A stretch of DNA of 64,000 nt from positions 1-64,000 of the forward strand of contig CACJJL010000010.1 of the NCBI GenBank assembly GCA_902593735.1, read 5' to 3'. Of this stretch, positions 1 through 64,000 are shown one piece after another; the stretch's first letter is position 1; each line of letters opens with the position of its first letter. Below the pieces are notes generated by a model. That model saw only the letters and a list, made by a program, of their open reading frames with translations, was not told where the DNA came from and searched no databases. Both the position numbers and the translations under genes were made by a program. Origin of the DNA: an uncultured SAR116 cluster alpha proteobacterium. Its GTDB lineage: Bacteria > Pseudomonadota > Alphaproteobacteria > Puniceispirillales > Marisalimonadaceae.

Positions 1-485
1 GAAATTCGGCACATGTCTTTGATATTAACAAAAAAATGATCGAAGTAGGTAAACAAAAGTATAAAAATTTCAATAACTTGTATTGGACGGTTACTAGTGC
101 AGAAAATATTCCAATATCAAACGATACATTTGAAAGAGCAAGTATGAGTTTTGGCCTTAGAAATATTACTGACAGAAATAAATCTTTACAAGAAATTTAT
201 CGTATTCTTAAACCTGGTGGAAGATTTATATGTCTTGAGTTCAGCCACGTAGAAAATAAAGTTTTTAAAAAATTTTATGATTTCTGGTCTTTCAAATTGA
301 TGCCGTTAATAGGGAAAAAAGTTACTGGCGACAAAGAACCCTATACATATTTAGTAGAGTCTATAAGAAAATTTCCTACTCAGCCTGAAGTTAGTCAAAT
401 GCTATCTGAGGTTGGATTTTCAAGAGTTCGATACAGAAACTTATCTAATGGGATAGTTGCTCTTCATAGCGGTTGGAAACTTTAA
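1..485 (+). CDS. ubiE: Ubiquinone/menaquinone biosynthesis C-methyltransferase UbiE (5' truncated by window)
   Basis: SAM-dependent methyltransferase that C-methylates the benzoquinol ring in ubiquinone synthesis. The frame is already open at the left edge (first full codon at base 3), and the residues before the Met at 36 read as the UbiE motif VFDINKKMIEVG. That Met is therefore internal and the gene starts outside the window. Visible: SFGLRNI, the post-motif ILKPGGRF, and the family's typical ending GIVALHSGWKL. About 160 of the usual ~250 residues are present, so the SAM-binding glycine loop is missing here. The stop codon abuts the ubiB ATG directly (TAAATG), so the two are surely co-transcribed. 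Confidence 0.93.
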   Translation, partial: NSAHVFDINKKMIEVGKQKYKNFNNLYWTVTSAENIPISNDTFERASMSFGLRNITDRNKSLQEIYRILKPGGRFICLEFSHVENKVFKKFYDFWSFKLMPLIGKKVTGDKEPYTYLVESIRKFPTQPEVSQMLSEVGFSRVRYRNLSNGIVALHSGWKL

Positions 486-1934
486 ATGCAAATAAAACAA
501 AGTTTAGAATACCCTATATGGAATATACCACATTATTTTATAAAAAGTATTATAATATTTATTAAATTAATTAGAACTGGTATTGTTAATCTTTTAATAG
601 AAAAAAAATATTTTAATAGACATTTAGAATTATTTTTTAAACTTTTAAATTTGTTTTTAACAAATAAAGATGAAAAAGAAATTGGAAAAAAACTTGTTAA
701 TTGTTTAATTAACTTGGGCCCGGGATACGTTAAGTTTGGACAAGCTTTATCAACAAGACCAGACATGCTTGGAAAAGAAACTTGTAATGAGCTTAAGTTA
801 TTACAAGATAATTTAATACCTATCCCAAGTCACATTGTTAAAAAAATTATTCAAGAGGAAAATGAAAATTTTCTTAAAGAAAATTTAATTTCTTTTAATG
901 AGGTTCCAATTGCGAGTGCATCTGTGGCACAAGTACACACTGGCGTTCTCAAAAATGGAAAAAAAGTAGCTATTAAAATTTTAAAGCCTAATATTCAACA
1001 AAAATTATTTAAAGACTTCACTTTTTTTTACTGGATCACAAAGTGCTTCGAATTTTGTATCCCAAATATCAAACGATTGAAGCTTTCAAAAAATGTTGAA
1101 ATTTTATCTGAAGTATCTCTAAATGAACTTGATTTAACATTAGAAGCATCTGCGGCAGACGAACTTTCTGAAAATTTTAAAAATCATCCTAATTATAAAG
1201 TACCAAAAATTTATTGGGAATTCACAACAAAAAACATGCTTATTTTAGAATTTGTTGACGGAATTAGGATCGATGACTTAGACCTATTAAACGATTCAAA
1301 ACACAATATAAAAAAAATAACTGAAACAGGTATTGAAATTTTTTTCCTTCAAGTTTTTCGTGATGGTTTTTTTCACGGTGATATGCATCCTGGAAATATT
1401 TTGATAGATCAAGAGGGAGCACTAGTACCCATTGATTTTGGCATTATGGGTAGACTATCAAACAAGGATAGGCAATTTTTAGCATTATTGCTCACTTATC
1501 TTTTAAATAAAAATTACAGAAAGGTAGTCGAAATACATAATGATGCAAATATGCTAGGTAAAGATATTTCTCATGATCATCTTGCTCAAGCTATAAGAGC
1601 AATTTCTACACCAATTTTAAATAAGCCTATTGGTGAAGTTTCTTTAGCTAAATTACTAGGTCAAATACTTAGTTTATCAAAAAAGTTTAATATTGAAGTG
1701 CAACCACAATTTACGTTATTACAAAAGACGATGTTAATGGCTGAGGGTACGACAAGACAGATTAATCCTAATATAAATATGTGGGAATTGTCTGGGCCAC
1801 TAATAGATAAATGGATAAATGAAACATATGATCCATTTAAGGTTTTAGAGGATTGGCTTCATCAAAATAAACTTATTTTACTCAAATTTCCTGAAATTTT
1901 AAATAAATTTAATGAAATATTATCTAAAAAATGA
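486..1934 (+). CDS. ubiB: UbiB family atypical kinase/ATPase for ubiquinone biosynthesis
   Basis: Member of the ABC1/ADCK/UbiB protein-kinase-like family needed for ubiquinone production; the family works at the inner membrane with the COQ/Ubi complex. Motifs seen: the KxGQ signature in YVKFGQALSTRPD (about 81-92), the Ala-rich nucleotide loop ASASVAQVH (143-151), VAIKIL with the kinase Lys (164), the catalytic-loop HGDMHPGN (297-304) and the metal-binding DFG (317-319). At 482 residues it is somewhat shorter than E. coli UbiB, and I see no clear C-terminal transmembrane pair. It starts at the base after the ubiE stop. Confidence 0.95.
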   Translation: MQIKQSLEYPIWNIPHYFIKSIIIFIKLIRTGIVNLLIEKKYFNRHLELFFKLLNLFLTNKDEKEIGKKLVNCLINLGPGYVKFGQALSTRPDMLGKETCNELKLLQDNLIPIPSHIVKKIIQEENENFLKENLISFNEVPIASASVAQVHTGVLKNGKKVAIKILKPNIQQKLFKDFTFFYWITKCFEFCIPNIKRLKLSKNVEILSEVSLNELDLTLEASAADELSENFKNHPNYKVPKIYWEFTTKNMLILEFVDGIRIDDLDLLNDSKHNIKKITETGIEIFFLQVFRDGFFHGDMHPGNILIDQEGALVPIDFGIMGRLSNKDRQFLALLLTYLLNKNYRKVVEIHNDANMLGKDISHDHLAQAIRAISTPILNKPIGEVSLAKLLGQILSLSKKFNIEVQPQFTLLQKTMLMAEGTTRQINPNINMWELSGPLIDKWINETYDPFKVLEDWLHQNKLILLKFPEILNKFNEILSKK

Positions 1935-1946
1935 AATATTTCATTT
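1929..1946. repeat. Perfect 18-bp palindrome between ubiB and coaBC
   Basis: AAATGAAATATTTCATTT is its own reverse complement. It overlaps the ubiB stop codon and lies about 50 bp upstream of the coaBC start. It could be a weak AT hairpin or a binding site for a dimeric regulator. The next gene itself carries a predicted HTH domain, so an autoregulatory operator is conceivable but unproven. Chance is a real alternative in such AT-rich DNA. Confidence 0.4.
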
Positions 1947-1966
1947 ATATTTTGTAATTTTTCAGT

Positions 1967-1972
1967 TATACT
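1967..1972 (+). promoter_or_regulatory. Possible -10 element for coaBC
   Basis: TATACT lies 22 bp before the coaBC ATG. No good -35 box is visible at the right spacing (TTTATA at about 1945-1950 is the nearest). Weak evidence in AT-rich DNA. Confidence 0.2.
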
Positions 1973-1994
1973 ATATTTTTTTAATTTTAATATC

Positions 1995-3440
1995 ATGAAT
2001 AATATTTCACAACTTATTTTTTTACTTGGTGGGACAGGTGCTGTAGCAGAAAAGTTAAAAATTAAACCTTCTGCAATTTCAAACTGGAAAAAACTTAATA
2101 AAATACCCAATAATAAGCGTGAAGCTGTTTTAAAATTAAGCACACATTTAGACTTAGACATAGACAATTTTCTTACTTCCAATAAAGAACATGATGCAAA
2201 AATAAAAATCTTATTAATCATTTGTGGAGGCATAGCCTCATACAAATCTTTAGAAATTATTAGGCTTATTAGAAAAACTGACATTGAACTTGATGTAGTT
2301 TTGACTAAATCAGCTCAAAAGTTTATAACGCCATTATTAGTAACGAGTTTAAATGAAAAAAAATGTTATACTGATTTATTTTCTGTCGAAGACGAAACAA
2401 AAATGAATCACATAAAGCTAGCTAGAAAACCAGACATTATTCTAGTAGCTCCCACAACTGCAAATGTTATGGCAAAGCTTGCTTGTGGTTTAGCAGACGA
2501 TTTAGCAAGTACAATTTTACTAGCATCATTTTCGAAGATAATTTTAGCACCTTCAATGAATCCTGTAATGTGGAACAACTCTGCAACTCGTGAAAATTAC
2601 AAAAAATTATTAGATAGAGGGATAGAGTTTATAGAACCTGACAAAGGTGAAATGGCATGTGGAGAAGAAGGAATAGGAAGATTTCCAGACCCTAAATTAA
2701 TATTTGATTATATTTTATCATACATTAATAAAAACCAAACACTCAATAATCAACTTAAAGGTATTTCAATTTTAGTCACAGCTGGTCCAACAATAGAAAA
2801 CATTGACCCAATAAGGTTTATGAGCAATCAATCATCTGGAAAGCAAGGTTTTGAAATTGCTTCTGAATTAACAAGAAGAGGAGCCAAAGTTACTTTGATT
2901 ACTGGTCCAGTCAACATCCCTTACCCAAATTGCGAAAATATAATAAGGGTTAAAACTGCTAAAGAAATGTTGGACAACGTCAATAAACAATTACCTGCAG
3001 ATATATTAATTTGTAGCGCCGCTGTGGCAGATTGGAAACTTATTCCTAAAACATCTTCAAATAAAAAGATTGATATGAATAAAAAGATTAAAAAAAATAA
3101 TGATAACTTATTATTTGAAACTATAAAAAACCCAGATATATTAGAAACAATAGCCAATAGTACTCTAAGACCAAAGATTGTGATAGGGTTTTCCGCGGAA
3201 ACAAACAATCTTAAAAAAAATGCATATTATAAACTAGTAAGTAAAAATATTGACTTAATTATTGCAAATGATGTTAGTAATGCGAAAGTTTTTGGTGAAG
3301 ACTTTAATGAAGTATTACTTATTGACAAGTTTAATTGTGAAAAGTGGGAAAAGCAAAGTAAAAAATCTGTGGCCTTTCATTTAGCAAATAAAATCAATAA
3401 TCTTTTAATTAATTATAATCAACGAGATATAGATGCTTAA
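1995..3440 (+). CDS. coaBC: Bifunctional CoaBC (PPC synthetase/decarboxylase) with N-terminal HTH domain
   Basis: Makes 4'-phosphopantetheine from 4'-phosphopantothenate and cysteine, two steps of coenzyme A synthesis. Residues ~70-250 are the FMN-dependent decarboxylase CoaC: GGIASYKS, NHIKLAR with the active His (139), PTTANVMAKLACGLADD and catalytic-loop Cys222 in EMACGEEG. Residues ~256-481 are the synthetase CoaB: VTAGPTIENIDPIRF, SNQSSGKQG, AAVADW. Residues ~1-65 are extra: LGGTGAVAEKLKIKPSAISNW reads as a helix-turn-helix of the YdaS/'carph-isopro' type. Ordinary CoaBC is ~400-410 aa. No ATG, GTG or TTG lies in frame at the domain junction, so the start at 1995 and the fusion look genuine. 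The 3' end overlaps the next gene by 8 bp. Confidence 0.93.
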   Translation: MNNISQLIFLLGGTGAVAEKLKIKPSAISNWKKLNKIPNNKREAVLKLSTHLDLDIDNFLTSNKEHDAKIKILLIICGGIASYKSLEIIRLIRKTDIELDVVLTKSAQKFITPLLVTSLNEKKCYTDLFSVEDETKMNHIKLARKPDIILVAPTTANVMAKLACGLADDLASTILLASFSKIILAPSMNPVMWNNSATRENYKKLLDRGIEFIEPDKGEMACGEEGIGRFPDPKLIFDYILSYINKNQTLNNQLKGISILVTAGPTIENIDPIRFMSNQSSGKQGFEIASELTRRGAKVTLITGPVNIPYPNCENIIRVKTAKEMLDNVNKQLPADILICSAAVADWKLIPKTSSNKKIDMNKKIKKNNDNLLFETIKNPDILETIANSTLRPKIVIGFSAETNNLKKNAYYKLVSKNIDLIIANDVSNAKVFGEDFNEVLLIDKFNCEKWEKQSKKSVAFHLANKINNLLINYNQRDIDA

Positions 3441-4182
3441 TGATGATGATTTATGTAGATATGCCAGGCAGGTAATTATTCCTAATTTTAATGAAAAAGG
3501 TCAGGAAAAATTACTAAAAACAAAATGTTTAATAGTCGGTGCTGGAGGATTAGGATGTCCAGTAGCACTTTACGCTTCTGCTGCAGGGTTTGGGCACATA
3601 GAAATTTACGATCAAGATATTATTGAAATTAGTAACCTTAACAGGCAAATTGCTCATAAAAATGATAATATTGGTAATAGCAAATCCGAAAATTTGGCAC
3701 AAGAATGTATGAAAATAAATCCCAATATTTCAGTGTTTCCTCGGAAAAAAAATTTTAACGAAACCATAAATATAAGTAATTTTAATTTGATTTTTGATTG
3801 TTCTGACAATCCAAAAACAAAATATACTTTGAATTATTTGTCACACAAATATAAAAAAATTTTAATTTCAGGTTCTGCAGTTCAAATGGAAGGTCAATTA
3901 GCAATTTGGAAGAGCGGGTTAAATATCAATTACCCATGTTATGAATGTGTTTTTCCTAAGAGCGATGAAAAAGCTCCTATTACAAATTGTAGGGAAGCTG
4001 GAATAATTGGTCCCGTGACGGGTTTAATTGGAAGTATGCAAGTAAATGAAGCAATAAAAGAAGTAGTTCTGAAAAATTATCAGTCTACCGCTGGAAATTT
4101 ATTTTTATATGACGGCTTAACTCAAAACCTAGATAAGATAAAACTAAAAAAAAATCGCCAATGTCCAATATGCTCAAAATGA
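3433..4182 (+). CDS. moeB: HesA/MoeB/ThiF family E1-like adenylyltransferase
   Basis: Adenylates the C-terminal glycine of a ubiquitin-like sulfur carrier (MoaD or ThiS) for molybdopterin or thiamine synthesis. Seen: nucleotide-binding GAGGLG (36-41), the SNLNRQ segment (67-72), a zinc site made of CxxC at 169-172 (CYEC) and CPIC near the C terminus (245-248), and the conserved Cys186 in NCREAGIIGPVTG. Length 249 fits MoeB/ThiF without a rhodanese domain. The partner carrier is not in this window, so moeB versus thiF cannot be decided. It overlaps coaBC by 8 bp and the next gene by 4 bp (ATGA). Confidence 0.88.
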   Translation: MLNDDDLCRYARQVIIPNFNEKGQEKLLKTKCLIVGAGGLGCPVALYASAAGFGHIEIYDQDIIEISNLNRQIAHKNDNIGNSKSENLAQECMKINPNISVFPRKKNFNETINISNFNLIFDCSDNPKTKYTLNYLSHKYKKILISGSAVQMEGQLAIWKSGLNINYPCYECVFPKSDEKAPITNCREAGIIGPVTGLIGSMQVNEAIKEVVLKNYQSTAGNLFLYDGLTQNLDKIKLKKNRQCPICSK

Positions 4183-4727
4183 ACTATATTAAAATTTGCA
4201 AGTATATTTTAAAAAGTAAATTAATCTTGTATATGTTGATTATTTTAATAACAAATTTTATATTACCCTCAGAAAATGCTTTTTCGTACTCAAAAGAGCC
4301 TAAAGTTTCAATTAATGGTAGCGGTTTAAAAATACCTAGAATTGTCTCCTTAAAAAATTCTCTAACTTACATGAGATCAGGCCCAGGTAGGGAGTTTCCA
4401 ATTAAATTTGAATTAAAACAAAAAGGACATCCCTTAAAAATAATTGCTGAGTATAATAATTGGAGAAAAGTAACGACATTATATAATGTTACTGGTTGGA
4501 TACATACACAATTGCTGTCTTCCTTTAGGACTGGAGTAATTATGAAAACCACTTTTTTAAAGAAAACACCTTCTAATTCAGGAAATACTGTAGCTAAACT
4601 TTTGCCTAATTTATTAATTAACATAAAGAAATGTAGAGAAAATTGGTGTAAAGTAGAGATATTAAAGGAGAAAGTGTTTATAGGCTGGGTAAACAAAGAA
4701 TATATTTGGGGTTCAACAAAAAATTAA
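4179..4727 (+). CDS. Exported bacterial SH3-domain protein
   Basis: Predicted periplasmic or envelope protein. After a short basic N terminus there is a hydrophobic signal segment (LILYMLIILITNFIL). Two SH3b-like repeats follow: the first holds YMRSGPGREFPIKFEL and WRKVTTLYNVTGWIH, and the second ends CKVEILKEKVFIGWVNKEYIWG. Such domains usually bind cell-wall peptides; the exact role is unknown. I choose the ATG at 4179 because it forms a 4-bp ATGA overlap with the previous stop; an upstream ATG at 4161 is possible. The family is common as a hypothetical protein in alphaproteobacteria. Confidence 0.8.
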   Translation: MNYIKICKYILKSKLILYMLIILITNFILPSENAFSYSKEPKVSINGSGLKIPRIVSLKNSLTYMRSGPGREFPIKFELKQKGHPLKIIAEYNNWRKVTTLYNVTGWIHTQLLSSFRTGVIMKTTFLKKTPSNSGNTVAKLLPNLLINIKKCRENWCKVEILKEKVFIGWVNKEYIWGSTKN

Positions 4728-4802
4728 TTTTGTATAATTGTTTTATTTATTGTTTTTTATCATTATTGTAGAATAATTTAATTATTATAAAGGTATTATA
4801 TT

Positions 4803-5309
4803 TTGGCTTTATTTAAAGATTCATTCAATTATCAAGAATTAATCGATTGTGCAAAAGGAAAATTGGCAGGAGTGGATTTCCCCAAATTACCCTTGCCTCC
4901 AATGCTGATGTTTGACGAAGTAACAAGTATAAAAGAAACAGGAGGTGCATATAATAAAGGTACTGCACATGCTCAATTCAAAATTACACCAGATAAATGG
5001 TTTTTTCCGTGTCACTTTGAAGATGATCCTGTTATGCCTGGATGCTTGGGGATGGATGCGTTATGGCAACTGCTAGGTTTTTCTCTTGGAAACATGGGTG
5101 GTAGAGGAAAAGGAAGAGCAATATCAGTAGGTGAAGTTAAATTTACTGGTCAAATATTACCCATAGCTAAAAAAGTAGAATATTTGCTTGATTTTAAACG
5201 TATTATTATGCGGAAATTAATTCTTGGAATTGCTGACGGAAAAGTTATATGTGATGATAAGATAGTTTTTGAAGCATCTGATATTAGAGTTGGACTTTTT
5301 CAAGATTAG
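4803..5309 (+). CDS. fabA: Beta-hydroxydecanoyl-ACP dehydratase/isomerase FabA
   Basis: Dehydrates 3-hydroxydecanoyl-ACP and isomerises trans-2- to cis-3-decenoyl-ACP, the branch point for anaerobic unsaturated fatty acid synthesis. Catalytic His71 in FPCHFEDDPVMPGCLG and Asp85 in GMDALWQ match His70/Asp84 of E. coli FabA. The start is TTG at 4803, with AAAGG at 4789-4793 as ribosome binding site; no in-frame ATG fits, and the N terminus MALFKDSFNYQELIDCAKG matches the family. Length 168 is normal. First gene of fabA-fabB-fabI; the Fur-family irr gene that often precedes fabA in alphaproteobacteria is absent. Confidence 0.96.
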   Translation: MALFKDSFNYQELIDCAKGKLAGVDFPKLPLPPMLMFDEVTSIKETGGAYNKGTAHAQFKITPDKWFFPCHFEDDPVMPGCLGMDALWQLLGFSLGNMGGRGKGRAISVGEVKFTGQILPIAKKVEYLLDFKRIIMRKLILGIADGKVICDDKIVFEASDIRVGLFQD

Positions 5310-5321
5310 TTAATTAGATTT

Positions 5322-6560
5322 ATGGGTTTTAATATGAGTAACGCTAAAAGAGTTGTAATAACTGGAATGGGTATTGTTAGTTCAATAGGCAATAATGTTG
5401 AAGAAGTTAAAAAATCATTAATAAATCAAAAATCAGGAATTGTTAAAGCTAATATCTACAAAGAAATGGGTTTTAGAAGTCAGATTCATGGTGAAGTAAA
5501 AATTAACTTGGAAGATCACATTGATAAGAAGCAGTTAAGATTTATGGGAGCTGGAGCTGCTTATTCTGTACTTTCGATGTATCAAGCAATTAAAGATGCA
5601 GGGCTTACAGATGAAGAAATTTCTAATCCAAAAACTGGATTAATTGCAGGCTCAGGAGGACCTAGTACTGCAAATATGCTTCAATCATTTGATATTGCAA
5701 GGACAAAAGGGCCCAAAAAAGTGGGTCCGTTCATGGTACCCAGATGTATGAGTTCAACGGTATCAGCTTGTATTGCAACTTTTTTTAAAATTAAAGGTAT
5801 TAATTTTTCAATTACCTCTGCTTGTTCTACTTCAGCTCACTGCATTGGGATTGGTGCTGACCAAATTAAATATGGTAATCAGAATATAGTTTTTGCTGGT
5901 GGCGGCGAAGAGCTTGATTGGACATTATCTGTTCTATTTGATGCAATGGGAGCTATGTCTAGTAATTTTAATGAAACACCAGAGTTAGCCTCAAGACCAT
6001 ATGACATAAATCGAGACGGTTTTGTAATTGCTGGTGGAGGAGGAATGCTTGTTCTAGAGGAACTTGAGCATGCAAAAGCGAGAGGTGCCAAAATTTATGG
6101 TGAAATAGTTGGACATTGCGCTAATTCAGATGGCTACGACATGGTCGCACCAAGTGGGGAGGGTGCGGTAAGATGTATGAAAGAAGCACTTAAGGGTATT
6201 AATCAAAAAGTTGATTATATTAATGCACATGGAACCAGCACTCCTGTAGGAGATATGCAAGAGTTACATGCTATAAGAGAGGTATTTAAGTATGATAATT
6301 ACCTTCCTAGACTTACGAGTACAAAATCCTTAACTGGGCATTCTCTTGGAGCAACTGGAGTTCATGAAGCTATTTATACATTAATTATGATGAATAACAA
6401 TTTTATTTCTGGATCATCTAATATAAATGATGGTGATCCTGAAATTGGGTCCATTGAAATACCTAGAAAAACAATCAAGGATATAAACATCGATTTAGCA
6501 CTTTCAAATTCCTTTGGATTTGGTGGTACAAATGCTTGTCTTGTATTTTCTAAATATTAG
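5322..6560 (+). CDS. fabB: 3-oxoacyl-ACP synthase I FabB
   Basis: Condensing enzyme that elongates the cis-3-decenoyl product of FabA. Catalytic triad: Cys168 in [10 protein letters not shown], His303 in [11 protein letters not shown] and His340 in [12 protein letters not shown] (with Lys335). The C-terminal [15 protein letters not shown] is diagnostic of KAS I/II; the pairing with fabA argues for FabB. Two nearby ATGs (5322 and 5334) could start the protein; the second gives [13 protein letters not shown] and has a weak GGG upstream, so the first four residues are uncertain. It is 12 bp after fabA and 17 bp before fabI. Confidence 0.95.
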
Positions 6561-6577
6561 CAATTAAAGAGATTATT

Positions 6578-7381
6578 ATGTCTATAATGAAAAATAAAAA
6601 AGGTCTCATAATGGGTGTAGCTAATGAACGATCAATTGCTTGGGGGATAGCTAGAGTACTTGCTGAACATGGTGCAGAACTTGCTTTTTCATACCAAAAT
6701 GAAGGTTTTAATAAAAGATTAATACCATTAATGAATTCTATTGGTTCACAAAGATGTTACGAGTGTGATGTTTCTAAAGATGTAAATGACATAAATTCAA
6801 TTGAAAATATGTTTAATAAGCTTTCGGAAACATGGAATAGTATTGATTTTATTGTACATGCATTGGCATATTCTGACAAAGATGAGTTAAAAGGAAAGTA
6901 TTTTAATTGTACTAGAACAAATTTTTTGAATTCCTTAGACATTTCTGCTTTCAGTTTTACAAGAACTGCAAAATCAGCTTTGCCTCTTATGGCATCAAAC
7001 GGAGGAAGCTTATTAACACTTTCTTATCTAGGTGCTGAAAGAACAACACCTAATTATAATGTAATGGGTGTTGCAAAATCTGCATTGGAAGCCTCTATAA
7101 AATATTTAGCTATGGATTTAGGTAAAAATAATATTAGAGTGAATGCATTGTCAGCTGGACCTGTTAAAACTCTTGCAGGAGCTGCAATTTCTGGTGCAAG
7201 ACATGTATTTAGATACTCTGAAAATGTTGCCCCTTTAAAATTTAACCCGCAATTAACTGAAGTGGGGAATTCCGCTTTATATTTGTTATCAGATTTGTCA
7301 ACTGGAGTTACAGGAAATGTTCATCATGTTGATGGTGGTTTACATAGTGTAGCGATTCCAAAACAAGAAAATTTAGAATAA
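6578..7381 (+). CDS. fabI: Enoyl-ACP reductase (NADH) FabI
   Basis: Reduces trans-2-enoyl-ACP at the end of each fatty acid elongation round. It has a short-chain dehydrogenase fold of the FabI type: glycine motif IMGVANERSIAWGIA near the N terminus, and active-site Tyr150 and Tyr160-x6-Lys167 (YNVMGVAK). The HHVDGG segment lies near the C terminus. Length 267 is typical. The protein starts MSIMKNKKG; a start at the second Met (6587) is possible. Last gene of the fab operon, convergent with the enoyl-CoA hydratase after only 9 bp. Confidence 0.95.
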   Translation: MSIMKNKKGLIMGVANERSIAWGIARVLAEHGAELAFSYQNEGFNKRLIPLMNSIGSQRCYECDVSKDVNDINSIENMFNKLSETWNSIDFIVHALAYSDKDELKGKYFNCTRTNFLNSLDISAFSFTRTAKSALPLMASNGGSLLTLSYLGAERTTPNYNVMGVAKSALEASIKYLAMDLGKNNIRVNALSAGPVKTLAGAAISGARHVFRYSENVAPLKFNPQLTEVGNSALYLLSDLSTGVTGNVHHVDGGLHSVAIPKQENLE

Positions 7382-7390
7382 AAAATATTA

Positions 7391-8182
7391 TTATTTATTT
7401 TTCCAAACGGGTTTACGCTTTTCTGAAAAAGACTCCATACCTTCAATATGATCTTCAAGAGCAAAAGTGGAGTAAAACAAAGCTCTTTCAGATCTGATAC
7501 CTTCTTCTAATGTTGTTTCAAATGCAACATTGACAGCTTGTTTAGCTAACTTGGCTAAAGGTTTAGATTGATTCGCAATCTTTAGAGCTATCTCATTTAG
7601 AGATACATCAAACTTGTCATTTTTAAAAACTTTAGCAACTAAACCATTTTTTTCTGCTTCTTCTGCAGACATCATATCTCCAGTAAGTACAGCGAACATA
7701 GCCTTTGACTTACCAATTGATCTTGTAAGTCTCTGGGTACCACCAGCACCTGGTATTGCTCCAATGTTTATTTCTGGTTGCCCAAATTTTGCATCTTCTC
7801 TTGCAATTATAAAGTCACACATCATAGCAAGCTCACAGCCTCCACCCAAAGCGTAACCTTTTACAGCAGCTATTATTGGCGTTTGTATTTTGGGTATATC
7901 TAACCAACCATTTTCAATGTACCTACTCTGAGATACTGAAGCATAGTTAAGCTTAACCATTTCTTTCAGATCTGCACCAGCAGCGAAAGCTTTTTCTGAG
8001 CCAATTATGATAATACAACCAATTGATTGATCATAATCAAAATTAATAGCAGCATCTTTGATAGCTAAAATAAATCCAGCTGAAAGTGGATTAAGTTTGT
8101 TTTCGTGAGATAGTTGTATCCAACCAACACCCTGATCAGACCAAGTTTTAATCCACTCTGTTTTAGGAACTAAATTATTCAT
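7391..8182 (-). CDS. Enoyl-CoA hydratase (crotonase family)
   Basis: Hydrates trans-2-enoyl-CoA in beta-oxidation or a related acyl-CoA pathway. Oxyanion-hole segments KAFAAGADLKEM (64-75) and GYALGGGCELAM; both catalytic glutamates of the enoyl-CoA hydratase class are present (Glu117 in GGGCEL, Glu137 in FGQPEIN). Length 263 is typical. Both Glu residues argue against a pure isomerase. The gene follows pnp on the same strand after 15 bp, so it may be read as the last gene of the rimP-pnp unit. It is convergent with fabI. Confidence 0.92.
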   Translation of the reverse strand: MNNLVPKTEWIKTWSDQGVGWIQLSHENKLNPLSAGFILAIKDAAINFDYDQSIGCIIIIGSEKAFAAGADLKEMVKLNYASVSQSRYIENGWLDIPKIQTPIIAAVKGYALGGGCELAMMCDFIIAREDAKFGQPEINIGAIPGAGGTQRLTRSIGKSKAMFAVLTGDMMSAEEAEKNGLVAKVFKNDKFDVSLNEIALKIANQSKPLAKLAKQAVNVAFETTLEEGIRSERALFYSTFALEDHIEGMESFSEKRKPVWKNK

Positions 8183-8197
8183 AGCATACCTCTTTTT

Positions 8198-10315
8198 TCA
8201 ATTTTTTTCATGATCTAAATTTTCAATATCTTGTCCAGTTTCCTGGTCAACTCTTTTCATTGATAATTTAACTTTTCCTCTGTCATCAAAGCCAATAACT
8301 TTAACTTTTACTATATCACCTTCTTTGCATATATCTGTAGTTTTTTCAGTTCTAGCATTTTGTAATTCGGATATGTGAACTAATCCGTCTTTGGTACCTA
8401 AAAAATTAACGAATGCTCCAAAATCAACTGTTTTTACAACCTTTCCTGTATATATAACACCTAACTCGGCTTCAGCTACAATATCATTAATTTTCTTAAG
8501 CGCTGCTTCTGAAGATTCATTATCAGCTGCAGCAATCTTAACCGTACCATCATCCTCAATATCAACTTTAGCACCTGTTGTCTCACAAATTTCTCTTATT
8601 ACTTTTCCACCTGGACCAATTACATCTCTAATCTTTTCTAACTTTATCTTAATTGTTGTTATTTTAGGAGCAGTATCGGCTAAAACTTCTCTAGAAGAAC
8701 TTATTGCTTTACTCATTTCATTTAAGATATGAATTCTACCTTCCTTAGCTTGTTCTAGAGCAATTTGCATAATCTCTTTTGTAATTGAGGTGATTTTAAT
8801 ATCCATTTGAAGACTTGTTATGCCATCTGTGGTGCCAGCTACTTTAAAATCCATATCTCCTAAATGGTCTTCATCACCAAGGATATCAGAGAGTACGGAA
8901 AATTCTTTTTTCTCCTTGATAAGACCCATTGCTATACCTGCAACTGGTTTCTTAATTGGGACACCTGCATCCATTAAAGCTAGTGAAGTTCCACATACCG
9001 TAGCCATAGATGAAGATCCATTTGATTCTGTTATTTCAGAAACAATCCTAACAGTATAAGGGAAATCTTCTTCAGTAGGCAACATAGGATTTATTGCTCG
9101 CCATGCTAATTTTCCGTGACCAATTTCTCTTCTTCCTGGAGAACCAATCCTTCCAGCTTCTCCAACAGAATAAGGTGGAAAATTATAATGCAACATGAAT
9201 TTTGATCTGTATTCACCTTCTAGGGCGTCTATAATCTGCTCATCCTGGCCAGTACCTAAGGTTGCAACGACTAAGGCTTGTGTCTCACCTCTAGTAAATA
9301 AGGCAGATCCATGAGCTCTTGGCAAGGTTCCAACCTCAGCTACTATCGGTCTAACCGAATTAGTATCTCTACCATCAATTCTTTCTTTAGTTTTTAAAAT
9401 ATTACCTCTTACAATATCTGCTTCTAATTCCTTTGTTAAAGATGATACTAATGCATGATCTGAGGTTTCGTTAAATTCTAACAAAATGTCATTTCTTATT
9501 TCCGATAAAAGTTTTGATCTTTTAGATTTATCAATCTCCTTGTATGCTTTTGCAAATTTTTTTCTATATGGTTTTATTGTTTTGATATATTCAAGTTTTT
9601 CAACTGGCTCATCTGGCAAAGGCCTAGGTTCTTTAGCTGCAGCTTCTGCTAATTCAATGATAGCTGCAATGACATTTCCCATTTCCTTGTGGCCATAATC
9701 AACGGCGCCCAACATTATTTCTTCAGAGAGTTCTGAAGCTTCTGATTCAACCATTAGAACGCCTTCTTTTGTACCTGCAACAACTAAGTCAAGAGTTTGA
9801 TTATTCATCTCTTCTAATGTTGGGTTTAAAATATATTTTTTACCATTCCATCCAATTCTACAAGCACCGATAGGTCCCATAAAAGGCAACCCAGAAATTG
9901 TCAATGCAGCAGAAGCTGCTATCATAGAGACAATATCAGGATCATTTTCCATGTCGTGAGCTAGAACAGTTGCAATTATTTGAGTTTCATTTTTATAATT
10001 TTTATGAAACAAGGGTCTTATAGGTCTATCAATTAACCTTGACACTAAAGTTTCTTTTTCTGATGGTCTTCCCTCTCTTTTAAAAAAACCTCCTGGAATT
10101 CTACCTGCAGCGAAAGTTTTTTCTTGATAGTTAACCGTCAATGGGAAAAAATCAATACCTGGTTTAGCAATTGGTGCACCAACTGCTGTGCATAATACAG
10201 TTGTTCCACCATATGAAACAACAACAGCTCCATCAGCTTGTCGAGCAATTTTTCCAGTTTCAAATGTTAATAATTTACCACCCCATGTAATTTCTTTTCT
10301 ATATACTTCAAACAT
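8198..10315 (-). CDS. pnp: Polyribonucleotide nucleotidyltransferase (PNPase)
   Basis: Phosphorolytic 3'-5' exoribonuclease and core of RNA degradation. Domains: two RNase PH repeats (about 5-225 and 310-540), the second with [17 protein letters not shown]; a KH domain ([15 protein letters not shown], about 560); and a C-terminal S1 domain ([16 protein letters not shown]). Length 705 is normal for alphaproteobacteria. It follows rpsO, as in most proteobacteria, with a 72-bp spacer where PNPase autoregulation usually acts. The ribosome binding site AAGGAT lies just before the ATG. Confidence 0.98.
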
Positions 10316-10361
10316 AATTTATCCTTTAGCTACAAAATCTTTACGAAATATTCATCATGTT

Positions 10362-10382
10362 ATTAAATTTTACAATTTTAAT
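10362..10382 (-). promoter_or_regulatory. Weak hairpin in the rpsO-pnp spacer
   Basis: On the minus strand ATTAAA pairs with TTTAAT around a short interior, giving an AT-only stem between rpsO and pnp. In E. coli this spacer carries an RNase III-cleaved stem used for PNPase autoregulation. Position is right but the stem is weak, so this is a guess. Confidence 0.2.
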
Positions 10383-10387
10383 AATGA

Positions 10388-10660
10388 TTATCTTCTTAGT
10401 CCTAATTTTTTTATAAGATTCGTATATCGATCTTCATTTTTATTTTTAATATATTTAAGCAGATTTCTTCTTTGTCCAACCATACTTAAAAGACCGCGTC
10501 TTGATCCAAAATCTTTTTTATGTGATTTTAAATGTTCTGTTAAATTTGTGATTCGTTCTGTCAATATGGCAACCTGTACATCCGCAGATCCGGTGTCTGT
10601 CTCATTGGTGCCAAATTCTTTTACAATATCATGAGTTTTATTTTTATTAATCGACATCAT
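10388..10660 (-). CDS. rpsO: 30S ribosomal protein S15
   Basis: Primary 16S rRNA-binding protein of the small subunit. The sequence shows the S15 core: [33 protein letters not shown] and [11 protein letters not shown], ending LIKKLGLRR. The gene opens with two consecutive ATGs; the second gives the standard 89-residue protein [11 protein letters not shown], and AAAGG upstream could serve either. Located between truB and pnp as in most proteobacteria. Confidence 0.97.
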
Positions 10661-10674
10661 TTATACCTTTCTGT

Positions 10675-11595
10675 TTAATAATTTATAATACGTTTAGGCT
10701 TTACAAATCCATCTTCGATTTCAACAAGTGCAACTATTTTATTGTTGTTAATAGTGTAAACCCTTTCAAATTTATGAAAATTTGAATACTCTAGATTAAA
10801 ACGATCATGTAATCTTAATGAATTTAGCCTGATTTTTTGTCCTTGCTTAAGCTTTATTGCCTCTATCTCATTTAAAAAAAGTGCCGGGATGTCGTCTAGC
10901 ACTTTTTCGATTGGTTGAATTTTTTTTAAAAGAGGTGGACTATGTATTATTTCTTCAAAAAAATCTATAAAAATCGTATCTTTTTCGTCAAAATCTCCTA
11001 CATAATTTCTTCTTAACTCAATAATATGACCTTTAGTATTAAGCTTTTCAGCAATATCTCTTGCTAATGCTCTTATATATGTACCTTTACCACATACAAC
11101 TTGAAACTGTGCAAGATCAGAGCTCAAAATTTTTTTTAGAGTGAATTCGTGAATTTCAATATCTCTTGGTTTATGCATTACAGGCATATTATTTCTTGCT
11201 AATTTATATGCTCGTTGACCTTTAATTTTTATTGCTGAAAAATTTGGTGGTTTTTGATTTATTTGACCAATAAATAAGGGTAGAGTTCTAATTATCTGTT
11301 TTTTCGTTGGTCTCACATTAGATTTTGCGACAACCATTCCTTCAATATCATCTGTATCAGTCGACTCACCCCACTTTATAGTAAATGTATACTTTTTATT
11401 TTTATTTTGAATAAATGAAACTAGTTTAGTAGCTTCACCTATGGCAATTGGTAGGACACCAGTTGCAATAGGATCCAATGTGTCACCATGACCAACTTTT
11501 TTTTCATTTAAAATTTTAGATATTTTACTAACTGCTTGGCGAGAGGTTATACCAAGTTGTTTATCTAATATTATCCAACCATTTATATTTGACAT
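10675..11595 (-). CDS. truB: tRNA pseudouridine(55) synthase TruB
   Basis: Converts U55 to pseudouridine in the T-arm of tRNAs. The catalytic Asp41 lies in GHGDTLDPIATGVLPI, a slight variant of the usual GHxGTLDP motif. Further family blocks: KKYTFTIKWGESTDTDD, PPNFSAIKIKGQRAY and CGKGTYIRALARDIAE. Length 306 is normal, with a short C-terminal region after the catalytic domain. It sits between rbfA (24 bp upstream) and rpsO (14 bp downstream) in the nusA-pnp operon. Confidence 0.96.
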   Translation of the reverse strand: MSNINGWIILDKQLGITSRQAVSKISKILNEKKVGHGDTLDPIATGVLPIAIGEATKLVSFIQNKNKKYTFTIKWGESTDTDDIEGMVVAKSNVRPTKKQIIRTLPLFIGQINQKPPNFSAIKIKGQRAYKLARNNMPVMHKPRDIEIHEFTLKKILSSDLAQFQVVCGKGTYIRALARDIAEKLNTKGHIIELRRNYVGDFDEKDTIFIDFFEEIIHSPPLLKKIQPIEKVLDDIPALFLNEIEAIKLKQGQKIRLNSLRLHDRFNLEYSNFHKFERVYTINNNKIVALVEIEDGFVKPKRIINY

Positions 11596-11619
11596 ACTAA
11601 TTAAATGTATTGCAGACTT

Positions 11620-12018
11620 TTATTTTTTAATTTTTTCAAGTATGTCATAAATATTCTTGGCATACTCAAATGTTTCATCAATTTTAAATGAGAGTCTTGG
11701 CGTTTGTCTTAAACTGATATTTGTTGAAATTATTTTTTTAATTTTTCCAGAAATTTTGTTTAGACTATTAATAACGTTTTGCTTGTTTTTACCTCCCAAA
11801 GGCATAACGAAAATTTTTGCATTTTTTAAATCAGGACTCATACTTACTTCCGTTATAGTTATGTTATTATTATCTAAATTTTCATCATAGAAGTTTTGAC
11901 GGAGTAAGGTACTAGAAATTAAATGTCTTAATTCTTCCCCTACTCGAAGTTGTCTTTGAGATTTAACAGAAACATTTTTAGAATTTTTATCAGAATTAAA
12001 AACAAAATTATTTGCCAT
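11620..12018 (-). CDS. rbfA: Ribosome-binding factor A
   Basis: Small KH-like protein that binds immature 30S subunits and helps 16S rRNA 5'-end maturation, notably in the cold. The family pattern is clear: SQRQLRVGEELRHLISSTL, ITITEVSMSPDLKNAKIFVMPLG and LRQTPRLSFKIDETFEYA. Length 132 is typical. It follows infB after 8 bp, in the classic infB-rbfA-truB order. Confidence 0.95.
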   Translation of the reverse strand: MANNFVFNSDKNSKNVSVKSQRQLRVGEELRHLISSTLLRQNFYDENLDNNNITITEVSMSPDLKNAKIFVMPLGGKNKQNVINSLNKISGKIKKIISTNISLRQTPRLSFKIDETFEYAKNIYDILEKIKK

Positions 12019-12026
12019 TATTTCAT

Positions 12027-14606
12027 TTATCCAACTTTTTTATCAATTGAATCTAAGCTACGTGCAACCTCTTTTACTTCGAAACATTCCATTACATCAC
12101 CTTCTTGAATGTCATTATAATTTTCAAATCCCATACCACATTCAGTTCCTTCGCGGACTTCTTTAACCTCATCTTTAAATCTTCTAAGTGTTTTTAACAT
12201 ACCCTGATGAACAACAGTGTTGTCTCTAAGAAGCCTAAAGCTACATCCTCTTTTAACCAAACCTTCTGTTACAACACATCCAGCAATTTTTCCTATTTTA
12301 GAAACTGAAAAAACTTTTTTAATTTCCGCATATCCAATAAAGGTTTCTTGTAAGTCAGGATCTAACATACCCGTCAAGGCTAATTTAGCGTCCTCTATTA
12401 ATTCATATATAATTGAGTGATATCTAATTTCGACATTATCTCTTTTTGAAAGCTCTCTTGCTTGAGGTATGGCTCTAACATTAAATCCAAATACTAGCGC
12501 TGCAGAAGCAGAAGCTAATGTAATATCAGATTCGCTTATAGCACCAACAGCTCCTATTAGAACTCTTATTTTTACTAAAGAGTTACCAAGTTTGTCTAAT
12601 GCTGCTTTTATTGCCTCTAATGATCCGTGAACATCAGTTTTTATAATTACAGGTAATTCTGAAGTTTCTCCAGCCTGAATATTAGCCAACATTTGTTCAA
12701 CTGAACCTCTGGTAGTTAATGTTGCTTCTTTTTGTTTTAATTTCCTTAATCTATAATCTGCAATTTCTCTAGCTCTTGATTCTGTCTCAACAACATGAGC
12801 TAAATCACCAGCATCTGGTGTTCCAGATAATCCTAAAACTTCAATTGGCATTGATGGACCGGCACTGTTAACTCTCTTACCCTCATCATTAATTAATGCT
12901 CTTACTTTACCAGTCTCTGTTCCAATTACTATTATTTCACCAACTTTTAATGTGCCTGATTTTACTAGAAGAGTAACAACTGAACCTTTACCTCGTTCAA
13001 CCTTTGATTCAATAACCACACCATTTGCATTAATAGTAGGATCACTTTTTAATTCCATTAAATCTGCTTGCAATTCAAGTGCTTCAATTAACTCAACTAA
13101 ACCTGTACTGTTTTTAGCAGACACATCAATGCATTGAACATCACCTCCCATTTCTTCTGGTATTAAGTCATGTTGTAGTAATTCTGCACGTACTTTTTGA
13201 GGATTTACGTCTGGTTTGTCACATTTATTTACAGCTACTATTATTGGACAATCTGCTGCTTTGGCGTGTTTTATTGCCTCAATAGTCTGTGGTTTAATCC
13301 CATCGTCCGCTGCTACGACTAATATAACAATATCTGTAACATTTGCTCCCCTAGCTCTCATTTCTGTAAATGCTTCATGGTCAGGAGTATCTATAAATGA
13401 TATTTTAGAATTAGTATTTGTTGTTATTTGATATGCACCTATATGCTGAGTAATACCACCAGCTTCTCCATCTGCTACTTTACTTTTTCTTAGGGCGTCT
13501 AGTAAAGATGTTTTACCATGATCTACATGACCCATTATTGTTACTATTGGTGGACGAGGTAAAAGGTTTTTTGGATCACTTTGTTCAATTTTAAGATCTA
13601 ATTCAACATCTGCTTCAGATATTCTTTTTGGTTTATGACCAAATTCAGTAGTTATAAGTTCAGCTGTATCAGAGTCAATAACTTCTGTTGCAGTTGCCAT
13701 AATTCCATTTTTCATAAGTTCTCTAACAACATCAGCTGTTTTTTCTGTCATTCTATTAGCTAATTCTGTAACAGTTATTGTGTCAGGTATTATAACTTCT
13801 CTAAATTGTTTAACAGCAGGAGTTTGGTCTGCTTGCATTCTTGCTTTTTCACGTCTTCTTTTAATTGATGCAAGAGATCTTACTCTTACATTTTCAGAAT
13901 CTAAAGCTCTTGCAATTGTCATCTTACCCTGTCTTTTTTCTTGAAAACCTCTGTTTAAAGAAGATTTTTTTACATTTTCCCTAAAAAAATCCTTTTCTTG
14001 GGATTTATGTGAAGTCCAAAATTTATTATTAGTGGATAAAGCTTCAGTATCTGCCAATTTTTGTCTATCTTTTTCTGCCTGTAAAGCTGCTACCTCTGCT
14101 TTTTTTGCGTCGATTTGAAGCTTAATTTGTTCTTCTTCAATTTTTTTTATTTCCAGTATTTCTTCAGTTTCGGCTTTTCGTCTAGCCATTATTTTGTCTT
14201 TTGGAGCTAGAGAAGATGCAGCCTCTGTTGCTTCTTGAGCTGTGGCAGCAATTCGAGCTTCTTCTAGTTTCGCTCGTTCAATTTTTTCAGACGCTATAAT
14301 TTCAGCCTCTGCTGCAGTTTTTGCTAAGCCTTCTTGCAACATTTTACTTCTGGATTGTATCTCTTTAGCACTTAGGCCAGAAAAATTATCAGGGGAATTT
14401 TTTTCAAAAGGTTTGTCATTTAAATTTAGTCTTGTTGATAATCTTTTAGTTCTTTTTACTTCAACTTGAACAGTGCCTCTACCAACTCTTGAATTAGCCG
14501 TTATGTTATTAGGTTTCTTTGTTGTAGAAACAGAATTTTTTAAGGTTAACTTTCCACCAGAGGAAAGACTTAATTTTTTTCTTTCTCCATTCGTTTTATC
14601 TTCCAT
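12027..14606 (-). CDS. infB: Translation initiation factor IF-2
   Basis: GTPase that brings initiator fMet-tRNA to the 30S subunit. The N-terminal ~300 residues are a charged, coiled-coil region rich in A, E and K. The GTPase domain holds the P-loop GHVDHGKTS, the switch segment [15 protein letters not shown] and the NKCD guanine motif. Beta-barrel domains II and IV follow, the latter with the [27 protein letters not shown]-type stretch (only partly quoted) near residue 720. Length 859 is usual. It begins 23 bp after nusA; the YlxR (DUF448) gene often found between them is missing. Confidence 0.97.
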
Positions 14607-14629
14607 AACAAGATTTCCTTAACTATCAA

Positions 14630-16150
14630 TTATTCATCAATATTATCTTCTGAAAACCAGTGTTGTCTAGCTTTCATTATAACAGAACCAGCGTCATCTT
14701 CATTATTAAAGATTTTATCACCAAGTAGATTGAATAATTCTTCACTATCTAATTCTGCAAGCTCATCTAACGTTTTAATTTTGTTTTCTGCCAAAATTAA
14801 AATACTCGATTTACTAAGTGAATCAAAATTATACAAATCTTCGCTTACTTGAAGCTTCTTTAAGGAATTATCAATCCTTTCATCTTCAATTTTAACAAAA
14901 TTTTGAGCTCTCTTACTTAACTCTATAGATATATCCTCATCAAAACCTTCGATTGAAATAAGTTCCTCAATAGATGCTTCCGCTATGTCAGCGATAGTGG
15001 CAAAACCTTCACTTACCATCAAGTGGGCTATAACATCGTCGATATCAAGGGCCTCAATAAAAATTTTACTTCTTTCAGAAAACTCTTCTTGTCTTTTTTC
15101 TGATTCTTCAGCTTCTGTTAAAATATCCACAAACCAACCAGTCAATTGTGAGGCTAATCTAACATTTTGTCCTCTTCTACCTATTGCTAATGATAATTGA
15201 TCATCTGGTACAACTACTTCCATTCTAGATGCATCTTCATCCATAACCACTTTGGAAGGTTCTGCTGGCGCCAAAGCATTTATAACAAATGTTACAGGGT
15301 CTTCAGACCATGGTATAATTTCTATTTTTTCACCTTGTAGCTCACTTACCACAGCTTGGACTCTAGAACCTCTCATTCCAACACATGCTCCAACCGGATC
15401 AATGCTTGGGTCATTGGAGAAGGCAGAAATTTTAGCTCTACTTCCAGGTTCTCTTGCAACTCCTTTAATTTCGATTATACCATCATAAATTTCTGGTACT
15501 TCTTGGGTAAATAAAGCTGACAAAAATTCATTTGAAGCTCTGGATAAAAATATTTGAGGACCTTTAATTTCTTCACTTACTTCAATAATAAAGCTTCTCA
15601 ATCTATCTCCTGGCCTCAATTGTTCTCTAGGTATCATATGATCTTTTTTTATTACAGCCTCAGCCCTTCCTAAGTCGATTGTAACAGAATGATTGTCAAC
15701 TCTTTTTATGGTACCGACCACAATTTCGCCCACACGATCTTTATATTCTTGAAATTGTCGTTGACGTTCAGCCTCTCTAACTTTTTGAGAAATTACTTGT
15801 TTTGCAGTTTGGGCAGCAATTCTTCCAAAATCTATTGGTGGAAGAGTTTGTTTATAAAATTCTCCAATCCCGAGATCTAAGTTTCTTCTTTGCGCTTCCT
15901 GATAAGTCATTTGAGTAGCTTCATTTTCAATTTTTTCAACAACTTCGGTAAATTGGGCAATGTTTATAGAACCATTTTTTCTATCAATATCGGCTCTAAT
16001 ATCTCTTTCTAAACCATATTTTGATCTTGCTGCTTTTTGTATCGCTTCTTCCATTGCCAGAATAACTTCTTCCTTATCAATTGATTTTTCTCTAGAAACA
16101 GTCTCTGCTACTTGGATTAACTCTAATCTAGGTATGGATTTAACTTCCAT
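14630..16150 (-). CDS. nusA: Transcription termination/antitermination protein NusA
   Basis: Binds RNA polymerase and nascent RNA to modulate pausing, termination and antitermination. Domain order: N-terminal polymerase-binding domain (1-125), S1 domain (VGEIVVGTIKRVDNHSVTIDLG, about 137-200), two KH domains (DPVGACVGMRGSRVQAV and LSLAIGRRGQNVRLASQLTG), then C-terminal helix-hairpin-helix acidic repeats (GFATIADIAEASIEELISIEG). Length 506 is typical of alphaproteobacteria with C-terminal repeats. It follows rimP by 24 bp. Confidence 0.97.
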   Translation of the reverse strand: MEVKSIPRLELIQVAETVSREKSIDKEEVILAMEEAIQKAARSKYGLERDIRADIDRKNGSINIAQFTEVVEKIENEATQMTYQEAQRRNLDLGIGEFYKQTLPPIDFGRIAAQTAKQVISQKVREAERQRQFQEYKDRVGEIVVGTIKRVDNHSVTIDLGRAEAVIKKDHMIPREQLRPGDRLRSFIIEVSEEIKGPQIFLSRASNEFLSALFTQEVPEIYDGIIEIKGVAREPGSRAKISAFSNDPSIDPVGACVGMRGSRVQAVVSELQGEKIEIIPWSEDPVTFVINALAPAEPSKVVMDEDASRMEVVVPDDQLSLAIGRRGQNVRLASQLTGWFVDILTEAEESEKRQEEFSERSKIFIEALDIDDVIAHLMVSEGFATIADIAEASIEELISIEGFDEDISIELSKRAQNFVKIEDERIDNSLKKLQVSEDLYNFDSLSKSSILILAENKIKTLDELAELDSEELFNLLGDKIFNNEDDAGSVIMKARQHWFSEDNIDE

Positions 16151-16174
16151 TTCATTTCCTTACATATGTCTTAA

Positions 16175-16657
16175 CTACTTTACTTGGTTGTTTTCTATTG
16201 CCCAATTGGCATCAATATTAGCCTTTTCAATTTCTAGAAAATTAAATTTCAATTCATGTTCCTCTGTTTCTAACAAAATGTCTCCGTTCTTATCTACACC
16301 TTGAAGAAAACCTTTATATATTTTTTTCCCTAAAAATTTGTCTTTTAATACAATTTTAGCCTTATTATATTTAAATGATTCATAATCTTCAATATAAGTC
16401 AAAGGTCTTGCCAACCCACCAGAAGATACTTCTAGGACGTAAGAGGATTTAATAGGATCGTCAATATCTAATAATGTAGAAATTTCACGACTTAAAAAAG
16501 TGCAATCCTCAACATCCATTTTTTTATCCTTAATTCTTTCTGCCATAATCTGCAATGTTTTTTTACCGCTAATATTCATTAGTTTTACACGTATAAGGTG
16601 ATATCCTAAATTTTTTAGTCTTAAGAATAAGAAATCTCTTATTTGTTCATCAATCAT
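16175..16657 (-). CDS. rimP: Ribosome maturation factor RimP
   Basis: 30S subunit assembly factor. The family block DPIKSSYVLEVSSGGLARPLT matches the conserved D-Y-LEVSSPGLDRPL motif with a small change (G for P). I choose ATG 16657 (MIDEQIRDFLF); a TTG two codons further upstream could extend it by two residues. First gene of the rimP-nusA-infB-rbfA-truB-rpsO-pnp unit, immediately downstream of a good terminator, so its promoter must lie in the ~20 bp between them or the unit is fed by read-through. Confidence 0.92.
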   Translation of the reverse strand: MIDEQIRDFLFLRLKNLGYHLIRVKLMNISGKKTLQIMAERIKDKKMDVEDCTFLSREISTLLDIDDPIKSSYVLEVSSGGLARPLTYIEDYESFKYNKAKIVLKDKFLGKKIYKGFLQGVDKNGDILLETEEHELKFNFLEIEKANIDANWAIENNQVK

Positions 16658-16678
16658 TAACAACCAAATTCCATAAAT

Positions 16679-16703
16679 AAAAAAAGCGAGTCAAATGACT
16701 CAC
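16679..16703 (-). terminator. Rho-independent terminator after trmB
   Basis: On the minus strand GTGAGTCATTTGACTCGC forms a 7-bp stem (one G-U pair) with a 4-nt ATTT loop, followed at once by seven T residues. It lies 75 bp past the trmB stop and just ahead of rimP, so it probably closes the tsaB-to-trmB transcription unit. It is the only GC-containing hairpin with a T tract that I noticed in the window. Confidence 0.75.
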
Positions 16704-16777
16704 CGTGATAATACCTATATTAATTTTAATTTTTAAAAAAATCAATAATTTTAGCTATGAAAAAAATATAATAAAAA

Positions 16778-17458
16778 TTAGTTAATTTTTACAAAAATAA
16801 ACCAACTTGGATTTCTGTTATGGCACAATGATTTAAGCTCGTATTTAGTTGTAAAACAATCTGTTGGTTTCAATTGCCAATCTTTAAAACTTTGGGCAGA
16901 CCAAGTGAATTTACTATAGTTTTGAAATTTTTCTAATATCCAGCACTTTAAAATATCATGATCTGTAGAAATGGTTAGGGTTCCTTTTGGTTTTAAGATA
17001 TTATATAAGTGGTTTATAAAATCTATTTGTATTAGCCTTCTATTTTTGTGTTTCCTTTTTGGCCAAGGATCAGGAAAAAGTATTTTTATTTCTGATATAC
17101 TATCAAATGGAAATAGTTTTATTATTTTTCTAATATCGTCTGGCCAAATAAGAATATTTTTTAAATTATATTTTATGATTTTTTGAAGACATTTTGCCGT
17201 TGCATTTAGAAAAGGATCTGCGCCAATATACAAAAAATTTGGATTTTTTATAGCTGATTGGACTAAATTTTCGCCATCACCAAATCCTATTTCAACAATC
17301 TTCTTTTTGTCATTTTCAAAAAAAATGTTTAATAAATTTTCCTTTTGCAATAAGTGTTTTTTTCCCATTCTTATTGCCGAAGCAGCAGAGTTTGATAATT
17401 TTCTACCCTTTCTTCTTCCATAAAATATAGGATTTTCTGACAAATTTATTAAATTCAA
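16778..17458 (-). CDS. trmB: tRNA (guanine-N7)-methyltransferase TrmB
   Basis: SAM-dependent enzyme that makes m7G46 in the tRNA variable loop. Evidence: the SAM-binding loop VEIGFGDGENLV (about residue 53-64) and the family signature ILFPDPWPKRKHKNRRL with the acidic catalytic region. Length 226 is typical. It begins 5 bp after metK, the usual alphaproteobacterial order metK-trmB. Confidence 0.95.
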   Translation of the reverse strand: MNLINLSENPIFYGRRKGRKLSNSAASAIRMGKKHLLQKENLLNIFFENDKKKIVEIGFGDGENLVQSAIKNPNFLYIGADPFLNATAKCLQKIIKYNLKNILIWPDDIRKIIKLFPFDSISEIKILFPDPWPKRKHKNRRLIQIDFINHLYNILKPKGTLTISTDHDILKCWILEKFQNYSKFTWSAQSFKDWQLKPTDCFTTKYELKSLCHNRNPSWFIFVKIN

Positions 17459-17463
17459 CTATT

Positions 17464-18639
17464 TTAGATTTCTTTGAGAATAGTATCAACAAGATCAGTT
17501 TTTTCCCAGGTAAACGATCCATTAACACCTTCATTCGGATGTCTACCAAAATGACCATAAGCTGACGTAGGAACATAAATGGGCTTATTTAAATTTAAAT
17601 GCTCTCTTATGCCTCTTGGCGTCATATCAACACAATTTTTTAGTGTTTTTTCTATTTTACTATCATCTACTTGACCCGTTCCTTCAGTATTAACATATAA
17701 TGAAAGTGGTTTCGAAACCCCAATTGCATAGGAAATCTGTATTGTACATTTGGAAGCAATTCCTGCTGCTACAACATTTTTAGCTAAATATCTGGTAAGA
17801 TAAGCTGCCGACCTATCAACTTTTGTAGGGTCTTTCCCGGAAAAAGCTCCTCCTCCATGAGGAGAAGTTCCTCCATATGTGTCAACAATTATTTTTCTTC
17901 CAGTTAATCCTGCATCTCCATCAGGGCCACCAATTTCAAATATTCCTGTAGGGTTGACATAAAAGTCGTCTTCTGAGCACATCCAATTATCTGGTAAAAC
18001 TTTAATAACAACTTCTCTAACGATATCTCTAATATCATCTTGTGAACAATCTTTTTTATGTTGAGTAGACACAACTATGGATTTGGCCTTAATTGGTGTA
18101 CCATTTTTATATTCTAATGTAATTTGAGACTTACTATCTGGTAGTAAAATAGAATTTTTATCTGAATGTCTTATTTTTGCCATTTCTTTTAATATTTTAT
18201 GAGCATAGTAAATAGGAGCAGGCATTAAAGAATCAGTTTCATTACATGCAAAACCAAACATAAGACCTTGATCTCCAGCACCCTCATCCTTATTTCCAGC
18301 TTTATCTACGCCAATAGCAATATTAGAAGATTGAGAATGAAGATGACATTCAAAGTGCATCTTTTGCCAGTGGTAACCATCTTGTTGATAACCAATATCG
18401 TAAACAGCTTGTCTTACTTGTTTTTCAATTTCTTCATTAGTAATATCAAAACCTTGCGGAAGTCTGTATTCACCAGCAATTATTGTCCTGTTAGTTGAAA
18501 CCATAGTCTCGCAAGCAACACGTGCTTCAGAATATTTTTTTAACATCAAATCAACAACTGTATCTGAAATCCTATCGCAAATTTTATCAGGGTGGCCTTC
18601 GGACACTGACTCTGAGGTAAACAAATAATCATTTTTCAT
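17464..18639 (-). CDS. metK: S-adenosylmethionine synthase
   Basis: Forms SAM from methionine and ATP. Motifs: [14 protein letters not shown] near the N terminus (His in the ATP site), [12 protein letters not shown] (the methionine/adenosine hexapeptide region) and the phosphate-binding [19 protein letters not shown]. Length 391 fits. The start codon overlaps the end of lnt by 11 bp. SAM made here feeds trmB next door and ubiE and rsmI elsewhere in the window. I saw no SAM riboswitch, and the overlap leaves little room for one. Confidence 0.97.
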
Positions 18640-20167
18640 ATAGATTTATGTCCTTGAAAGTTAATTCATATATTTTATTTACAATAATTAGTACAAAAAT
18701 TAAAATAATAAAAATATATTCTCCAAAAATTTTATATAATGTGTGATCTAAGGCTGAAACCAGTTTAACATTTTTAACTCCTCTTTGGTTAAGAGGAATC
18801 TTATCTAGCACCTCTCCATATGGTGAAATAAAAACAGAAATACCAGTATTTGCAACTCTTACTAAAGGTAGACCAAATTCTACAGCTTTAATTTTTGCAA
18901 GAGCCAAATGTTGATAAGGTCCACTAGTTTCTCCAAACCAGGCGTCATTAGTTATATTGATCAATAAGTTTGTATTACTTGATATTTTACCCTTAATAAG
19001 ATCAGAAAATAGTATTTCATAACATATTAAAGTAATAACATCACCAACACCGTCGATGTAAATTGTAGGTTTATTTTTCCCAGCTGAAAAATCCTTTACA
19101 GGTAAAAAATTAGAAATAAAGCTTAATTGTTTACGAAATGGAATATATTCTCCAAAAGGCACTAATCTTATTTTGTCATATTTATGGATAATATTTCCTT
19201 TATAATTCAAAAAAGCTAATGAATTATAAAGACTATTACCATCAGTTCTTAGTAAACCAAGTATTAAAATTGTATTTGAATTTTTTATAACTTTTTGGCT
19301 AATTGTGGACAATAATTTTTTATCACTAGGAATTGCACCTTCAAAACTAGTTTCAGGCCAAATAATTATTCTTTTTGTAAAATTTTTATTATTGAAACTT
19401 TCACTAGACAACTTGATAAGATTTTTTAAATGTTGTTCTCTTCTCTGCAAATTCCATTTATATTTCTGCTCAATATTTGGTTGAACAAGTGTAATATGTT
19501 GATAAGTAGGTTTTAATAAGCTTTTATTGTGAAATCTCAAGAATCCGAAAATAAATATCAAGAATATTGGAGTAAACAAAATTAAAAAAAGAAAATATTT
19601 ACCCTTAAAATTTGATAATAATATGAAAGGCAACACACTAAATATCAAAACAATTAAATTAGTTGAAAAACTTCCAATGAAAGAAAATATTTGAATAAAA
19701 TATTCATTAGAGGAAAATATTATTGAAGGCATTAACCATGGAAATCCAGTAAATAAATAAGCTCTTAAATATTCAAAAAGAGATAAAAAAACTATTATAT
19801 AGATAATGGAAAATCTATTTTTTTTGTTAATTAACTTACCAAAAACAAAAGCAAGCCCCCATAAAATTGCAAGCAAACTTGGCAAAATAATTATAGCAAA
19901 TGGCATTAAATAAGTATGATAGGTATCCGCAACAATAAAAGCAGAACTAATCCAATATAGACCAAATGAAAACCAGCCAAATCCTAATGACCAGGCTGCT
20001 ATAAAAGTCTTTCTCAGAGAAGATATAAAACTAATCGAGTAAATACCAAAACCAAGACAAAAAATAAACGGCAAAAATGAATAAGGAGGAGTTGACAAAA
20101 TACTAAGAGCACCAGCCAAAAAAATAATAATGTAATGTAATAATGAGGGAGTATTAAACTTGTGCAT
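18629..20167 (-). CDS. lnt: Apolipoprotein N-acyltransferase Lnt
   Basis: Inner-membrane enzyme that adds the third acyl chain to the N-terminal cysteine of lipoproteins. The N-terminal ~210 residues form several transmembrane helices, followed by a periplasmic nitrilase-fold domain with the Glu-Lys-Cys triad: Glu272 ([11 protein letters not shown]), Lys332 ([16 protein letters not shown]) and Cys382 ([10 protein letters not shown]). A final transmembrane helix closes the protein. Length 512 is typical. It follows corC by 7 bp, a very conserved neighbour. At least three lipoproteins in this window are potential substrates. Confidence 0.96.
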
Positions 20168-20174
20168 TTCTTTA

Positions 20175-21044
20175 TTACAATTTTAGCTTATTTTTTGAAG
20201 AGATATTTTTAAGACCTCTAATTTTCACTAAAATTACTTTTCTAGGATCTGCCTCTAATATCTCAAACTTTAATCCAGAGGGATAATATCTAATTACTTC
20301 TCCTTTAACAGGAACTCTACCTGCTATGCTAATTATAAATCCTCCAAGCGTTTCAATTTCATCATTCAAATCTTCTTTTTTTATAGACGAAATAAAACCA
20401 TCTAATAAGTTAATCATTATTCTAGCTTCAACTATTATTGACCCATCTTCCATTTTTTCTAACCTACACTCTGTCGATAAGTCATGTTCGTCTTCAATTT
20501 CTCCAACAAGTTCTTCAACTAAATCTTCAATCGTAACTAATCCGTCAATACCACCATATTCATCAACCACTAGAGCAAGATGACGTCTTTTTACTCTCAT
20601 CTCATAAAGTAGATCTAACAAACTAATAGAGGGTGAAACAAAAATTGGTTTTTTTATTAATGCTTTAATTTCTTGTTTTTCCTTTAAAAACAAGTTTGCT
20701 AAAACGTCTTTTATATGAAGAATGCCTATTATATCGTCTAAACTTTCATTTCTAACAGGTACTCTACTATGATTGGTTTTTATTAATTGTTTTACTATTT
20801 CATCAAAATCGTCTGTCATTGCTACCGAAATTATGTCAATTCTTGGAACCATTACATCAGAAGCTGTAATACCTCTCAAACCAGCAAGGTTTTTTAGTAA
20901 TTCATTTTCATGACTTAAAGCTTTACCATTAGAATCATCTGCATTTATTCTTCTCGCAACAAATTGCTCTAGCTCCCTGTCAAGATTTGTATTTTTTTTA
21001 TTATGATTTGCTTTTTTTAAAAAACTTGGAAGATTGATTTTCAT
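20175..21044 (-). CDS. corC: CorC/TlyC-type CBS-domain protein
   Basis: Cytosolic member of the CorC/HlyC family: a CBS pair (SDVMVPRIDIISVAM, about 60-180, with VDEYGGIDGLVTIEDLVEELVG) and a C-terminal CorC_HlyC domain (ETLGGFIISIAGRVPVKGEVI). Linked in enterics to magnesium/cobalt efflux and called TlyC in rickettsiae, though its activity is poorly defined. Length 289. It lacks the DUF21 membrane domain, as normal for this branch. Sits between ybeY and lnt as in most proteobacteria. Confidence 0.9.
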   Translation of the reverse strand: MKINLPSFLKKANHNKKNTNLDRELEQFVARRINADDSNGKALSHENELLKNLAGLRGITASDVMVPRIDIISVAMTDDFDEIVKQLIKTNHSRVPVRNESLDDIIGILHIKDVLANLFLKEKQEIKALIKKPIFVSPSISLLDLLYEMRVKRRHLALVVDEYGGIDGLVTIEDLVEELVGEIEDEHDLSTECRLEKMEDGSIIVEARIMINLLDGFISSIKKEDLNDEIETLGGFIISIAGRVPVKGEVIRYYPSGLKFEILEADPRKVILVKIRGLKNISSKNKLKL

Positions 21045-21081
21045 CTTTAAAATATACCATTTTCTGTTTTTTCTTCACTTA

Positions 21082-21591
21082 TTAATATGGATTATCTACT
21101 TGCAATTTTCTTAATATTTTAATCTCAATATTTTCCATTTTTTTTGCCTCTTCTTCTGTTTCATGGTCATAACCTAAAAGATGCAATACTCCATGAATAA
21201 ATAAATGGATTAAGTGATTATTAATATTTTTATTATCTCTTGTTGCTTCTTTATAAATAGTTTCAAGTGACAATATTATATCACCCAAAAAGAATTCATT
21301 TTTACTGTTTGAACTGTTTGGGAATGATAACACGTTGGTTGAGGCATTTATTTTTCTATAGTAATTATTAAGTTCAATCATTTTCTTATCTCCTGAAAAA
21401 AAAAGTGAAATTAAATATTTGGTATTTAAAGTATTCAAATCTGATTTTAAATAAATTTCATCAAGAGTTTTAGTTAAATTTTTTTGGAAATTAGTTATGA
21501 TATTTTTGTTCCACAAAGAAAAATCAATAGTCGCTTCTACAATAAAATTTTTATTTTTCCATATTCGGTAATCTTGTTCAGCCACGTTCAT
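21082..21591 (-). CDS. ybeY: Endoribonuclease YbeY
   Basis: Metal-dependent RNase involved in 16S rRNA 3'-end maturation and ribosome quality control. The three zinc-binding histidines of H-x3-H-x5-H are seen in FIHGVLHLLGYDH (His133, His137, His143). STNVLSFP upstream is the family's second block. Length 169 is normal. It follows phoH by 18 bp, the standard phoH-ybeY pair. Confidence 0.95.
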   Translation of the reverse strand: MNVAEQDYRIWKNKNFIVEATIDFSLWNKNIITNFQKNLTKTLDEIYLKSDLNTLNTKYLISLFFSGDKKMIELNNYYRKINASTNVLSFPNSSNSKNEFFLGDIILSLETIYKEATRDNKNINNHLIHLFIHGVLHLLGYDHETEEEAKKMENIEIKILRKLQVDNPY

Positions 21592-21609
21592 GAATGCTTT
21601 TTTAAATGT

Positions 21610-22644
21610 TTATTTGTTAGTGAAGTTATCATATGCTTTTATAATTTTAGCAACGATTGGATGCCTTATTACATCATTTGCTTCTAAATATATTATCTCA
21701 ATATCTTTAATTTTACTAAGTATTTTTTTTGATTCATTTAATCCAGAAATTTGACCTTTTGGCAAATCAACTTGAGTTAAATCACCATTAACTACCATTC
21801 TAGACCCCTCACCAATTCGTGTTAAGACCATTTTCATTTGAATTGATGTAGTGTTTTGCGCTTCATCTACTATAACGAAAGAGTTTGTAAACGTTCTTCC
21901 TCTCATAAATGCCAAAGGGGCAATTTCGATTTCACCTGATTGAATTTTTTTTTCGACCCTATCCACTGGCATCATTTCATATAAAGCATCATAGATAGGT
22001 CTAAGATAGGGATCTATTTTTTCTTTCATGTCACCCGGCAAAAAACCAAGCCTTTCTCCCGCCTCAACAGCTGGTCTTGTTAAAATAATCTTTTCAACAA
22101 TTCCTTTTTTCAACATATGAATACCCTTTGCAACAGCTAGGTAGGATTTTCCAGTTCCAGCAGGCCCAAGACCAAAAACTAGTTCAAAATTATTTAAGGC
22201 TTCAAAATATTTTTTTTGACCAACACTCTTTGGAATAATAGTTTTTTTCCAAGTTTCAAATCTTAAATCTTCATTTTTATCAATTATTCTATTTGATTTT
22301 GGATAAGAAGAAGTGCCCTGCAACATCCTGAACTCAGTTTCAAAATTTGAAAAATTAAACTCAGAAATATCTAATTTTTTAAGAGATAGTTTATTATAAA
22401 CGGCAGAAATAATTAACTTGGCTTTGTTTACATTTTCTGAATTTCCTGAAATATTAAATTGATTACCAAATAAGTTTATGTTTACGTTTATCAACTTTTC
22501 TAGTTTTACAAGATTAATACTGTGATGACCAACTAAAATTGCTATTAACGAATTGCTAGGAAGTTCAAGTGAAATTTCTTCTTTTTTTATATTATAAGTC
22601 AATACATCTAAGCCTTCAATCTTAACATTAAAAATCAAGTACAA
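21610..22644 (-). CDS. phoH: PhoH-like ATPase
   Basis: Predicted RNA-associated P-loop ATPase of the PhoH/PhoL family, usually linked with YbeY. Walker A GLGPAGTGKS (about 158-167) and Walker B FVIVDEAQNTT are both intact, with the conserved GERLGFLPGD and RGRTF blocks between. The given start is TTG 22644, inside the miaB end (17-bp overlap); another TTG at 22602 would start the protein at a more usual place (TYNIKKEEISLEL), so the first ~14 residues are uncertain. No ATG is available. Confidence 0.92.
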   Translation of the reverse strand: MYLIFNVKIEGLDVLTYNIKKEEISLELPSNSLIAILVGHHSINLVKLEKLINVNINLFGNQFNISGNSENVNKAKLIISAVYNKLSLKKLDISEFNFSNFETEFRMLQGTSSYPKSNRIIDKNEDLRFETWKKTIIPKSVGQKKYFEALNNFELVFGLGPAGTGKSYLAVAKGIHMLKKGIVEKIILTRPAVEAGERLGFLPGDMKEKIDPYLRPIYDALYEMMPVDRVEKKIQSGEIEIAPLAFMRGRTFTNSFVIVDEAQNTTSIQMKMVLTRIGEGSRMVVNGDLTQVDLPKGQISGLNESKKILSKIKDIEIIYLEANDVIRHPIVAKIIKAYDNFTNK

Positions 22645-23977
22645 TATTACCTGTTAAACTATTTTGAAAAGCTTCAGTAATATTTAAATCTATAAATGAT
22701 CCTATCAATTTTTCATTTTTAGAGCTAAAATAAACAGACTGATTGAAAGGTGATCTTCCAATATATTGATGTTTTTTCTTTCCTTTTTTAAGAACTAATA
22801 TTTTCATGGTAGAATTAATAGTCTTTTCGTTAAAAGATAATTGTTGAGATCTTAGTAGTTCTTGAACTTCATGCAATCTAGAATTCTTTATATCCTCGTT
22901 TAAATGATCAAGAAAAATACTTCCTGGTGTTCCAGGCCTTTTAGAGTACTTGAATGAGTAAGCTTGTGAATAATTTACCTTTTTAATTAAACTTAATGTT
23001 GACATATGATCTTTCTCTGTTTCTCCTGGAAACCCAACAATAAAATCCCCTGATATTGCAATATTGGGATTATAATCTCTAACTTTTTCTATAATTGTTA
23101 AATATTCTTTAACAGAATGTTTTCTATTCATCATTTTGAGAATTTTATCTGAACCAGATTGGACAGGTAAATGAAGATAAGGCATTAATTTTTTATTATC
23201 TCTATGAGATTTAATTAACTCAATATCCATGTCAAGTGGATGAGAGGTAGTATATCTGATAAACTTAAGCTCGTTGATTTTAGCTAGCTCATCAATTAAT
23301 CTCCCTAATCCCCAATTTTTATCATCTAAACCTTTAGAATTCCAAGCATTTACATTTTGACCTAATAGGGTAATTTCTTTAACACCAATATCTATTAATT
23401 TTTTTGCTTCATCCATAATAGACATTAAAGGTCTCGAATATTCAGCTCCTCTTGTATAAGGAACAACACAAAAGGTGCAAAATTTATCACATCCTTCTTG
23501 AATTGTTAAAAATGCAGAAGGCCCTCTTTCTTCAATTTTAGCATTTAATTGGTCAAATTTTGGAATAGTAGGGAAATCAATATTAATGTTTTTATTTTTA
23601 TTAACTGGATCAACTTTAGCAATTAGTTCAGGGAGATTTTGATATGATTGAGGTCCAACAATTATATCAACCCATGGAGAACGCTTTATAATTTCTTTAC
23701 CTTGAGCTTGAGCAATACAACCAGCAACAGCTACAATTGATCTTTTCCCGGTTTTAACTTTTCTGATATTAATTTTTTCTCTTATACGCCCTAACTCAGA
23801 ATATGTTTTCTCAACTGCTTTTTCTCGTATATGGCATGTATTCAAAACTATTAGGTCAGCATCATCTTCATTGTCATCTAATTGATAACCATGAGGTTTT
23901 AATAAATCTGTCATTCTCTCAGAGTCATAAAAGTTCATTTGACATCCGTGAGTTCTAATAAATAGCTTTTTCATCAA
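22628..23977 (-). CDS. miaB: tRNA-2-methylthio-N6-dimethylallyladenosine synthase MiaB
   Basis: Radical-SAM methylthiotransferase modifying A37 of tRNAs. Three domains: N-terminal UPF0004 with three Fe-S cysteines (THGCQMN, LNTCHIREKA, VAGCIAQAQG), the radical SAM core with CxxxCxxC in GCDKFCTFCVVPYTRG, and a C-terminal TRAM domain (IGRSPFNQSVYF). Length 449 is typical. It starts with two ATGs; either may be used. It precedes phoH with a 17-bp overlap. Confidence 0.96.
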   Translation of the reverse strand: MMKKLFIRTHGCQMNFYDSERMTDLLKPHGYQLDDNEDDADLIVLNTCHIREKAVEKTYSELGRIREKINIRKVKTGKRSIVAVAGCIAQAQGKEIIKRSPWVDIIVGPQSYQNLPELIAKVDPVNKNKNINIDFPTIPKFDQLNAKIEERGPSAFLTIQEGCDKFCTFCVVPYTRGAEYSRPLMSIMDEAKKLIDIGVKEITLLGQNVNAWNSKGLDDKNWGLGRLIDELAKINELKFIRYTTSHPLDMDIELIKSHRDNKKLMPYLHLPVQSGSDKILKMMNRKHSVKEYLTIIEKVRDYNPNIAISGDFIVGFPGETEKDHMSTLSLIKKVNYSQAYSFKYSKRPGTPGSIFLDHLNEDIKNSRLHEVQELLRSQQLSFNEKTINSTMKILVLKKGKKKHQYIGRSPFNQSVYFSSKNEKLIGSFIDLNITEAFQNSLTGNIVLDF

Positions 23978-24019
23978 GGCTTCATCACATATTAATGATA
24001 CTTACTGCCAGTTATAAAT

Positions 24020-24844
24020 TTATTTTGCAAGTTTTTTTGATAAAGCACTAGAATAAACTTTTCTTATTTTATTTTCTAAATGAATACTTAGATCTTTTCT
24101 ATGTTTAAAATTTTGGGCATTTATTGGTTTTAAATGAATAAGTTTAACTTTAATAGACTTTAATTTAATTAATTTATATAAATGTGGCTTAAGATCCATG
24201 TCTCCGTACCAAGCTATCATAGGCCTCAACCATCTGTTAATAGGGATGCCATTTAAATCTGAATAAACAATAACAATTGGTTGAATTGTAAAATTTTGGT
24301 TTTCTACTGAAGAAAAGGAACTTGATTTAAATTCTAAAACTCTATTCCCATCAGAAGTAGTTCCTTCAGGAAAAATAAAAACCTTCTCACCAGAAGATAA
24401 AACATCTAATATTTTATTTTTTTGGTTAATACTTTCTGTTTTATTCCTTCTGATGAAAATTGATCTACCTTTCTTAGCCAAAAAACCAAATAATGGCCAG
24501 CTTTTTACTTCAGATTTTGCTACAAATCTCAATGGATATTTAGATCCCAATATGGGAATATCTAGATAGGATAAATGATTGCTTATAAATAAATTTCTTT
24601 TATTTAATTTGTCTGTTTCACCTATTGTTTCAACTTCTAGTGACAAAAGCCACAATAACATTTTATGAAATAATACTGGCAGCCATTTTTCGATTGGAGG
24701 TATTATTTTACCAAATAATAAAGAGCAAGCGATTAATATAGAAGCAACAACTATAAAAAGTATAAGTTTTGAATAGAAAATTATATTATCTATTAATGAT
24801 GAATTATAAATAGGACTTAAATAAAAATTTTCTTTAACTATCAT
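24020..24844 (-). CDS. olsA: Lysophospholipid/lyso-ornithine-lipid acyltransferase (PlsC family)
   Basis: Membrane acyltransferase with the PlsC motifs NHLSYLDI (H90-x4-D95) and FPEGTTSDG. An N-terminal hydrophobic helix (about 24-45) anchors it. It could be 1-acylglycerol-3-phosphate acyltransferase or OlsA, which O-acylates lyso-ornithine lipid. The OlsB-like gene immediately upstream favours OlsA, but many alphaproteobacteria have a PlsC gene here before miaB. Some OlsA enzymes do both jobs. Length 274. Confidence 0.75.
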   Translation of the reverse strand: MIVKENFYLSPIYNSSLIDNIIFYSKLILFIVVASILIACSLLFGKIIPPIEKWLPVLFHKMLLWLLSLEVETIGETDKLNKRNLFISNHLSYLDIPILGSKYPLRFVAKSEVKSWPLFGFLAKKGRSIFIRRNKTESINQKNKILDVLSSGEKVFIFPEGTTSDGNRVLEFKSSSFSSVENQNFTIQPIVIVYSDLNGIPINRWLRPMIAWYGDMDLKPHLYKLIKLKSIKVKLIHLKPINAQNFKHRKDLSIHLENKIRKVYSSALSKKLAK

Positions 24845-24855
24845 ATTTGACTTAA

Positions 24856-25746
24856 TTAATTTAAATATTTCTTCTTATATTTTTCATCTATATTATTCGT
24901 ATTCACAATTACACACAGATCTATTGTATTGAATTTACTATCGACAAAACAATCATAACTGACCCTTCCACCAATTCTAAGATATCCTTTTATAAGTGGT
25001 GGCAATTTTACAAAAGTTCTTAAATTATTAGTGTTTGAATTAAATTCAGTGCAAGCAGGATATATTTTTGGGTTCAAGCTTTTAACTGAAAATTCATCTG
25101 GTAAAGAAAAATTTTTTCTTAAGTAAGACAATTCATTAGTGTATTTCAGTACATCAGTCCCGTTAAAACTTGCGCATCCTAATAAGATTTTTATATCATA
25201 TAATTTTACATACTTAGCAATTGCTTTCCAAAGAAGGTTCATTATGGTTCCATTTCTATAATCTTGATGAACACATGACCTTCCTAATTCAAGTATTTGA
25301 TTATGTTTATAAGAATTTAATATCTGAGATAAATCAAATTCTGAAGAAGTATAAAACCCACCGAAATTAGATGCTATGTCACCTCGAACAAGCCTATAAG
25401 TTCCTACAATTTTATTTTTTATTTTTTTTCTATTTTTGTCTATTACAATCAGATGATCAGCATATTTGTCGACTTTGTCATAATCTAATCTTAAAATTTT
25501 TTTTGATAGTGTTGGTAAAGCTTTTTTTTCTTTGTAAAAAACTGAGTACCTAAGAGCTTGAGCTTTTTTTAATTCTGATTTTTTCTCAGCAATCTTAATA
25601 ACAAAATTATCGACTTCAATTTTAGAAAAATTTTTTCTTGTTTTTAAAGGTTCTGTAGAATAAATTTTTCTATTAAAGATTGAGCTCAATTTTCTTACTT
25701 TAAAATCTCTTTTTTCAATATTATTTTTTATTTTAGTGATTAACAT
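24856..25746 (-). CDS. olsB: OlsB-like ornithine-acyl-ACP N-acyltransferase (GNAT-like)
   Basis: Likely transfers a 3-hydroxyacyl chain from ACP to the alpha-amino group of ornithine, first step of ornithine lipid synthesis. Family features: KKAQALRYSVFYKE, DHLIVID, IVGTYRLVRGDIA, the core ILELGRSCVHQDYRNGTIMNLLW and LLGCASFNGTDV. Older annotation calls this family 'hemolysin-like'. Length 296 agrees with OlsB. It lies 11 bp before the acyltransferase, giving an olsB-olsA pair. The N-terminal ~45 residues are Lys-rich and poorly conserved. Confidence 0.78.
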   Translation of the reverse strand: MLITKIKNNIEKRDFKVRKLSSIFNRKIYSTEPLKTRKNFSKIEVDNFVIKIAEKKSELKKAQALRYSVFYKEKKALPTLSKKILRLDYDKVDKYADHLIVIDKNRKKIKNKIVGTYRLVRGDIASNFGGFYTSSEFDLSQILNSYKHNQILELGRSCVHQDYRNGTIMNLLWKAIAKYVKLYDIKILLGCASFNGTDVLKYTNELSYLRKNFSLPDEFSVKSLNPKIYPACTEFNSNTNNLRTFVKLPPLIKGYLRIGGRVSYDCFVDSKFNTIDLCVIVNTNNIDEKYKKKYLN

Positions 25747-25802
25747 TAAACACCTACTGGAAATTTATTGTGATAAAATAAATTTTAAGTATTTCATTTT
25801 TA

Positions 25803-26234
25803 TTAAATCTCAAATAATAATCTTAATGCATCTATCTTTTGCTTATTTACTTTATAATAGGCTTTTCTTATTCCAATTTTTTTAAAGCCATTTTTTAAAT
25901 AAAAGTTTATTGCTTGTGTGTTTTCCATAGACGCTTCAAGAAAAATTTTTTTTATATCTTTAAGTTTTTTTATTTCATTGATTATTAAGGATCCATAATT
26001 CTTCTTTTGGCATGATTTTATGATACCAATTTTAATAATTTCAATTTCATCTTTTACGTGATAGAAAATTACAAATCCAACAATTTTTTGAGTTGAAATT
26101 TTCCATATTTTAATTGTGTCTTCTTTAAAATAATTTTCAAAATCTTTTTTAGATGCAGGATAGTCAAAAATAACCTTGTCAATTTTAATTAATGTTAATA
26201 AATCACCTTTTTGTACTGGGCTTATATTAATCAT
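25803..26234 (-). CDS. rimI: Ribosomal-protein-alanine acetyltransferase RimI
   Basis: GNAT acetyltransferase of the RimI type (S18 N-terminal acetylation in E. coli). Seen: SCQKKNYGSLIINEIKK, a degraded form of the acetyl-CoA loop (usual RxxGxG), then FLEASMENTQAINFYLKNGFKKIG and a RKAYY-like segment. Length 143 is normal. It starts 2 bp after tsaB, the usual tsaB-rimI pair. Assignment rests on this context as much as on the divergent sequence. Confidence 0.83.
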   Translation of the reverse strand: MINISPVQKGDLLTLIKIDKVIFDYPASKKDFENYFKEDTIKIWKISTQKIVGFVIFYHVKDEIEIIKIGIIKSCQKKNYGSLIINEIKKLKDIKKIFLEASMENTQAINFYLKNGFKKIGIRKAYYKVNKQKIDALRLLFEI

Positions 26235-26236
26235 TT

Positions 26237-26953
26237 TTAGTTAATTTGTACAGATCGAGCATAAATAGGTTTAAATTTGTCAAATGCGTAGGTGGTTTTA
26301 TTGATATTTATTTTATTTGATATCAAACGAGAAGCAAGTTTTCCAACTCCCAAAGAATCAGGTTGTTGTGTTGAGTTTATAGAAACTTTCAAATTTTCTA
26401 TAATATTTTTTGCTATATTAGATTGATGACCAACAAATAAAACTTCCTTTAATGCTAAATTGTTAACCTTAAAATAATTATTTAATTTTTCAATTTTTAA
26501 TGTATCAATATCGTTAATAGCAGCAATTGGTAATAATTTGTTTTTAGTATAATTAATTTTAAATAACTGCAAAAAAAGATCATCTTTTTTGCTATCAATA
26601 GAGCTGATTACATATTTAACTTTTAAAATTTTGGCCTCTTGAAGTGCAGACATTGCTAAACCAGCCAATGAGTTAATGCCTATACTTTTAATATGACTTT
26701 TAGATACAGTTATACCTAAAGCAGTTGAAATTATAGCGCGGATTCCTGTAAAACCACCTGGTCCACAACCAACTGCCAAAAAGGAAATATCGTCAAAAGA
26801 TATAAAGTTATCTTTTAAAAACATTTTAACTGTTGGCACAATAATTTCAGACAATTCATTATTAAAAGGTATAGATATATGACTTATTATACTTTCTTTA
26901 TTCAATAAAGTAAGTGATAAATCTGATGCACTTGTTTCTATAGAAATAATCAT
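26237..26953 (-). CDS. tsaB: tRNA threonylcarbamoyladenosine biosynthesis protein TsaB
   Basis: Partner of TsaD in forming t6A37 on ANN-decoding tRNAs. It shows the ASKHA start MIISIETSASDLSLTLL and the family core LAVGCGPGGFTGIRAIISTALGI. Length 238 is usual. The C-terminal part is divergent but ends in the typical KPIYAR. It is first in the long minus-strand unit that runs through rimI, olsBA, miaB and on to trmB; its upstream 104 bp are shared with a divergent deacetylase. Confidence 0.92.
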   Translation of the reverse strand: MIISIETSASDLSLTLLNKESIISHISIPFNNELSEIIVPTVKMFLKDNFISFDDISFLAVGCGPGGFTGIRAIISTALGITVSKSHIKSIGINSLAGLAMSALQEAKILKVKYVISSIDSKKDDLFLQLFKINYTKNKLLPIAAINDIDTLKIEKLNNYFKVNNLALKEVLFVGHQSNIAKNIIENLKVSINSTQQPDSLGVGKLASRLISNKININKTTYAFDKFKPIYARSVQIN

Positions 26954-27057
26954 AAGTATCTTTATTCAACAAAAAGAAAAAGGTAGTAATATTTATGTTA
27001 ATTATATAATAAAGTTATTAGTTATAAAATTAAATTTTTTGATTTTTGAGGATTTAA

Positions 27058-28083
27058 ATGAATTTATTACTCGGCTTTTTATTTTTTATTATACCTTCAA
27101 TTTCATACTCTCAAACAAATGAAAATAAGAATATTTCAAAAGTCAATTATGCTTCTTTTATTATGTATCATAGATTTGGAGATAGTAGATATCCATCAAC
27201 AAATATCAAAAAAGAACAATTTGAAAAACACATTGATGAATTATTAAAACCTAAATATAAAGTAATAGATATTGAAAGGGCTCTTCTTGCAATAAATAAT
27301 ATTCAACCAGTAGATGATAGATCTGTAGTCATTACAATTGATGATGCATATTCTTCAGTATTTAGATATGCATGGCCAATATTTAAAAAACACAATCTGC
27401 CTTTTACTTTATTTGTATCTACAGATGTAATCGATAATAAAACACCTGGTTATATGAATTGGGAACAAATTAGAATTCTAAGGGATCATGGGGTTACTAT
27501 CGGTAGTCAAACCAAATCACACCCACATATGTTTAAACTAAATAAAGAAGAAATAATAGAAGAACTATCAATTTCTAATAAAAGGTTTATTGATGAAATT
27601 GGAAGTGCACCAAAAATTTTTGCTTACCCGTACGGAGAGTACAATTTGGAAGTTTTAAAACAGGTTAAGCTAAATGGATTTATAGCAGCATTTGGTCAAC
27701 ATTCAGGAGTAGCCCATAAAAGTTTAGGAATGTATGAACTGCCAAGGTTTGCAATGAACGAAAAATATGGTGATATGGGTAGATTTTTACTAGCTGTAAA
27801 TGCATTACCTATGCCAATTTCTGATCTATCACCAAGAAATCCTGTTCTTGAAAAAAACCCACCTAACTACGGTTTTACTCTATCTGAAAAAATAAAACCT
27901 AAAAATGCAGTCAGATGTTTTGCAAATAATGGTTTGAAATCTGAAACCAAAAGATTGGGTAAATACAGAATTGAAATAAGATTGAGTGGTCCTTTTTTGA
28001 AGGGGAGAGGAAGAATTAATTGCACTATGTCAGGAGGTAAAAACAGATGGAGATGGCTCGGTAGACAATTCATAATTAAATAA
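27058..28083 (+). CDS. Exported polysaccharide deacetylase family protein
   Basis: Predicted periplasmic NodB-fold (CE4) deacetylase. Signal peptide about 1-18. Motif 1 is TIDDAY with Asp95/Asp96 instead of TFDDG; motif 2 is SQTKSHPHMF with His155 and His157; FAYPYGEYN supplies the R/P-rich motif 3 region. Substrate unknown; peptidoglycan or exopolysaccharide is possible. The last ~75 residues form an extra region with two Cys and the end INCTMSGGKNRWRWLGRQF, seemingly typical of an alphaproteobacterial subfamily. Start supported by GAGG at 27048-27051. Divergent from tsaB, convergent with the glucosaminidase. Confidence 0.85.
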   Translation: MNLLLGFLFFIIPSISYSQTNENKNISKVNYASFIMYHRFGDSRYPSTNIKKEQFEKHIDELLKPKYKVIDIERALLAINNIQPVDDRSVVITIDDAYSSVFRYAWPIFKKHNLPFTLFVSTDVIDNKTPGYMNWEQIRILRDHGVTIGSQTKSHPHMFKLNKEEIIEELSISNKRFIDEIGSAPKIFAYPYGEYNLEVLKQVKLNGFIAAFGQHSGVAHKSLGMYELPRFAMNEKYGDMGRFLLAVNALPMPISDLSPRNPVLEKNPPNYGFTLSEKIKPKNAVRCFANNGLKSETKRLGKYRIEIRLSGPFLKGRGRINCTMSGGKNRWRWLGRQFIIK

Positions 28084-28090
28084 TAATGTT

Positions 28091-29065
28091 TTAATTATTT
28101 TCTAATTTGGAATTTCTAAATCTATATAGTTTATTACTGTTGATCATATTTGTTACCTTTTTAACATATTCAAAGCCTATTTCAGCATAATTTTCTAGAA
28201 AATTAGCCATTTCGTATCCTGATATTATTTTATTTTTCTTATTTTGTAATTCTCTATATTCCCTCATTTCACCATAAGCTGAGTGCCTGTTTAAATTTAA
28301 AATATAAGAGTTTAGAGATTCTAGTACATTCTTAAAGTTTTTTACTGCAAAATCTGCGTTTACGTTACCGCGTGGCTTGATGCCTTGATTGTTTTTCCAA
28401 GTCCATTCACCAAATAGAGCATTTCCTTCTTGTGCAAATCTAGAAGAACCCCATCCACTTTCTATTATAGCCTGTGCTAAAATCATTGAAATTGGAATAG
28501 TATCAATTTTAATCAGTAACTCGGATTTAATTCTAGCAAATTCAGAACTTGTTAATCTACTGAAATTAATTTTTTTAAAGTTTCGAACTTTGTATTTTTT
28601 TGACAAAAATTCAATTTGATAAATATTATTTGTAGAGAATGCCATTTTCGCTAATTTTCTGTCTTCTAAAGCCAATTCATTTCCTCTAAGAGCAATAGGC
28701 AACATAATAGATATGAAAACATCTTTTTTTTTATTTATTTCGTATTCTTCAATATGTTTTGGAATATAAGGAAAATACATCCTTGCAATTGGCAGGTTGT
28801 TTTTTGCATTATTTAAGATAATGTCTGACCAATTGGATACAATGGTCTTATCATTTAATTGATCGGAGGATAAATATTTTTGATTTGTATTAAATTGGTT
28901 TAATTTATTTTCGTTAACAGTTAAATCTCTAATTTTGTTAATAATTAAATTTAAATTAGAGAATGGTTGTTGCACTTTCAAAATATTAGGTATAAAAAAC
29001 CCACACAATAAAATCAAGAAAACTAGAAATATGAACAAGGAATCAACTAGATTAAGTTTTTTCAT
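28091..29065 (-). CDS. Membrane-anchored glucosaminidase (Bax-like, GH73)
   Basis: Predicted peptidoglycan hydrolase that cleaves after N-acetylglucosamine. An N-terminal transmembrane helix (about 8-26) anchors it. The GH73/Bax core begins about residue 190: ILAQAIIESGWGSSRFAQEGNALFGEWTW, quoted here only to show catalytic Glu202, followed by GYEMANFLENYAEIG. Length 324 matches Bax-type proteins. It is convergent with the deacetylase (7 bp apart), so two envelope-sugar enzymes lie side by side but on opposite strands. Confidence 0.85.
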   Translation of the reverse strand: MKKLNLVDSLFIFLVFLILLCGFFIPNILKVQQPFSNLNLIINKIRDLTVNENKLNQFNTNQKYLSSDQLNDKTIVSNWSDIILNNAKNNLPIARMYFPYIPKHIEEYEINKKKDVFISIMLPIALRGNELALEDRKLAKMAFSTNNIYQIEFLSKKYKVRNFKKINFSRLTSSEFARIKSELLIKIDTIPISMILAQAIIESGWGSSRFAQEGNALFGEWTWKNNQGIKPRGNVNADFAVKNFKNVLESLNSYILNLNRHSAYGEMREYRELQNKKNKIISGYEMANFLENYAEIGFEYVKKVTNMINSNKLYRFRNSKLENN

Positions 29066-29106
29066 AAAATCATTCCAGCTTATTTATGTTTAAAAACTCT
29101 AGTATT

Positions 29107-29664
29107 TTAAATTTCTGCAGCTCTTACTTCTGTGACTTCAGGAATATAGTGTCTAAGCATATTTTCAATACCCATTTTTAATGTTGCAGTACTTGAAGGA
29201 CAGCCAGCACATGCACCCTTCATTTGTAAAGTAACAACACCTGACTCAAAAGAACAAAACGTAATATCTCCACCATCCATTGCAACAGCTGGCCTTACTC
29301 GAGTTTCTAATAAATCTTTAATTTGTTTAATAGTTTCTGAATCTTCAATATTGTTTGTTTCAGTATTTTTATCCTCTGTTTCATAAATTGCTGGAAGACC
29401 AGTAGAATAATGTTCCATAATTCCTGTTAATATTGAAGGCTTTAGGTTGTTCCAGTCTAATTGAGAATCTTTAGTTACAGAGATAAAATCGGTTGCTAAA
29501 AAAACTCTACTAACTCCATCAATTTCAAATAATCTTGAAGCTAATGGTGAAGCAGAGGCGATATCTTTACTAGAAAAGTCTGCGGTTCCTGTTTTAAGAA
29601 TAACAGTGCCAGGTATAAATTTTAATGTTTCTGGATTTGGTGTATCTTCAGTTTGAATGAACAT
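29107..29664 (-). CDS. nfuA: NifU-like Fe-S scaffold protein Nfu
   Basis: Carries and delivers Fe-S clusters to target enzymes. N-terminal Nfu domain (MFIQTEDTPNPETLKFIPG) and C-terminal NifU domain with the cluster-binding CxxC at 152-155 (GACAGCPSST), after RPAVAMDGGDI. I start it at 29664 because AGGAGG lies 6-7 bp upstream and the protein then begins at the family's conserved N terminus; the frame stays open a further 25 codons to an upstream Met, but that stretch looks non-coding. 185 aa. It follows trpS. Confidence 0.93.
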   Translation of the reverse strand: MFIQTEDTPNPETLKFIPGTVILKTGTADFSSKDIASASPLASRLFEIDGVSRVFLATDFISVTKDSQLDWNNLKPSILTGIMEHYSTGLPAIYETEDKNTETNNIEDSETIKQIKDLLETRVRPAVAMDGGDITFCSFESGVVTLQMKGACAGCPSSTATLKMGIENMLRHYIPEVTEVRAAEI

Positions 29665-29722
29665 AATTTTCCTCCTGTTAATTATATAAGTATTATTTTT
29701 TTTATTTCTACAAGTTAACTCC

Positions 29723-30757
29723 CTAAATTGCAAAACCAACTAATTCTTTTACTTGTTTTAATACAGGTTCTGCAATTTTCCTGGCATTGTCTGCACCATC
29801 TCTTAATATACTGTCAATTTCATTTCGATCATTTAATAACTTTCTCATTTCAAATGAGATTGGGTTTAAAGTTTCAATAGCTAAATCAATGAGTTTTGGT
29901 TTAAAAAAAGAAAAACCCTGTCCACAAAATTGACTTAAAGTTTGGTCAATTGATTGATTTGATAATGATGAATAAATATTTATCAAATTTAGAGCTTCAG
30001 GTCTTGTGCTGAGTTCTTCAATAGTTTCAGGTAGTGGATGAGGATCAGTTTTAGCCTTTTTTATTTTATTTGAAATTTCTTCTTTAGTGTCAGTTAAATT
30101 TATTCTAGATGCATCAGAAGCATCAGACTTACTCATTTTTTTTGTTCCATCCTTGAGACTCATTACTCGTGTTGCCTGTCCTAAAATTTGTGGCTCTGGC
30201 AAAGAAAAAAAGTCTTTTTGATCATTACGAGCAAACATACTATTAAAAGAAGATGCTATATCTCTAGCTAATTCAATATGTTGCTTTTGATCATCTCCTA
30301 CAGGAACATGCGTGGCTTTATATAACAAAATATCTGCAGCCATTAAAACTGGGTATCCATACAAACCAACAGTAGCTTTTTCTCTATTTTTCCCAGCTTT
30401 TTCTTTAAATTGTGTCATTCTATTTAACCATCCTATTCTACATACACAATTAAATATCCAAGCTAATTCTGCATGTTCTTTTACTGAAGATTGGTTAAAT
30501 ACAATAGCATTCTTTGGATCAATTCCAGATGCAATAATTGCAGCTGTTACTTCATGAGTTGAAGATTTAAGTTTAAAAGGTTCTTGCGGAACTGTAATTG
30601 CATGTAAGTCTACTATTGAAAATATTGAACAAATATGTCCTTGAAGATTTACCCAATTTTTTATAGCACCTAAATAATTTCCTAGATGCAAATTACCTGT
30701 TGGTTGTATACCTGAAAATATTCTTTTATTACTTTGATTTAATCGTGGGTTTATCAT
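29723..30757 (-). CDS. trpS: Tryptophanyl-tRNA synthetase
   Basis: Class I synthetase charging tRNA-Trp. The HIGH-like motif appears as [13 protein letters not shown] near the N terminus (about 20-32) and the KMSKS loop as [10 protein letters not shown] (about 196). The [15 protein letters not shown] block binds tryptophan/AMP. Length 344 is normal. It begins 4 bp after murJ; the order murJ-trpS-nfu is common in alphaproteobacteria. Confidence 0.97.
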
Positions 30758-30761
30758 TATA

Positions 30762-32393
30762 TTATTTTGCTTTCTTAAATTTTAAAGATATAAGATGCTC
30801 TAATTCTTGAGGAATATATTTAAATATCTTTGTTGTCAAAATATACATAAAAAAACCAAATATACATAAAATTATTAATACAAAAACATCATTTAAATTA
30901 TAAGTTTCTAATATGTGTTGAACTAGTTTCATACTTAATATCATCAAACAAGAAATAAGGATGATTTTTACACCATAAAAGATAACTGAAAATAAATTTC
31001 CTTCTTTTTGAGATGAAAAATTCGGCTTTTCAATTTTTCTAGTTTTTATTAAGAGTGTTATATAAATTATAGTTCCTATCCAAGATACTATTGAGGTAGC
31101 TAAAGCAATTCCAGCATGCTTTAAAAAAATCATTAAACTAAAAGATAAAATTATATTTAAAATTAATAGTATAAAACCAATATACATCGGAGTTTTTGTA
31201 TTGCCTTCTGCCAAAAATGCAGGTTGACACGATTTAACCATAATGAAAGCTGGAACTCCAACCGCATATGCTAATAATGCATGAGAAGTTTGAGTCGTCT
31301 CTTTAAAGGTAAACTCACCTCTTTCAAATAATACTTTAATTAATAAATCACTAAAATTGATAAAAACTAATGCCGCTGGAATTGAAAAAAACAAGCCTAT
31401 TTTGAATGAAATAATTAATTCTTTAGAAAATTGATTAGCGTCTTTGATAGCATCAGATTTTGAGAGCGAAGATAAAAGGGTTGTTCCCAAAGCAATTCCA
31501 ATTATTCCTAATGGTAGCTGAGCAATTCTGTCTGCAAAATAAAGATAAGAAATAGATCCAAATCCAAGGAAGCTAGCTAAAATAGTATCAACTAATAAAT
31601 TTATTTGCAAAATGCCACCACCAAATGCCGCTGGTAAAAATTTTTTCCATGTTTGGTTCATGTGAAATTGAATTTGGTTATCAGTATTTCTTTTATTGCT
31701 ATTTTTACTAAAATTTTTAAAATTGAAAATCTTAAATTTAATTATCATTATTAGGATAAATATGATTTGAGTTAATCCTCCAAAGACAGTAGCGATCGCT
31801 AGAGGTAAGGATTTGATAGTCCAATAATCATTTATAAAAAAACACCCTAGAATTATACTTGTGTTTAAAATTGTTGGAGTAAATGCTAAGATCCAAAATT
31901 TTCCAGATACATTTGTTGCAACCCCAAGCATAGCTACAATTGAAATTAATGGCATAAAAATTATTGTTATTCTTGAAAGAGTTATTATTTGCTCTATTAC
32001 GTCTTCATTATTCAAAAATCCAGGAGCTAAAAATTGAATAACAGATGGCATAATTAATTGAAATATTATCATTAAAATAAATAATGATATAAAAACTCTA
32101 AAGAAAACTTTTTTAAAGTAAATAAACGCTAAACATTCACCAATTTGTACTTTTAATTTAGAATAAATTGGTAAAAATGCAGAGGTAAGCGCTCCTTCGG
32201 CAGTTATCCTTCTTAATAAATTAGGTATTTTAAAGGCTATTAAAAATATATCTGAAAAAATACCAGCACCTAGAAAACCTGCAATAAATATATCTCTAAC
32301 AAAACCAGTTATGCGACTAATAACTGTAAAAAAGGCGGTTTGTGTAAATCCTCTTATGAAAAAAGATGTTTTGTTTTCCTGTGGATTTTTCAT
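30762..32393 (-). CDS. murJ: Lipid II flippase MurJ
   Basis: MOP-superfamily membrane protein that flips lipid-linked peptidoglycan precursors. About 14 hydrophobic segments are visible. Family marks: [19 protein letters not shown] near the N terminus, [22 protein letters not shown], and [18 protein letters not shown]. Length 543 is slightly above average. Sits between glnD (11 bp) and trpS (4 bp), the usual glnD-murJ-trpS order. Confidence 0.96.
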
Positions 32394-32404
32394 GAGTTTA
32401 ATTT

Positions 32405-35266
32405 TTATTCAGTAAAATTGATGTCTTCTAGTATTTTTAATATTGAATTCTTAATTTTGTCGGTTGTTATTGTATCATCAACTTTTGAGCCAAACGCATT
32501 TTTAATATAGAAAATATCTACTACTCTGTCACCATATGTAGATACGTTTGCAGTGTTTATTTGAATGCCTAGACTTGTTAATGTTTTTGTAATTTTATAT
32601 AAAACTCCTGGTGCATTTTTGCATTTAATATCCAAAATAGTAAAGTTTTCACTTGTTTTATTATCAACTATTATTCTTGTAGGTGCCTTCACGGCTCTAA
32701 AACGTGCAGGTATCTCCTCCCATTTAATATTTAATGCTTTTTCTATATCAAAATTACCTTCTAAACCTAAAGAAATCGTTTTGATTAACTTTTTCCTTAA
32801 ATAATCTTCAGATATTGATTTTTTTTCTTTGTTTTGAATAAAAAATGTATCTAGAGCATATCCATCTGATCTTGTAATAATTTTAGCACTAACAACATCA
32901 TAACCTGATGCAGCAACAAGACCTGATATACGAGAGAACAGACCATGATGATCAGGTGCAATAACAATTAGCTCAGTTGCTTGTAAATCATTCTCTTTAG
33001 ACAGATGTATTTTAAACTTCTTTTTGTCATCTACCATTTTATTAAAAATATAAAAATGGTTAATGACAGTTTGCAAACTGAATATTTCCCAATAATTATT
33101 ATAATAGTTCTTGGTATACTGTTCTACTATTTCTTTCTTGATCCCATTTTTAAATAAATCACTCTTAAATAGTTCCTTTGTAGTTTCAAAGTGTTCATAC
33201 ACATTTTGAGAAGATATCTTTTTTTGAAGAAGATTTAAGCTTTTTTTGTACAAGTCAGAGATAAGAGAACCTTTCCAGTCGTTCCATATGTCAGGTCCAA
33301 CACCCTTTATATCTGCAACAGTCAAAACCAATAATAATTTCAATTTTTCAACAGTTTTTACTTTTTTAACGAAATCTTTTATTGTTTTTGGATCTCCTAA
33401 TTCATATCTAAAAGCTGTCTTGCTTAATAATAAATGGTGAAGAACTAACCATTTAACAATTTCAGTTTCATCATTACTTAACCCTAGCCTGGGACAAATA
33501 GTTGAAGCGATTATGGATCCATTGATTGAGTGGTCTCCTTTCTTTCCTTTTGCAATGTCATGAAGTAACATTGCTACAAATAGACATCTATAAGAGATTA
33601 TTTCTTTTATTACTTTGCTGGCAAGTGGAGCAAAGTCTCTAAATTTTCCATTTTTTAAAGAGTGCAGATTAGAAATTGTAAAAATTGTATGTTCGTCTAC
33701 CGTATAAGAGTGATACATGTCAAATTGCATCAAACAAACAATTTTTTGAAATTCAGGAATAAATTTTCCTAATATATTAGCTTCATTCATCACTCTCAAA
33801 GTTCTTGTTGAATCTCTTTGACTAGTCAATATATCTAAAAACATTTGGTTAGCATTAAAGTCATGTCTAACTTCAGAATTGATTAAGTTTGTCAAACTTG
33901 TAATTAGTCTCAATGTACTAGGATGAATATCTATGTTTTTTTGATGAGAAATATAAAAAAGTTTTATTATATTTACAGGGTTTTCGGTTAATATATTTTT
34001 ATTTTGTACATATATACGTCCTAGTTCAATAATAAAAGGATCTACATTTTCACTTTTTTTCAAGCTTAGAAAACTTAATCTTAAAGGCTTGTTGAATTCT
34101 GTTTCGATAGCTGCACAAAAAATCCTTGTTAAATTTCCAACTGTTTTTGTAGCAAGGAAGTATCTTTTCATAAATCTTTCAACATCTTTATGTGTAATAG
34201 TATTTTTAAAATTCATACTTTTAGCAATTTCTAACTGCGCATCCATTGCTAATCTATCATCTTCTCTTTCAGCTCTATAATGAAGATGACACCTAACAGA
34301 AAGCAAAAAGCGTTGTGCTTCAGCAAAAGCTAGAGCTTCATTTTTAGATAAAGCTCCCATTTTGATTAACTTGGATATAGAATCGACCTTATATGAAAAT
34401 TTTAAAATCCAAATTAAAGTGTGAAGGTCTCTTAATCCACCCTTACCATCTTTAACGTTTGGTTCAACAACATATCGAGATCCACCAAATTTTTTATGTC
34501 TTAAATCAGACTCTTTTAATTTTGCCTCTACAAAATCTAAGGTTTTAGTAATCGCAATGAAGGAGTTAAATTTGGTATTTAATAAATCAAAGTTATGTTC
34601 ATTACCTACTATGAGTCTTTTCTCTAATATACTTGTCGATATAGTAAGGTCTAATTTACTTTTTTCAATACAATCAAAAATGGTTCTTGTAGAGTGGCCA
34701 ACCGTGTAACCTAAATCCCATAGAACGTGCAGAATTAATTGAATTAGATCTTCTATATTTTTAGTTTCATGTTTATTTAAATTGTCTGGAATAAGAAATA
34801 GTAAATCTAAATCAGAGTGTGGTGCAAGTTCACCTCTTCCATATCCGCCAACTGCCAAAATTGACAATTTATAATCAATGTTTCCAAAAATATGCTTATG
34901 GGTATTGTTTATAATTTCTATTAACATGCTATCAGTTAAAATTACATTTAGACCAACATTTAGCGACCCATCTGAAGTTCTTAAAAACTCATTTTTTATT
35001 TTTTGTTTACATAGATCTAATTCTTTCTTTAGATCGATTAAAAGTAATTCTTTAAAAGTTTTTGTATCTTCACAATTAATTTTTATTTTTTTTAATTTAT
35101 ATAATTTATTTCCATTTTTTTTAGCGTAGGTAATAGGTTCCATACTTTGAAACCAGGTTGCACTAGTATCGATATTTTCTACTAATCCAAAAGTATTGTT
35201 ATTGGAATTAATTGCTTTAGATTTCCTAAAAAATGCAAATTTATTTTTTAAATTTACTTTTACCAA
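32405..35266 (-). CDS. glnD: Bifunctional uridylyltransferase/uridylyl-removing enzyme GlnD
   Basis: Nitrogen sensor that uridylylates PII when glutamine is low and deuridylylates it when high. Nucleotidyltransferase motif GGYGRGELAPHSDLDLLFL (about 140), a KDGKGGLRDLH block, the HD hydrolase domain (LLHDIAKG; KGDHS) and two C-terminal ACT domains (LIVIAPDHHGLFSRISGLVA and LDIKCKNAPGVLYKI). Length 953 is typical. All catalytic motifs look intact, so PII signalling is retained. It overlaps the mutS end by 26 bp; the exact start within that overlap is uncertain. Confidence 0.96.
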   Translation of the reverse strand: MVKVNLKNKFAFFRKSKAINSNNNTFGLVENIDTSATWFQSMEPITYAKKNGNKLYKLKKIKINCEDTKTFKELLLIDLKKELDLCKQKIKNEFLRTSDGSLNVGLNVILTDSMLIEIINNTHKHIFGNIDYKLSILAVGGYGRGELAPHSDLDLLFLIPDNLNKHETKNIEDLIQLILHVLWDLGYTVGHSTRTIFDCIEKSKLDLTISTSILEKRLIVGNEHNFDLLNTKFNSFIAITKTLDFVEAKLKESDLRHKKFGGSRYVVEPNVKDGKGGLRDLHTLIWILKFSYKVDSISKLIKMGALSKNEALAFAEAQRFLLSVRCHLHYRAEREDDRLAMDAQLEIAKSMNFKNTITHKDVERFMKRYFLATKTVGNLTRIFCAAIETEFNKPLRLSFLSLKKSENVDPFIIELGRIYVQNKNILTENPVNIIKLFYISHQKNIDIHPSTLRLITSLTNLINSEVRHDFNANQMFLDILTSQRDSTRTLRVMNEANILGKFIPEFQKIVCLMQFDMYHSYTVDEHTIFTISNLHSLKNGKFRDFAPLASKVIKEIISYRCLFVAMLLHDIAKGKKGDHSINGSIIASTICPRLGLSNDETEIVKWLVLHHLLLSKTAFRYELGDPKTIKDFVKKVKTVEKLKLLLVLTVADIKGVGPDIWNDWKGSLISDLYKKSLNLLQKKISSQNVYEHFETTKELFKSDLFKNGIKKEIVEQYTKNYYNNYWEIFSLQTVINHFYIFNKMVDDKKKFKIHLSKENDLQATELIVIAPDHHGLFSRISGLVAASGYDVVSAKIITRSDGYALDTFFIQNKEKKSISEDYLRKKLIKTISLGLEGNFDIEKALNIKWEEIPARFRAVKAPTRIIVDNKTSENFTILDIKCKNAPGVLYKITKTLTSLGIQINTANVSTYGDRVVDIFYIKNAFGSKVDDTITTDKIKNSILKILEDINFTE

Positions 35267-37877
35267 TACCCTGTCTCTTTAATTTGAGTTTATACAAAAA
35301 ATCTAAAGACTGACGTGGACTTATGTCATCAACATCTATTTTATCAAACTCCTTTAAAAAATTTTCAACTTCTTTCAAATTAATTGTAAAAACTTCCTTA
35401 CTATAACTTTTCTTTGTTTGATTTTTATTTTGAAGATCAGATAAAATTTTAGCCGCACCTTCAGTTACTTCAGATGGAATTCCTGCTAATTTTGCAACGT
35501 GAATTCCATAAGATTTATCTGCCTCTCCATCTAATATTTTATGCATAAAAATTATTGAATTATTCCATTCTTTAACAGACATTCTATGGCATGATAAATT
35601 ATTTAGATTATCTTTTAAAACTGTTAATTCGTGATAATGAGTTGCAAATAATGTTGTTGGTTTAATTTTCTCATGCAAATACTCTAAAACTGACCAAGCA
35701 ATTGCTAAGCCATCAAATGTAGATGTACCTCTTCCAATTTCATCAAGAATTACTAAAGACTTTTCAGTTGATGTATTTAAAATTAGTGATGTTTCTATCA
35801 TCTCAATCATAAAAGTAGATTGTCCTCTCGCCAAATCGTCAGACGCACCAACTCTAGAAAATATTTTATCAAACAGGCCTATTTTTGCTTTTTTTGCAGG
35901 TACAAATAAACCTGCTTGTGCCATTATAGCTATTAATGCATTTTGTCTGAGAAATGTAGATTTTCCAGCCATATTAGGACCAGTTATTAACCATATGAAG
36001 TCCTTATTATTTAATTTACAATCGTTTGAAATAAATGAACCTTGTGTAAGTCTCATCTGGTGTTCTACAACAGGATGTCTTCCACCAGTAATTTCTAATA
36101 TTTTATCGTTGGAAATATTAGGGCAAACATAATTTCTAAATACTGACTGACTAGCAACCATAAATGAAATATCTAATTCAGAAATGGAATTTACAATTTT
36201 TAGTATTTCTTTGCCTTTTTGTAATATTTGATTAGCAAAATTATTAAAGATTTCTAGTTCTATTTTTATTGCTTTGTCAAATGAGTTTAGTATTTGTGTT
36301 TCAATGTCAACAAGTTCATTTGTTGTAAATCTTGATGCCTGAGCTGTGGTTTGCCGATGAATAAACAAATCAATGTTTCTTATTGATTGATCGTGGATAG
36401 TTCTAACTTCTACATGATAACCGAGCATTCTGTTGTGTTTAATTTTTAAAGAAGAAATTTTTGTAAGTTCTGAGTACTTCCTTTGCAGTTTCATTATTTG
36501 ATTTAATTCATTATTTCTTAAATTTCTAAAGAAATCTAATTCTGCATTAAAACCATCTTTAATAAATCCACCTTCTTTTGCAATTAAGGGTACTTCTGAT
36601 TTTAGAGCTTTTGTAATATTCAAGAAAAGACTATAATCAATTTTTAGACTGTCCAAAATTGAGTTTAGCAACTTAGGTTTTAAGTTTTTTTGCTGATCTA
36701 ATGTCAAATTTTCGAAAATTTCTTTTGTATTAAGAAGACCTTTAGAAATTAATAGTAAGTCTCTAGGACTGCCCCTTAATAATGAAATTCTGGATAATGA
36801 TCTCTCAAGATCTGGAATTGCCTTTAAACAATTCTGATAATTATTTATATCAATATTATTTCCTAAAATCCAATTGATTACGTCATATCTATCTTGTATG
36901 AGATTGAGATCATAAAATGGCTCAATTATTCTCTGCCTTAGCAACCTTGCACCACTAGCAGTTTTTGTTTCATCTATACTTGAAATTAAGCTTCCTTCAC
37001 TATTTCCCGACAAATTTTTAAGAATTTCAAGTGATTTTTGAGTAAAATAATCAATTTCTAAAAAACTATTAATGTTTTCAGATTTAATCATTGAAAGAAA
37101 CGGTATTTTTCCACATTGAGTTAATTTTAAATAAGATAACAAAACTCCAGCGGCAATAATTTCTCCTTTACTAAAGGACCCAATACCCTCTAATGATACA
37201 ACTGAATAATATGAACAAATCTGATCAAAACAAGATTGGTAATGAAATAAACTAGGAGATTGTTTTTTTAATATAGGATGCCATTCATCAATTATATAAT
37301 CCATATCCATGTCATCAGAGATTAATATTTCTGAAAAATCTTTTCGTAACATAAAATTAGTTAATAATTGTTTTTGATTTAGATCATTTTCTTTTCCAAT
37401 AAGCCTTGATTTAAAATATCCTGTCGATACATCTACCCATGCCACAGAAATTGAACCATTAAATATTGAAATAGCTCCTAAATAATTATTATTTTTTCTC
37501 TGTAATAAGTTATCTTCTGTTAAAGTACCTGGTGATATTATTCTCACAACTTCTCTTTTAAGGGGCCCTTTTTTAAGATTGAGTTTAGCCTCTTCAACAG
37601 TTTCTGTTTGCTCACATACAGCAACATTAAAACCTTTTTTAATTAATTTTGGTAAATAGTTGTCAGCTGAATGGAAGGGTACGCCACACATGGGAATATC
37701 TTTACCATTAGATTTACCTCTTTTAGTTAGAGCAATGTCTAATGCGTCTGAAGCTATAATTGCATCTTCAAAAAATAACTCATAAAAATCTCCCATCCTG
37801 TAAAACAATAAGGAATCTTTATATCTATTCTTAATACTTAAATATTGTTCCATCATTGGAGTGTATGTATTTTTCAC
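35241..37877 (-). CDS. mutS: DNA mismatch repair protein MutS
   Basis: Recognises mismatches and starts repair. N-terminal mismatch-binding FYRMGDFYELF with the wedge Phe, clamp and lever regions, then the ATPase: Walker A GPNMAGKSTFLRQ (about 630), Walker B LVILDEIGRGTSTFDGLAIA and FATHYHELT. Length 878 is normal. The start is GTG 37877, giving VKNTYTPMMEQY which matches the usual TPMMxQY opening; AAGGA lies somewhat far upstream (37891-37895). Followed by glnD. Divergent from maeB. Confidence 0.97.
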   Translation of the reverse strand: MKNTYTPMMEQYLSIKNRYKDSLLFYRMGDFYELFFEDAIIASDALDIALTKRGKSNGKDIPMCGVPFHSADNYLPKLIKKGFNVAVCEQTETVEEAKLNLKKGPLKREVVRIISPGTLTEDNLLQRKNNNYLGAISIFNGSISVAWVDVSTGYFKSRLIGKENDLNQKQLLTNFMLRKDFSEILISDDMDMDYIIDEWHPILKKQSPSLFHYQSCFDQICSYYSVVSLEGIGSFSKGEIIAAGVLLSYLKLTQCGKIPFLSMIKSENINSFLEIDYFTQKSLEILKNLSGNSEGSLISSIDETKTASGARLLRQRIIEPFYDLNLIQDRYDVINWILGNNIDINNYQNCLKAIPDLERSLSRISLLRGSPRDLLLISKGLLNTKEIFENLTLDQQKNLKPKLLNSILDSLKIDYSLFLNITKALKSEVPLIAKEGGFIKDGFNAELDFFRNLRNNELNQIMKLQRKYSELTKISSLKIKHNRMLGYHVEVRTIHDQSIRNIDLFIHRQTTAQASRFTTNELVDIETQILNSFDKAIKIELEIFNNFANQILQKGKEILKIVNSISELDISFMVASQSVFRNYVCPNISNDKILEITGGRHPVVEHQMRLTQGSFISNDCKLNNKDFIWLITGPNMAGKSTFLRQNALIAIMAQAGLFVPAKKAKIGLFDKIFSRVGASDDLARGQSTFMIEMIETSLILNTSTEKSLVILDEIGRGTSTFDGLAIAWSVLEYLHEKIKPTTLFATHYHELTVLKDNLNNLSCHRMSVKEWNNSIIFMHKILDGEADKSYGIHVAKLAGIPSEVTEGAAKILSDLQNKNQTKKSYSKEVFTINLKEVENFLKEFDKIDVDDISPRQSLDFLYKLKLKRQGIGKSKFKK

Positions 37878-38016
37878 AATAAAATAATATTCCTTAAAAA
37901 CTTGTTGTAAATTTATTTATAATCGAAATATTGTTAATAAAATACAATTTATTAAGATCTTTTAAAAAATTTAAGTTATAATCTAAAATTTACAATTTTA
38001 AGTTTGTGAGGAAAAA

Positions 38017-40302
38017 ATGTCTACTACCAATAACGATGCTAACAAATCTAACTTAGAAAAGGAAGCCTTAGAGTATCACAAAAAGGGTAGACCTGGAAAA
38101 CTAGAAGTAACACCAACTACACCTCTAATTAGTTCTAATGATTTGTCATTAGCATATTCCCCAGGTGTTGCAACACCATGTCTAGAAATTGAAAAAAAAC
38201 CTGAAACTATTTATGATTACACATCTAAAGGAAATATTGTTGCCGTGATTTCTAATGGCACAGCAGTTTTAGGTTTAGGTAATATTGGGGCAGCAGCTTC
38301 AAAACCAGTTATGGAAGGAAAATCTGTACTTTTCAAAAAATTTGCTGATGTTGATGGGATAGATTTAGAAATCAATACAGAAGACACTGAAAAGTTTGTT
38401 GATGCTGTTTCGTTACTTGAGCCTAGCTTTGGTGGTGTTAATTTGGAAGATATAAAAGCTCCTGATTGTTTTATAATTGAGCAAAGATTAAGAGAAATAA
38501 TGAATATTCCAGTATTTCATGACGATCAACACGGAACGGCCATTGTAACGGCAGCTGGAATAATAAATGCTCTTCATTTAACTAAAAGAAAAATAGAAAA
38601 TACAAAATTTGTGAGTAATGGTGCAGGTGCAGCATCAATAGCTTGTGTTGAACTCTTAAAAGCAATGGGAGCACAAAATAATAATATTATTTTAGTTGAT
38701 AGAGATGGTGTTTTATATAAAGGCAGGCAAAGTAATATGAACCAATGGAAATCTGGTCATACTGTTGATACAAAAGCTAGAACCTTAGAAGATGCTCTTA
38801 AAAATGCTGATGTTTTTTTAGGATTATCAGTTCCTGGATCAGTGACAAAAAAAATGATTAAAAACATGGCTGATAAACCAATCATATTTGCAATGGCTAA
38901 TCCAATTCCTGAAATTATGCCTGAAGAAGTTAAAAACGCCAGATCTGATGCTATAATAGCAACTGGTAGATCTGATTATCCAAACCAAGTGAATAATGTG
39001 CTAGGATTTCCATACATTTTTAGAGGTGCTCTCGATGTAAGAGCAACTTCCATTAATGAGGAGATGAAAATTGCTGCTGCGAATGCAATAGCTAAATTAG
39101 CAAGAGAAGATGTTCCTGACGAGGTAAATGCAGCTTACCATGGAGTCCAGCTTCATTATGGAAATGATTACATAATACCAGCTCCATTTGATCCAAGACT
39201 AATTTCATCAGTTTCATCAGCTGTTGCTAAAGCAGCTATGGATAGTGGAGTAGCTAAAAAACCAATTAAAAATTTAGAAGCGTATAAAAGAGAATTGGAA
39301 GGTAGGACTAATCCAATAGCCTCTATTTTAGAACCTATCAAAGCAAGAATAAAAAATAAGAAACAAAGGGTTGTATTTTCAGAAGGTGAAGAAGAAAAAA
39401 CCATTAGAGCAGCTTTATCATTTTATAATTCTGGTTTTGGTATTCCAATATTAATTGGTAGAGAAAACAGAGTAAGAGAAACTATGGAAAAAGTTAATTT
39501 AGAAGGACTTAATGAGCTAATTATATATAATGCTAGTCTAAGTAAAAATAATAAAAAATATATAGATAATTTATACACATTACTTCACAGGAATGGTCAT
39601 TTAAGAAGAGATTGTCAAAGATTAATCAACCAAGACAGAAACGTATTTGCCGCATCTATGGTTTCTGCTGGAGACGCAGATGCTATGGTTACTGGTGTTA
39701 CAAGACCATTTGGAAGATGTTTCAACGATATAACAAAAGTTATCTCTTCAAAAAAAGGAGAGAGTTTTTTATCTATGTCTATGATGGTTTCGAAAGAAAG
39801 AACTGTTTTCATTGGAGATGTTAATATACATGACACACCAAATGCTGAACAATTAGCTAATATAGCAACTGGTATTGCTAATACGGTAAAGGATTTAGGT
39901 TATAAACCTCGCGTGGCATTGTTATCATTTTCTAATTTTGGAAGTTTGTCTAGGCCTAGTTCCAAAGATTTGAAAGAGGCTGTAAATATACTTGACAACA
40001 AAAAAGCTGACTTTGAGTTCGATGGTGAAATGACTCCGGAGGTAGCATTAGATTATGAACAAATAAAAGAAAATTATCCGTTTTGTAGACTTTCAGGTCC
40101 TGCGAACGTTTTAATAATGCCAAGCCTTCTAGCTGCAAATATATCATTCAAATTATTACAGAAACTTGGTGGAGGTTCAATTTTAGGACCTCTTATGATA
40201 GGGGGTGAAAAACCATTTCAAATTGTTCAGATGGGTTCATCTGTATCAGATATTGTTAACTCTGCATCAATAGCCGCTTATAATGCGCTCTTTTTAAAAT
40301 AA
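38017..40302 (+). CDS. maeB: NADP-dependent malic enzyme (MaeB type, with PTA-like domain)
   Basis: Converts malate to pyruvate and CO2, giving NADPH. Residues ~1-430 are the malic enzyme: YSPGVATPCLEI, GLGNIGAAASKPVMEGKSVL, HDDQHGTAIVTAAGI and ATGRSDYPNQVNNVLGFPY. Residues ~435-761 resemble phosphotransacetylase (VFSEGEEEKTIRAA, LLSFSNFGS), thought to be regulatory in this family. Length 761 is standard. GAGGA just before the ATG gives a strong ribosome binding site; a TATAAT at 37977-37982 is a possible -10 without a clear -35. Confidence 0.96.
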   Translation: MSTTNNDANKSNLEKEALEYHKKGRPGKLEVTPTTPLISSNDLSLAYSPGVATPCLEIEKKPETIYDYTSKGNIVAVISNGTAVLGLGNIGAAASKPVMEGKSVLFKKFADVDGIDLEINTEDTEKFVDAVSLLEPSFGGVNLEDIKAPDCFIIEQRLREIMNIPVFHDDQHGTAIVTAAGIINALHLTKRKIENTKFVSNGAGAASIACVELLKAMGAQNNNIILVDRDGVLYKGRQSNMNQWKSGHTVDTKARTLEDALKNADVFLGLSVPGSVTKKMIKNMADKPIIFAMANPIPEIMPEEVKNARSDAIIATGRSDYPNQVNNVLGFPYIFRGALDVRATSINEEMKIAAANAIAKLAREDVPDEVNAAYHGVQLHYGNDYIIPAPFDPRLISSVSSAVAKAAMDSGVAKKPIKNLEAYKRELEGRTNPIASILEPIKARIKNKKQRVVFSEGEEEKTIRAALSFYNSGFGIPILIGRENRVRETMEKVNLEGLNELIIYNASLSKNNKKYIDNLYTLLHRNGHLRRDCQRLINQDRNVFAASMVSAGDADAMVTGVTRPFGRCFNDITKVISSKKGESFLSMSMMVSKERTVFIGDVNIHDTPNAEQLANIATGIANTVKDLGYKPRVALLSFSNFGSLSRPSSKDLKEAVNILDNKKADFEFDGEMTPEVALDYEQIKENYPFCRLSGPANVLIMPSLLAANISFKLLQKLGGGSILGPLMIGGEKPFQIVQMGSSVSDIVNSASIAAYNALFLK

Positions 40303-40310
40303 TTTAATTT

Positions 40311-41285
40311 TCACAAAATTGACTTAAGAGAAATTTGAGGTCGTGCCCCAAGATATTTAATTATTTCTGAAGCTGCTTGGTTTCCAAGATAACCACATTC
40401 TTCAATTGAGTAATTATTTATAAAACCAAATAAAAAACCAGATGCATATAAATCGCCTGCACCAGTTGTATCTATTATTTTTAGTACACGTATAGGGTTT
40501 ATATTATATTCAACTTTTTTTTCAAAAACTATTGAACCTCTTGAACCTAGGGTAATTGCTCCAAAATTTACAGTATTTATTATTTTATTTATACTTTTAA
40601 CCAAATCAGTTTGAAATAAACTTTTTATTTCATCTTCATTTGCAAAAATAATATCTATATACTTATCTATTAAGTTTAAGAAATCTCCTCTGTTTCTATC
40701 AACACAAAATAAATCAGATAAACTCAAAGCAATTTTCTTATTGTTTGCTTTTGCTAAACTGCAACAATGATAAATTGCCTCCTTTGCTTTAAATTGATCA
40801 AATAGATATCCCTCAATGTAAATTATACTACTGTTAATTATAAATTCATCATTAATTGAATTAGTATTAAGTTTATTACTAGCCCCTAAATAAGTGTTCA
40901 TGCTTCTTTCGGCATCAGGTGTTACTAAAACTATACTCATTGAAGTTTTTTCTGAAAGTTGAAAATCTTTTTCTTGAAAAAACACGCCAGAATTATTTAG
41001 ATCCTTTGAAAACAATTTCCCAAATCTATCTTTACCAACTTGTCCTATAAAAGTACATTTACCTCCAAAAGACTGAAAACCTACAGCAGTATTAGCTGCA
41101 CTTCCACCAGAAATAATTGACGGGTTTTTTAAAGATTTTAACAATGTATTACATAGTTGCTCATTAACAAGTTGCATAGAACCTTTTTTAATTTTTAACT
41201 TATTCAAAGTGTCAAAACTAATCTCAGATATGATATCTACTATTGCATTTCCAATAAAGCATATTTCAAATTTAGAATTCACCAT
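40311..41285 (-). CDS. PfkB-family carbohydrate kinase, probably adenosine kinase
   Basis: Ribokinase-fold kinase. N-terminal sugar-binding glycines in SGGSAANTAVGFQSFGGKCTFIGQVGKD and the C-terminal anion-hole motif DTTGAGDLYASGFLFG with the catalytic Asp. Alphaproteobacterial proteins of this pattern are annotated as adenosine kinase; fructokinase or another nucleoside kinase cannot be excluded. Length 324. GAGGA precedes the ATG. Convergent with maeB (8 bp) and divergent from the lipoprotein gene. Confidence 0.85.
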   Translation of the reverse strand: MVNSKFEICFIGNAIVDIISEISFDTLNKLKIKKGSMQLVNEQLCNTLLKSLKNPSIISGGSAANTAVGFQSFGGKCTFIGQVGKDRFGKLFSKDLNNSGVFFQEKDFQLSEKTSMSIVLVTPDAERSMNTYLGASNKLNTNSINDEFIINSSIIYIEGYLFDQFKAKEAIYHCCSLAKANNKKIALSLSDLFCVDRNRGDFLNLIDKYIDIIFANEDEIKSLFQTDLVKSINKIINTVNFGAITLGSRGSIVFEKKVEYNINPIRVLKIIDTTGAGDLYASGFLFGFINNYSIEECGYLGNQAASEIIKYLGARPQISLKSIL

Positions 41286-41345
41286 ATTTTCCTCAAGAAA
41301 TTTTTAAATAGACTTCCATTAAAACAATATTTATGAATATGATCT

Positions 41346-41876
41346 ATGAAAACTATTCTTTGTAAAATTATCATTACTATTTGTTTGTTTATATCTATAA
41401 ACGCATGTCATACGTTTGAACACAACAATATTTTTATTGAAAATAAAGAAAGTACAAATCAAAAAAATTCAAATGATGAAAATATAAAATCAAAAATTAA
41501 AAAAAAAGATGTTAATAATAGAAAACCAACAGAAATAAACGAGATGGCCCCAATAGATATTCCTAAAAAAAAAGAAAAGGTTCAAAAACAAATTTTAAAG
41601 AAAAAAACTTTAGTAAATAAGAACTTTAATCTAAAAAAATTGAAAAATTGGACTGAAGTTGAACTTATAAAAACACTAGGAAAGGGTGATTTTATTAAGG
41701 AGGAAGGTAAACTAAAAAATTATCAATATTATTTCAATGAATGTTTTCTTGATGTTTTTGTATTAAAAGTTGGTAGTCAACGTTTTGTGAACTACATAGA
41801 AACAAGACCTACCAAGTTAAATGGTAAAATTAATGTTGATGCCTGTTTAAAAGAAATAAACAAAATTTTAAATTAA
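41346..41876 (+). CDS. Putative lipoprotein, alphaproteobacterial family of unknown function
   Basis: A signal peptide ends in a lipobox, SINAC, with the lipid-bearing Cys at about residue 21. Residues 25-100 are Lys/Asn-rich, low complexity and probably an extended linker. The folded part (about 105-176) has LIKTLGKGDFIKEEGKLKNYQYYFNECFLDVFVL, quoted in part for its pattern: a GxxxFxxxEGxxxxxQY block and C-x-L-D-x-F. I have seen this pattern in short uncharacterised alphaproteobacterial lipoproteins (usually xGxPxxxRxEGxxxxWQYxxxxCxLDLFLY); it recalls SmpA/BamE-type folds, but that is inference. Function unknown. Confidence 0.75.
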   Translation: MKTILCKIIITICLFISINACHTFEHNNIFIENKESTNQKNSNDENIKSKIKKKDVNNRKPTEINEMAPIDIPKKKEKVQKQILKKKTLVNKNFNLKKLKNWTEVELIKTLGKGDFIKEEGKLKNYQYYFNECFLDVFVLKVGSQRFVNYIETRPTKLNGKINVDACLKEINKILN

Positions 41877-41882
41877 TTATAT

Positions 41883-42695
41883 TTATCCACCAAGTTCTAA
41901 AACGTCTGCAAGAGAATATAAACCTGGCCTTGCATTAACAGCCCAATGAGAGGCTCTTAAGGCTCCAGATGCAAAAATTGACCTATTTGTAGCTTTATGA
42001 GTTAATTCTATTCTTTCTCCAGAGTTACAAAATAATACTGAGTGTTCTCCAACAACATCCCCGCCTCTTAAAACTGCGAAGCCTATTTCCTCTGATTTTC
42101 TTTTTCCGACTAATCCATCACGTGAAATAGATTTTACATTTAAAAGTTCTTGTTTTCTTGCGTCTGCAGCCGATTTTCCGAGTAATAGTGCAGTCCCTGA
42201 TGGCGAGTCAACTTTATGTTTATGATGCATTTCTAAGATTTCAATATCCCAGTCAAAGCCTAATGTTTTTGTGGCGTTTGAAACTAGTTGAGACAACAAA
42301 GTCACTCCTATTGAAAAGTTAGCAGAATAAACAATGGGTATTTTTTTAGAAAGAGATCGTAATTCATTTTCTTGATCAGCATTTAGTCCAGTAGTGCCAA
42401 TTATAATTGGCATATTATTATCATAACATAGTTTTGCGTGATACATTGTTGCATCTGGAGCAGTAAAATCGATTAGTACATCAGAGTTTTGAAACAATGA
42501 CGAAGGTTCTGCGTTAATTTCCTTATTAATTTTGCTTTTTCCAGCAAACAGACCAATGTCAACACCTACTTCGTCCTCATTAGGTAAACATGTTGCTGAT
42601 GCTATCTCATATTTAGAACTTTCTAATATAAGACTTAGGAGAGTTTTACCCATCTTGCCGTTACTGCCGGGGATAGAAATAGATATTTTATTCAT
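41883..42695 (-). CDS. dapB: 4-hydroxy-tetrahydrodipicolinate reductase
   Basis: NAD(P)H-dependent step of lysine and diaminopimelate synthesis. Nucleotide-binding GSNGKMGKTLL near the N terminus, DFTAPDATMYH, GTTGLN, and the catalytic EMHHKHKVDSPSGTALLLG with the His pair and Lys. Length 270 is typical. It follows dnaJ by 48 bp on the same strand, the common alphaproteobacterial order dnaK-dnaJ-dapB. Confidence 0.96.
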   Translation of the reverse strand: MNKISISIPGSNGKMGKTLLSLILESSKYEIASATCLPNEDEVGVDIGLFAGKSKINKEINAEPSSLFQNSDVLIDFTAPDATMYHAKLCYDNNMPIIIGTTGLNADQENELRSLSKKIPIVYSANFSIGVTLLSQLVSNATKTLGFDWDIEILEMHHKHKVDSPSGTALLLGKSAADARKQELLNVKSISRDGLVGKRKSEEIGFAVLRGGDVVGEHSVLFCNSGERIELTHKATNRSIFASGALRASHWAVNARPGLYSLADVLELGG

Positions 42696-42743
42696 AGTAA
42701 TCTCTTTTATTAATTCAATGTTTAAATATACTTAGATTTTAAA

Positions 42744-43844
42744 CTACTGAATTAATTTTTTAAATCTACTAGTTTTAGGACTGATTTTTTCTAATCCTAA
42801 ATCTTTAATTTGGTTAAGTAACTCTTCTTGTTTTCTTGAGAGGCCAACTGGCGTTTCAACATTAATTTGTACATATTGATCGCCTCTAGTTCCACCTCGT
42901 AATCCAGGCATACCTTTTCCCTTCATTCTTAAACGAGTACCACTTTGTGTTCCAGCACTTAAATTCATTTTTGCTTTAGACCCATCAATACATGGAACTT
43001 GAATGGAATTTCCTAAAACAGCGTCAATAAAGTTAACCGGCACCTCAATAAAAGTATCTTTTCCATCTCTTTGAAAAAGAGAATGATCTTTTATATCAAT
43101 AAAAATATACAAATCGCCAGCTGATGAACCTCTTGGGCCAGCTTCTCCTTCACCAGAAAGACGAATGCGCGTTCCGTTATCTACACCAGCTGGGACATTC
43201 ACTGATAGCTTTTTATTTTTATTAACTCGACCCTGACCTTTACAGGATCTACAAGGATCGCCAATAATTTCTCCAGCACCGGAGCACGCACCACAAGTCC
43301 TTTCTATTGTAAAAAAACCTTGTTGAGCTCTTACTTTTCCATATCCACCACATTGACCACACTGCTTTGGTTGTGAACCTTTATTAGCTCCAGTTCCGTT
43401 ACATGATTCACATTTTCCAGGTACTGTTAGGGAAATTTCAACTTGATCCCCAGAAAAAGCTTGTTCAAGGGAAATAGATAAATCATATCTTAAATCTGAG
43501 CCAGCAGAAGCAGATCTTCTTCTTGAATCACTTCCCATACCAAACATATCTTCAAAAATATCTGAAAAACCGCCAGTTCCAAAACCCGAAAACCCTCCGC
43601 CCTGATTACCTCCACCACCTTGAGAGAATGCGGCATGTCCAAACTGATCGTAGGCTGCTTTTTTTTGGGGATCTTTTAAAATCTCATAAGATTCTGATAT
43701 TTCTTTGAATTTTTCTTCAGCTTTTTTATCACCAGGATTTCTGTCGGGGTGAAACTTCATAGCTAATTTACGGTAAGAGGATTTTATTTCACTATCCGAA
43801 GCAGATTTAGATAAACCAAGTATCTCGTAATAATCACGTGCCAT
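42744..43844 (-). CDS. dnaJ: Chaperone DnaJ
   Basis: Hsp40 co-chaperone that stimulates DnaK. J domain 1-70 with HPD at 32-34, a Gly/Phe-rich linker (about 73-110), a zinc-binding domain with four CxxCxGxG-like repeats (CESCNGTG, CGQCGGYG, CGACSGAG, CRSCKGQG), then the C-terminal substrate-binding domains. Length 366 is usual. It starts 31 bp after dnaK and is surely in the same heat-shock operon. Confidence 0.97.
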   Translation of the reverse strand: MARDYYEILGLSKSASDSEIKSSYRKLAMKFHPDRNPGDKKAEEKFKEISESYEILKDPQKKAAYDQFGHAAFSQGGGGNQGGGFSGFGTGGFSDIFEDMFGMGSDSRRRSASAGSDLRYDLSISLEQAFSGDQVEISLTVPGKCESCNGTGANKGSQPKQCGQCGGYGKVRAQQGFFTIERTCGACSGAGEIIGDPCRSCKGQGRVNKNKKLSVNVPAGVDNGTRIRLSGEGEAGPRGSSAGDLYIFIDIKDHSLFQRDGKDTFIEVPVNFIDAVLGNSIQVPCIDGSKAKMNLSAGTQSGTRLRMKGKGMPGLRGGTRGDQYVQINVETPVGLSRKQEELLNQIKDLGLEKISPKTSRFKKLIQ

Positions 43845-43875
43845 AAATTATGCCTTAAGTTTATCTTTAGTCTAT

Positions 43876-45795
43876 TTACGAAGCATCTTTCTTTTCTTCA
43901 TTATCTTTAACTTCTTCGAAATCAGCATCCACAACATCTTCTTTACTTTCACCAGTATCATCTGCTTTGTCTGCACTCTCAGCATTGTTTGCTTCATTTG
44001 CTTTGTAAGCTGCTTCTCCCATCTTCATCATAACTGCTGATAAAGAGGATGTTTTTTCTTTTATTATTGAAATATCTTCACCCTCTAAAGCAGTTTTGAG
44101 TTCAGCAACAGCATCTTCTACTTCTTTCTTTGCGTTATCCTCTGCCTTATCACCTAAATCGGATAGCGATTTTTCGGCTCCATGTATCATTGACTCAGCT
44201 TGATTTCTTGTATCAATGGCTTCTCTTTTTTCTTTGTCCGCTTCAGCATTATCCTCAGCTTCTTTTACCATTCTTTCAATTTCATTGTCATCAAGTCCAC
44301 CAGATGCTTGTATTGTAATGTTATGAGCTTTTCCAGTAGCCTTGTCTTGAGCGCTTACATTAACAATGCCATTTGCGTCAATATCAAATGTAACTTCTAT
44401 TTGAGGCACTCCTCTTGGAGCAGGTGCAATACCTTCCAAGTTAAATTCACCTAAAGATTTATTATCTGAGGCCATCTCTCTTTCACCCTGAGAAACTCTA
44501 ATTGTTACAGCTGATTGGTTATCCTCAGCAGTTGAAAAAATCTGAGATTTTTTTGAAGGAATGGTTGTGTTTCTGTCAATTAATCTTGTAAACACACCAC
44601 CCAATGTTTCAATACCTAAGGATAATGGAGTAACATCCAATAGAAGGACGTCTTTAACGTCACCCATTAAAACCCCACCCTGTATTGCTGCACCTGAAGC
44701 AACAACTTCGTCGGGATTTACACCCCTATGAGGTTCTGTTTTAAAAAAAGAGGTTACAGCTTCAACTATTTTTGGCATTCTAGTCATTCCACCGACAAGA
44801 ATAACCTCGTCAATATCACTAGCGTTAACTCCGGCATCCTTCAAGGCAGCTTTGCATGGTTTAATACTTTTAGTAATAAGATCATCTACAATACTTTCAA
44901 ATTGCGATCTTGTTAATTTTACGTTAAGATGTTTTGGCCCACTTGCATCAGCTGTTACAAAAGGTAAGTTAATATCAGTTTGAGCTGCACTAGAAAGTTC
45001 TATTTTGGCTTTTTCGGCGGCCTCTTTCATTCTTTGAAGAGCTAATTTATCGGTCCTTAAGTCAATTCCATTTTCTTTTTTGAATTGTTCAGCTATATAA
45101 TCTATTATTCTTTGATCAAAATCTTCTCCGCCTAGAAATGTGTCACCATTTGTCGATTTAACTTCAAAAACACCGTCTCCAACTTCTAGGATTGATACAT
45201 CAAATGTTCCACCACCTAAGTCGTAAACTGCAATTGTACCACTTTCTTTCTTGTCAAGACCATAAGCTAGAGCAGCGGCAGTTGGTTCATTTATAATTCT
45301 GAGGACCTCTAACCCAGCAATTTTTCCAGCATCTTTTGTCGCTTGTCTTTGTGCATCATTAAAATAAGCGGGCACTGTAATTACAGCTTTTTCTACTTTT
45401 TCTCCAAGAAATGCTTCGGCATCTTCCTTGAGTTTTCGCAGAATAAAGCTAGATACCTCAGAGGGCGCATAGTCTTGTCCGTTAGCTTGAACCCATGCAT
45501 CCCCATTTTTAGCAGATATAATTTTATATGGTACTAATTCAGAAAATTTTTTGGAATATTCGTCATCATGCCTTCGCCCTATTAATCTTTTAATAGCAAA
45601 CAAAGTGTTTTCAGGATTTGTTACTGCCTGTCTTTTAGCAGGCTGTCCAACTAATCGTTCGTCATCTGTAATGCCTACCATAGATGGTGTTGTTCTGGCA
45701 CCTTCACTATTTTCAATAATTTTAGGTGATTTACCATCCATCACAGATACACATGAATTCGTTGTACCTAAATCGATACCTATAACTTTTGCCAT
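43876..45795 (-). CDS. dnaK: Chaperone DnaK (Hsp70)
   Basis: ATP-driven chaperone. ATPase domain with [12 protein letters not shown] (N terminus), [37 protein letters not shown] and [12 protein letters not shown]; substrate-binding domain with [14 protein letters not shown]; acidic C terminus ending in [13 protein letters not shown]. Length 639 is normal. A strong ribosome binding site AAGGAG (45803-45808) lies 7 bp before the ATG. The upstream region has a sigma-32-type promoter and no CIRCE element. Confidence 0.98.
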
Positions 45796-45859
45796 TAATG
45801 CACTCCTTAGATTCAGAGTAATTCCTGAGAATTAACTATTTAAATAATATAATTTTGTT

Positions 45860-45887
45860 ATATGGGTTAAGTTGTTGAATTTACAAG
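45860..45887 (-). promoter_or_regulatory. Heat-shock (sigma-32) promoter of dnaK
   Basis: On the minus strand CTTGTAA (45887-45881), a 14-bp gap, then CCCATAT (45866-45860). This fits the sigma-32 consensus CTTGAAA-N13/17-CCCCATNT and the alphaproteobacterial form CTTG-N17-CYTATNT. It would start transcripts about 58 bp before the dnaK ATG. Confidence 0.65.
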
Positions 45888-45901
45888 ATTATAAATAAAA
45901 A

Positions 45902-46585
45902 TTATTTATGTTCATTTTTTTTATTATTTTGTTCTGTGGTTTCTTCTTCAGATTTTTTTGATATTCCCACCATCGCTGGCCTGACTAATCGATCATGTAA
46001 AAGAAATCCTTTTTGTGAAACTTCAACAACATACCCTGGTTCCTTTTCATTTGTTGGAACTTCAAACATTGCTTGGTGAAGGTTATAATCAAACTTCTCT
46101 CCAATTGGATTAATTTGTTTTAAACTATGTTTTTCAAATGTGTTTAATATTTCCTTTTCAACAATTTCTAAACCAATGACTAAGTTTTTTATAGGCTCAG
46201 AGAGTTGTGATTTATCATCGGGAACTGCCTCTAGTGCTCTTTGAAGATTATCAACAGATGAAACTAAGTCTCTCACAAAATAAATATGACTATACTTTTT
46301 AGCGTCAGCAATCTCCTTAATTGTTCTTTTTCTAAGATTTTCACCTTCGGCTAAACTTCTTAATAATTGATCTTTTAGATCTTTTATCTCTTTACTCTGG
46401 TTTTCAAGAGTTTCTTCGATAGAAAAATCTTCATTTGTCTTTGCATCAACATCCACTATTTTATTCTCAGTATCTAAATCATTCTTCAAATCTTCTTTTT
46501 TTGAAGGATTTGAAACATCACTATTAGTTTTTGAGGATACTTTTTTTTTGGACAATTTAAACTCCAAGCATGTTTTTATTTTCAT
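45902..46585 (-). CDS. grpE: Nucleotide exchange factor GrpE
   Basis: Releases ADP from DnaK. A variable, charged N terminus (about 1-65) precedes the long helix (NQSKEIKDLKDQLLRSLAEGENLRKR) and the C-terminal beta domain (GEKFDYNLHQAMFEVP, VVEVSQKGFLLHDRLVRPAMVGIS). Length 227 from the ATG. No Shine-Dalgarno precedes that ATG, whereas GGAG at 46562-46565 is well placed for a TTG start at 46555 (LSKKKVSSK), which would shorten it by ten residues; I cannot decide. Located 106 bp upstream of dnaK; hrcA, usual next to grpE and rph, is absent. Confidence 0.94.
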   Translation of the reverse strand: MKIKTCLEFKLSKKKVSSKTNSDVSNPSKKEDLKNDLDTENKIVDVDAKTNEDFSIEETLENQSKEIKDLKDQLLRSLAEGENLRKRTIKEIADAKKYSHIYFVRDLVSSVDNLQRALEAVPDDKSQLSEPIKNLVIGLEIVEKEILNTFEKHSLKQINPIGEKFDYNLHQAMFEVPTNEKEPGYVVEVSQKGFLLHDRLVRPAMVGISKKSEEETTEQNNKKNEHK

Positions 46586-46594
46586 ATCACATAA

Positions 46595-46618
46595 TAAATA
46601 TTATAATAATTTACAAGA
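46595..46618 (-). promoter_or_regulatory. Candidate heat-shock promoter of grpE
   Basis: On the minus strand CTTGTAAATT (from 46617 downward) repeats exactly the first 10 bases of the dnaK promoter -35 region. The matching -10 position reads TATTATG, a poor sigma-32 -10 box, and a vegetative TATAAT-like sequence lies between. Shared -35 and gene function support it; the -10 does not. Confidence 0.35.
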
Positions 46619-46699
46619 GGTAAAAAATTATAAAAGCTTTCAAATATAGTTTCTATGATTTAAGTTTAATGATGCATATTATCAGGAATTTAGAGATTA

Positions 46700-47425
46700 A
46701 TGTATAAAAGACCATCTAATAGAACTTTCAACGAGTTAAGAGAAATAATACTAGAAGCTAATATATCGCCTTATGCTGAAGGATCTTGCATGGCTAAGTT
46801 TGGAAACACACATGTTTTATGCACCGCATCAGTTGAAAATAAATTACCATTGTGGTTAAGACATTCTGGCAAAGGTTGGATTACGGCTGAATATGGAATG
46901 CTACCAAGATCAACACATTCTAGAATGGATAGAGAAGTAATCAAAGGAAAGCCATCAGGTCGCACACAAGAAATTCAACGATTAATAGGAAGATCCCTTA
47001 GATCAGTTGTTGACTTGAAGAAATTAGGTGAACATCAAATTAAAATAGATTGTGATGTAATACAAGCTGATGGAGGAACTAGAACAGCATCAATTACTGG
47101 TGCATGGGTTGCTCTTTATCAAGCTGTAAATTTTTTACTTAAATCAGGTAAATTAACTGAAAATCCGTTATTAGATCAAGTTGCAGCAATATCATGTGGT
47201 ATTTGTAAAAATCAAGAATTAGTAGATTTAGATTATAATGAAGATTCTAATGCTGAAACTGATGGAAATTTTGTTATGACCTTGACTAGAGGAATTGTAG
47301 AAATACAAACAACCGCAGAAAGAAAACCTTTCAGTAAAGATCAATTTCAAAAACTTTTAAATCTGGCAGAATTAGGCACAAATTATATTTTTAAAATTCA
47401 AAAAAATGCTCTTGGTTTAAATTAA
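46700..47425 (+). CDS. rph: Ribonuclease PH
   Basis: Phosphorolytic trimming of tRNA 3' ends. Family blocks: [91 protein letters not shown]. Length 241 is typical. It is divergent from grpE and begins the rph-rdgB-hemW unit, the conserved alphaproteobacterial order. Confidence 0.97.
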
Positions 47426-47429
47426 ATCT

Positions 47430-48047
47430 ATGGGTGTAGCAATATTTAAAGATAAAAATATAATAATTGCTAGTCATAACAAAGGTAAAGTCAGTGAGAT
47501 TAAGGATTTATTAAAACCACTTAAAATAAAAATTTTATCTGCTAGTAATTTCAGTTTACAAGAACCAGTTGAAAATGGAGTATCATTTGAAGAAAATGCT
47601 TTGATAAAGTCTTCTTATGTTTCAAAAAATACAGGCATTCCAAGTCTATCAGATGATAGTGGAATTTGTTTTTCTGATCTTAATAATGAACCAGGTATTT
47701 ATTCTGCTCGATGGGCAGGAGAAAGTAAAAATTTTAGTTTAGCTATGTTAAAAATTCATAAGTCGCTTAAACGAATAAGCAATCCAAGTTATAATTGTTT
47801 TTTTGTCTGTGCATTGTCACTGTGTTGGCCTGATGGACAAAATGTTACTGTATCTGGAAGGATAGATGGAAAATTTTCATGGCCACCCAAAGGTAATAAT
47901 GGTTTTGGTTATGATCCTATTTTTAAACCTTTGGGGCAAGACAAAACTTTTGGTGAAATGGATCCAAAATTCAAACACTCTATAAGCCATAGAGCTATTG
48001 CTTTTAATAAATTAATAGATTTATGTTTCCCTGGTTTAAAGTGTTGA
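47430..48047 (+). CDS. rdgB: dITP/XTP pyrophosphatase (RdgB/HAM1)
   Basis: Hydrolyses non-canonical purine triphosphates to keep them out of DNA. N-terminal IIIASHNKGKVSEIKDLL, metal-site LSDDSGICFSDLNNEPGIYSARWAG, GNNGFGYDPIFKP and the C-terminal SHRAIAFNKL. Length 205 is typical. Starts 4 bp after rph; its end overlaps hemW by up to 25 bp. Confidence 0.96.
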   Translation: MGVAIFKDKNIIIASHNKGKVSEIKDLLKPLKIKILSASNFSLQEPVENGVSFEENALIKSSYVSKNTGIPSLSDDSGICFSDLNNEPGIYSARWAGESKNFSLAMLKIHKSLKRISNPSYNCFFVCALSLCWPDGQNVTVSGRIDGKFSWPPKGNNGFGYDPIFKPLGQDKTFGEMDPKFKHSISHRAIAFNKLIDLCFPGLKC

Positions 48048-49216
48048 AAAAGAATACTCAAAATTTGTTAAGTTTGTATGTACATTGGCCCTATTGTAAA
48101 TCAAAGTGTCCATATTGTGATTTTAATTCACACATAAACGAAAAAATTGATATAAATAAATGGATAGCTTCTTTTAATAATCAACTATGTTATATGAAAG
48201 ATGAATTAATTCATAAAAATATAGATTTTAAAAATTTAAATACAATTTTTTTTGGTGGAGGAACACCTTCATTAATGCCAATAAAAATTATAGAACACAT
48301 ATTGAACATAAGTGACAAAATTTTTGGCATGAGTAAAAATATTGAAATTACCTTGGAGGCAAATCCAAGTTCAAGTGATAAAAATAAACTTATTAATTTA
48401 AAAAAAGTTGGCATCAATAGATTATCAATTGGGGTGCAATCTTTAAATAATAAAAATTTGAAATTCCTTGGCAGATTACATAATATTAAAGATGCACAGA
48501 TTACTCTTGAAAATGCATCTAATTTATTTAAGAATATCTCTGTCGATCTGATTTATGCTTTGTATGGTCAAAAATTGAAAATATGGACCAATGAATTAAT
48601 TCTTTTTCTTAAAACAAATAATTTACATCATATTTCATTATATCAATTAACTATTGAGGAAAACACACAGTTTTTCAATGATTATAAAAAAGGTCTAATC
48701 AAATTAATAGACAATGATCTTGCAGCGGAATTTTATAGTACTACAAATGATATTTTAAAAGAATTCCAGTTTTTTAAGTATGAAATTTCTAATTATGCCA
48801 AGAAAGGTTTTGAGTGCAGACATAATTTAAATTATTGGAATTCTGAAAATTGGATTGGAATTGGACCTGGCGCTTATGGGAGAGTCTGGTTGAGAAATCC
48901 TAAGGTTAAAAGAATCGAATATAAAAATTATACAAATCCAAAAACTTGGTTATCAAAAAATATGAACAAAGCAGAGTTTGAAAAAATTTATACTTTAGAG
49001 GATGAAGCTTCTGATATTGATACATTAATTATGGGCTTAAGACTTAACAATGGTATTAGAATTTCTAAACTGAAAAATAAATTAATGATAAATTCGAAAG
49101 CTCTTGAGGAATTACAAAATAAAAATATTATCTCTACAAAAAATGGTATTTTAAAAGTTAACGAAAATCATTCTTTAAAATTAAATAGTATTATCAATTA
49201 CTTGATTGATGTTTAG
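48023..49216 (+). CDS. hemW: HemW-like radical SAM protein (heme chaperone)
   Basis: Radical SAM protein of the HemN/HemW family. The Fe-S motif is Cys25-x3-Cys29-x2-Cys32 in YCKSKCPYCDFNSH; GGGTPSLM and EANPSS, GVNRLSIGVQS-like segments follow, and ECRHNLNYW and GIGPGAYGR complete the HemW pattern. HemW binds heme and is not a true coproporphyrinogen oxidase; sequence and its place after rdgB favour HemW. Length 397. The ATG at 48023 lies inside rdgB; a TTG at 48044 giving a 4-bp overlap is an alternative. The 3' end overlaps the convergent lipoprotein gene by 23 bp. Confidence 0.92.
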   Translation: MFPWFKVLKKNTQNLLSLYVHWPYCKSKCPYCDFNSHINEKIDINKWIASFNNQLCYMKDELIHKNIDFKNLNTIFFGGGTPSLMPIKIIEHILNISDKIFGMSKNIEITLEANPSSSDKNKLINLKKVGINRLSIGVQSLNNKNLKFLGRLHNIKDAQITLENASNLFKNISVDLIYALYGQKLKIWTNELILFLKTNNLHHISLYQLTIEENTQFFNDYKKGLIKLIDNDLAAEFYSTTNDILKEFQFFKYEISNYAKKGFECRHNLNYWNSENWIGIGPGAYGRVWLRNPKVKRIEYKNYTNPKTWLSKNMNKAEFEKIYTLEDEASDIDTLIMGLRLNNGIRISKLKNKLMINSKALEELQNKNIISTKNGILKVNENHSLKLNSIINYLIDV

Positions 49217-50672
49217 ATTTGCTACATTTTTGAATTATTTTAGTTTTTCCCAAATTTTCAATTTGTAAAACTTGTGTAGGTTTTACAACTAATCCATTTT
49301 TATTCAAAATCAATCCTGTAACTGGACCTTTAGTTTTGCTTAAATATCTTAATGAATTGCTCAATTTTTGAGTGTAGTTAATTCCCCAAAAACCAGAATC
49401 AAACCCCACATTAGTAAAGTAATTAGTATTGCCACCCCAAATCTCTTTCCAAAGTAGATTAAATTGATCATCGTTCTCACTTGCTATAATTGGAAACCAA
49501 GATTTTTTTAATGATGGTTCATTTTTAATTTCTTTGATGTTAAACTTTTCAGTACCTAAAATCTTTATGCTTCTAGAATCTACATTGAAAAAAGCTAATA
49601 GTGGTGCAATTTCTAGAATAAATTCTTTACTGCCACCTAGAAGAATACTGTCAAATTTTGAATGTGCTGTTTGTGTTTTTGAATATTCGAGAAATTTTCT
49701 TAAAATAGAATATAATTTTGGTTTGTTATTTAGTTGCTCGTTTGATAAAAAAACATTATCATGTTTGTTCTGTTTACTAACAGAAACTAATTCTAATGAA
49801 TGTCTAGTAATTATTTTCCCATATAAATTGTCTGGAGCAATTACACCAAAATTTTTATATCCATGGATAAGAGCACACGAAATAACTCTTTCAACTTGTT
49901 CCTCTGGTGAAAAACCAAGTGACCATACATTATTTTCGACCATGGCTATATCATTAGAAAAGGTCAATAATGGTATTGAATTTATTTTAGCGAGTGGCTT
50001 TATTTTTAATAAAACCTCTCTTGTAAAAGGACCAATTACAAAATTAGGTGATATTTCTTCAAATAAACTTGTTAAATTTTTCTGCTCGACTTTTTTTCCA
50101 GTATCAAAATAAATTATCTTTAGATTGTTACTACCAAAATTTAAAATACTTAAATCTATAGCTTTTCTAATTTTAGTACCAAAATTGGAATATCTTCCAG
50201 TTAATGGAAGGAAAGCCAATATATTTTTATATTTTAAAACCTCATTAATTTCATGAGAATAATTATCTACTTTTGATAATTCATTATTTTCATTTATATC
50301 AGTATACAACTGGTTAGATGTAACATTTTTTCTAAACATTTTAAGAACAGCTGTTAGAGCTTTTTCAGTTTTTTTTTCATTTTGTTTATTTAAAACTTCT
50401 CTTCCTTGTAATAATCTCTCATTTTTAAATTCAAATATGACATTCTCATTTTTTTGTACGTTAAATGGCTTCTCGTTGCTCACTATAATTTCATTTTTAA
50501 GAATTTTGTTTTTTGCAAAAGTTTTGTTAATTGGTGATTTTGTAGTTTTTTTTATTAGATTAGTTTGTTTATTTTCAACTATTAATTTTTTGTTTTGATT
50601 ATTACACCCAGCTATTACTAACAGTATACATAAAGATAATATAAGTTTATAATTTATAATGTTGATCAACAT
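49194..50672 (-). CDS. Penicillin-binding protein activator, LpoA/LppC-like lipoprotein
   Basis: Predicted lipoprotein: signal segment LILSLCILLVIAGC with lipid Cys23. After a Lys/Asn-rich linker (24-150) comes a periplasmic-binding-protein-like domain (type I): ILAFLPLTGRYSNFGTKIRKAIDLSI, VIGPFTREVLLKIKPLA and NFGVIAPDNLYGKIITRHSLE, quoted in parts. Alphaproteobacterial homologues lie divergent from rsmI and are called LppC or PBP activator. Whether it activates a PBP as E. coli LpoA does is unknown. Length 492. Divergent from rsmI with a 40-bp spacer. Confidence 0.82.
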   Translation of the reverse strand: MLINIINYKLILSLCILLVIAGCNNQNKKLIVENKQTNLIKKTTKSPINKTFAKNKILKNEIIVSNEKPFNVQKNENVIFEFKNERLLQGREVLNKQNEKKTEKALTAVLKMFRKNVTSNQLYTDINENNELSKVDNYSHEINEVLKYKNILAFLPLTGRYSNFGTKIRKAIDLSILNFGSNNLKIIYFDTGKKVEQKNLTSLFEEISPNFVIGPFTREVLLKIKPLAKINSIPLLTFSNDIAMVENNVWSLGFSPEEQVERVISCALIHGYKNFGVIAPDNLYGKIITRHSLELVSVSKQNKHDNVFLSNEQLNNKPKLYSILRKFLEYSKTQTAHSKFDSILLGGSKEFILEIAPLLAFFNVDSRSIKILGTEKFNIKEIKNEPSLKKSWFPIIASENDDQFNLLWKEIWGGNTNYFTNVGFDSGFWGINYTQKLSNSLRYLSKTKGPVTGLILNKNGLVVKPTQVLQIENLGKTKIIQKCSKSKHQSSN

Positions 50673-50712
50673 AGATTCTCGTTTATAACATCAATAAAGT
50701 TAAGGTAATCTA

Positions 50713-51630
50713 TTGAAAAAATTAAGTAAAGAAGATCTAAAAAATACAAAAATTACAAAAGAAGATAATTCTGGATGTCTACACATCATTGCTACACCTA
50801 TCGGAAATTTTGAAGATATCAGTTTGAGAGCTATTAAATTACTTAAAAATGTTGATATTTTAATTTGTGAAGATACTCGAAAAACAAAGTTATTACTCTC
50901 GCACTTAAAAATTAAAAGAAAAAATCTAATTTCATACCATGATAAAAACGCATACAAAAAAAGACCATTTATAATTAATCAACTACTTACCAACAAAATT
51001 CTAGGAATTGTTTGTGATGCTGGCACTCCTTTAATATCTGATCCTGGTTATAAGCTTATAAAAGAATGTATTTCTAATAAAATAAAAGTTACTCATGCAC
51101 CAGGTCCCACTTCTGTTATATGTGGGTTAATACTTTCTGGTCTTCCAATAAACCAATTTTATTTTGGAGGATTTGTTTCTTCAAAAGAAACTTTAAAAAG
51201 GAAACAATTCTTATTAATTAAAGATAATACTATGACAGGAGTGTGGTTTGATACTTGTTTACGTCTAAGTAATACTCTAAAAATTATGTTGGAAGTTTTT
51301 GGAAATAGAAAAATTTCTCTAACAAGGGAATTAACAAAAACTCACGAAGAAGTTATTTCATGCGATTTAGAGAATATTGAAAATTATATTAAAAAAAGAA
51401 AGGCGAATAATAATCCTTTAAGGGGCGAAATAATATTAGTGTTAGAAGGTCATAAGGAGAATAATAAATTTGACATTGAAGCTTTAAATGTAATTATTAA
51501 AAATAAACTTCAAAAATTATCACTTCGTGATACTGTGAACGAGATCGTTATGGAAACTAAATATCCCAAAAAAATAGTTTACAATTATGCAATTAAGATA
51601 AAGAAACAATTGTTACTAAATTTGCTATGA
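50713..51630 (+). CDS. rsmI: 16S rRNA (cytidine(1402)-2'-O)-methyltransferase RsmI
   Basis: SAM-dependent 2'-O methylation of C1402 in the ribosomal decoding centre. TP-methylase fold: LHIIATPIGNFEDISLRAIKLL, ICEDTRKTKLLL, CDAGTPLISDPGYKLI and GPTSVICGLILSGLP. Length 305 is slightly long. Starts at TTG 50713, with AAGG at 50702-50705 and a 7-bp spacer; no ATG is available before the core. First gene of rsmI-BON-gshB; yraN, often next in line, is not present. Confidence 0.94.
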   Translation: MKKLSKEDLKNTKITKEDNSGCLHIIATPIGNFEDISLRAIKLLKNVDILICEDTRKTKLLLSHLKIKRKNLISYHDKNAYKKRPFIINQLLTNKILGIVCDAGTPLISDPGYKLIKECISNKIKVTHAPGPTSVICGLILSGLPINQFYFGGFVSSKETLKRKQFLLIKDNTMTGVWFDTCLRLSNTLKIMLEVFGNRKISLTRELTKTHEEVISCDLENIENYIKKRKANNNPLRGEIILVLEGHKENNKFDIEALNVIIKNKLQKLSLRDTVNEIVMETKYPKKIVYNYAIKIKKQLLLNLL

Positions 51631-51679
51631 TTTTAATATTTTTTAAATTATTGTTTATATTATTGAATAGAGAATTAGA

Positions 51680-52255
51680 GTGAAAAATTTAACATTTATA
51701 TTAATAATAACTTTCATTTTACAGTCATGCACTCCAGTAGTTGGAACATTAGGTGTTGTGTCTATAGGGGCCGCTTCCAAAGAGAAAGGAATAGGCACAT
51801 CAATAAGCGATAATCTTGTTAAAACAAAAATATCTAACTTAATTTATAAGTTTAATAAAAAATTAATAGCAGACACTAAAGTTTTTGTTAATAATGGTTC
51901 AGTTTTATTCACAGGAAAAGTAAAGAAACCAGAGGACAAGATTGAATTTACTAAAATTGCCTGGACCGTTAAAGGGGTAAGAGAAGTTAATAATGAACTT
52001 CAAATAATTGATAAGTCATCATTAAAAAACATTGCTAGAGATATAGCCTCATTAGGAGAGATCAGAGCTAGAATTATGTCGGACACTTCAATAAACAGTA
52101 TTAATTTTTCTATTGATGTAGTAAACGACAAAGCTTACATAAGTGGGGTAGCTAATAACAAAGAAGAAATGAATTTAGTTATTTCACATGCCTCAAGCGC
52201 TAGATTCGTTAAGGAGGTATATAATTATATAATTTTGAATAAAGATAAAAGATGA
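51680..52255 (+). CDS. BON-domain lipoprotein (DolP/YraP-like)
   Basis: Predicted outer-membrane-directed lipoprotein: signal FILIITFILQSC with lipid Cys17, then two BON domains (about 45-110, with VLFTGKVKKPEDKIEF and VKGVREVNNELQI; and 120-191, with AYISGVANNKEEMN). E. coli DolP supports envelope integrity and BAM function. It starts at GTG 51680. It ends in a 4-bp ATGA overlap with gshB. Length 191 fits the family. Confidence 0.88.
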   Translation: MKNLTFILIITFILQSCTPVVGTLGVVSIGAASKEKGIGTSISDNLVKTKISNLIYKFNKKLIADTKVFVNNGSVLFTGKVKKPEDKIEFTKIAWTVKGVREVNNELQIIDKSSLKNIARDIASLGEIRARIMSDTSINSINFSIDVVNDKAYISGVANNKEEMNLVISHASSARFVKEVYNYIILNKDKR

Positions 52256-53205
52256 CACACAATCTTAAAATTGCATTCTTAATGGATCCTCTTGAAAAAC
52301 TTGATCTTAAAGGTGACACCACGTTTGCTCTAGCTTTAGAGGCACAAAAAAGAAAACATACCATTAATTTTTTTGAACCAAATGATTTAATACTGAATTC
52401 TAATTCTGTTTTTGCGAATGTTTGTAAGTTAGAATTGTATTCAACAAAGAACTCAAATCAATTTAAATATCATACAAAAAAAATAAGGCCATTGACTGAT
52501 TATGATGTTGTAATGATGAGACAAGACCCACCATTTAATTTAGCTTACATAACTGCTACTCATATACTTGAAAAACTTCCATCGAAAACTTTAGTTGTTA
52601 ATAACCCTTATGAAGTAAGGAATGCACCAGAAAAAATCTTTGTTACAAACTTTGCACACTTAATGCCTAAAACAATAATCACTCGAAACAAAGAAGTAAT
52701 TGAGAATTTTCGGAATGAATTCAATGATATAATTGTAAAGCCATTGTATGGCAATGGTGGTCAAGGTGTTTTTCATATACTTAAAAACGATGAAAATTTT
52801 AATTCAATTTTAGAAACGTTTTTTGCTCAGAATAATGAACCTTTAATAGTACAAGAGTATTTGAAAGACGTTAGAAAAGGAGATAAAAGAATTATTCTTT
52901 TAAATGGTGAAGTGGTTGGAGCAATTAATAGAATTCCAAAAAAAGGTGAAAGTAGATCAAATATGCATGTAGGTGGTGAGCCGCAAAAAACAGAACTCAC
53001 AAAAAGAGATTTATTCATATGTAAAGAAATCTCAATGTCACTAAAAAAAAGAGGATTATATTTTGTTGGTATAGATATAATTGGAGATTATATAACAGAA
53101 ATTAATGTCACTTCTCCAACTGGCATAAGAGAAATAAAAACTCATAGTTCAATAATTATTGAAGAAATGTTTTGGGATTTCATAGAGAGTAAACTTAATA
53201 GCTAA
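52252..53205 (+). CDS. gshB: Glutathione synthetase
   Basis: ATP-grasp enzyme joining gamma-glutamylcysteine and glycine. Seen: AFLMDPLEKLDLKGDTTFAL, the substrate segment MMRQDPPFNLAYI, ATP-grasp residues in IIVKPLYGNGGQGVFHI and VQEYLKDVRKGDKRIILLNGEVVGA, and INVTSPTGIREI near the C terminus. Length 317 is normal. Overlaps the BON gene by 4 bp and the convergent HIT gene by 4 bp, the two stops sharing the sequence CTAA. Confidence 0.96.
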   Translation: MTHNLKIAFLMDPLEKLDLKGDTTFALALEAQKRKHTINFFEPNDLILNSNSVFANVCKLELYSTKNSNQFKYHTKKIRPLTDYDVVMMRQDPPFNLAYITATHILEKLPSKTLVVNNPYEVRNAPEKIFVTNFAHLMPKTIITRNKEVIENFRNEFNDIIVKPLYGNGGQGVFHILKNDENFNSILETFFAQNNEPLIVQEYLKDVRKGDKRIILLNGEVVGAINRIPKKGESRSNMHVGGEPQKTELTKRDLFICKEISMSLKKRGLYFVGIDIIGDYITEINVTSPTGIREIKTHSSIIIEEMFWDFIESKLNS

Positions 53206-53564
53206 TTGATCATTCGTCCCAAATTTTTGCCTCCTAAAATGTGAAGGTGAAAATGTGGTACTTCTTGATTTCCGTCACTACCGGAATTCGTAATTAATCT
53301 AAAACCTTTATTAACTATTTGTTCTTGTTCTATTACATCATTTACAAGTTGCCAAAAGTAATTTACCTCTTGTGATGAAGCATTTTTGGTAAAATCGTAA
53401 AAGTCTATATATTGCTTTTTAGGAATAACCAAAATATGTAATGGTGCTTGTGGATTTATATCAGAAAAGGCTAATGCGAAATCATTTTCCATTATTTTGT
53501 CACAAGGTATTTCTTGTCTAATTATTTTAGCAAAAACATTAGTATTATCATAAAATTTATTCAT
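53202..53564 (-). CDS. HIT-family hydrolase
   Basis: Histidine-triad protein of the HinT type, likely cleaving nucleoside phosphoramidates. FAKIIRQEIPCDKIMENDFALAFSDINPQAPLHILVIPK (partly quoted) and the HxHxH active site VPHFHLHILGG are present. About 120 aa from ATG 53564, which overlaps the hisE stop by 8 bp (ATGAATAA). The frame is open upstream to 53636, but those residues do not belong to the family. HIT proteins often follow hisE in alphaproteobacteria. Confidence 0.93.
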   Translation of the reverse strand: MNKFYDNTNVFAKIIRQEIPCDKIMENDFALAFSDINPQAPLHILVIPKKQYIDFYDFTKNASSQEVNYFWQLVNDVIEQEQIVNKGFRLITNSGSDGNQEVPHFHLHILGGKNLGRMIN

Positions 53565-53883
53565 TAGATTTACCTCTACTTTTTTTCTCTTCAAAACCTG
53601 ATATTGATTTTCTCTTTGAAAGTTCATTCCAAACATCTTCTGGTTTGATTCCGATAGAAATCCAAATAACTAATAAATGATAAATTATGTCAGCTGACTC
53701 TTTTAAAACCCCTTCTTTATTAATTTTCACATAATCAATGATTAATTCTGATGTCTCTTCTCCAATTTTTTTTGCTAAAAGCTCAGAGTTATTTAATAAA
53801 AATGAGGTATAAGACTCTTTTTGGGGATAATTCTTTCTTTCTTTTAAAGCTTGAAAAAGTTCATTAATAATTAAGTTATTCAT
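53557..53883 (-). CDS. hisE: Phosphoribosyl-ATP pyrophosphatase
   Basis: Second step of histidine synthesis, splitting PPi from PR-ATP. All-alpha MazG-like fold: [30 protein letters not shown] with the metal-binding EExxE and [13 protein letters not shown] start at ATG 53883 (108 aa), 8 bp inside hisF; a GTG four codons upstream is possible. In alphaproteobacteria hisE and hisI are separate genes, as here; hisI is not in the window. Confidence 0.93.
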
Positions 53884-54658
53884 TTTTCTTTTCACATTCT
53901 CTTATTTTTATTCCATTCTTTAACATTTCTCTTTTCACAGACCATATTGAATGAATGCCAAAATGAAAAATTGAAGCTGCTAATACAGCGGACGCTCCAG
54001 CTTTCAAAACAACGTCTACCATGTCTTTTGGATTTCCTGCCCCACCTGAAGCTATGACTGGTACTGTAACATTTTCTGAAATTAATTTAGTGAGTTTCAA
54101 ATTATAACCTTTTTTGGTTCCATCTGACGTCATAGATGTTAATAAAATCTCTCCTGCTCCTTTTTTAACACCTTCCTTTGCCCATTGCAAAACATCGATA
54201 TTTGTTTTTTTTTTTCCACCGTGTGTGGTTACTTCATAACCAGATGGCATAGATTTATTTTCATTAGCATCAATAGCTAAAACTACACATTGATTTCCGA
54301 ATTTATCTGAAGATTGTCTAATTAAGTTAGGATTATAAACAGCTGATGAATTAATTGAAATTTTATCTGCTCCACAATTAAGCAGTTCTCTAAAATCGTT
54401 TACACTATTTACACCTCCACCAACCGTTAATGGTACAAAGCAACATTCAGCTGTTTTTGATATAATATTAAACATAGCCTTTCTTTTCTCATTCGTAGCT
54501 GAAATATCCAAGAAGCAAATTTCATCAGCACCTATATTACTGTAAAGCTTTGCTTGTTCTACAGGATCTCCTGCATCATTTAAATTAATGAAATTAACTC
54601 CTTTAACTGTTCTTCCGTTATGCACATCTAAACATGCTATTACTCTTGTTGAAAGCAT
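53876..54658 (-). CDS. hisF: Imidazole glycerol phosphate synthase cyclase subunit HisF
   Basis: TIM-barrel subunit that uses ammonia from HisH to make imidazole glycerol phosphate and AICAR. Marks: [19 protein letters not shown] with the catalytic Asp, [25 protein letters not shown] with the second Asp, and [18 protein letters not shown]. Length 260 is typical. Its ATG overlaps the hisA stop by 1 bp (TAATG). Confidence 0.97.
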
Positions 54659-55413
54659 TAAGAGGTATCCTCTGTTAATAATTTTAAAGCATCAGAAAAA
54701 GTAAATTTTTTTTCATACAAAGCTCTACCTATAATAACTCCTTGTACGCCATTATTTCTTTTTTCTATTAATTTAACAATATCGTCTAATGATGAAACAC
54801 CACCAGAGGCAATAACAGGATGTTGAATGGAATTAGCAAAATTTACAGTGCTGTCAATATTTATACCCTTTAAACTACCATCCCTAGATATATCAGTAAA
54901 AATGATAGAACTTATAAAAAAGGGATCAAACGTATTAATGAATTCTGCTGCCATTAGCCCTGACTGTTTTGTCCAACCATGAGTAGCAACTCTATTATTT
55001 CTAACATCCACACCAATAATTAGTTTATTTGAGTAAATTTTACTAAGGTTGCTAAAAAAGTTTGGTTTTTCAATTAAAAGTGTACCCAAAATTATTTTAT
55101 CAGCAGAATTTTCTAACCAGAAATCAATATTATTTTTACTTCTTATACCACCACCTATCTGTATCTTGACCTTATTATTAAGACTTTTTAAAATTTTCTT
55201 TATAACAGTTTTATTAATGCTCTTGCCCTCAATTGCACCATCTAAATCAACGATATGAAGCCATTCAGCACCTTGATCAACAAACCACATAGCTTGGTCT
55301 ACTGGATTATCATTATAAATTGTTTCTCTATTCATGTCTCCAAATAACAGCCGAACACATTTACCATCTTTTATGTCGATGGCAGGATATAAATTAAATT
55401 TACTTTTCATCAT
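54658..55413 (-). CDS. hisA: Phosphoribosylformimino-5-aminoimidazole carboxamide ribotide isomerase HisA
   Basis: Amadori isomerase of histidine synthesis. TIM barrel with [14 protein letters not shown] (catalytic Asp), [18 protein letters not shown], and [16 protein letters not shown] (second Asp), [13 protein letters not shown]. Length 251 fits; two consecutive Mets at the start. The gene overlaps both hisF (1 bp) and the upstream acetyltransferase (4 bp). Confidence 0.96.
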
Positions 55414-55946
55414 TCAAGCTCTTTATAATAATAATATCCAGCAATATATTTACCATCTATTAAAACAGATTTTGGATTAGTTCCAGATTTAATATAACCA
55501 GCTTGTTCATAAAGTTGTATTGCTCTTAATTGTGTTTCTCTTACTTCTAAATTTATCACCTTAAAACCTTCTTGTTTTGCTTTCAATTCAGCCTTTTGAA
55601 AAACAGCTTTCGCTAAACCATATCCTCTTGCCCATGAAGCAAAGAAAAAAGTGCTTAAGATGCATGAATGCGCTTGTGCTTCATTATTTTTAGCGGGTTT
55701 TATCAATTGGGCTGAACCTGCGACTACATTATCTAATTTTCCTATTATTAATATTCTTTCTGGAATAAGCAAAACACCTTTCCAATAATTTTGAAGAGTT
55801 TTTAATGATGGAGGTGAAACCCAACCAAATCCTCCTCCAGCTAAAATAGCTTCTTCAGTCGCATCGCATAATTCTTGTAAATCAATTTTACTTAGACTTT
55901 TACACAACTCAGCCTTAACATTAAACTTTTTTATTTGTGTTTCCAT
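55410..55946 (-). CDS. GNAT-family N-acetyltransferase inside the his operon
   Basis: Predicted acetyltransferase: FASWARGYGLAKAVFQKAELKA carries a RGYGLA acetyl-CoA loop, followed by INLEVRETQLRAIQLYEQAGYIKSG and a Tyr-rich end AGYYYYKEL. Substrate unknown; no histidine-pathway step needs it. I start it at ATG 55946 (about 178 aa), 10 bp after the hisH stop; the frame is open further upstream into hisH but that part does not look like protein of this family. It overlaps hisA by 4 bp, so it is fully embedded in the operon. Confidence 0.85.
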   Translation of the reverse strand: METQIKKFNVKAELCKSLSKIDLQELCDATEEAILAGGGFGWVSPPSLKTLQNYWKGVLLIPERILIIGKLDNVVAGSAQLIKPAKNNEAQAHSCILSTFFFASWARGYGLAKAVFQKAELKAKQEGFKVINLEVRETQLRAIQLYEQAGYIKSGTNPKSVLIDGKYIAGYYYYKELE

Positions 55947-55956
55947 TTTTACTCTT

Positions 55957-56616
55957 TTAAGGTTTCCACTTAAGCCAATTGTATATGAATTTTTGTCCAG
56001 ACGTACCACTTTTTTCAGGATGAAATTGAACGCCTATGTAATTGCCTTTTCCAATAATTGCTGGAAAACTCTGATTATAAATTGTATTAGCGATAATCTG
56101 TTCTTTTTGTTTTGTCTGCAAAGCATAAGAATGAACAAAGTAATATTGCTCCTTTTCAGCTATATCTTTTAAAACTGGATGACTCTTTTTTTCAATCTGT
56201 AAATTATTCCAACCCATATGAGGAATTTTATAATTATTACCGAGATAATCTTGTCCATCTTTTTTTAACTTTTCGATACTACCATTTAACCAACCAAAAC
56301 CATTAGTTCTTTCTTTTTCTAAGCTGTAGTCAACCATTAATTGCATGCCTACACAAATACCAAGGAATTTTTTTCTTTTCCTTACTACTTGTTCCGTTAA
56401 CAAATCCATTAAACCATTAATTTGGGTCAAACCTTTTTTACAATCAGGAAATGATCCAACCCCTGGCAATACTATATGGTCTGCTTCGTAGATCTCATTC
56501 AAACAACTTGTAACTTTAATTTCGTACCTTAAATTGTTAAGATCAATTGAATTTTTAAAAGCATTTTCCACGGATTTTAAATTTCCGGAACCATAATCAA
56601 TTACTACCAATTTCAT
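55957..56616 (-). CDS. hisH: Imidazole glycerol phosphate synthase glutaminase subunit HisH
   Basis: Class I glutamine amidotransferase feeding ammonia to HisF. Nucleophile Cys in FLGICVGMQLM (about 87), and the His/Glu pair in IGVQFHPEKSG. YGSGNLKSVENAF and VLPGVGSFPDC are the N-terminal family marks. Length 219. Follows hisB by 1 bp. Confidence 0.96.
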   Translation of the reverse strand: MKLVVIDYGSGNLKSVENAFKNSIDLNNLRYEIKVTSCLNEIYEADHIVLPGVGSFPDCKKGLTQINGLMDLLTEQVVRKRKKFLGICVGMQLMVDYSLEKERTNGFGWLNGSIEKLKKDGQDYLGNNYKIPHMGWNNLQIEKKSHPVLKDIAEKEQYYFVHSYALQTKQKEQIIANTIYNQSFPAIIGKGNYIGVQFHPEKSGTSGQKFIYNWLKWKP

Positions 56617-56617
56617 C

Positions 56618-57235
56618 TTATTTGTTTCCAGTCAATGTTCCTTTTGTGGATGGAACATTATTAAAATTTCTTGAATCAATAGCTATGGCACTTCTTAAAG
56701 AAAGTGCTAATGATTTGAAACACGATTCAATAATATGATGTGTGTTTTGTCCATAAATGTTTTCTATGTGCAAAGTAATTTCAGAGGATTGCGCAAAAGA
56801 ATGAAAAAATTCTTTAAAGATTTCTGTTTCAATATTTTTAATTGATATGTTTGGTAAAAAAACTTTCCAAACTAGCCATGGCCTTCCAGAAATATCAATA
56901 CAAGATCTCGTTAAACATTCGTCCATAGGTAAATAAGTAAAGCTATATCTTTTGATACCTTTCTTATTTCCTAATGCTTTATTTATTGCATTTCCAAGGG
57001 CCCAACCTATATCTTCAATTGTGTGATGTGAGTCTATTTGAAGGTCACCAACACAGCATAAATAAATATCTATAAGGCTATGCTTAGATAATTGTTCAAT
57101 CATATGGTCAAAGAATGGTAAGCCAGTGTCAATTTTATTATTGCCATTTCCATCTAAATTTACTTTTACATTGATCTCAGTTTCATTAGTTTTTCTATGA
57201 ACCGATGATATTCTTTGTGTATTCTTACTTTTCAT
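56618..57235 (-). CDS. hisB: Imidazoleglycerol-phosphate dehydratase HisB
   Basis: Sixth step of histidine synthesis. Metal-binding histidines in LPFFDHMIEQLSKH, DSHHTIEDIGWALG, and the C-terminal NTHHIIESCFKSLA block. Monofunctional at 205 aa, without the HAD phosphatase half found in enterics. First his gene of the cluster; 26 bp downstream of the Smr gene. Confidence 0.97.
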   Translation of the reverse strand: MKSKNTQRISSVHRKTNETEINVKVNLDGNGNNKIDTGLPFFDHMIEQLSKHSLIDIYLCCVGDLQIDSHHTIEDIGWALGNAINKALGNKKGIKRYSFTYLPMDECLTRSCIDISGRPWLVWKVFLPNISIKNIETEIFKEFFHSFAQSSEITLHIENIYGQNTHHIIESCFKSLALSLRSAIAIDSRNFNNVPSTKGTLTGNK

Positions 57236-57261
57236 AAATCATCCAACAATATTAACAGTAG

Positions 57262-57723
57262 TTAATTGCCATTGGCTTTATATTTATTTTTAATTCTCAC
57301 CAATAAAGCCCCTTCACCACCAAAATTTTTTGGTGCAACATCAAAATCAACTAAAATTTTTTTTAAAAATTCATCATTTAGCCAACTGGGTACTTCTTTT
57401 TTTAATACTCCTTTATTTTTGTGTCCTTTGCCAGTTATAACTAAAACATTCCTAATGTTATTGTCATAACAGTTAATAATATGCTTCTGCAAAAACAATT
57501 TACCTTCATGCTGTTTGTAACCATGAAGGTCAATAACACTATCAGGTTTAATCTTTCCTTTTTTTAAAAGCCTATTGAAATTTGAGGAGTTTTTCTTTTT
57601 AAAACCAAAATTTTTTTTCTTGGAATCATATAGATTTTTTTTATTCTCTACTAAAGTAAATTTTTCAAAATTTGATACGTATGTATCCCAAATTTTTTTA
57701 TCATACTTAGAAATGGAAATCAT
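57262..57723 (-). CDS. Smr-domain protein
   Basis: Small MutS-related domain, probably a nuclease or nucleic-acid-binding module. The domain (about 75-150) has DLHGYKQHEGKLFLQ, VLVITGKGHKNKGVLKKEVPSWL and a GGEGALLVRIK ending, matching the family pattern DLHG...TGKG...L...VP.WL...GG.GA..V. Length 153; the first ~70 residues are a Lys-rich lead. Upstream is a Tim44-like gene, 3 bp away. Confidence 0.9.
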   Translation of the reverse strand: MISISKYDKKIWDTYVSNFEKFTLVENKKNLYDSKKKNFGFKKKNSSNFNRLLKKGKIKPDSVIDLHGYKQHEGKLFLQKHIINCYDNNIRNVLVITGKGHKNKGVLKKEVPSWLNDEFLKKILVDFDVAPKNFGGEGALLVRIKNKYKANGN

Positions 57724-57726
57724 TTT

Positions 57727-58356
57727 CTAATTACTTTTAGTTTCAATTAATGTCCAATTAGGATTAGAATTGTTAATTTTTCTTTCGAACACCCACTCAT
57801 CTTTAACAAGTATTTGTTCATCTTTATCTCCATCAATAATTTTATTATTTTTGTCTAACAGTGCTCTTACTTGAAATGACTCAAAAATAACATCAATTTT
57901 TATTGCAGATTTAGTAATAGTTGATTTAATTATCTCGTTTTTATTAATAGACTTTAAATCTATTAAAAGTGTCTCTTTTTCCTTGTTTCTTTCATTTATA
58001 GCAACCTTAAAACTGCTAATAACCGACGGTTTTGTAAATTCTTTAATATCATCTAGATTTCCACTTACAAAGCTATTTAAAACCATCTTGAAGAATGTTT
58101 TTGAGCCAATTAAAAAATCTTGAACATTGAAATCAGGATCTACCTCTAAAATTTTATTTAGCTCAATGTTTTTAATATCATTATCCTCAGTCTTTAAATG
58201 AACAACATTTGTGAATTGTTTATCTTGAGTTTTTTTATTAAGATTTGTTTCTTCATAGCCTGTTTTCGTGCCTAAGATGTTCTTTAGCCTAAAAATTAAA
58301 AATACTGCTATGACACCAAATATTAGTATATCTATATAAGGAAAACCATTTTGCAT
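57727..58356 (-). CDS. Tim44/TimA-like membrane-anchored protein
   Basis: One N-terminal transmembrane helix (DILIFGVIAVFLIFRL, about 9-24), a variable charged linker, then a Tim44 domain (about 80-205: FLIGSKTFFKMVLNSFVSGNLDDIKEFT, quoted in part, and DEWVFERKI). Related to mitochondrial import protein Tim44; in alphaproteobacteria it lies divergent from secB and is of uncertain function. Length 209. The mltA lytic transglycosylase gene often found between it and the Smr gene is missing. Confidence 0.88.
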   Translation of the reverse strand: MQNGFPYIDILIFGVIAVFLIFRLKNILGTKTGYEETNLNKKTQDKQFTNVVHLKTEDNDIKNIELNKILEVDPDFNVQDFLIGSKTFFKMVLNSFVSGNLDDIKEFTKPSVISSFKVAINERNKEKETLLIDLKSINKNEIIKSTITKSAIKIDVIFESFQVRALLDKNNKIIDGDKDEQILVKDEWVFERKINNSNPNWTLIETKSN

Positions 58357-58478
58357 TTAAATCACCATTTCTCCAATCAATTGAACATTTTTATTATACA
58401 AAAAAAATTAAAAAATAATATTCATTATTATCTATTTCATATATATATACGAGACTATATATGTATTTAGAGAATTAA

Positions 58479-58904
58479 ATGAGCAAAGTAAATGAAAATA
58501 AAGTAGAAGACTTGATAATTATTGATCACTTTATTAAAGATTTATCTTACGAAAACCCTCAAAATATAAATCTGAAACATATAAAAGATGATAAAGATCA
58601 TGACATTGTTTCTGATCTTAAAGTAACCTTTCGAAGACTTGATAAAAAAATTTTTAGTCTAATTTTAAAATATACATTAGAGTGTAAAAACAAAAGTAAA
58701 AACGAAATATTATGTCATCTAGAGTTGGATTATTTTGGACTTTTTCAGGTAACAGAAGATAAATATGATCAAAAAAACTTAACTAAACATGCACTTCATC
58801 TAATTTTCCCATTTGCAAAAGAAATAGTAGAATATTTAAGCCGAAAGGGAGGAAGTATTCCAGTTACTTTGAATCACATAGATTTTAAACTTAAAGAAAA
58901 TTAA
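58479..58904 (+). CDS. secB: Protein-export chaperone SecB
   Basis: Tetrameric chaperone that hands unfolded preproteins to SecA. Family pattern: IDHFIKDLSYENPQ, LKYTLECKNKSKNEILCHLELDYFGLFQV, LIFPFAKEIVEYLSRKGGSIPVTLNHIDF (all quoted in part). Length 141 is usual. Upstream 122 bp, shared with the divergent Tim44-like gene, is nearly all A/T with alternating TATATA; no clear promoter stands out. Overlaps dnaQ end to end by 4 bp. Confidence 0.94.
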   Translation: MSKVNENKVEDLIIIDHFIKDLSYENPQNINLKHIKDDKDHDIVSDLKVTFRRLDKKIFSLILKYTLECKNKSKNEILCHLELDYFGLFQVTEDKYDQKNLTKHALHLIFPFAKEIVEYLSRKGGSIPVTLNHIDFKLKEN

Positions 58905-59611
58905 ATTCCTAATTTTTTCCAAATGCTGTTAGGTATTTCACTTATATTTTTTTTATGTAAAACGTTATCAATTTCATTTATTTTTACAGCATTAATCTTC
59001 TTGAGTTTCAAATTTTTGTATAACACATTAATATCTACATTATCAAAGTTATATGTTTCATTTAGTATTTCGTTTTCATCTTCAAATTCTAGTTTTGATT
59101 GTTGCCCACCTATTAACTCTAAATAGACTGACGCCAATAATTTTGCGTCTTTTAATGCACCATGCAATGACCTGTGAGATAAATCAATGTTATATTTTCT
59201 ACAAAGTGAATCTAAGCTGACTGATTGCCCTAAAAATTCTTTTTTGGCTAACTCTAATGTATCTATTACAACGGATGCATCAATTTCAGGTAAATTACAT
59301 TTTCTAAGTTCTGAATTAATAAATCCTATGTCAAAAGCTGCATTATGTATTATTATCTTACTATCTGCAATGAATTCAATTAAATCATCTGCAATTTCAC
59401 AAAACTTAGGCATAACACTTAAAAATTCTCTAGTTAGACCATGTACAGCCTCAGCCTTAATATCTGACTCTCTTTCTGGATTTAGATAAGTATGAAAATT
59501 ATCACCTGTTGGCACATGATTTTGAAGTTCAATTATTCCTATTTCTACTATCCTATGTCCATCATTGTAATCCAGTCCCGTTGTTTCAGTATCTAATACT
59601 AGTTCTCTCAA
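58901..59611 (-). CDS. dnaQ: DNA polymerase III epsilon subunit (3'-5' proofreading exonuclease)
   Basis: DEDDh exonuclease that proofreads DNA Pol III. ExoI LVLDTETTGLDYNDGHRIVEIG with the DxE pair, ExoII IIHNAAFDIGFINSEL, ExoIII SLHGALKDAKLLASVYLEL with His and Asp. The C-terminal polymerase-binding tail follows (to 236 aa). It overlaps coaE by 4 bp (ATGA). Its neighbour order secB/dnaQ-coaE is the one found beside the origin in Caulobacter. Confidence 0.96.
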   Translation of the reverse strand: MRELVLDTETTGLDYNDGHRIVEIGIIELQNHVPTGDNFHTYLNPERESDIKAEAVHGLTREFLSVMPKFCEIADDLIEFIADSKIIIHNAAFDIGFINSELRKCNLPEIDASVVIDTLELAKKEFLGQSVSLDSLCRKYNIDLSHRSLHGALKDAKLLASVYLELIGGQQSKLEFEDENEILNETYNFDNVDINVLYKNLKLKKINAVKINEIDNVLHKKNISEIPNSIWKKLGI

Positions 59612-60222
59612 TGTGGTTTCACCTTTTCACTAAGAATAATCCCTAACAAGCTGTACAAAGTAAAAATAAAGCTGAATAGTTTTCCATAAGATGTGTCAAT
59701 AATAATTGGTCTTTTCATTTTTTTCTTTTCATAACTCCACTGAGCTTTGTTGATAAGATCGAATTTTTCTTCTGTCATATTTGGCCTTAACATAACTCTT
59801 TTCTTTTGTATGCTTTTTTTAGCATTTACCAAGAATACATAATTACAAATTGCATCATTTCCTGTTTCATATAATAATGGAACATCTAATGCAATGATAT
59901 AACTATTTAAATGATCCTTGATAAAGTTATCTCTTTTTTCTCCCACAATTGGGTGTATTAGTTTTTCTAATATTTCTCTATTTTTTTTATCCTTAAATAT
60001 TATATTCGCAAGTATAACTTTATTTATTTTCTTTTGTGATTTTATGAAACATTTTGTTTCTGGCCAAATTTCTATAATTTGCTTTATAATTTGATTATTT
60101 GTATTTAGTATTTTTCTAACCTGTTGATCTGAGTCAAATACTGGAATTTTCAAGAACCTTAACATAGAACAAACTGTGGTTTTTCCCATCCCAATAGATC
60201 CAGTTACTCCAATTATGATCAT
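59608..60222 (-). CDS. coaE: Dephospho-CoA kinase
   Basis: Last step of coenzyme A synthesis. P-loop GVTGSIGMGKTTVCSMLR, then FDSDQQVRKIL, and VPLLYETGNDAICNYV. Length 204 is typical. The C-terminal part is divergent and hydrophobic (SFIFTLYSLLGIILS). Together with coaBC at the other end of the window it supplies CoA. It starts at the left edge of the candidate origin; maf and aroE, normally between it and the origin, are absent. Confidence 0.94.
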   Translation of the reverse strand: MIIIGVTGSIGMGKTTVCSMLRFLKIPVFDSDQQVRKILNTNNQIIKQIIEIWPETKCFIKSQKKINKVILANIIFKDKKNREILEKLIHPIVGEKRDNFIKDHLNSYIIALDVPLLYETGNDAICNYVFLVNAKKSIQKKRVMLRPNMTEEKFDLINKAQWSYEKKKMKRPIIIDTSYGKLFSFIFTLYSLLGIILSEKVKPH

Positions 60223-60235
60223 TTTATACCTTCAG

Positions 60236-60249
60236 CACATGTTAGTAAA
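60236..60249 (+). repeat. Left arm of a 14-bp inverted repeat in oriC
   Basis: CACATGTTAGTAAA is the exact reverse complement of 60317-60330; the arms are separated by 67 bp of AT-rich DNA. The right arm runs into the DnaA box at 60327. A possible regulator or initiator binding pair. Confidence 0.65.
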
Positions 60250-60316
60250 TTGTTAGTGTTTTATAAAATAACTAAATATATTTATTTACACTTTAATTTA
60301 TTAAACATACTAATAC

Positions 60317-60330
60317 TTTACTAACATGTG
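60317..60330 (-). repeat. Right arm of the 14-bp inverted repeat in oriC
   Basis: TTTACTAACATGTG, partner of 60236-60249. Its last four bases are the first four of the perfect reverse DnaA box TGTGGATAA (60327-60335). Confidence 0.65.
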
Positions 60331-60410
60331 GATAAAATTAAAATTAAAAATTTTAAATTGTTAATAAGTAACATTATAATTATAATTCTTAGTCATTTAG
60401 CTTAATAAAT

Positions 60411-60444
60411 TGTGAATAAAAGTTGATAATTAGTCTTATCCACA
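60411..60444. other. DnaA box cluster at the hemE side of oriC
   Basis: Three 9-mers lie within 34 bp: TGTGAATAA (60411-60419, reverse, fits TTATNCACA), AGTTGATAA (60421-60429, reverse, one mismatch from TTATCAACA) and TTATCCACA (60436-60444, forward, perfect). Spacers are 1 and 6 bp. Confidence 0.75.
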
Positions 60445-60511
60445 GAGTTGCTAATTACATCTACATATATTAATTAATACATAAATTTATATGTTTAGTT
60501 AAGGATACTTA

Positions 60512-61564
60512 ATGAATAAAAAATTAATGCTGAATACCTTCAAAATAAAATCTAACGATATTCCTGTTTGGTTTTTAAGACAGTCTGGCCGACATTTACC
60601 TGAATATTATGAAATCAGGTCTAAAAAAAGAAATTTTATAAACTTCTGTTTAGACGAAAACTTGATTTATGAAAGTACTATGTTGCCCCTTAAATATTAT
60701 GATTTAGACGCAGTAATTATTTTTTCAGATATCTTGATTGTACCATGGGCAATAGAACGAAATGTCAAATTTTTCAAAGGTATTGGTCCAAAATTAGAGC
60801 CTCTTTTACCGGGAACTAAATTAATAGAGAATTTAAATATAAAAAATAAGCTTTCTCCTTTATCCAATTCCATTACTAACATAAGAAAAAAGCTCGTTAC
60901 CTCCAAAAGTATAATAGGTTTTGCTGGTGCACCATGGACACTGGCTTGTTATATGATAGATGGTCAAAGTAGTAAAGACTTTATAGAAACTAGAAAAGCC
61001 GTTTGGGGCTCCAATAAATGGTTTAGAAAACTTCTAAATTGCTTAACAATTTACGTAACTGATATATTAGAACTGCAAGCAAAAGCTGGTGCTGATATAT
61101 TAATGATATTCGATAGTTGGTCGCATATGATACCAAACAATTTTTTCCAAGTTTGTGCTATTGATCCAACTGCTAACATAATTAAAGATCTTAAGTTTAG
61201 AGGGGTAAAGTGCCCCATTATTGGTCTTCCATTCAAGGCTGGTTCTTCTTTAATTAAATATTCTTATGAAAGTACAGTGGATTGTATTTCTTTGGATTGG
61301 ACCATTGATCTAAGTTGGGCAGACAAAAATCTTAATAAAGATTTAACTATACAGGGCAATCTTGATCCAGCATCATTAATTCCAAATAAAAGTGATTTGT
61401 TAAAAGATAATGTCTTATCAATTTTAAATAAAATGAATGATAGAAGATTTATTTTTAATGTTGGACATGGTTTAACCCCTGATTGCAAAATTAGTAACGT
61501 AAAAAGTGTTATTGAAATTGTGAAAAATTATAGAATGAAAGAAAGTAATTGTATTACGATTTAG
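60512..61564 (+). CDS. hemE: Uroporphyrinogen decarboxylase
   Basis: Decarboxylates the four acetate groups of uroporphyrinogen III in heme synthesis. Conserved N terminus IPVWFLRQSGRHLPEYYE (usual PVWFMRQAGRYLPEY), AVIIFSDILIVPWAIE with the key Asp, GFAGAPWTLACYMIDG, QAKAGADILMIFDSW and NVGHGLTPD. Length 350. AAGGA at 60501-60505 is a good ribosome binding site 6 bp before the ATG. First rightward gene from the candidate origin; overlaps hemJ by 16 bp. Confidence 0.96.
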   Translation: MNKKLMLNTFKIKSNDIPVWFLRQSGRHLPEYYEIRSKKRNFINFCLDENLIYESTMLPLKYYDLDAVIIFSDILIVPWAIERNVKFFKGIGPKLEPLLPGTKLIENLNIKNKLSPLSNSITNIRKKLVTSKSIIGFAGAPWTLACYMIDGQSSKDFIETRKAVWGSNKWFRKLLNCLTIYVTDILELQAKAGADILMIFDSWSHMIPNNFFQVCAIDPTANIIKDLKFRGVKCPIIGLPFKAGSSLIKYSYESTVDCISLDWTIDLSWADKNLNKDLTIQGNLDPASLIPNKSDLLKDNVLSILNKMNDRRFIFNVGHGLTPDCKISNVKSVIEIVKNYRMKESNCITI

Positions 61565-61989
61565 TTAAATCATTACATCTAATAGCTGTAATTTCCTGGA
61601 TGGTTGGTTTGTTGTACTTACCAAGACTTTTTGTGTATCATAATGATACTAAGCATATGAGTGAAATTGATGAAACTTTTTTATTAATGGAATATAGGCT
61701 TTTAAAATTTATTATGCTTCCTGCAGCTTTATCTACATATGTGTTTGGTTTTATAATGCTTTATGAAAATTTATATTTACTTCATGAAATTTATTTCATT
61801 GTTAAATCTTTACTAGTTATTATAATGACAATTATTCACTTTTATTTATCTGTTCTTTACAAAAATTTCAAAAAAGGGTATAGAAAAAAAAGAACTATTT
61901 TTTATAGAATTATAAATGAAGTTCCAACTTTATTAATGATATCAATTATTTTACTAATAATTGTAAAACCAGATCTCCTAATCTTTTAA
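61549..61989 (+). CDS. hemJ: Protoporphyrinogen IX oxidase HemJ
   Basis: Membrane enzyme converting protoporphyrinogen IX to protoporphyrin IX. Four hydrophobic helices; conserved His10 in VKSLHLIAVISWMVGLLYLPRLFVYH (quoted for position) and a Lys in IYFIVKSLLV (about 87) match the essential HemJ residues. Length 146 is usual. Starts at TTG 61549 inside the hemE end. hemE-hemJ gives two heme steps in one operon, followed 24 bp later by rho, a standard alphaproteobacterial arrangement. Confidence 0.94.
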   Translation: MYYDLVKSLHLIAVISWMVGLLYLPRLFVYHNDTKHMSEIDETFLLMEYRLLKFIMLPAALSTYVFGFIMLYENLYLLHEIYFIVKSLLVIIMTIIHFYLSVLYKNFKKGYRKKRTIFYRIINEVPTLLMISIILLIIVKPDLLIF

Positions 61990-62013
61990 ATATTCTAGTA
62001 AAATGAGTTATAA

Positions 62014-63273
62014 ATGCACTTAAAAGAACTTAAAGCGAAGAATCCTTCAGATTTACTATCATATGCAGAGAGTCTTGACATTGAAAATGTTAGCACACTC
62101 AGGAAACAAGATATGATGTTTGCTTGTTTGAAAAAGCTGGCAGATAACGATATTGCTATTTATGGAGATGGAGTCTTAGAGGTTTTATCAGATGGCTTTG
62201 GTTTTTTAAGATCACCAGAATCTAACTATCTTGCTGGTCCGGATGACATTTATATTTCTCCAAATCAAGTGAGAAAATTTGGTTTGCGTACAGGCGATAC
62301 AGTTGAGGGACAAATTAGAGCACCAAAAGATGGAGAAAGGTATTTTGCACTTCTAAAAGTTGAAAATATTAATTTTGAAACACCAGATTCTGTTAGACAT
62401 AGAATAAATTTTGATAATTTAACTCCTCTTTATCCACAAGCGAAAATAAATTTTGAAACAGACTTTGATCCAAATAACAAAGATATTACTACTCGGGTTG
62501 TTGAAATGGTTGCCCCAATGGGAAAAGGTCAACGAGGTTTAATAGTTGCGCCACCTCGAACTGGAAAAACAATGATGCTTCAATCAATAGCTCAAGCTAT
62601 ATCTAAAAACCATCCAGAAATATATTTGATTGTTTTATTAATTGATGAAAGGCCTGAGGAAGTTACAGATATGCAAAGATCTGTAAATGGGGAAGTAATA
62701 AGTTCAACTTTTGATGAACCAGCTTCTAGACATGTTCAAGTTACTGACATGGTAATAGAAAAAGCCAAGAGGCTTGTTGAACATAAGCGAGATGTTGTTA
62801 TTTTGTTGGACTCAATCACAAGATTAGCTAGAGCATATAACACAGTTATACCTTCAAGTGGCAAAGTGTTGACTGGTGGAGTAGATGCAAATGCATTACA
62901 ACGACCAAAAAGATTTTTCGGAGCTGCTAGAAATATAGAGGATGGAGGGTCATTAACTATTATTGCAACTGCCTTGGTTGAAACAGGATCAAGAATGGAT
63001 GAAGTAATATTTGAAGAATTTAAGGGAACAGGTAATAGCGAAGTAATTTTAGATAGAAAGCTCTCAGACAAGAGAACTTTTCCAGCTATAGATGTAACAA
63101 AGTCAGGAACAAGAAAAGAGGAACTTTTAGTGGAAAAGGATACTTTATCTAGAATGTGGGTATTAAGAAGAATTCTAATGCAAATGGGACCTGTGGATGC
63201 AATGGACTTTCTTTCTGACAAATTAAAGCAAAGCAAGTCTAATGAAGATTTTTTTAGGGCCATGAACAAATAA
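62014..63273 (+). CDS. rho: Transcription termination factor Rho
   Basis: Hexameric RNA helicase that ends transcription. N-terminal RNA-binding OSB fold ([25 protein letters not shown], about 51-75, quoted in part), P-loop APPRTGKT (179-186), Walker B region [17 protein letters not shown] and the Q/R-loops to the C-terminal [10 protein letters not shown]. Length 419 is normal. Active Rho fits the near-absence of intrinsic terminators in the window. Confidence 0.98.
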
Positions 63274-63275
63274 AT

Positions 63276-63291
63276 TGTTTCACGTGAAACA
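63276..63291. other. parS: parS centromere site (ParB binding)
   Basis: TGTTTCACGTGAAACA is a perfect 16-bp palindrome and an exact match to the bacterial parS consensus TGTTNCACGTGAAACA. It lies between the rho stop and mnmE, outside coding sequence, 2.8 kb from the candidate oriC. parAB themselves are usually a little further on, past mnmE-mnmG-rsmG, outside this window. Confidence 0.93.
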
Positions 63292-63308
63292 TAACAAAAG
63301 TTTTTAAA

Positions 63309-64000
63309 TTGTATACAATCTTTTCCTCCGCATCAAACGCTTATAAAAGCGCAATAAAAATTATCAGAGTTTCAGGCAGTCATGCGAAAGAATTGCCCGA
63401 AATATTTTCATTCAAAGTTACAAAACCCCGTGTTGCATCTATTAGAAAGTTATATGATTTAAAAAAGAAAATTATTGATCATGCCTTAGTGATTTTTTTT
63501 CCAGGGCCAAAAACGGTAACAGGAGAAGATCTTTTTGAGTTACACATACATGGAAGTTCAGTTATAGAAAAAAAAATCTATAATGTACTTTGTGATAATA
63601 ATAAATTCAGAATAGCAGAAAAAGGTGAATTTACTAGAAGGGCTTTTCTTAACGGAGTTATCGACCTTACGCAGGCAGAAGCTTTGAATGATTTAATAAA
63701 CTCAGAGACAGAAAATCAGTTCAAAGCATCAATCTCTCAATATGGAGGAGCTTTATCAAAAAAAACTCTTCATTGGAGAAATGAAATTATACATTCGCTT
63801 GCAAAATTGGAGACACTGATTGACTTTGCGGATGAAGAGCTTCCAAGAAATCTTCAAAAAACTTTTCATGATAATGTAGTCTTATTATTAAAAGATATGA
63901 AAAGAGCGATTAAGTTCAGTAGTTATGGTACAAGATTAAGAAGTGGTTTTGTTATAACACTAATAGGTCGCCCTAATGTTGGCAAAAGTTCTCTTGTGAA
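63309..64000 (+). CDS. mnmE: tRNA modification GTPase MnmE (3' truncated by window)
   Basis: With MnmG it makes the cmnm5 modification at U34 of tRNAs. The frame is open from a TTG at 63309 to the window end (230 codons plus 2 bases). Seen: start MYTIFSSASNAYKSAIKIIR, the folate-binding FPGPKTVTGEDLFELHIHG, EKGEFTRRAFLNGVIDLTQAEAL, and the start of the GTPase domain with P-loop IGRPNVGKSSLV at the edge. No in-frame ATG exists near the N terminus and the frame is closed at 63285-63287, so TTG is the likely start. About half of the usual ~450 residues are present. Confidence 0.93.
   Translation, partial: MYTIFSSASNAYKSAIKIIRVSGSHAKELPEIFSFKVTKPRVASIRKLYDLKKKIIDHALVIFFPGPKTVTGEDLFELHIHGSSVIEKKIYNVLCDNNKFRIAEKGEFTRRAFLNGVIDLTQAEALNDLINSETENQFKASISQYGGALSKKTLHWRNEIIHSLAKLETLIDFADEELPRNLQKTFHDNVVLLLKDMKRAIKFSSYGTRLRSGFVITLIGRPNVGKSSLV

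What the first reader, a model, noticed from the sequence alone, without database searches (positions are those of the whole stretch)
60223..60511. Likely chromosomal origin between coaE and hemE
The largest gene-free gap of the window has two perfect DnaA boxes, one consensus variant and several near matches in very AT-rich DNA. Established knowledge: the Caulobacter origin sits next to hemE, with maf-aroE-coaE-dnaQ-secB on the other side; Rickettsia and other alphaproteobacteria share the hemE link. Genes point away from it on both sides. The architecture is compact and, unlike Caulobacter, shows no GANTC site by eye.
Basis: partly seen in the sequence, partly recalled or inferred. Interest (0 to 1): 0.8.

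Follow-up and report, generated by a model that had tools for sequence, protein, structure and literature searches.

The report
SAR116 chromosome replication origin, unusual unwinding triplets
The gap between coaE and hemE is very probably where this ocean bacterium starts copying its chromosome, and beside its DnaA sites lies a repeated three-letter signal that departs from the textbook rule for how such origins are opened.

Summary
The 289-bp gap (18% GC) is the window's largest ORF-free stretch, with two perfect DnaA boxes and one single-mismatch box (0.09 expected). The genome belongs to the low-GC SAR116 cluster. In 26 of 28 genus loci (own included) both flanks are held; all 26 gaps are about 259-289 bp with the same box ladder. 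Two exact parS sites, the only ones in the held assembly, lie 2.8 and 6.0 kb beyond, with parA-parB. dnaA is elsewhere, without boxes upstream. In three single-contig order relatives, sampled GC skew changes sign at or near hemE; within the genus corrected skew is flat. So: chromosomal origin, about 0.95, of the expected hemE type, but with coaE as left boundary.

Place and strand are those of the DnaA-trio, but the fixed base is G, not the central A; the centre is T in 67 of 103. The published A-centred triplet rule fits 11 of 26, shuffles 12. DnaA has Tyr where B. subtilis Asn187 reads that A. Similar runs, often weaker, lie upstream of hemE in other Alphaproteobacteria.

The parts
58479..58904 (+). 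secB-like gene (part of the conserved origin neighbourhood)
   Evidence: NCBIfam SecB models, best E 1.7e-19, below curated cut-off
58901..59611 (-). dnaQ, DNA polymerase III epsilon
   Evidence: NF004316, over cut-off
59608..60222 (-). coaE, left boundary gene
   Evidence: TIGR00152, over cut-off
60223..60511 (.). predicted chromosomal origin of replication (oriC)
   Evidence: box cluster, conserved architecture in the 26 same-genus gaps compared, parS/parAB proximity, skew change at or near hemE in three single-contig order relatives
60240..60248 (-). weak DnaA-box slot 1 (3 mismatches here; <=2 in 18 of 26 rows)
60251..60259 (-). weak DnaA-box slot 2 (decayed here, 5 mismatches; <=2 in 20 of 26 rows)
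60327..60335 (-). DnaA box, perfect only here (<=2 mismatches in 20 of 26)
60359..60367 (-). DnaA-box slot, TTATTAACA (<=2 mismatches in 26 of 26)
60411..60419 (-). DnaA box TTATTCACA, the best conserved slot (<=2 mismatches in 26 of 26; mean 0.77)
60436..60444 (+). DnaA box, perfect; the box next to the unwinding side (<=2 mismatches in 24 of 26)
60457..60465 (+). triplet run ACA TCT ACA (lower strand 3'-TGT AGA TGT-5'), 12 nt after the box: DnaA-trio-like element
60466..60511 (.). very AT-rich stretch to hemE, inferred first-melting region
   Evidence: sequence; inference
60512..61564 (+). hemE, right boundary gene
   Evidence: TIGR01464, over cut-off
61549..61989 (+). hemJ-like
   Evidence: TIGR00701, just under cut-off
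62014..63273 (+). rho
   Evidence: TIGR00767
63276..63291 (+). parS, exact match to the (recalled) consensus
63309..64000 (+). mnmE (runs past the window); mnmG, rsmG, second parS, ParA-like, ParB-like follow on the same contig

Best explanation
This is the chromosomal origin (oriC) of a low-GC SAR116-cluster alphaproteobacterium. Inferred working: DnaA binds a ladder of mostly minus-oriented weak and strong boxes across the gap, ending in a convergent pair (minus box 60411, plus box 60436). From the plus box the DnaA filament extends rightwards onto the lower strand, capturing it in steps of three through the triplet run at 60457-60465 (G every third base), which opens the AT-rich stretch before hemE for helicase loading. 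ParB at the parS sites 2.8 and 6.0 kb away then segregates the new origins. Shown: the sequence elements, their conservation, the parS positions, the skew change in relatives. Inferred: every binding and melting step, and that G rather than the middle base is what DnaA reads in the triplets.
For: Box cluster far beyond shuffles. 26 same-genus gaps (own included; 2 of 28 loci lack coaE because the contig begins near hemE): length about 259-289 bp, ends extrapolated from protein matches; slot 60411 has <=2 mismatches in 26 of 26, slot 60359 in 26 of 26, slot 60436 in 24 of 26. parS TGTTTCACGTGAAACA exact at C10:63276 and 66533 and nowhere else in the held assembly (84% complete) at <=1 mismatch, followed by ParA-like and ParB-like genes. 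dnaA lies on another contig; in two relatives with long contigs it is about 62 kb away on the coaE side; 0 of 27 dnaA upstream stretches (17 with a full 400 bp, the other 10 with 17-204 bp) have a box with <=1 mismatch. Orientation-balanced 4-fold GC skew, 20 sampled 20-kb windows per genome: G042 negative in 9 of 9 windows starting 0.56-1.68 Mb, -0.015 in the window with hemE (1.809 Mb), positive in 10 of 10 from 1.96 Mb round to 0.42 Mb; G048 negative in 11 of 11 from 0.13 to 1.43 Mb, positive in 9 of 9 from 1.50 Mb round to 0, hemE at 1.490 Mb; G037 weaker. Triplet run: n>=3 in 25 of 26, n>=4 in 22 of 26, 9-15 nt after the box position; dinucleotide shuffles of the same 51 nt give 0.5 and 0.06 of 26.
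Against: No single-contig genome of the genus was available, and within the genus orientation-balanced 4-fold skew shows no switch at the gap (left and right: G012 -0.021 and -0.003, G009 -0.037 and -0.019; in the window the right side holds only two ORFs, on one strand), so the genus itself gives no independent positional signal. Raw cumulative skew minimum is 0.4 kb from the gap in G009:C2 but 34 kb away in the fetched 400 kb of G012:C1. The relatives' skew change is resolved only to the sampling step (about 50 kb in G048, 140-280 kb in the others), and G037 is noisy: 8 of 10 windows from 1.26 to 2.48 Mb negative, 9 of 10 others positive. Perfect box pairs also occur at the nrdJ promoter. 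The window's own triplet run is short (3 units; P 0.07 and 0.17 alone); its weight comes from the alignment, whose rows are related and so not independent. L031 has only two triplets. At the anchor, L007 and L027 have 3 and 4 mismatches to the box. Box (<=1 mismatch) plus three triplets is not unique: 3 further hits in 400 kb of G012 and 2 in 267 kb of G009, whose own origin box is too weak to be found by that rule.
Confidence: 0.95

Rival explanations
1. The gap is only a divergent promoter regulated by DnaA, and the origin is elsewhere.
For: The genome has another conserved pair of perfect boxes upstream of a gene, nrdJ (27 of 27 stretches examined), so conserved boxes need not mean an origin. 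Flat corrected skew in the genus.
Against: parS/parAB next to it; skew change at or near hemE in three single-contig order relatives; triplet run with the spacing of an unwinding element; published hemE origins of Caulobacter and Rickettsia (PMC1914354, passages).
Confidence: 0.03
2. The origin lies at dnaA, as in many bacteria.
For: Common arrangement outside Alphaproteobacteria (established knowledge). In 10 of 27 loci less than 400 bp upstream of dnaA could be read.
Against: 0 of 27 same-genus dnaA upstream stretches (17 with 400 bp) carry a box with <=1 mismatch; dnaA about 62 kb from hemE in G012 and G009.
Confidence: 0.01
3. Origin is right, but the triplets are an ordinary B. subtilis-type DnaA-trio (3'-GAT-5', central A read by DnaA), merely degenerate in some species.
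For: The commonest published trio is 3'-GAT-5' (PMC8287927, section 14 part 1); 36 of 103 genus triplets have A in the centre, and L010, L023, L028 have only GAT.
Against: Centre is T in 67 of 103; four gaps have GTT in all or all but one unit; the (NAN)x3 triplet rule fits 11 of 26 gaps against 12.1 in shuffles; T at the centre worked poorly in B. subtilis (PMC10721633, passages); DnaA has Tyr for Asn187 in 29 of 29 that cover the site.
Confidence: 0.2
4. Origin is right, but the triplet run is something else: a translated leader, or a hemE promoter/5'UTR element.
For: Period three with variable third letter could be Thr codons; L005 has an ATG shortly before the run (seen in the alignment). 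In 12 of 26 gaps an ORF does read through the run in one and the same frame.
Against: The run's phase to the hemE start is mixed (11, 10 and 5 of 26 in the three phases) and ORFs with ATG/GTG/TTG reading through it occur in 6, 7 and 12 of 26 by frame, none in all; the run sits 9-15 nt from the box position (12 of 26 at exactly 12), while its distance to hemE varies more (35-55 nt where the longest run is this one); runs of the same kind occur in other alphaproteobacterial hemE gaps.
Confidence: 0.12

Closest known systems
Caulobacter crescentus Cori / hemE-type alphaproteobacterial origin
   Same: Beside hemE, AT-rich, cluster of strong and weak DnaA boxes, parS within about 8 kb; ppsR-maf-coaE-dnaQ side present in two order relatives looked at (PMC1914354 and PMC6399470 passages; W-boxes: PMC10797057 passages).
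   Different: Left boundary is coaE, not COG1806/ppsR; no TTAA-N7-TTAA CtrA site and no GANTC in the gap; of the two Trans_reg_C proteins found in the incomplete genome neither looks like CtrA by eye (not scanned); boxes are TTATCCACA type, not the Caulobacter TGATCCACA (PMC4285127 passages).
Basal unwinding system (BUS) of Bacillus subtilis with DnaA-trios
   Same: Box, spacer of 9-15 nt (published peak 10-13, limit 16), three or more triplets on the strand complementary to the box as written, AT-rich DNA beyond.
   Different: The invariant base of each triplet is the outer G, not the central A; centre mostly T; DnaA Asn187 replaced by Tyr.
Escherichia coli oriC DUE with TTGT/TTATT motifs
   Same: The lower strand of ACA repeats reads 5'-TTGTTGTTGT-3', i.e. 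repeated TTGT; in E. coli oriC 5'-TTGT-3' and TTATT likewise lie on the strand complementary to box R1 as written, on the same side of it.
   Different: In E. coli the motifs are scattered in 13-mers, with IHF and many boxes on the other side; here they are tandem triplets directly after the box.

Membership tests
alphaproteobacterial hemE-type chromosomal origin | intergenic, next to hemE | tested here: met
alphaproteobacterial hemE-type chromosomal origin | cluster of DnaA boxes beyond chance, conserved in relatives | tested here: met
alphaproteobacterial hemE-type chromosomal origin | AT content above genome average | tested here: met
   18% GC in the gap against 29.8% in the window
alphaproteobacterial hemE-type chromosomal origin | COG1806/ppsR as other boundary (ancestral arrangement) | tested here: not met
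   coaE is the neighbour here; ppsR is the neighbour in G042 and by appearance in G037. Published origins with other boundaries exist (Wolbachia), so it is not a strict requirement
alphaproteobacterial hemE-type chromosomal origin | GC-skew minimum | tested here: inconclusive
   at or near hemE in G042, G048 and, weaker, G037; flat in the genus
alphaproteobacterial hemE-type chromosomal origin | parS/parAB nearby | tested here: met
alphaproteobacterial hemE-type chromosomal origin | CtrA sites (TTAA-N7-TTAA) | tested here: not met
   0 in the gap; one Wolbachia strain also has none (PMC1914354 passage), so it is not a strict requirement
alphaproteobacterial hemE-type chromosomal origin | IHF site | not tested
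   no model used
alphaproteobacterial hemE-type chromosomal origin | replication starts there in cells | not testable with these tools
   needs marker frequency or autonomous replication
BUS with canonical DnaA-trios | DnaA box (<=2 mismatches) beside the element | tested here: met
   24 of 26 gaps, window included
BUS with canonical DnaA-trios | spacer 0-16 nt | tested here: met
   9-15 nt to the conserved run
BUS with canonical DnaA-trios | at least three 3'-NAN-5' triplets | tested here: not met
   11 of 26 gaps, 12.1 in shuffles; in the window the rule fits only another stretch, 3 nt after the box, not the conserved run. Only the triplet part of the published program was applied, at the anchored box
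BUS with canonical DnaA-trios | strand separation by DnaA needs box and triplets | not testable with these tools
   needs an assay

The most novel reading that the evidence does not exclude
Alphaproteobacterial DnaA reads a G-anchored triplet, lower strand 3'-GNN-5' with the centre mostly T or A (G also occurs outside the genus), instead of the A-centred DnaA-trio, because the residue that reads the central A in B. subtilis (Asn187) is mostly Tyr, else Phe, His or Val (29 of 30 examined outside the genus), while the contacts to the G are kept (Arg202 to Lys, Glu228 unchanged). On this reading 5'-TAG-3' trios of Bacillus and 5'-TTGT-3' of E. coli are two spellings of one G-anchored triplet code, and this genus shows both spellings at the same place.
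Probability: 0.4. Interest if true: 0.75.

Novelty: new variant of a known kind. Interest (0 to 1): 0.5.

Why it matters
It gives an oriC coordinate for a marine, mostly uncultured lineage whose own corrected GC skew is uninformative, which growth-rate estimates from read depth need. More widely, it offers a natural series of origins in which the triplet period is kept while the central base changes, next to a DnaA whose base-reading residue is changed. That makes the open question of what DnaA recognises in single-stranded origin DNA (A-centred trio or TTGT motifs) testable with short synthetic scaffolds.

Tried and rejected
Skew inside the genus: raw cumulative skew looked supportive (window minimum at about 60 kb; G009 minimum 0.4 kb from the gap but G012 minimum 34 kb off), but after balancing gene orientation at 4-fold sites nothing is left; not used as evidence. 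A second perfect-box pair on C25 was considered as a rival origin and set aside: it lies upstream of nrdJ. Missing GANTC sites: 0 in 7,092 bp of 26 gaps against 5.4 in shuffles, but GANTC is depleted about twofold in the window (84 against 176) and in 400 kb of G012 (530 against 1101) anyway, so the absence in the gaps is at best weak. CcrM: one weak N6_N4_Mtase hit in the own genome; not pursued. Leader-peptide reading of the triplets: not supported, not excluded in every species. The published NAN triplet rule is not better than shuffles here. Test in other orders (29 loci, the best-scoring of 96 other-order genomes with HemE): longest C-centred run longer on the hemE strand in 24 of 29, shorter in 2, equal in 3; but only 9 of 29 reach P<=0.05 singly (order relatives 12 of 19, genus 23 of 26), and the run pattern excluded G beside C. 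One of 30 DnaAs examined outside the genus (G151) keeps Asn at position 187, and a GAT-containing run lies upstream of its hemE; a single case, not counted. Literature: searches were judged from their listings; none lists a paper whose title or abstract start treats DnaA-trios of alphaproteobacterial or SAR116 origins. The one paper of one search holding both words (PMC5043019) was not opened. Subscription journals and supplementary tables (for example the alphaproteobacterial rows of PMC8287927) were not seen, so this is no proof that it is unpublished.

Full report
What the window is. The nearest named relatives found with HemE are SAR116-cluster single-cell and metagenome genomes (14 of 20 loci are titled SAR116; one more is a single-cell alphaproteobacterium, one an alphaproteobacterial MAG; four are distant). 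The window is contig C10 of a 1.81-Mb, 65-contig, 84%-complete assembly. The gap lies between coaE (-) and hemE (+); the neighbourhood reads secB-like, dnaQ, coaE, gap, hemE, hemJ-like, rho, parS, mnmE, mnmG, rsmG (a second parS inside its start), ParA-like, ParB-like. In the single-contig relative G042 the order is secB-like, dnaQ, coaE, maf, ppsR (COG1806), gap, hemE, hemJ, rho (maf and ppsR by family search, the others by appearance). COG1806 is the published left boundary of the Caulobacter and Rickettsia origins (PMC1914354, passages), so in this genus the boundary has moved because ppsR and maf are no longer there; whether they survive elsewhere was not searched.

Is the box cluster real? 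Yes. In the whole assembly there are 18 perfect boxes (33 for the reversed control pattern), and only two places have two within about 120 bp: this gap and the nrdJ upstream region.

Conservation. HemE was sought in 61 genomes (own, 36 same genus, 24 same order); 50 have it. Among the 28 own-plus-genus loci, 26 hold both coaE and hemE; in two coaE is not held, the contig beginning near hemE (L022, L029). The 26 gaps are about 259-289 bp (ends extrapolated from protein matches) and were aligned. Slots: minus boxes at window 60240, 60251, 60327, 60359, 60411 and a plus box at 60436, with <=2 mismatches in 18, 20, 20, 26, 26 and 24 of 26 rows. The rows are related, so they are not 26 independent cases.

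Position in the chromosome. Twenty sampled 20-kb windows each of three single-contig relatives, balanced for gene orientation at 4-fold sites. G042: negative in 9 of 9 windows starting 0.56 to 1.68 Mb, -0.015 in the window holding hemE at 1.809 Mb, positive in 10 of 10 from 1.96 Mb round to 0.42 Mb. G048: negative in 11 of 11 from 0.13 to 1.43 Mb, positive in 9 of 9 from 1.50 Mb round to 0, hemE at 1.490 Mb. G037, weaker: 8 of 10 windows from 1.26 to 2.48 Mb negative (one 0.000, one +0.050), 9 of 10 others positive, hemE at 2.490 Mb. A further single-contig relative of the order (G043) was not sampled. In the genus, balanced skew is flat. dnaA is 62 kb away in G012 and G009 and has no box with <=1 mismatch in any of 27 upstream stretches, 17 of them a full 400 bp.

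The unwinding side. In the frame of the plus box, the published BUS is box, spacer (peak 10-13 nt; at most 16 in the program), then at least three 3'-NAN-5' triplets (PMC8287927, section 13 and section 14 part 1). At this place, searched over spacers 8-20, the 26 gaps have a run with C in the middle of upper-strand triplets: length 5 in 4, 4 in 18, 3 in 3, 2 in 1; spacer 9-15, exactly 12 in 12 of 26. Dinucleotide shuffles of the same 51 nt, searched the same way, give three or more triplets in 0.48 of 26 (maximum 3 in 500 rounds) against 25 observed. Read on the lower strand, each unit is 3'-G-centre-third-5'. The centre is T in 67 and A in 36 of 103 units; four gaps have GTT in all or all but one unit (L007, L024, L025, L027), three have only GAT (L010, L023, L028). 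The NAN triplet rule, applied at the same box with spacers 0-16, fits 11 of 26, shuffles 12.1. So the period, place and strand of the DnaA-trio are met, its central A is not.

DnaA. Aligned with PDB chain 8btg (B. subtilis by recall; its numbering fits the residues named in PMC10721633), Asn187 falls on Tyr214 of this genome's DnaA. In B. subtilis Asn187 bonds to the central A, Arg202 and Glu228 to the G, and T or G at the centre worked poorly while C worked (PMC10721633, passages). Same-genus DnaAs: Tyr in 29 of 29 that cover the site, of 30 loci; position 202 Lys, 228 Glu in 29 of 29. In 30 other alphaproteobacterial genomes (8 same order, 22 other orders): Tyr 22, Phe 4, His 2, Val 1, Asn 1; 202 Lys 30 of 30; 228 Glu 30 of 30. 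E. coli has Gln208 there. The A-contact is thus changed and the G-contacts kept or conservatively changed, which matches the letters of the triplets. This is a correlation in one class, not a test.

Beyond the genus. HemE was found in 22 of 24 order relatives; upstream DNA was taken for 20, and one (28 bp) was dropped. In the remaining 19 the longest C-centred run is longer on the hemE strand in 15, tied in 4, never shorter; 12 of 19 reach P<=0.05. In 29 genomes of other orders (the best-scoring of 96 with HemE) it is longer in 24, shorter in 2, tied in 3; 9 of 29 reach P<=0.05. Runs of four or more occur in 29 of these 48; their centre on the lower strand is T 71, G 41, A 39, C excluded by the pattern. 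Not all alphaproteobacteria need have their origin at hemE, so some of the 29 may not be origins.

Relation to E. coli. E. coli DnaA binds TTGT and TTATT in the single-stranded DUE (PMC10316083 and PMC10797057, passages). Oriented on box R1, these motifs lie on the complementary strand, on the same side as the triplets here. The ACA-repeat versions of this genus read 5'-TTGTTGTTGT-3' on that strand. Hence the bold reading in the section on the most novel reading.

Verdict. A hemE-type chromosomal origin of a SAR116 genus, confidence 0.95; ordinary as a location, new as a boundary variant as far as seen, and interesting for a G-anchored triplet element that does not obey the A-centred rule. That DnaA captures these triplets is inferred at about 0.7; that it reads the G rather than the centre, about 0.4.

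Noticed in passing
G000:C25:4308-4423 (L002), upstream of nrdJ at 4494; same-genus loci among L233-L261: Two perfect DnaA boxes, 107-120 bp apart, both perfect in 27 of 27 nrdJ upstream stretches examined (own included; three of 30 loci lacked the gene's start and were left out): better conserved than the origin's own boxes. Suggests strict DnaA control of the B12-type ribonucleotide reductase, as known for E. coli nrdAB (PMC8203912, passages), or a DnaA-titrating or reactivating site.
   Followed up: partly
window 63276-63291 and C10:66533-66548: The only two parS-like 16-mers (<=1 mismatch) in the held assembly, one between rho and mnmE, one inside rsmG.
   Followed up: yes
window and G012:C1: GANTC occurs at about half the expected number (84 against 176; 530 against 1101), and GcrA is present in 26 of 37 genomes of the genus (not found in the window's own, incomplete one), although neither Trans_reg_C protein of the own genome looks like CtrA.
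   Followed up: partly
G012:C1, G009:C2: Orientation-balanced GC skew at 4-fold sites is near zero on both sides of the origin, unlike in the higher-GC relatives sampled: replication strand asymmetry seems lost in this genus.
   Followed up: partly
dnaA loci of the genus (L068, L169-L171, L173, L174, L183, L187-L189): In 10 of 27 loci only 17-204 bp upstream of dnaA could be read, the own genome among them (contig C24 begins 95 bp before the dnaA match); assemblies seem to break often just upstream of dnaA, cause unknown.
   Followed up: no
L290 and L232 (G151): The only one of 30 other alphaproteobacterial DnaAs with Asn at the position of B. subtilis Asn187 comes from a genome whose hemE upstream has CTACTACT, i.e. 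GAT trios.
   Followed up: no
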